A DNA stretch of 64,000 nt from Sorex araneus (taxonomy: Eukaryota > Chordata > Mammalia > Eulipotyphla > Soricidae), in NCBI RefSeq assembly GCF_027595985.1, contig NC_073305.1:116096114-116160113 (forward strand), written 5' to 3'. Below are positions 1-64,000 of this stretch, in pieces. The notes under the pieces were generated by a model. That model did no database searches and was not told the DNA's origin. It was given only the letters and a program-made list of their open reading frames with translations. Made by a program: the position numbers and the translations under genes. Within the stretch, counting starts at the first letter, position 1. Every line of letters starts with the position of its first letter.

Positions 1-28
1 TGCATAGACAGACACAGACCAGACCAGC

Positions 29-177
29 CTCAGCAATGCACAGGGGTTACTCCTGGTTTTGCACTCAGGAATTACTCCTAGTGGTGCTCGGGGAACCATA
101 TGGGATGCTGGGAGTTGAACCTGGGTCAGCTGTGTGCAAGGCAAACGCCCTACCCATTGGACTGTTACTCCAGCCCC
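29..177 (-). mobile_element. Shrew SINE (common short-body family)
   Basis: Minus-strand copy ending at ctccagcccc. Its 3' end lacks gtgaccc and is cut at about base 29. Confidence 0.85.
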
Positions 178-215
178 TTCTTATTTTGTTTTGTTGTTCT
201 TGTTGTTTTTGTTGT

Positions 216-371
216 GGGACCACACCCAGCTGTGCCCAGGGCTTAACCCCTGGCTCTGAGCTCAGGTGTCATTCCTGGCAGGCTTGGGGTATGTAAGGGG
301 TGTCAGCGATCATATCCAGGTCAGACACATATGAGGCAAGAACCTTACTCCTGTACCATTGCTCCAGCCCC
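216..371 (-). mobile_element. Shrew SINE, diverged
   Basis: Older copy with gaccacacccagctgtgccc and a ccattgctccagcccc end, and many substitutions between. Confidence 0.7.
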
Positions 372-593
372 TAGAATCTTGGAGACTTCTTCAGGGTTTG
401 CTTTTGATGCGTCTTTTGAGAGCCCTCTGCAGGGAACGTCTCAGAGGCACCCCACACTCTGCACAGCCGGGAGTGGGAAGGGTAAGGAACCCGGGCAGGG
501 GCAGGCTTAAGGGTTAGTCCAGACCTGAATGACCTGTTGGACATACACATGAATCTCTCCCTGCTGCAGTTTCTGCATGTATAAAGTAAGTTT

Positions 594-727
594 GGGGCAG
601 GAGACTTGGGTAGGACACTTGTCTTACATGCAGCTGACCTGGGTTTGATCCCCAGCACCCCACATGGTTCCTTGTACCATGCCAGATGAGATCCCTGACC
701 ATAACCAAGTGTTGCCACAAAACAAAC
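594..727 (+). mobile_element. Shrew SINE, diverged
   Basis: Plus-strand copy with ggacacttgtcttacatgca and ggtttgatccccagcacccc. The tail gives way to (CAAA)-type repeats. Confidence 0.7.
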
Positions 728-751
728 AAAAAATGAATTAATTAAAGTATC

Positions 752-993
752 GGTTGGAGCGATAGCACAGGGTAGGGCATTTGCCTTGCATGAGGCTGAC
801 CAGGGTTGATTCCTCCACCCCTTTCAGAGAGCCTGGAAAGCTACCGAGAATATCTCGCCCACATGCCAGAGCCTAGCAAGCTACCCTGACGCATTTGATA
901 TGCTAAAAACAGTAACAACAAGTCTCACAATGGAGACGTTTTGGTGCCTGCTCGAGCAAATCAATGAGCAACAGAATGACAGTGATACAGTGA
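752..993 (+). mobile_element. SINE with RTE-like 3' tail (long-body family)
   Basis: The tRNA-like head (gagcgatagcacag) is followed by the tttcagagagcctgg body seen in the copy at 1592. The tail, atggagacgttttggtgcct to gatgacagtgatacagtga, matches the RTE 3' end. No poly(A). Target-site duplication not found. Confidence 0.9.
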
Positions 994-1018
994 ATTAGAG
1001 TATGCTTGATAGTAGTGC

Positions 1019-1165
1019 CGGGTCAGAGAGTACAGGCGTTAAGGTGCTTGCCTTGCCTGAGGCCAACCCTGCTTCAAACCCCAGCATCACATAGTCCCTA
1101 CCCGGGGTGATTGTTGAGCACAGAACCAGGCGTATGCTCTGAGCCACCAGCCATGGTTCCAAAAT
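1019..1165 (+). mobile_element. Shrew SINE, strongly diverged
   Basis: ggtcagagagtacaggcgtt and caaaccccagcatcacatag identify the head. The 3' half is barely recognisable. Confidence 0.55.
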
Positions 1166-1591
1166 GAAAGTAAATGAAACCTAAATGATATTGTCTACCT
1201 CATCCGCTGGGTTTTTATGGGGACTGAATGAGCTAAACATGTAACATTCATACAATATTCCTGTTATTTGTTATACATTCTTTGATATTAGCTGGTGCTG
1301 CCTCTTACTCTTGTTCCCACTATTATGGGTCTTTCTGGCCCCACCAGGATCCAGTGTTGAGGTGGCTTAAATAGGTCTTTGAGTACAACTGGGTTAAGCC
1401 CAAAGCACAGTGTTGCTTCCACAACGCATGTTCCATACAGTCTTTTCCCCATTGCCATGTTCCTCTGGTCCTCAGAGCATGGAGACGAGACCAAAGGACT
1501 TCTTGATGCTCCACTGACTGAGGTCAGGAAGATGCTGACAAGAAGTCCAGTCCTTCTTGTCAGCCATTTGCAGTATCTATTGTGTTCACCC

Positions 1592-1832
1592 TCGGACTGG
1601 AGCGATAGCACAGCGGGTAGGGCGTTTGCCTTGCACACAGCCAGCCCGGGTTCGATTCCTCCGTCCCTCTCAGAGAGCCCGGCAAGCTACTGAGAGCATC
1701 TCGCCTGCAGGGCAGAGCCTGGCAAGCTACCCATGGCGTTTGTGATATGCCAAAAACAGTAACAACAAGTCTCACAATGGAGACGTTACTGGTGCCCACT
1801 CGAGCAAGTCGATGAACAATGGGATGACAGTG
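1592..1832 (+). mobile_element. SINE with RTE-like 3' tail, with target-site duplication
   Basis: Best-preserved copy of the long-body family. It has an A-box-like tagcacagcgggtag, a B-box ggttcgattcc, then the ctctcagagagcccgg body. A 50-bp 3' end (from ggagacgttactggtgcc) matches the end of the RTE open reading frame. The 15-bp duplications 1577-1591 and 1833-1847 (ctattgtg-t/c-tcaccc, one mismatch) fix both ends, so the RTE-like tail is part of the unit that moved. Confidence 0.93.
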
Positions 1833-2257
1833 CTATTGTGCTCACCCAAGCAATGCCCGTGGCTTAGCTGGACCTTGTCATCCCGCCTTCTGATTACACC
1901 TGTCCACTTGGGCAAGCCCCTTGGCCTCCATGGGCCTCAGCTTCCCACCGCTATGACCGGCTTGCTGCTAACCATGTTCCGTGGGTCTCCCCAGAAGTCA
2001 ACACAAAGGACTCCACAGCAGGCAGCCCCTTCCCCAGTCTCTCTTGAGGCTGCTCATCCTCACCATGAGCGTCCTTTCAGATTTCTTAGAAACACGCTGT
2101 CCCCCTCTTCCTTCTCACAGCACACACACATACATCTTTCTCCTCACAGCCATGGTGCCCTACTCTGAGACAGGCCAGGACAGATGGTGCAAAGGGTCAG
2201 AACATGGGAGCCTGGGGCCTCCCTATCGTCCCCCAAGCACCGCTGGGGACAAATATT

Positions 2258-2413
2258 GAGTGTGTCATACAGTGGGTAGGGCATTTGCCCTGCACGCAGC
2301 CAACCCGGGTTCAATTCCCAGCATCCCATATGGTCCTGAACACCACCAGGAGTAATTTCTGAGTGTAGAGCCAGGAGTAAACTCTGAGTATTGCTGGGTG
2401 TGACCCCCAAAAG

Positions 2414-2415
<2 letters not shown>
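2258..2415 (+). mobile_element. Shrew SINE with TA-microsatellite tail
   Basis: The head is missing its first bases. The body runs intact to gtgacccccaaaagca and passes directly into a (TA)n tract. Confidence 0.85.

Positions 2416-2472
<57 letters not shown>
2416..2472. repeat. (AT)n microsatellite
   Basis: About 28 uninterrupted AT units growing out of a SINE tail. Confidence 0.98.
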
Positions 2473-2473
<1 letters not shown>

Positions 2474-3456
2474 TGTGGCCCTTCAAATTAGCTAAGAAGG
2501 GATGCCTTAGAAACCTCATGAAGGTCACTTAACCAGAGCCCTTAACAAGGACATGCAGTGGGCTGGAGCTGGGGACCAAAACTGTGAGTGGAGGCCGCCA
2601 CTACATTTGCACCATCGGATCAACATTTCCTTAAAAAAGGCTCAAGATTAAGGGCACCCCCTCACCCCTGCCACTGCAACCCCACCTGCTGGGAAGGTCA
2701 GTCTGTCTTGCAACCTTTTTATGAAGGCTTTTTATAGCTCACATTCTAGGGAGTCACTTTTTTTTTCTTAATTAAGAATTCTAATTTTAAAGCAGGCCCT
2801 GACCTCTTTCTTTCCAGAACCGTGTGAGTACTTTCATTGCATTTTCTGGGTAAAAATTAAGATCCTTTATTGTCTGCTGGCTCTGTCTCCTCTATAGCCA
2901 GTTACCCATGACACCCAGGCACGTGGCTGAGACTATCGTAAAAGGGTTCTTCCCATGAGGATATTAAAAAAAGGTCTTGGGGCAGTTGGATTAGATGCTA
3001 TAAAGGACTTCAAGTCACATGGCACTTTTTTTTTTTTTTTTTTTTGCTGAGGGGTGTGTTTTATCTGGAATGGGGCCTTAATCGAGGAAGCCAAAGGATA
3101 ATTGTATTTCCTCTAAACAGTCCTGTTTAGAGACTGTTGTTCGACAAGGTCATTTGTCAGACAGAAGGTGATTTGCTCTGAAGAGTCATTTCAGAATGTC
3201 TGCCTGGTTTGGGGCCTCAGCTCCTGCTTGGGGAGCTAAGGCGATGAGAAGTGTCTGATCACAATTCCCACAACAGGGCCTCGCTGCCCGCTGGGCTTGA
3301 GCCGGAGAAGGGACTCACGTGGATTCCACAGCCCAAGTGCTTGTTAGCAGCAAGCGGAGACGACAGGAAAAGCACCTGCAGATAAAGAAAGGACCCAAAA
3401 TACCAAATGGTACTGTGCAATTTAATAGGATGTGTGTAGATCTGAAGGTCAAAGTG
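2473..3456 (+). other. ANKRD6 intron, no recognised feature
   Basis: Unique-looking intronic DNA with a T-run at 3027-3045. No exon, RNA gene or known repeat identified. Confidence 0.5.
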
Positions 3457-3625
3457 GCCGAAGTGATACTACAGCAGGTGAGGCACTTGCCTTGCACATA
3501 CCCACCCCAGGTTCAATCCTGACACCATATATGTTCCCCAGGCACTGCCAGGAGTGATCCCAGAGGGCAGAGCCAGGAGTAAGCCCTGAGCATCACCAGG
3601 TGCGGCCCAAAAACCAAAAAAGAAA
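3457..3625 (+). mobile_element. Shrew SINE, diverged
   Basis: gtgatactacagcaggtgag head to gtgcggcccaaaaacc end, with an A-rich tail. Confidence 0.8.
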
Positions 3626-3843
3626 AAGGAAATCAGTCAAACAATGTTAGTGTACTGCTTATGGCTTCACATGTGTACTAAACATGTGACAAAAGGCAAA
3701 GACATGACAAATGTGGAGACTTGAGAGTATTTTTCCCTGTGGGGCTGGAGGGAAATGAGAAGTGGGAGAGGTCTCCAAGACATGTCCACAGTTTCTCTAG
3801 CATTTTCTTCAAATAATGGGCCATGTATGCATTTTATTTATTT

Positions 3844-4011
3844 GTTTTCTTTTTGGGTCACACCCGGCGATGCACAGGGGTTACTCCTGGTTCTGCCCTC
3901 AGGAATCACTCCTGGCGATGCTCAGGGGACCATATGGGATGCTGGGAATTGAGCCCAGGTCGGCTGCGTGCAAGGCAAATGCCCTACCCATTGTGTTATC
4001 GCTCCAGCCCC
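3844..4011 (-). mobile_element. Shrew SINE, near full length
   Basis: The T-run and tgggtcacacccggcgatgc to cgctccagcccc are well preserved. A young-looking copy. Confidence 0.9.
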
Positions 4012-4084
4012 ATATATGCATTTTAAAATGCTGCTTATAGTTTTGATTGACTACAATATATTTTTAATTAAAAAAATGTTTTGA

Positions 4085-4255
4085 GAGCGAGCTGAGCACG
4101 GGTTCAGCAGACTGCGGTGCATACTTTGCAGGTGGCTCAGGTTTGACTGCCCCTTTCCAGTTACCGCTTGATCTCCTGAGCACCGCCCCGGGTAATGCTT
4201 AGTCTTGAGTCAGGAATAGCCCTGGAGCACTGCTGGGTCTGGCCCAAATAGCAAA
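4085..4255 (+). mobile_element. Shrew SINE, strongly diverged
   Basis: Recognisable mainly by ctcctgagcaccgccccggg and gctgggtctggcccaaatag. Confidence 0.55.
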
Positions 4256-4361
4256 AAAAAAATAGAGAAAGAATCAATTCTAATCACTTTAGTCAGGGTT
4301 TCAATTTTGAATAATTATCTTGCTCTCCTGGGTTTTGTTTTTGTTGATTTGTTGGTTATTG

Positions 4362-4622
4362 GGGAACTACACCCACCAGTGCTCAGGAATCTTTCCTAGT
4401 GGGGAAGGGGAGGACCACATGCCTTGCCATGGACTGAACCTCTCAGTGGGGGTGGCATTGAACCTTGGTGGTGGGGGTGGCAGTGTTTTGGCCACACCCA
4501 GCTCTGCTCAGGGCTAACTCCTGTTTCTGGTGGAACTTGGAGGAACCATATGTGGTGTAGGAGATCAAACCAGAGTCTGTCACATGCAAGACAACACCTT
4601 ACAGCTCTATCATCTCTCCAGC
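4362..4622 (-). mobile_element. Two diverged SINE pieces in tandem, antisense
   Basis: A truncated copy (about 4362-4480) precedes a fuller one (4486-4622) ending catctctccagcctc. Confidence 0.6.
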
Positions 4623-4711
4623 CTCTTTTGAATATTATTTGAATTATTCACTAGATTTTTCTGAAACTGATAACTTGATCTTTTGCTGCTCTGCCATCTC
4701 TTTCTTTTCTT

Positions 4712-4896
4712 TTTTCTTTTTTTTTTTTTCCTCTTTGGGTCACACCCGGCAATGCACAGGGTCTACTCCTGGCTTTGCACTCAGGAGGTATTACTCCTGG
4801 CAATGCTCAGGAGGCCATATGGGATGCTGGGAATTGAACCCGGGTCAGCCGTGTGCAAGGTAAACACCCTACCCACTGTGCTATTGCTCCAGCCCC
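4712..4896 (-). mobile_element. Shrew SINE, near full length
   Basis: Long T-run, ctttgggtcacacccggcaa to attgctccagcccc. It carries a small gta insertion after actcaggag. Confidence 0.9.
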
Positions 4897-4913
4897 TCTT
4901 TCTTTTTTCTTTT

Positions 4914-5100
4914 CTTTTCTTTACTTTTATTGAATCACTGTGAGATGGATCCTTACAAAGCTGCTCATGATTGGCTTTCAGTCATACAATATTCCAACAC
5001 CCATCCCTCCACCAGTGTACATTTCCCAGCACCGCTGTCCCCAGGTTCCTTCCCATCACCCCTCAGCCCTGCCTGCCTCTATGGCAGGCACTTGCAGCCC
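4914..5100 (-). mobile_element. L1 3' UTR fragment, antisense
   Basis: tttattgaatcactgtgaga, then aacacccatccctccaccag and tacatttcccagcacc match the L1 at 50258. It ends near a CT-rich tract. Confidence 0.75.
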
Positions 5101-5139
5101 CCCACCCCGCCCCGTCTCTGTCTCTGTGTCTCTCTCTGT

Positions 5140-5168
5140 TTCTGTCTGTCTGTCTGTCTGTCTGTCTC
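5140..5168. repeat. (CTGT)n microsatellite
   Basis: About seven tetranucleotide units at the end of a wider CT-rich stretch. Confidence 0.9.
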
Positions 5169-5445
5169 TCCTTTTGGTGCTCTGCATCTTTGCCCAATCA
5201 GAGATTCACTGTGACTGCCTCGACAGCCCTGAGCATTAGCGCCTGTGGGAAAGGAAAAGCCCTTTCTCACTCATTGCCCTCCATATATTAGTTTGGTGAG
5301 TGGGTAGTAGACACGAAACAGTCAGTGTTGATCGGGTTTGTTTATCGATGCCTTGTCAATATCCCAGGGTGGAGTGCCATATGCAGACCTGGCCCCAGGA
5401 TGGTCGGGATGTTTTGTTCTGAAACTGGGGTTTGCTTTGTCTTGA

Positions 5446-42478
<37,033 letters not shown>

Positions 42479-42592
42479 GAGCCTGGGAAAAAGACATCTT
42501 GAGGATTTGCAGTTATTCAGTCATTGCAGCATAACGTTGCCCAAGGTTTCAAATATTGTGCACCTGATAGCCCCGCAGTGAAAAATTAAAAA

Positions 42593-42598
42593 AATAAA
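42593..42598 (+). promoter_or_regulatory. Candidate proximal poly(A) signal of ANKRD6
   Basis: AATAAA lies 115 nt after the ANKRD6 stop codon, just after an overlapping ATTAAA-type hexamer at 42585. The A-rich context makes both easy to find by chance. Confidence 0.35.
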
Positions 42599-43495
42599 AA
42601 GATGAATAGATAAGGACTCCTTTCTAGAATGTGCCAGACACATGCTTCCCATGCCCTGACGTGATGCAGACTTGGACCATTGAAGCCTGGAGAGCTTGCT
42701 GGGTTTCAGGTTGCATTACAAGGGTCAAACCTCAGGCCAGGTTCATTTGAAGTTCAAAAGCTCAGATGAAGCGAGCCACTCACACTAAGAGCCCAGTGGT
42801 GTGTAAGCCTGATCCCTAAGTGCAGAATCTATGAAATAATGTAGATCAAAAGCAAGAAAGAAATGAGCCCCTCGTGAATTCAGATCAAGTAATCATTCTT
42901 AATACACCTGCTGGGCCCAGACAAGCGTTTTTCTGTTGAGAGAGCTGTAACTGAGATGCACTAGCCAACCCCTTCTCTTTCTCTCAGTTTGTTATTCTCA
43001 AAAGGCTGACATTTTAACAAGGTTAATCCTTAGCAAAGACTTTTTGAGGGCTATGATTTTTATGATATCGCAAGACCCAATCTATCTTAAAGTATTTTGA
43101 AAACTCAATGTATTAAGTACTGAGTAATTGGCTAATAGCACTGGGAATGTTTAATCATGTTCTCAAGTGAGAAAGAATCCAACCATTTAATCAATGGCTT
43201 CTGTGTCTCTTCAGCCCAAATACAAAAATGTTACAAATGATTAATTGTAATGATTCTTAAAGCAGATGAGTGAGAAAATATTCACATAACAATTTCCTGA
43301 GCCTTCTATAATCTAGTATAATCAAACCCAATAATCTTAGGAATACCTTTTGAATTTGATATTACTGGTCTGTATTTTATTTAAAAATCATTATTTTCTT
43401 GAAAGTAATTCATTTTTAGTTTTTATTATTGACGAACCTCAAAGGTTCTTTGCTTTGCAGTGATTAAGTCAAGGTAAATAATTCAGTAACTTGGG

Positions 43496-43655
43496 ACTGG
43501 CGAGACAGTACAGCAGGTAGGGAGTTTGCCTTGAATGTGACTGACCTGGGTTCAATCCCCAGCACCCCAGATGGTCCCTTGAGCCTCACTAGGAATGATC
43601 TCTAATTGCATAGCCAGATATACAAGCACCAGTGGATGTGGCCCCCAAACAAAAA
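43496..43655 (+). mobile_element. Shrew SINE, diverged
   Basis: gggactggcgagacagtaca to gatgtggcccccaaac. Lies in the presumed 3' UTR. Confidence 0.78.
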
Positions 43656-44436
43656 AATTAAAATCAGCATCATAATAGTTCAGTAACTAGATTTGTAACT
43701 CATTATTCCATGCTTCATGGAGTCTTATGAATTTTACTTTGCTCTAAGGTTTATACAAAGCTCTAGCATGGATAGGCTGAACTTTAGGATTACATTATCT
43801 TCCAAATTTCTTATCCCTTGGAAGGTGAAATTCTTTTCATTTCCTCTAAAGTCCATGTATACACAGAAACTTCTATTTTTAAACACAGGTTGTTATCAAT
43901 AAGTTTTAATAAAATGTTGCTCATGGAGCCTGAGGGAAAATGACTTCTTGATGTGAGAAAATGCAGACAAAGCATACTCTTAGTCCCTGGGTGTTTTGCT
44001 TATCAAACAAATGTGTTTAAGTGACAACCTGCAGATGCAAACTTTGCTGTTCAATGTAGATGAAGACATATTGTGTTAGAAAGTCTGGAGAGGGAACCAA
44101 TTTTATATTCTCTGTTTATTTTATCTTTGCAAGCTTTCTCCTCAACCACTATGTATGTGGAAGGTTTCTTGTGAGATTCTCATTGAATCAATACCTGTAC
44201 AGGCACCTTCCTTTTCTCGTTTTCTCATTTGTTCCTAAGGCAAGATCACAGAATCGCAGAGGTGCGCCTCTCAGTTCTCTAAGCCCATCCGCAGCAAAGC
44301 ATCACTGCTCTCTTCAGAAGCTCTCCTCCCTCTGTGTCTTTGCACTTACTGAGAGCTTCCAGATGAAGAGATGAGATCTTGAGATGTTCAGTAAGTCATG
44401 TTCCAAGCGGGAGGTGTTTATTGTTGATGTTTTGTT

Positions 44437-44578
44437 TGGGGGCCACACCCAGAAGTTATCAGGCTCTGCACTCAGGGATCACTCCTGGTGCAGCTGTGTG
44501 GACTGTTGAGGGTGCCGGGGATCGAACTTGGGTCAGCTGCATATAAGACCCAAACCACTAGACTATTGCTCAGGCCCT
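44437..44578 (-). mobile_element. Shrew SINE, diverged
   Basis: tttgggggccacacccagaa to ctattgctcaggccc. Confidence 0.76.
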
Positions 44579-44930
44579 GAGCTGAGGTAGTTTAATAAAT
44601 TGAAATATCTCCTCTTCCTCAAGGAGAACCCTTGTTAGAAATTCTGAAAAGAAGCATAGAGTGCTGCTTTGGTGGGAAATATTTTGACTTATACCTAACT
44701 AAGCAGTAAAGGGCCATTTATCATGGGCTCACCTTAGCCAGTTCTCCATGTGGGAAGAGAGTTTGTGTTTGTTCTTTAGCTCTCTCAAAAACTCAACCAC
44801 AGTCCAACACGCGATTCCCTTTGTTTTCCCACTGTGCTCTATGCTAGAATGAGTTGAGGCTTCCATTGTACTTCCCCTAAGAGGCAGAACTTTTGCCTGT
44901 TGTGTAGCTTGTGTTTCAAAGTGAGGCTGG

Positions 44931-45078
44931 TCGATAGCACAGTGGGTGCGGCGTTTGCCTTGCACAAGGCCAACCTGGGTTTGATTCCCAGCATTCCATT
45001 TGGTCCCCCAAGAACCACTCTGAGTGCAGAGCCAGGAGTAACCCCTGTGTATTGCTGAGTGTGATGGAAAAAAAAAAA
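44931..45078 (+). mobile_element. Shrew SINE, with target-site duplication
   Basis: tcgatagcacagtgggtgcg to gctgagtgtgatgg, then an A-run. tcaaagtgaggctgg flanks it at 44916-44930 and 45079-45093. Part of the gcaccgccagg segment is missing. Confidence 0.92.
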
Positions 45079-45549
45079 TCAAAGTGAGGCTGGAACTGCT
45101 GAATGGGCGGTTGGGGGGGGGGCATGTAAAACACAGGAAAGTCATACTGTACCATATTGCAATATTTTTCTAAAAAAAATTTGGTTAGTGTGCTTTATAG
45201 ATATATGTGATAGATCAGATCTTAGTGGTACTCTTGGTTTTTATTTTGGAAGCCCTGAATTGTTTTCATGTTTAAACCTCCTTTGTCTCAGTTAGGTGTT
45301 GATACTTGAGAGCTGTGTTGTCTTCTAAAATAATTGTATTTTATTACCTTGAATTTGTGTTCCTTTCAAGCATTATACATGACAGTACTTTGGTATTAAA
45401 TTTCTTAAAAGATGAAAGTGTGAATACTTTGTTTAGCCTATATTTTTGTTTGGTTAGCCAAGTTTTATGGTTTTTGAAAAAAGTGCCTTCATCTAGCCAC
45501 ACTTCAACTTATTTCTGGAAGAGTATAATTCCATTTGCTTAAAAATAAT

Positions 45550-45737
45550 GGGGCTGGAGAGATAGCACAGCGGATACGGCGTTTGCCTTGCACGCGGCTG
45601 ACCCGGGTTCAAGTCCCAGCATCCCATATGGTCCCCTGAGCACGGCCAGGGGTAATTCCTGAGTGCAGAGCCAGGAGTAACCCCTGTGCATCGCGAGGTG
45701 TGACCCAAAAAGCAAAAAAAAAAAAAATAAGAAGAAG
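45550..45737 (+). mobile_element. Shrew SINE, full length
   Basis: ggggctggagagatagcaca to gtgtgacccaaaaagc with an A-run. Very close to the family consensus. Confidence 0.92.
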
Positions 45738-45852
45738 AATCAAGTGCACTGCATGGAAAAAAATAAACCTTTTATATAACATGCGACATTTATTCAGTGT
45801 GAGCTTAAATGCTTTGTACCACTGACCTTTTTTGTTTTGTTTTTGTTTGTTT

Positions 45853-46009
45853 GTGGTCCACACCTGGCAGTGCTCAGGGTTACTCTTGGCTCTGTATTCA
45901 GGAACTACTCCTGGCATGCTCAGAGGACCATATGATACACTGGGGATCGAACCAGGGCCGGCTGCATGCAAGGCAAGTGCCTTACCCACTGTACTATTGC
46001 TCCAGCCCC
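45853..46009 (-). mobile_element. Shrew SINE
   Basis: gtggtccacacctggcagtg to attgctccagcccc. Confidence 0.83.
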
Positions 46010-46807
46010 AGAAGTAACATTTTTGACTAATGAGTCATTCTTTTTTTTTTTTATTTCCCATCACAATCTTTATTTCCCCACGTTTATTCTCCCAAGTGAG
46101 ATATGGTCTCTCAATTGTACTAGTTTCACATTATTTTTATTTAAAAATTCCTTTGTCTCCTACAAATATACCTTCATGCCTCTTCTAAGTTGAAGTAACT
46201 TCGAGAGGAGATTCTTTTTATTTGACCCATAAAAATCAAATATTATTTCTATAAAAATCATTATATATTTTTCTTTGCTTCCATTCTCAACTTTTATTTC
46301 CTATGAGCATATTATTGAGACAAGAGAATGGCAGCATATATGTGATCTACAACTAAGCTAGAAAACCTTGTCTCTCACTGAAAAAATATTCCTTTGTGAA
46401 GATATTGAAAAGCTTAAGAACTACAACATTCTGTTATTCTCAAGAACACATCTAAGTGCTTATTCAAGTAACAGTAACTGTTGCATCTTGCCCTTTAATG
46501 TGTTAATATTGTTCACCTCATTATTCTCCAACACTAGTAAATTCCGATCTTTAAATGAGTTTTTCTTGAAACTATACACACAAATGTAGAATTCTGGTAT
46601 CTTTCTGTCAACACATTTACTAAATCACAAAATCTGGGCAGCAAAAAGGGAAAATACTAAAACTAGATGAAAGAAACAAGTGATGATAGATAACCCACAA
46701 CTTCATTACATACTTAATGAGTCATTCTTAAAAGCTAAATATAATTGATTTTTTTTAAAGCAAAGCTAATCAAGACAGAAAAATAAAACCAGTTTAGATT
46801 GATGAAT
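46010..46807. other. Intergenic, AT-rich, no recognised feature
   Basis: About 800 bp without a SINE. Possible old L1 sequence in its first part but nothing diagnostic. Confidence 0.4.
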
Positions 46808-47040
46808 AAGGGGCTGGATCCCAGGTATCACTGTGTCTCCCAGGCATTAGGTGCCGCCCCGGAGGCTTCTGGATAACCCCTGATGCCACAAGGTCTGAAC
46901 ACTGAACCTCTGGCTGGGTTGGCAACAATTACTAGAAAGGGGCACCCCCTGTGCTGTCTTTTGTGACAACTATCTGGGAGTCCTCCTTTCCCCCCAAACA
47001 ACAACAATAACAACAACAACAACAAAATAATGAATCCTCT
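46808..47040. other. Possible diverged repeat with CAA tail
   Basis: Starts like a SINE (ggggctggatcccaggtatc) and ends in (CAA)n at 46997-47026, but the body does not match the common family. Confidence 0.35.
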
Positions 47041-47545
47041 CCTGTGTAAATTAAAATAGTACCTTAAGGAAGGGTGGAAATGGCCTGGGGTGCTTTCCAC
47101 AGCAGAGAGACAGTTTGCTTTTTGATACTATTTGGGCTTTATTCTGTTTTTCTTCCCAGGAAGATGTGAGCTGCTTCCTTTCTTTGAGGGCAACACCGCT
47201 TCTGCAGGGAATCATGCAGAGCGTGTGATGGATTCCAGGGCTCCCACGTGCAAAGCAAGTGCACTTTTTGAGCAACCCCAGGGGCCCTTTTTCTTGTTCA
47301 CTAGTATTTCCCTAGCATAAAAGACATAATGTAGGTAGGGATTGGCCTTTCTCTCTTAGCTTCTCCGACATATACGCTGGTTGACCAAAATAATATAAAT
47401 ACCAGGAAATGTTCTGCTTCCTTTAAAGTAAATGAGTACACCTGAGTCAGACAACATCAGCAGTGCCCGGTAAATGGGCTCAAAACTTCTAATCCCACAT
47501 CATACTTAATGATACAGGTGTGACCACTACTTAAATAACTGCTTT
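47041..47545. other. Intergenic, no recognised feature
   Basis: Unique-looking intergenic DNA. No gene or known repeat identified. Confidence 0.45.
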
Positions 47546-47715
47546 GGGGCCAGAGAGATAGCTCAGTACTTGATGTCCATGCTTTTTTTGTGTGGGGGAA
47601 GGGGAGAGGGGTGGAGCCATTCCCTGAGGTGCTTCTGGCTCTGTGCTCAAGAGTGACCCCTGGAGGTGCTCAGGGGACCATATTCCATCCCCAGCATCGC
47701 ATGTGGTCCCCTTCC
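47546..47715. mobile_element. SINE pieces in mixed orientation
   Basis: A plus-strand head (ggggccagagagatagctca), then antisense middle (ctctgtgctcaagagtgacc), then a plus-strand piece (atccccagcatcgcatgtgg), joined to an L1 fragment. Confidence 0.65.
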
Positions 47716-47865
47716 CTTCACCAGTGCACATTTTCCGCCACCAAAATCCCCAGTGTTCCCATCCACCCCACTTTCCACACTTCCCCCTGCTTGTGTGGCA
47801 GACAATTTGGAAAGTATTCTTTCTCTACTTTAGTTACCTTCGATATTTCAAGACCAGTCCTACCT
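47716..47865 (-). mobile_element. L1 3' UTR fragment, antisense
   Basis: ttcaccagtgcacattttcc, cccatccaccccactttcc and gcagacaatttggaaagta align with the same part of the L1 at 50258. Confidence 0.7.
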
Positions 47866-48145
47866 CCCCTTATATCTGCCGAAAATACAATTGCTAGACA
47901 ATGTGTTTTGTATTGCTTGTTATGGATATAATATAAAGTTGCAGCTGCGTGCTTTAGGAATTGTAAGATTTAAATATTAGGGTCTGAAGAAATTGCTGCC
48001 GCAGGTTGCTCGTGTCCGAGATTCCTGTGTGTGTCTCTGGATCGTGGCCACGTGAGAGCTGGTGCTTCTTGCTGGCTTCTATGAAATGGCGACCACTGGA
48101 GCTCAATCAATTATCAGTGTTTTATCCATTAAAAAAATCAAAACC

Positions 48146-48319
48146 GGGGGCTGGAGCAATAGCACAGCGGGTAGGGCGTTTGCCTTGCACGCGGCTGACC
48201 AGGGTTCGATTCCCAGCATCACATATGGTCCACTGAGCACCGCCAGGAGTGATTCCTGAGTGCAGAGCCAGGAGTAACTGCTGTGCATCGCCAGGTGTGA
48301 CCTAAAAAGCAAAAAAAAA
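48146..48319 (+). mobile_element. Shrew SINE, full length, with target-site duplication
   Basis: ggggctggagcaatagcaca to gtgtgacctaaaaagc. aaaaaaatcaaaacc flanks it (48131-48145, 48320-48334). Confidence 0.93.
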
Positions 48320-48489
48320 AAAAAAATCAAAACCAGAAAAATCCCACTTTAGGTTTTTCTTGGAGTACTTGTGCCATACAAATTAAAAAACACCAATGCT
48401 CCTTACACTTCTTCAAACCACTGCTAGGGAAAGGTTCACCAACTCTTTGGTTTCCATTACAGGTTTTCTTTTTTTGGAGAATAGATGTT

Positions 48490-48645
48490 TGGGGGCCACA
48501 CCCAGCTGTGCTGAAGGCATGCTCCTGGTTCTGTGCTCAGGAGTCACTCCTGGTGGGGCTCAGGGGACTATACGGGTTGCCAGGATAGAAATAGGGTTGG
48601 CTGTTTAAGGTCAGCAAGTGCCTTAACTACGTTCCTATCTCTTTG
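48490..48645 (-). mobile_element. Shrew SINE, diverged
   Basis: tgggggccacacccagctgt to tcctatctctttgactcc. Confidence 0.75.
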
Positions 48646-48779
48646 ACTCCTTAAAATGATTTTTAGCTTTAATATTTTGGATTTACAAGAGAAAGTCTGT
48701 GTTCTGAGTATGTATGTCAGTTTTATTACAAAAATGCTTTGTATCCTTTGTTCAGAAGCTTTTCAAAAGGCTTCACTTC

Positions 48780-48886
48780 TGGGCGAAGCAATAGTACGGC
48801 AGGCAGGGTGTTTGCCTTGCCTGCAGCTCTGAGAATCCCTGGGTGTGTGACCCAAAAAAGCAAAAAACAGAAAACCAAAAAAAAAA
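48780..48886 (+). mobile_element. Miniature SINE with central deletion and perfect target-site duplication
   Basis: Head tgggcgaagcaatagtacgg to ttgccttgcctgcag is joined to ctctgagaatccctgggtgt and gtgacccaaaaaagc. caaaaggcttcacttc flanks it at 48764-48779 and 48887-48902. Confidence 0.9.
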
Positions 48887-48904
48887 CAAAAGGCTTCACT
48901 TCAT

Positions 48905-49227
48905 CAGTTGACTTTGCAGGAGACTGACTAATATATATGTGAAAGTTTAAAAATTGGCTTATGCAAACATTTTGAATAAGTTTACAGTGTGGAAGAGTAC
49001 TAGAACTTTGTCTGTGGGCTTGTAGGCTGTGGGAAGACCTGGCAATAGATCACTGGCATCTGCCACTTCAAGTGTGGGCCTTGGCAGTCTATCATTCTGC
49101 AAATTGTTTCCTCTGTCTTTCAGGTGCCAATATTGTTCTGGGATTAACTATTTAAATTTGTGGACAGACAGCAGACTTCAGTCTGCTAGACTACCAATGC
49201 CAAAGCCTCCACTGCTTTTACTTTTTT
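48905..49227. other. Intergenic, no recognised feature
   Basis: Unique-looking DNA between a miniature SINE and an L1 fragment. Confidence 0.45.
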
Positions 49228-49376
49228 TTTTAAATTGAATCACAGTGAGATACACAGTTACAAAATCATTCATGATTAGGTTTCAGTCTTATATCCCAAC
49301 ATTTGTTCCTTCACCAGTGTACATTTCCCAATGTACATTTCCCACCACAATGTCTCCAGTTTCCTTCCTGCTTTCA
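49228..49376 (-). mobile_element. L1 3' UTR fragment, antisense
   Basis: A T-run then aaattgaatcacagtgagat, followed by a partly doubled tgtacatttcccaatgtacatt phrase. A short internal duplication relative to the copy at 50258. Confidence 0.72.
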
Positions 49377-49414
49377 CTTTTACTACACTAACTTAGAATT
49401 TTGGTCTCAGGATA

Positions 49415-49535
49415 GAGTATAGACTTGCTTTGCACTGCAGTGGTCATGTCCCTTTGTAGTCTCTGGTATGGCCCCAAGCACTACCAGGGTCTTGAGCAAG
49501 AACAGCCTCTGAGCACTGCTGGGTGTGCCCCCGAA
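49415..49535 (+). mobile_element. Shrew SINE remnant
   Basis: ctctggtatggccccaagca to gctgggtgtgcccccg. The head is poorly preserved. Confidence 0.55.
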
Positions 49536-49539
49536 TTCA

Positions 49540-49968
49540 AGTACTGGAAGCCTACTTCTATCTCAAATGTCGTCTTCAAACCCTTCACTCCCTGTCCCTG
49601 GAGAACTCAGTGTAGGGAGCGTCTTCCCTAATGGTGGATTTTATTTCTTTTCATGTGGATGTCAAGGTATTGGCTTCATCCAGGAATTGCTTCTCTCTCC
49701 TTTTCATAAATGACGTTAGCATCCTAGCTCCCCTTCTTTCTCCTTTTCCCAACCCAGATCTGTATTTTCTGTGATTTTCATTTTGGAGTCTTCTAAATCA
49801 GTGTTTCTCAACTTGTTTTTGCGACCCTCTTCTGACTTTCATTCCCATGACCACAAATACCCCACCCTGATGCTATTTTCACCTCTGTCCTCTTTTGGGA
49901 TATTCTGGGGATCCACAGGGATCCACAGTGTGTGGCTGCTAGTTGAGAAACATTGCTCTAAATTAGTG
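49540..49968. other. Intergenic, no recognised feature
   Basis: Unique-looking, with a short tandem atccacaggg/atccacagtg near 49910-49930. Confidence 0.45.
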
Positions 49969-50216
49969 CATCACTCCAGGCAGTGCTCAGGGGACCATAT
50001 GGGCATGTGCCTATCTGCTGTACTATGGCTCTGGGCCCTGGATTTAGAATATTTTCATCATCCCCAAAGAAAAGCCCAATACATTAGCAGTTACCGTCAT
50101 GCCCTTCACAACCACTGTTTCTACCTACTCAAGGAATTTACTAGAAATGGACTTGTAGATAATGTTTTAACTAGCCCCTTTCACTAGTATTTTTGAGGTT
50201 TGATCACCATTTAGCA
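49969..50216. repeat. 248-bp local duplication, copy 1 (LTR-free)
   Basis: Starts catcactccaggcagtgctc and ends caccatttagca. It matches 51477-51618 joined to 52821-52927 almost base for base, including the SINE-to-L1 junction, but lacks the LTR. Confidence 0.88.
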
Positions 50217-50257
50217 TATTAGAAGATGCCTCCATGGCTTAGAGGAGTAAACCAGAA

Positions 50258-51055
50258 TTTTTTTTTTAATTTTATTGAATCACTGTGAGATAGTTACAAG
50301 CTTTCATGTTTGGGTTACAATCTCACAATGATCAAACACCCATCCTTCAACCAGTGCACATTCCCCACCACCAATATCCTGGATATACCCCCGCTTTCCC
50401 ACTCTCCCCCTGCCTCCATAGCAGACAATATTCCCCATACTCTCTATTTTTGGGCATTATAGCTTGCAACACAGACACTGAGAGGTCATCATGTTTGGTC
50501 CATTATCTACTTTCGGCATACATCTCCCATCCCAACTGGTTCCTCCAGCCATCATTTTCTTAGTGATCCCTTCTCTATTCCATCTGCCTTCTCCCCTCTG
50601 CTCATGAAGCAGTCTTCCAGCCACGGGGCAATCCCCCTGGCCCTTGTTTCTACCGTCCTTGGGTGTCAGCCTTATGTGATGCTACCCTACACTCCACAAA
50701 TGAGTACAGTCCCTCTATGTCTGTCCCTCTCTTTCTGACTCATTTCACTTAGCATGATACTCTCCATGTTTATCCATTTATTAGCAAATTTCACGACTTC
50801 ATCTCTCCTAACAGCTGCATAGTATTCCATTGTGTAGATATACCAAAGTTTCTTTAACCAGTCCTCTGTTCTCGGGTACTTGGGTTGTTTCCATATTTTG
50901 GCTATTGTGAACAGTGCTGCAATGAATATATAGGTACAGATGTCATTTCTACTGTAATCTTTTGCATCCTTGGGATATATTCCCAGAAATGGTATTGTGG
51001 GGTCATATGGAAGCTCAATTTCTGGTTTTTGAAGGACTGTCCATATTGTTTTCCA
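50258..51055 (-). mobile_element. L1 3' end, 5'-truncated, antisense
   Basis: Begins with a T-run then tttattgaatcactgtgag. Further in are the classic antisense L1 phrases tattccattgtgtagatata and gctattgtgaacagtgctgc. Target-site duplication gtaaaccagaa is at 50247-50257 and 51056-51066. Same 3' UTR type as 4914, 47716 and 49228. Confidence 0.88.
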
Positions 51056-51066
51056 GTAAACCAGAA

Positions 51067-51178
51067 TTTTTGTTTGGGGCTCACACCCAATGGGGCTCTG
51101 GGTATGCAGTGCTGGGGATCGAACTGGGGTGGGCTACAAGCAAGCATCTTAACCCCTGAACTAGCTTTCTGGCCCCAG
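51067..51178 (-). mobile_element. Shrew SINE with internal deletion
   Basis: ggggctcacacccaatgggg to agctttctggcccc. Confidence 0.7.
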
Positions 51179-51415
51179 AAGGATTTCTCAAAAAAAATTT
51201 CAGGTATCTATGTATCAACATACTTCTACCAATGGTAAGGGTTTAAAAAACAGCTTTGTTGATGTACACATTTTATAGCACTTTTAGAAATCAGGACATT
51301 GAAAAAAATAACTTTATTGATATGATTTACATACCATAAGTATAAAACACGTTATTGTGGATTTTAGTATATTCACAGTCATTCAACCAACACTCATCTG
51401 AATTTAGAGTATTTT

Positions 51416-51545
51416 TTTTCTTTTTATTTTTAGGGCCACACTTGGCGGCACTCAAGGTTTATTCCTGGCTCTGCGCCATCACTCCAGGCAGTGCTTAGGG
51501 GACCATATGGGCATGTGCCTACCTGCTGTACTATTGCTCTGGGCC
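51416..51545 (-). mobile_element. Shrew SINE, deleted, in old L1
   Basis: agggccacacttggcggcac to attgctctgggcc. aatttagagtatttt / gatttagaatatttt on its two sides (51401, 51549) look like its target-site duplication. Confidence 0.78.
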
Positions 51546-52927
51546 CTGGATTTAGAATATTTTCATCATCCCAAAAGGAAAGCCCTTATCCATTAGCAGT
51601 TACCCTCATGCCCTTCACTGTTATCTCCGAGCGGCCAGAGAAGGCCCTGACAACTCTCCCACTCCCCGCCCAGGTTGGGGTGGTCTCAGGCCACTTGCCT
51701 AGCCGGGGTGGCCTGTGCCATGGGGCAGAAGGAGGAGGAAACAAGGGCCAAGCCAGTTGATTGATCAGTTGCCATTTATTTCATTCTCCCCAGCACCTCT
51801 GAGTTCCCCATTCTAGTCTCACACTGGCCCTCATTCTCGTCTCCTCCTGTCTCTCCCGCTCATCTCCCCGTGCTCCATCTCTCAGCCTGGGCTCTCTCTC
51901 CCCAAGTGCCTGCTCCTGTATTCTTCTACATTCTTCTCCCTCTGTCCCCCTCACTAGTCTCTCCATCTAGTTGCCCTGCTCTCTCTCATCTCCTCCTACT
52001 CTCTCGCCTTTCCACCCCCAGCACTGGGGGTAGAGGCTACACCCAGTCAGGTAGCAAAATCAACTTAAGAAAGCCCATCTGCTCATCAGGCTCAAGGGCA
52101 GAAACTCCATCTAAGGGTATTCCAAAGCCCCTCCTGACTGCCCATCAGGCTCAAGGGCAGAAACACCACCCAGGGGTAGTCTTCTCCTAGCATCTTAATT
52201 AACATCTTAATAAGTTATTTTTGTAAGGGCACAGTAAGAGATGCATTGAGGCTTGTACGGCAGCTCTCCTGGGAACATCTCACCAGACTCAGACTACGGT
52301 TCTCAGGCCAGTTTTAATCATTCCTAACCCTAGCAGGGTCCAAATCTAGTTATTAGTTTTTGGATCATGACAGCATTTGTCCATGACCAAGCTCTTAATT
52401 TATAGTTAAGCAGTAGGCACTTTGGCCAGGCCCATCTCGATGCCAGAGTAGCATATCTCACCGCTTGCCCTGGGTCCATCCAGTGCCTCGTCGGGACCCT
52501 ACTTTTGGAGGGTTAGGAAGTAAGGGTGACTGAGGCTTAAGTTGAGAGAACAGATGCCCAGAAGGTAAATATAATTTGGAGTCAATTACCTCTTATGTTA
52601 CAAAAGTATAGAATTAACTGTCTTCTTGTGCCCATACAAAAAAGACATTGCATAGTTAATTCAGAATTAACTATGCAAAGGACTTAAGAAGAGAAAAACA
52701 ATATTTACAAGTTAACAGAGCACAAAGAAGTTACAAATAACACAGAGGAATGGGAGCACTGTGATGGGAGTAACCCAAATAAACCTAAGCTATCTGTGGC
52801 AATGTTATTCTATACTTCACAACCACTGTTTCTGCCTGCTAAAGGAATTTACTAGAAATGGACTTGTAGGTGATATTTTAACTCGCCTCTTTCAGTAATA
52901 GTTTCGAGGTTTGATCACCATTTAGCA
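51477..52927. repeat. 248-bp local duplication, copy 2 (split by LTR)
   Basis: The two halves, 51477-51618 and 52821-52927, are separated by the LTR-like element. Sequence on both outer sides continues the same SINE and L1, so this is the original locus and 49969-50216 the copy. Confidence 0.85.
51619..52814. mobile_element. LTR-like interspersed repeat, copy B, solo, with 6-bp duplication
   Basis: 1196 bp starting tgttat and ending ctata (ctaca in copy A). It interrupts an old L1 and is flanked by cttcac at 51613-51618 and 52815-52820. The uninterrupted target survives at 49969-50216. A 6-bp duplication and TG...CA-type ends suggest a solo LTR of a class II (betaretrovirus-like) endogenous element. 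No coding internal region is present. Confidence 0.78.
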
Positions 52928-53626
52928 ACTATCAGTACTTCATCCTTTTTTATTGCTAGTATTTTACTGCTAATATTGTTATGGATAGGCAACATTTTTA
53001 CTTCACTTATCAGTTGCTGGGAATTTTTATAGTTTTGGCTTTTTGGCTATTATGACTAATGCTGCTTATGAACATTTATAGACACATTTTTTGTAGACAT
53101 GCTTAGTTCTTTTGGTTATAAACCCAAGGGCAGAACTGCTGAATCATATATGTTAGCTGTGTTTAAACTTTTGAGCACATGACAGTCTGTTATCCAAAGC
53201 GGCTGCCCCATTTTATATTCTCACCAGCAACATCTGAAGGTTCCATTTCTCCACATTTTAATCAACATTTGTTACTCTCTCCCTTTTTAAAATTATAGCC
53301 ATTCCAGTGGATGTGTAGTTGGATATTACTGTAGTTCTAATTTGCATTTTCCTGATAGTTAATGTTGTAGACCATCATTTCATGTGCGAATTAACCATCT
53401 GCTGCGCTGGTTTTTGCTTCTTACAAAAACTGCTGACCACATCCAGAAAGACTTTCAAAATACAGGGTATATTTTTCAGTGCGAATGCAAATGTCCTGCT
53501 GCACATTTCTTTGCTCTCTCTGGTCTGACATGCCTCATCTTCTGATATTTTGCCAAGTGCTATATGCATACAAACAGTCTGACTTGACTTTGGGCTGACC
53601 CCACATGGAGAATAGTGCTGCTATAG

Positions 53627-53707
53627 CTAGGATTTTGCTAAAGCAAGTGTTTTTTCTAACTCCTTGAGCTGCATATTGCCTTGAGTTATCATCATCCGGA
53701 TGGTATC
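53627..53707 (-). CDS. LYRM2: LYRM2 exon 3 and stop
   Basis: 26 codons starting DTIRMMITQGNMQLKELEKT, then TAG at 53629-53627. The acceptor is cttatag. Because it is short and begins with no Met, this exon only becomes visible when it is joined to exon 2. Confidence 0.95.
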   Translation of the reverse strand, partial: DTIRMMITQGNMQLKELEKTLALAKS

Positions 53708-54791
53708 CTATAAGACAAAGTGAAATGTAATTACTATTTTTTATTTGCTTAAACAAAGTATAGCTCTACCATTTTAAAGTCAAGAAAAAAAAGTGAGAAT
53801 TAGAACTGCACATTGGAAAAATAAACAATGGTTTGTTTCTTTGGGGCCATACCCAGAGGTGCTCCAGAATTACTCCTGGCGGGCTAGGGGGAGCCATATG
53901 GGATACCTGTGATCGAACCCAGGTCTGCCACGTGTAAGTCAAACACCCTACCCACTATACCATCCCTCTGATCCTCCCCTGCCACCCCCCCACAACGCAC
54001 CAATCAATATAAATGGGTTAGGCCTGTCTGCACCCTGATGGTTCTCACCTCCTCAGTGGCATTTTTGTTTCTTTTGAATTCTTCCCTTGCCCAGTCCTTC
54101 AAGTATTTGCGGTCAGAATCATTTGGAACTTGCCGAATTGCTTGCAAAATCCGTCTGTAGAGGAGGAGAACTTGTTGCCTTCTCATAAACTGTGCGGGAA
54201 AGGAGAAACGGTCCTTACACATGGACAACCAGCGGATCTAAAGGCCACTTTAGCAACCGAAAAGTAACTAGGGCTCAGCTCTGTGGACTTCCGTTTCGAA
54301 ATGAGCAAAGGAAAAAAAAATCACGTTTTAACTCATCTAAGAAAACGACAATGCGTTTCTTTTGGGCTGCTTCACTCAGTGCTCTGTCATCCCTAATTTC
54401 CTAGCGGTCATCTGCCCAACCTAATTTATTGATTAAAATCAGGAGTTGGCTGACTTAATTAACCACTCAAGTAACGCAGTTGTTGGAGTGACCTTCACTG
54501 CCTGGCACACAGCAGCACAACTGCAGCCTTCACCGCGGTCCAGACTCCAAGAAGGTGGGTGCCCCACCCACACCGCGCGCCCCGCCCCCTCAGGAAGTCC
54601 CGCCCCCGCGCCCGGACCAATCACGGAAGGAGCGCGCGCGGGAGGCCTGTAGACCTCGTTCTATAGACTGGCTGGGGGTCGGAGTGGAGGACTGGGAAGA
54701 GCCAGTAGGAAAGCTGCCCGAGAAGACCTCAGAGGAGAGCCGGTACCTGTTTGAGCGTTAGCGTCGCGGGGGGCAAACGGGACGCAGCCAT
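53627..54791 (-). CDS. LYRM2: LYRM2, LYR motif-containing protein 2, complete
   Basis: Three exons on the minus strand (54747-54791, 54049-54189, 53627-53707) join in phase 0 to give 88 residues, the length I know for human LYRM2. The LYR tripeptide is at residues 25-27 (inside VLLLYRRIL). A basic N-terminus (MAASRLPPATLTLKQ) precedes it and could serve as a mitochondrial targeting region. The conserved KDWAREEFKRNK block follows, and the C-terminus is a Leu/Lys helix ending ALAKS. LYR proteins act in the mitochondrial matrix, usually bound to acyl carrier protein, in Fe-S or respiratory-complex assembly. For LYRM2 a link to complex I has been reported, as I recall. All splice sites are GT-AG and no disruption is seen. 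The start codon was chosen because it is the only ATG in frame upstream of the first donor. Confidence 0.97.
53842..53975 (-). mobile_element. Shrew SINE
   Basis: tggggccatacccagaggtg to catccctctgatcc. Lies in the LYRM2 intron 2, near exon 2. Confidence 0.78.
54049..54189 (-). CDS. LYRM2: LYRM2 exon 2, LYR motif
   Basis: 141-bp phase-0 exon, 47 residues, starting FMRRQQVLLLYRRILQAIRQ. It contains the LYR tripeptide. The acceptor is gcacag and the donor gtgaga. Confidence 0.96.
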
Positions 54792-54860
54792 GTCTTCCAA
54801 GCGCCACCGGCTTCTGGGGCCGCAGTGCGCAGGAACGGAAATGCACAGCAGCCGGGAGGC
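54539..54860 (-). promoter_or_regulatory. LYRM2: CpG-island promoter region of LYRM2
   Basis: This is the most CpG-dense block of the intergenic half, with several GC boxes (cccgcccc) and a CCAAT in ggaccaatcacgg near 54613-54619. It covers the LYRM2 start codon. The GC boxes and CCAAT lie on the intron-1 side of the ATG, so they may belong to a divergent transcript as well as to LYRM2. No TATA box is evident. Confidence 0.65.
54747..54791 (-). CDS. LYRM2: LYRM2 exon 1 coding part
   Basis: The start codon at 54791-54789 gives 15 residues, MAASRLPPATLTLKQ, then a gtaccg donor. It lies inside CpG-rich sequence, as expected for a first exon. Confidence 0.95.
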
Positions 54861-54949
54861 GGGCCTAAGCCCGGGAGACTGCTGGAGGTTGGACTCTGTC
54901 TTGGGTCCTAGTCCTGCGTGAGCGGTGCACCAGGCTTGCTTCATCTTAT

Positions 54950-55110
54950 TACTCTTTGGCATATTGAATACGCCACGGGTAGCTTGCCAGGCTCTGCCGT
55001 GCGGCGGGATACTCTTGGTAGCTTGCCGAGCTCTCCGAGAGGGACAGAGGAATCGAACCCTGGTCGGCCGCGAGCAAGGCAAACACCCTATCCACTATGC
55101 TGTTGCTCTG
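54950..55110 (-). mobile_element. Long-body SINE, antisense, RTE tail missing
   Basis: The minus strand shows the head, gtttgccttgct, cgattcctctgtccctctcg and the body up to catatgcc-like sequence. It stops before the RTE-like tail, so it is 3'-truncated. It lies about 160 bp upstream of the LYRM2 start. Confidence 0.85.
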
Positions 55111-55167
55111 TATGGTTAAAAATAGGAAACTCCAAAACCCCATTTTCTGTGATTCTGGCAATAATAT

Positions 55168-55305
55168 GGCTAGTTGGGCACCAGCCTTACATGGGACAGA
55201 CCCAGGTTTGATCCCCAGCACCCTATGGGCCCGCCCAGCGTGATCCCTAAGCACAGAGCCAGGAGTAAACCCTGAGCACCAGTGGGTGTGGCCCAAAGAA
55301 AAAAA
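55168..55305 (+). mobile_element. Shrew SINE, diverged
   Basis: ccagccttacatgggacaga to gggtgtggcccaaag. Confidence 0.76.
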
Positions 55306-55309
55306 AATA

Positions 55310-56150
55310 AACCCAAAGAATAAAAATAAAATCCAGTGTCTACCGCCTGCATTTGTTTTCCCTGGCATTTTTAGGGTAAACTTTCCCCCAACTTGGTGAC
55401 TTTCATTACTGTTGCCCCCCCACCCGCCGCGAGAACCTAGGTTTGGAATGGGAAGCACAGGTTTGAATTCCTCTGAGCCACTTACGTGAGGGTTTTCTGT
55501 TGATAAATACAGTACAGTACTCTAAGTGTATTTTCTCTTTGCTTAATCTCTTCTCTAGCTTTACTCTAGAATACATAATCCGTATCACTTAAAAAATTAT
55601 GTATTAGTTGACTTTCTGCTGAGGCTTCCAGACAGCAGCACATTCTGCAGTGAGGTCTGGGGTGTGTCAAGTTACACTTGACTAGAGGTTGGTAACCCAA
55701 CCCCTTGTTCAAGGGTCTGCTGCATCACACGGCTTTAAGTAGCTCCTGGATTTTGGTATAAGAACTTGGTGCCATTAATAAAGAAATGACCATCCCTTCC
55801 TCTGGAACCTGAATCTCCTTGAATTGTTTAATGCTCCCAGCACACACACGGGGCCTTGGGTCATTTCTACAAATGGCTCAGTTCTGTTTACTGAGCATTT
55901 CGTGTGTTAGGATCCTTGGTGGACTCTCTTCCGTGCTGTTTCTCAACTGTAAGGCACCACCACCATCCTGCCCCTAGCCCCAGTTGTCTTTCACCTGAGG
56001 CCCTACATGGCACCAGAGCTCTCCAATGGTATTTTCCTTGCTGTCCCGAGTCACACTAATACCCTAGCCACCTTTTTTGTTTTCTCCACAATAACCCTTC
56101 ATTACTTATGTTTTTTTTCTAAGTGCTAGTCAAGTTATTGGTTGTTTTTT
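55310..56150. other. Intergenic between LYRM2 and MDN1, no recognised feature
   Basis: Unique-looking intergenic DNA. No gene or known repeat identified. Confidence 0.45.
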
Positions 56151-56157
56151 CTTGGAA

Positions 56158-56318
56158 GAGGGGCTGTACACCCGGCAGTGTTCAGGGCTTACTCCTGACT
56201 GCACTTAGGCATCACTTTTAGTAGGCTTGGGGGAACATAAAGGGTGCCTGGGAACAAAGCTGGGTCAGCCATGTGCAAGGCAAGAGCCCTTACTAGCTAT
56301 ACTATAGCTAGGGCCCTT
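56158..56318 (-). mobile_element. Shrew SINE, diverged
   Basis: ggggctgtacacccggcagt to actatagctagggccc. Confidence 0.76.
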
Positions 56319-56532
56319 CTGTGCTAATCAACCATCACTTGCCAGTTCTAGTTATTTGAATTGCTTGTTTTTTACTCTTTGATCCATTAGTGGAGATAGA
56401 GACTTCACTGATTTTTTACTCATTTTCTTTAGTCACAGATCCTTATATGGTCATATATGCTTTTGTGTGTTTCCATTCCATTCTCACCCGTCCTTGGCTT
56501 TGTATTTTTTTCCATTGAAAACCTTTCTCCAG

Positions 56533-56690
56533 GGCTGGAGCAACTATATCGGATAGAGTGTTTGCCTTGCTCTTGGCGAACCTGTTCAATCCCTGTTACC
56601 ACAGGATTGGTGCTCCTGAGCCCACCAGGAGATACCCGAGTGAAGAGCCAGGAGTGAGACCTGAGCACTGCCATATGTGACCCAAAACAA
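56533..56690 (+). mobile_element. Shrew SINE
   Basis: agggctggagcaactatatc to catatgtgacccaaaac. Confidence 0.82.
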
Positions 56691-56724
56691 CTGAAAATGA
56701 GTAAGTTTCCCCTCCACCCACCTA

Positions 56725-56830
56725 CTTAGGGCTGAAATGCATACTTCACATGTGGGAGACTCAAGTTTGATCCCTGGCACAAAGTAGCTCCCTAAGTGCC
56801 AACAGGCATGGTTCAAACAGGAAAAAAAAA
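56725..56830 (+). mobile_element. Shrew SINE remnant
   Basis: aagtttgatccctggcacaa and an A-run tail. Head mostly lost. Confidence 0.5.
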
Positions 56831-56990
56831 ATTATCTTCACCTAGAATTTACTTGGGTTTATAGTGTGCAGTGGGTGTGAGTAGGTTTCTTTTACTCCAG
56901 TGACTAAATCCTAATGTCAACATAATGTATTAAAAGGCCCATTCCCCCTTCCTGGGCTTTGTGATGCCTTTTTTGTGAATTCTTCTTTGG

Positions 56991-57148
56991 GTAGGGGGCA
57001 CTGGGTCCCACTCCTGGCAGTGCTCAGGGGCGACTCTCTCCTCTATGCAGTGCTTGTGCGACCATATGCAATGCTGGTGCCCCAAATGGAGTTGTTCCAA
57101 CTGTATGCAAAGTCAGTGCCTCACTCTGTTCTCTTTCTTCAGCCCCAC
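56991..57148 (-). mobile_element. Shrew SINE, strongly diverged
   Basis: ccactcctggcagtgctcag and accatatgcaatgctgg, ending ttcttcagcccc. Confidence 0.62.
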
Positions 57149-57239
57149 CTGTTCTTTCAGGGTCTAGTTATTTGTTCAGGATTTTAGCATCCAGAACTGT
57201 TTTCATGTTGGCTTTGTGGTTCTTTTTTTTTTTCTTTCA

Positions 57240-57340
57240 ATTTAGGCTACAGTGGGTGGTGTCAGGGATAGAACCTGGGCCTCGCACTGCAAGACAGTCT
57301 CTGGTGCTGTGAACCTTCTTCCAATCCCTCTGCAATTTTC
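57240..57340 (-). mobile_element. Shrew SINE remnant
   Basis: gtgtcagggatagaacctgg and cactgcaagacag. Only the head half is present. Confidence 0.5.
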
Positions 57341-57955
57341 AATTCTCATTATTCATCTGACAAGACTACTCTCATAGTTATTTACAAGAATCACATACTA
57401 GTAAGGTTTTGTGAGCTTTATAAATGTTTTGAATCATGTCCTCTGAAGCACTTTGGGATCATGAGTGCTGAATCTATAAACAAGAACAAGTAATTTTCCC
57501 ATCCAGCAACATCTGTGACATACCAATGTCATGCTAGACATTGGCAATACTGTCACGAGCCATTTATGTCCCCTGTGCTCGGACTTACACTTTGGGCAGG
57601 AAGACATGTATGCAGTCAACATTCAGGTGCATTATTCCCAAAATTCCTGAAGGGCTTACATGAGATTTATCAATGTAGTGGGATGCTGGGACAGAAGCCA
57701 GGCTACACTAAGAAAGATCCATAGTGACCTCTGAAGAATTGTGTACACATCTCCTGTGTTGGGAGTAGGGCAAGAGGAGCAAAGTGGCTCGTCTGAGGTA
57801 GCACTGAAGGGAATGCAGGCTATCAACAAGGCCGGCTACCCCGCTATCAGGGCAGAACAGAGGAAGGAGGTCAGTGTCCCACAGAGAGATGGAACAAGAT
57901 CAAGGCTGAGATGGTGATGCTTTTCCCTACTAGGTCCACCCCTGCAGGAAGATGG
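57341..57955. other. Intergenic, no recognised feature
   Basis: Unique-looking intergenic DNA. No gene or known repeat identified. Confidence 0.45.
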
Positions 57956-57959
57956 AACA

Positions 57960-58052
57960 TTTGGGGTGGGGGCAGCTGGGCCATACCTTGGGACTGAACC
58001 CAGGGCTCTTGTGTGCAAAGCAAGCAGACCTTTGAACTGTCTCCTTAGCCCA
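57960..58052 (-). mobile_element. Shrew SINE remnant
   Basis: gggactgaacccagggctct to tctccttagccc. Confidence 0.52.
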
Positions 58053-58369
58053 CTTTTTGCTTTCAAAAATGGCTTTGGCCATGAATTCACATTCAGTAGG
58101 AGAAATGTATCATTTTCTGGAGCACATTCTTTATGAGCTGCTGTGTTTCCATCCCTGTCGTTTTCCCTGTCTCGAGGCCAGCATGCCTCAGCCCACCTCC
58201 TTGGGTGGGAACATGGCTAAGCAGGAAGTTACCGGGATACGTGGGATCACATTAGCAGAGCACAGATACCGACAGCCAACCTGTACCAGCAGACACACCA
58301 TTTCCCTAGGTACCATTCACACGCCTCTCTTCTGCTCCATTAAGAATGCTCATAAATTACACCAGTGAT

Positions 58370-59645
58370 ACAACAGTGATATAGTTTTTAATATTTTTCA
58401 GAATATAAGCTGCATCATTTAGGATAAAAAATGATGATATAACCCTCAGATGCATGCGTTAGGACACTTGGTAAAACAATAAGCAATGTGTCTTTGATGA
58501 CCACCTGAAAATCCTGGCAGACGTCACAGTGTAACTGGGTAACATGTGGAGAGTTTACATCAAGGCATTTATCTATAAAAGAACATTCTGACAGCACTTA
58601 AATAAAACACAGCACACACAGTTTCAAGTATTCAAGCACTGCTTTCTGACCATATAAAAACAGCCTTAAAAAGCACTGTTGTATTTTGACTGGGGGACGA
58701 TGGGGGAATGGACACACACAGATGTAAAACTGATCACCTCTACTATCAATCTTTTGGTTTTTTTTTTTCTTTTTTCTTTTTTGGTCATGCCTGGCGATGC
58801 ACAGGGACTACTCCTGGCTTTGCACTCAGGAATTACCCCTGGCGGTGCTCAGGGGACCATATGGGATGCTGGGAATTGAACCCGGGTCAGCCGCATGCAA
58901 GGCAAACGCCCTACCCGCTATGCTATTGCTCCAGCCCCTCTATCAATCTTTTGGACACAGTATTTCTTTTCTAGAATTAGATGGGCTTGGTCCAGCTCGA
59001 AAGCAATGTTTTGAAAGAAGAGGAATGATTCTTCTTCCCCCTAACCGATAAAGAGAAAAAAATGAACTAAAGAAATAAATTACTACACATACTATGGCAC
59101 TGAGAGAATAAAGAGAAAATCCTCTTTCCACCATTGCATAGTCTCACGAAGCAGCAAATACGGAGGACACAGAAAAGCCACTTCATCTGTACACAGCCCC
59201 AGGGACAGACTGCTGGCTTTCCAAGCACACACACAAGCCTTCTGCTCCACTCACAGGCAGTGCCGTGAGGAAGTGCTCGGAAAACTGCAGCCATTAACCG
59301 CTGACATCTTCTGCGCACAGACTATGTGCTGGCTGAGCTGCACCCAAAACAGCCCCACTCAGTCTTGTGCCAAGGACCCTACATGCCCTGCTGCTGGGCA
59401 TCCCAGGACAGGGGTGCGGCCGGGCTACACAGAGAGGCAGCTTTCTTCACTCCGAGACCGGATACCTACTGCTCCTATGCTGCCCAGGGAACCAGGGCAC
59501 AGGCAAGCAGGGTAGAAAACCCAAAGCATATCTTTTAATAGCTGTTGGGTGAATGTCTTAAGATCAGATCTAACTTGTATTAGATCTGTGAGTCCAAAAA
59601 ACTGTCTAAGTGGAGCACGTGGGGAATGCAATTTAAAGTCTCTGG
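58370..59645 (-). other. MDN1: Probable MDN1 3' UTR
   Basis: Sequence downstream of the MDN1 stop is mostly unique apart from one SINE. Minus-strand ATTAAA hexamers lie at 59539-59534 (about 107 nt after the stop) and 58391-58386 (about 1.25 kb after). The distal one fits my recollection of a human 3' UTR a little over 1 kb. Confidence 0.45.
58758..58939 (-). mobile_element. Shrew SINE, full length, in MDN1 3' UTR
   Basis: T-runs, ttggtcatgcctggcgatgc to attgctccagcccc. ctatcaatcttttgg flanks it (58743-58757, 58940-58954). Same sense as MDN1 transcription. Confidence 0.93.
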
Positions 59646-59834
59646 TTATGAGTGGTCTGAGGCTGTCACCAATTCAAACCACTGCCTGAGAGCATCGCTG
59701 AGTGTCTCAGGAAGTGCATTCACATCTCGAAGAATTATGTAGAATGGGAACGGGAACTCTTCCATGTAAGATCGGATTTCGGGCATTTCTCCAGATCCTT
59801 TAAATATAGGTACTTTAATATCCAAGATAGAATC
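59646..59834 (-). CDS. MDN1: MDN1 last coding exon
   Basis: 62 codons starting DSILDIKVPIFKGSGEMPEI and ending ALRQWFELVTASDHS, then TAA. The acceptor is gttcacag. Length and ending match the human C-terminus as I remember it, apart from the last residue. Confidence 0.96.
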   Translation of the reverse strand, partial: DSILDIKVPIFKGSGEMPEIRSYMEEFPFPFYIILRDVNALPETLSDALRQWFELVTASDHS

Positions 59835-62271
59835 CTGTGAACAGAAGACATTTTAATGAAACAATACTTAGATACCGTGCCAGGTACTGGCTAACAGAAC
59901 GCCAGTAGTTCAAGCAGGCTGCAGGGAATCCTGACTTAAACCCCAGAAAAGTAGTATTTAGTCACTCACCCTGGAATTGGGGTTGTCCAACACAACAAAA
60001 ATGACAAAGATTTTAGCCATCTGGGCAGCCTGAACTGCTGCCAGGACTCGGTCTTTGCCCTCCAGGAAAAGGCCACGTCCATCGGAGACCACCAGGAGGA
60101 GTTGGGCGATTTCTGTCACAAAGCAAGATTAAGGGAAGGGAATAGGATAAATGTCCCTTTTTTTTTTTCCCCGACTTTTTGGGTCACACCTGGCAATGCA
60201 CAGGGGTTACTCCTGGCTTTACACTCTAAAATTACTCCTGGCAATGCTCAAGGGACCATATAGGATGCTGGGAATCGAACCCGGGTTGGCTGCGTGCAAG
60301 GCAAACGTCCTACCTGCTGTGCTATCACTCCAGCCCCAAACGTCCATTTCTTAACAGCTCAAAATTAAAGGTCAGTGTAGGATTTCTTTAATAGATGAAT
60401 TAACAAGAAAAATGCCTCTTGCTTACTAGATCTAGAACACAGGATCTAGATCTAGATCCTGAGTCAGTGATAAGGTTAAAGACGAAGCTTCTGTGCCAAA
60501 AATAATTTCCAAGTATTGCTTCAGGGAGCACTGAATGTAAGTCAAATTCATAGGGAGCAGCAGAGAACCATAGAAGTGATAACAGTCATTTTATGAAACT
60601 GACTAGACCATTGGAAAGGGCCAAATCAGAAACCGTGTCTCCAAATTCCACTATGGACAACTTCAGGTTTCTGTAACTTTTTGTACCTAAGTTTGCTATT
60701 TAGATAATTTAAGGAAAAAAGTAAACCAAATCTTAAGGAGAACGGGCCATTAAAATAGTGACTAAATAATAAAACAGTGACTAAAACTAAAGTAGTATCC
60801 ATATGTACTTTTGGCATGCTGCCTTTATCTGTCAATTGCCTGTCCTTGCTCTCCACATCAGCCATGGATGGATTTGTACTCTGAAGTACATCCTCCTCTG
60901 CTTTCTGCTGTTACTAATGCATGAGGGAACAGTCTATTCTTCATACACCTCCCTCCTTCCACATCTCTGAGCTCCGCAGACCCAGTACACACTAATTAAT
61001 CACAAGCATGTTAGTGTTGACTCCTTTACTGATTAGAGCCTCACGGGAAGAGGCTTAATAAACACAGTATCCATATTGTTAGAAAGAATACAGCTCACCT
61101 GGGTTAACGGTCTGTGAGAGCTGCTGAGCGGCTGCAAACATAGTGGCCACAGACTCTAGAAACTAGAGCGGAAACACACAATCAGACAACCACCTCAGGG
61201 CCAACTCAACTGCTCTTCCAGACACATGTAAAGGCCACGCTGATTCTCGGCATTTTTACCCAGGGCACTAGATATGTGTCCTGCACACAGCTGACTGCAG
61301 GACACCCCAGGAAAAGAAAACTTCACAACCCCCAAATGAGGCAAAAAGCCCTCTTTTTTCATGAAAGTAATTAAGCAAAACAGAAGGAAACAGAATACAC
61401 AGTTTGACCTAGAGAAAGGAGGGTATGTTAGAGCAGCAATTTGTTGTTTTGGATTTCGCTCACCCATTTAGCTCATCCAGGGCTCTAAGTGTCCTGACAC
61501 AAAACTTGATGTTTTGAGCATACCTGAGCAATCTTGGTTTTCTTTTGTTGGAATCTGCAGAGGCGCAGAATCCGGGACCCTGAGGAATCACTGAACTGCT
61601 CATGGAATGGGTGCAGGAGTTTCACAGACTCTCCAAAACTGGAAGAGAAACCAAACACACTGAAAGTTAGTTTCTGTTATGTGGTCACTATCAGGAAAGG
61701 ACGGTCAGGACTGCTTCTGGGCAGGGTTAAAAGGGACTTTACCTGCACACAGAAATCTGCCCTACTTCCAAGAGTGTCAGGGCACTTCCAATCACTGCCA
61801 AAGACTCAAATGCAAGCTGTGAAAGAGAAATAGAAGGGATGAAGAATCAGAATATATGGTAGAGCAGACTCTGTCAACTTTCAAAATAAAAAACAAAAAC
61901 AATTTTAAAAAATCCAAGAAGGGTTGGTGAATACAGTGGGCAGACAGATTTGTTTTACGGGCAAACAACATGAGTTTGATCCCCAGACCACATATAATCC
62001 CCTGTGCACTGCCAGGAGTGATCCCTGAGCACTGCCGGGTGTGACCCCCAACTAACAAGAAAAAGATACTCGGGTATGTTGTTGCTCAGAGCCTTAAGAA
62101 TAGTAGACTGCTGGGGCTGGAGCGATAGCACAGCGGGTAGGGCGTTTGCCTTGCAGGCGGTCAACCCAGGTTCGATTCCCAGCATCCCATATGGTCCCCT
62201 GAGCACTGCCAGGAGTGATTCCTGAGTGCATGAGCCAGGAGTAACCCCTGTGCATCACCAGGTGTGACCCA

Positions 62272-62302
<31 letters not shown>

Positions 62303-63807
62303 ATAGTAGACTGAATTTTGTGGAAGACAAAAGTTGTCAATTATTTTGCAGCCAAAGGAATATAATAAGGACTAAGAAAAAAACATTTGTTGTTGGGGCA
62401 GGAGCGATAGCACAGCGGGTAGGGCGCTTGCCTTGCATATGGCTGAGCCGGGTTTGATTCCCAGCATCCCATATGGTCCCCTAAGCACCGCCAGGTGGAA
62501 TTCCTGAGTGCAGAGCCAGGAGTAACCCCTGAGCATTGCCGGGTGTGACCCAAAAAGCTAAATAACAAAACTAACAAAATTGTTGTTGTTTTGGGCCACA
62601 CCAATGGTAGCTCAGGGCTTACTCCTGGCTCTGTGCTGGGGGATCACTTGTGGGTCGGTTGCATGCCTTAGCTCCTATATTCTCTCCCCAGCTCCCCCCT
62701 CCCCAAATTGACAACTGCAAGTAATCAAAATAAATGAGACATCTGAAATTGCCCTTTTGATCCTCTATTAAAGTTTTAGGCCTCAATAGTATCACGTTTT
62801 CAGAACAAAGTTAACTGATGTCTGAAAGTGTTTGTTCGTTTTTTTTTTTTTTCCCAGACCGTACTGACTACATCCGGGCAGCCCCCGGACCATGGTTCAG
62901 TGTTCATTTCTCACCAGCCCACCATGCGCTTCTCTTCCTCACCTGCTTGGTGTGGTTGTCTACCATGCTCGAAGAGTCATCGATAGCCAAGCAGATCTGG
63001 TACTGGCGTTTACTGGGCTTGGTCCGCCGAAGCCAAATCTTGTCTTTGCGAAACTGACTGGCGATGTATGGGATGACCTTCCTCATGTTCAGTCGTTTCC
63101 CGGTGCGGTAATCTCCTCTGTTCCGTTCACCCAAACACAGCAAGGTTACTCAACAGCCACGACACCGAGAATATCCTCTGCCCACCACGACCATTCACAG
63201 TACCCAGGCTTGGTGAGGGTACTACTGTCAACTGAGAATTATAGAATAGGGTCTTCTGCAGCCCAGAAGAACTGGACATGGATGGGGTACTTAGTACGTC
63301 CTCCAGAAAAGCACTCCCCCCCGCCCCGCCCGTTCTAAAGGGAAAATATCTGCAGTGAAGCCTTGGATTCTCTTTTCTACTCTTAAATTATTATTTTTGG
63401 AACACGTCTCTGGAGAGCACTACAATGATAGACCAGCATGTAGGAAGGTTGAACAGCACCCAACCACCCAAAGCCTCGTCTAGTTTTCCCACCAGTAACA
63501 GGACTGTGTTCACACAAAGTTTCATAGAAACTGTGTGTGCAGAGGCAGTCACAGGAGACCAGCGTACTGGAGCCAACAGCAGAGATGGGAACCTAGAAGC
63601 CAGCACCACATGCGGCTCAGCAAGAGGTCAAAAGTAAAGGTGACACTGCCATCTGGGGGCACTGTGGGTGGGCTCGGCGGGAAAGACTCACCTCAGTTTC
63701 GCTGCCTGGCTGGGCTCTAATATGAGGCGAAGCTGTTCACACAGCTGCTGTGACAGGGGTGCGGTTATGAACAGATAACGCTGCCACATCTCGGCGGCAG
63801 TCTTCTC
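59646..63807 (-). CDS. MDN1: MDN1 (midasin) C-terminal exons, partial gene
   Basis: Seven minus-strand exons (63692-63807, 62943-63117, 61743-61816, 61524-61638, 61099-61162, 59970-60112, 59646-59834) join in frame to give 291 codons and TAA at 59648-59646. I recognise the extreme C-terminus of midasin, a giant (about 5600 residues) dynein-like AAA ATPase that removes assembly factors from pre-60S ribosomal particles in the nucleolus and nucleoplasm. This part is its VWA/MIDAS domain. The metal-site motif D-x-S-x-S is visible in ICLAIDDSSSM, with the later SDGRG turn and the conserved FPFPFYIILRDVNALPETLS end. By family knowledge this domain grips the UBL domains of WDR12 and NLE1 (yeast Ytm1 and Rsa4). 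All introns are GT-AG and no disruption is seen. Upstream exons lie beyond base 64000. Confidence 0.97.
59970..60112 (-). CDS. MDN1: MDN1 exon with the SDGRG turn of the VWA domain
   Basis: 143-bp exon. It completes Glu, then encodes 47 residues starting IAQLLLVVSDGRGLFLEGKD. The Asp of SDG is the expected third MIDAS position. The acceptor is gtgacag and the donor gtgagt. Confidence 0.96.
60155..60337 (-). mobile_element. Shrew SINE, near full length, MDN1 intron
   Basis: T-run, tttgggtcacacctggcaat to atcactccagcccc. It starts about 45 bp from the 59970-60112 exon. Confidence 0.9.
60340..61098 (-). other. MDN1: MDN1 intron, no known repeat
   Basis: Unique-looking DNA containing the palindrome at 60440-60461. 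Confidence 0.5.
60440..60461. repeat. 22-bp perfect palindrome
   Basis: aggatctagatctagatcct plus one matching base each side. All 11 pairs are complementary. Confidence 0.95.
61099..61162 (-). CDS. MDN1: MDN1 exon, short helix
   Basis: 64-bp exon encoding FLESVATMFAAAQQLSQTVN P, plus one base of a split Glu codon. Two AG acceptors lie eight bases apart. The upstream one (cgctctag) keeps the frame and the conserved FLESV start, so it was chosen. Confidence 0.93.
61524..61638 (-). CDS. MDN1: MDN1 exon, FGE..LHPFHEQF block
   Basis: 115-bp exon. It completes Ser, then encodes 38 residues starting FGESVKLLHPFHEQFSDSSG and ending KKTKIAQ. The acceptor is cttccag and the donor gtatgc. Confidence 0.95.
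61743..61816 (-). CDS. MDN1: MDN1 exon, VWA helix and strand
   Basis: 74-bp exon encoding LAFESLAVIGSALTLLEVGQ ISVC, plus two bases of a split Ser codon. The acceptor is ttcacag and the donor gtaaag. Confidence 0.95.
61921..62060 (+). mobile_element. Shrew SINE, diverged
   Basis: ttggtgaatacagtgggcag to gccgggtgtgacccccaac. Confidence 0.76.
62111..62300 (+). mobile_element. Shrew SINE, full length, with target-site duplication
   Basis: ggggctggagcgatagcaca to gtgtgacccaaaaaagc and a 20-base A-run. gaatagtagactg flanks it (62098-62110, 62301-62313). Confidence 0.93.
62396..62570 (+). mobile_element. Shrew SINE, full length
   Basis: ggggcaggagcgatagcaca to gtgtgacccaaaaagct. Probable duplication ttgttgttg on both sides. 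Confidence 0.9.
62588..62692 (-). mobile_element. Shrew SINE with internal deletion
   Basis: tttgggccacaccaatggta to tctctccccagctcccc. Confidence 0.68.
62943..63117 (-). CDS. MDN1: MDN1 exon with the MIDAS D-x-S-x-S motif
   Basis: 175-bp exon. One base completes Arg, then come 58 codons starting GDYRTGKRLNMRKVIPYIAS. The basic DKIWLRRTKPSKRQYQ segment precedes the first VWA strand, QICLAIDDSSSMVDN, which holds the metal-binding Asp and two Ser. The acceptor is ggaacag and the donor gtgagg. Confidence 0.96.
63320..63691 (-). other. MDN1: MDN1 intron, no recognised feature
   Basis: Unique-looking DNA between two MDN1 exons. Confidence 0.45.
63692..63807 (-). CDS. MDN1: MDN1 exon, linker before the MIDAS domain
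   Basis: 116-bp exon encoding EKTAAEMWQRYLFITAPLSQ, then QLCEQLRLILEPSQAAKL, plus two bases of a split Arg codon. The upstream border is phase 0 (acceptor tgtcacag) and the donor is gtgagt. It probably corresponds to the helical linker leading into the VWA fold. Confidence 0.94.
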
Positions 63808-63928
63808 CTGTGACAGCAGTGACAAGAAGCATTGGAACACCATCAGAGACAGAACAGCAAGACAAAGGCTTGAGGCACCGCGGCAGAAAGGGACAGGCCG
63901 AATAGCAGCACATTCAAACTTCCCTTAG

Positions 63929-64000
63929 CACAGGGCCGGAGTCAGAGTGCTGAGCATGCTGCCAACCTGTTTTCGATCTCCCCAGCACCCCATATGGTGC
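63929..64000 (+). mobile_element. Shrew SINE, cut by window end
   Basis: agggccggagtcagagtgct to cagcaccccatatggtgc. An internal deletion removes the tgccttgca part. Confidence 0.7.

Follow-up and report, generated by a model that had tools for sequence, protein, structure and literature searches.

The window, a 64,000-nucleotide stretch of Sorex araneus DNA, contains near its start a full copy of a composite SINE (1592–1832), together with other SINE copies, remnants of an RTE retrotransposon and internally deleted derivatives of that RTE (Table 1). The SINE copy is complete and, as the original prediction for this stretch had claimed, bounded by a target-site duplication, the two arms of which agree at 14 of 15 positions; because the first three letters of the duplication (CTA) are also compatible with the SINE tail repeat, its honest length is 12–15 bp. 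The A and B boxes in the head of this copy, read directly, match the pol III box consensus, and the Rfam tRNA match of the head reaches 15.2 bits, below the gathering score of 29. ARAGORN placed six tRNA-Ala calls in the window (22066–62190), all of them at SINE-type heads (6/6), and left the head at 1592 uncalled; these six calls most likely do not mark genuine tRNA genes. The second full copy is flanked by an 11-bp duplication (740–750 and 993–1003) with a 10/11 match.

Table 1. Positions of SINE and RTE features in the window.
Feature	Position	Strand	Remarks
5' target-site duplication CTATTGTGTTCACCC	1577..1591	.	agrees with 1833-1847 at 14/15
tRNA-Ala-like SOR SINE head, A box TAGCACAGCGG, B box GGTTCGATTCC	1592..1657	+	64/66 to SOR consensus
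RTE 5'-UTR-derived body	1658..1768	+	SINE consensus 65-175
GTCTCAC, where two RTE pieces meet	1769..1775	+	by eye, resembles RTE 5' UTR GGTCTCAT/GGCCTCAT
RTE 3'-end-derived tail	1776..1832	+	SINE consensus 183-239; 57 bp
3' target-site duplication CTATTGTGCTCACCC	1833..1847	.	
Second full SINE copy, one ATACAGTG tail unit	752..984	+	85% to consensus
SINE copy without 3' part (consensus 7-172)	54946..55108	-	
Internally deleted RTE derivative, tail ATAGTGATACAGTG	8699..8837	-	5' UTR 470-530 of reference joined to 3' end
Internally deleted RTE derivative	27544..27737	-	5' UTR 339-531 of reference; degraded 3' end just beyond
RTE 3' end, tail GACAAGTGATACAAGTG	19908..20042	-	
Upstream RTE part, inverted	20031..21010	+	positions 2320-3284 of reference copy L039
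5'-truncated RTE 3' piece, tail GACAAGTGATACAAGTG	39019..39344	-	

The adjoining RTE pieces at 19908–20042 and 20031–21010 look like a single insertion lying in two opposite orientations, and the flanks of 19908–21010 have TTTGGTTTGAACAG / TTTAGTTTGACAG in common, with one mismatch and one indel. An inverted upstream part together with similar flanks is the form expected of twin priming, which is known from L1. The inversion, absent from the original prediction, fits interrupted target-primed reverse transcription, here in an RTE.

A 239-bp SINE consensus was built from 22 copies, seven of which were picked for their similarity to the window copy. Its head (positions 1–66) is identical at 64 of 66 positions to that of the commonest SINE in this genome, here called SOR, for which a consensus was built from 57 copies. 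The SOR consensus matches both primers, and 18 of the 20 positions of the probe, of a published shrew (Soricidae) SINE assay (Table 1 in the available text of PMC8608897). Beyond position 66 the two families differ: SOR has a body of its own, with no detectable relation to the RTE, and a poly(A) tail, whereas the composite SINE lacks the SOR body and A-rich tail that define SOR copies, its own body and tail being RTE-derived. Homology of the SOR body to the RTE 5' UTR, suspected from weak BLAST extensions, was not supported (213/2000 shuffles scored as high), and a relation between the SOR body and the SINE body was likewise unsupported (118/2000).

Positions 65–175 of the SINE consensus match the 5' UTR of RTE copies L044, L039 and L042 at 92%, 88% and 86% identity, respectively, over 110–111 bp (E 1e-34 to 1e-28). 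Of the nine long RTE copies fetched, these three alone extend to the matching 5' region; in the other six, matches to fellow copies start further downstream. The SINE head and body join just 3' of the B box, at a CC that belongs to both. At the other end, positions 183–236 match the RTE 3' end at 81–93% identity in all nine long copies, and the predicted identity of the SINE 3' end with the RTE 3' end is borne out both by these copies and by the copy in the window (0/2000 shuffles as high). Where the two RTE pieces meet, GTCTCAC resembles the next bases of the RTE 5' UTR, a likeness judged by eye and lying outside the BLAST matches, so that no foreign sequence is required. The composite SINE is a SOR head followed by about 110 bp of RTE 5' UTR and by the last ~57 bp of the RTE. 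The 5' UTR piece in the middle had no part in the original prediction and was found here; because the SINE has this 5' piece as well, the analogy with Bov-tA and BovB drawn there holds more fully than was claimed.

The same prediction had equated the end of the SINE with the end of the RTE open reading frame and its stop, at 19906–20030 and 39018–39345 on the minus strand. A 57-bp match was recovered at both places, and none of 2,000 shuffles scored as high, but the SINE ends in GACAGTG, a version that is shorter by one base and out of frame. The RTEs in the window both end in GACAAGTG, so neither is of the direct parent type for the SINE. The two endings were counted genome-wide with exact gapped patterns: among SINE-context tails, GACAGTG was found 30,577 times vs 90 for GACAAGTG, and among RTE-context tails the counts were 461 and 871, respectively. 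Of the 461 GACAGTG-tailed RTE-context loci six were fetched, and in every one an RTE 5' UTR piece is joined directly to the 3' end, with an internal junction of one of three kinds (L059 and L060; L061, L063 and L064; L062). None of the six has a tRNA head, although L061 is 5'-truncated, which makes the absence uninformative in that copy. More diverged derivatives were recognised in the window at 8699–8837(-) and 27544–27737(-), and in L048 and L044. Positions 383–447 of the reference 5' UTR, a core of ~65 nt, are kept in nine of the ten deleted derivatives examined, the exception being the window derivative at 8699, in which the 5' UTR piece begins at 470, possibly through 5' truncation. Apart from the degraded window copy at 27544, the ten also clearly keep the RTE end from about AATGGAGA onward. 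The common core and end could be partly due to shared descent.

Upstream of the common 5' core, the derivatives L059, L060, L062, L048 and L044 possess a different stretch, several of them with GACTATAAAAC, which looks like a TATA-type promoter, while the upstream sequence is of another kind in L039, L063, L064 and the long copy in L044. Possibly the 5' ends of the RTE were interchangeable. The deleted derivative L044:78-329 lies ~60 bp upstream of the long RTE copy L044:386- in the same orientation.

The tails of RTE copies that retain coding sequence were classed by alignment scores in a set of 29, picked by similarity to a window copy of type A and each retaining about 300 bp or more from the end of the open reading frame. 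This set consisted of 22 copies of type A (GAAGATC...GACAAGTG), four of type B (GATGARC...GACAAGTG), two ties and one of SINE type (L024), the score of which is attributed to a SINE inside the scored stretch. An origin of the SINE directly from an autonomous, GACAGTG-tailed RTE subfamily, with no deleted intermediate, would be favoured by the nine copies genome-wide that combine an exact ORF anchor with a GACAGTG tail (counted for that tail alone; the exact anchor is present in 6 of the 29 fetched RTE copies). This origin appears unlikely, at perhaps one chance in several, given that the six fetched loci with a GACAGTG tail in RTE context (of 461) were all deleted derivatives and that 26 of the 29 ORF-bearing copies, similarity-chosen with a type-A query, end in GACAAGTG. 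Short, internally deleted RTE derivatives with a GACAGTG tail are the likely parents of the SINE. The tail counts and the structures of the deleted derivatives together point to a likely path in which an autonomous RTE would first have given rise to an internally deleted, non-autonomous RTE with the one-base-shorter GACAGTG tail, and a SOR head would then have been joined to this deleted form at a point just 3' of the head's B box, template switching being one possible means. U6 chimeras have been ascribed to template switching by RTE-clade LINEs in the available text of PMC4476161, which makes a joining of the SOR head by the same means plausible.

Copy number was estimated from pattern counts across the 2.41-Gb genome (65 contigs), with reversed-pattern controls of 0 for every pattern counted. 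A 29-mer spanning the SINE-specific junction occurred with ≤2 mismatches at 137,433 places (reversed control, 0), and the SINE head/body junction had 36,110 matches (control, 0). The SOR junction was commoner than the composite SINE (286,343 matches). For the RTE, the 3' context common to autonomous and deleted copies had 2,762 matches at like stringency, and the native 5' UTR context had 1,050 genome-wide. In a 174-kb sample, for which eleven 10-kb stretches at round coordinates were added to the window, there were 11 junction-bearing SINE copies, which corresponds by density to about 150,000 per genome, in addition to two RTE insertions and three deleted RTE derivatives. The SINE outnumbers the RTE by a factor of roughly several to tens (11 vs 2 in the 174 kb; 137,433 vs 2,762 by pattern), the ratios between counts being rough because the patterns differ in CpG content and subfamily fit.

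In twelve SINE copies taken from the window and from the evenly spaced stretches, divergence from the consensus had a mean non-CpG K2P of 0.082 (range, 0.031–0.138), the window copy at 1592–1832 lying at 0.041 outside CpG. Rows with K2P ≥0.22 that aligned only to about position 175 were taken as SOR or related and excluded; a larger set (n = 23; mean, 0.118) includes five such rows (0.220–0.266), and the 12-copy set was used in its place. The 29 similarity-chosen RTE copies had a mean divergence of 0.063, and the RTE pieces in the window had 0.040, 0.063 and 0.100, the last two probably belonging to one insertion. The divergences of SINE and RTE overlap, and so the two were active in the same period. 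The original prediction had held that, if the RTE arrived by horizontal transfer, the SINE built on it is younger than the transfer. This follows from the composition of the SINE, but the dating of SINE copies against RTE copies, as run here, returned overlapping values (0.031–0.138 against a mean of 0.063), which give no independent proof. A pairwise mean for the RTE was set aside, as unaligned flanks enter into it. Deleted derivatives (pairwise K2P, 0.094 to 0.277) and the SINE (pairwise mean, 0.214, all sites) cannot be ordered by age from pairwise K2P, and among the insertions inspected there were three abutting pairs and no nested ones to order SINE and RTE. For SOR, 102 copies had a mean divergence of 0.178, with 63 of the 102 above the most diverged of the twelve SINEs; as the SOR divergences reach further back, SOR very probably predates the composite SINE, though the most diverged copies in the SOR set (up to 0.46) may be related older families.

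Traces of the insertion process were sought in 20 full copies. Target-site duplications were compared with 60 mononucleotide-shuffled downstream flanks per copy and exceeded 95% of these in 13 of the 20, being unconvincing in seven; two of the 13 (L012 and L024) sit in AT- or GT-rich simple repeats. Seven copies continued into a full CTACAGTG or ATACAGTG unit, eight into part of one (CAGTG) and five into neither, and poly(A) was found at the end of none (0/20). These ends bear on whether the SINE might be copied by L1, as the A-tailed SOR presumably is, with the RTE pieces carried as passengers. SOR being A-tailed and more abundant than the composite SINE, L1-type machinery probably works in this genome, yet copying by L1 is highly improbable here: in place of poly(A), RTE-like repeat units or parts of them follow in 15 of the 20 copies, the RTE 3' end is kept up to GGATGACAGTG in 30,577 exact-pattern copies, and headless RTE derivatives retain the same end. 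The SINE very probably spreads by means of the RTE copying machinery, as its composition suggests. In such a route, pol III would transcribe the SINE from the SOR head, the RTE reverse transcriptase would recognise the RTE-derived 3' end, perhaps aided by the 5' piece, and the RTE enzyme would nick the target and insert a copy of the SINE RNA by target-primed reverse transcription.

A stem-loop was looked for in the RTE 3' end, which folds no better than its shuffles (z = 0.57), so that a stem-loop recognition signal was not found there. The SINE tail does better than most shuffles (z = −2.1), owing in part to a hairpin that spans the SINE-specific junction. For the 5' segment, folding is similar in the SINE (z = −1.5) and the RTE (z = −2.2). 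Within SINE consensus positions 176–201, GTCTC faces GAGAC across the junction of the RTE pieces, where a hairpin is possible; GTCTC apparently comes from the 5' piece and is for that reason absent from the RTE's own 3' end. Searches with Rfam for ribozymes or other known RNAs in L044 1–1100 and in the window SINE gave sub-threshold matches only.

Similarity alone gives no direction, and in principle a host SINE could have been the donor of the 5' segment and tail present in the RTE. This reversal is even less probable than copying by L1, since the tail common to both elements is protein-coding in the RTE, where the end of the frame, CAACGGGATGACAAGTGA, reads Q-R-D-D-K-stop (read from a partial RTE consensus) and the Nippostrongylus protein P0002 ends QRDDR, and since the 5' segment is embedded in further RTE sequence, upstream in L039 and L044 and downstream in all three copies. 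Chance or low complexity as the source of the tail similarity, which the original prediction had named among the findings that would refute it, has a negligible probability: positions 1776–1832 score 36.5 against 19906–20030(-) and 32.5 against 39018–39345(-) in local alignment where the best of 2,000 dinucleotide-preserving shuffles reach 15.5 and 18.5, respectively, the body of the window copy against L044 is matched by 0/2000 shuffles, and the reversed-pattern controls are all 0.

The affinities of the partner RTE were explored with the C-terminal 239 amino acids of one copy, which retrieved 605 protein relatives; the best 120 of these comprised 111 from strongylid nematodes, two from Sorex fumeus and seven without a name. 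A Nippostrongylus protein shares 69% identity with the partner protein across 94% of the query. On the partner RTE, Pfam gave an endonuclease match, Exo_endo_phos (E 3e-5), and a reverse transcriptase match, RVT_1 (E 1e-4), neither of which reaches its curated cut-off. With a Sorex fumeus protein as the query, the best 120 of 589 matches were to Sorex fumeus, Sorex araneus, nematodes and unnamed sources; neither Suncus nor Crocidura was among these 120 of 589, which is no proof of absence. In Sorex fumeus, pieces of the RTE endonuclease (P0127, P0133, P0144 and P0169) are annotated as 'craniofacial development protein 2-like' and are probably misnamed retrotransposon ORFs.

A transfer of an element named RTE1_Sar between strongylid nematodes and the common shrew was described by Dunemann and Wasmuth (2019; PMC6542046), in the available text of which one direction is favoured but left unconfirmed by the authors; PMC8384839, in its available part, merely cites this transfer. 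The partner RTE fits RTE1_Sar, as judged by host and nematode affinity. RTE1_Sar, like the partner described here, is a Sorex araneus RTE shared with strongylid nematodes (PMC6542046, available text), and it differs from the composite SINE in being an autonomous LINE. The main text of that paper, as available, makes no use of the word SINE.

Taken together, the preferred reading is that the element at 1592–1832 represents a tRNA-headed, bipartite SINE, predicted to be mobilised by an RTE and formed stepwise from the RTE of the shrew, for which a probability of roughly 0.92 seems appropriate on the sequence evidence. Should the RTE have entered by horizontal transfer, the SINE would be a consequence of it that arose within the shrew lineage. 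A broader proposal is more tentative and falls a little short of even odds: a nematode-derived RTE would have shed non-autonomous derivatives with varied deletions, one of which took a resident SINE head and became one of the commonest repeats (~150,000 copies), and the ~65-nt 5' UTR core and last ~55 nt that were kept would be cis signals for the RTE machinery. Because the SINE contains RTE pieces, any locus that bears it postdates the arrival of the RTE, and the presence or absence of the SINE across Sorex, Blarina, Crocidura and Suncus would bracket the published, poorly dated transfer.

The bipartite rule for SINEs mobilised by BovB (Bov-tA, Ped-1/2 and AfroSINE) was reportedly set out by Gogolevsky et al. 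in 2008. Like the composite shrew SINE, BovB SINEs combine a head with an RTE-clade tail, and the head of Ped-2 comes from an existing SINE, ID (PMC3747384, available text). The partner probably differs, being BovB in those families and apparently a nematode-type RTE in the shrew; the best 120 of the 605 relatives of the shrew partner were strongylid, Sorex or, in seven cases, unnamed, which tells against BovB. The words 'Sorex' and 'shrew' are absent from the available text of that 2013 paper (PMC3747384). Within the shrew, Sorex and Soricidae literature on SINEs and RTEs, as partly surveyed and with Repbase, Dfam and subscription journals outside its scope, no description of the composite SINE was found, nor was there an account of it in the available text of PMC13295347, PMC12026660, PMC11544316, PMC3183009 or PMC7716205.

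Close parallels also come from birds and hagfish. The AviRTE SINEs of birds (ManaSINE1, GymnSINE and others) contain pieces of the RTE 5' UTR and 3' end, and in some the head derives from a small RNA gene that has a pol III promoter, as is the case for the tRNA-type head in the shrew; they differ in involving another RTE, filarial nematodes and bird hosts, and in heads derived from tRNA-Glu, 5S, 28S or GC-rich sequence in place of an older host SINE (Suh et al. 2016; PMC4844689, available text). In hagfish, SINE1-1_EBu and SINE2-10_EBu also consist of RTE 5' UTR and 3' end, and the same route via an internally deleted, non-autonomous RTE was proposed for them, though in another host, with another RTE and, in SINE1-1_EBu, with a 7SL head (PMC7245038, available text). 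The bipartite plan of RTE-derived SINEs, reported with BovB, AviRTE and a hagfish RTE, is seen again here in a mammal whose SINE combines pieces of a nematode-type RTE with a host SINE head that already existed. This repeated appearance is difficult to account for if either RTE piece lacks a function.
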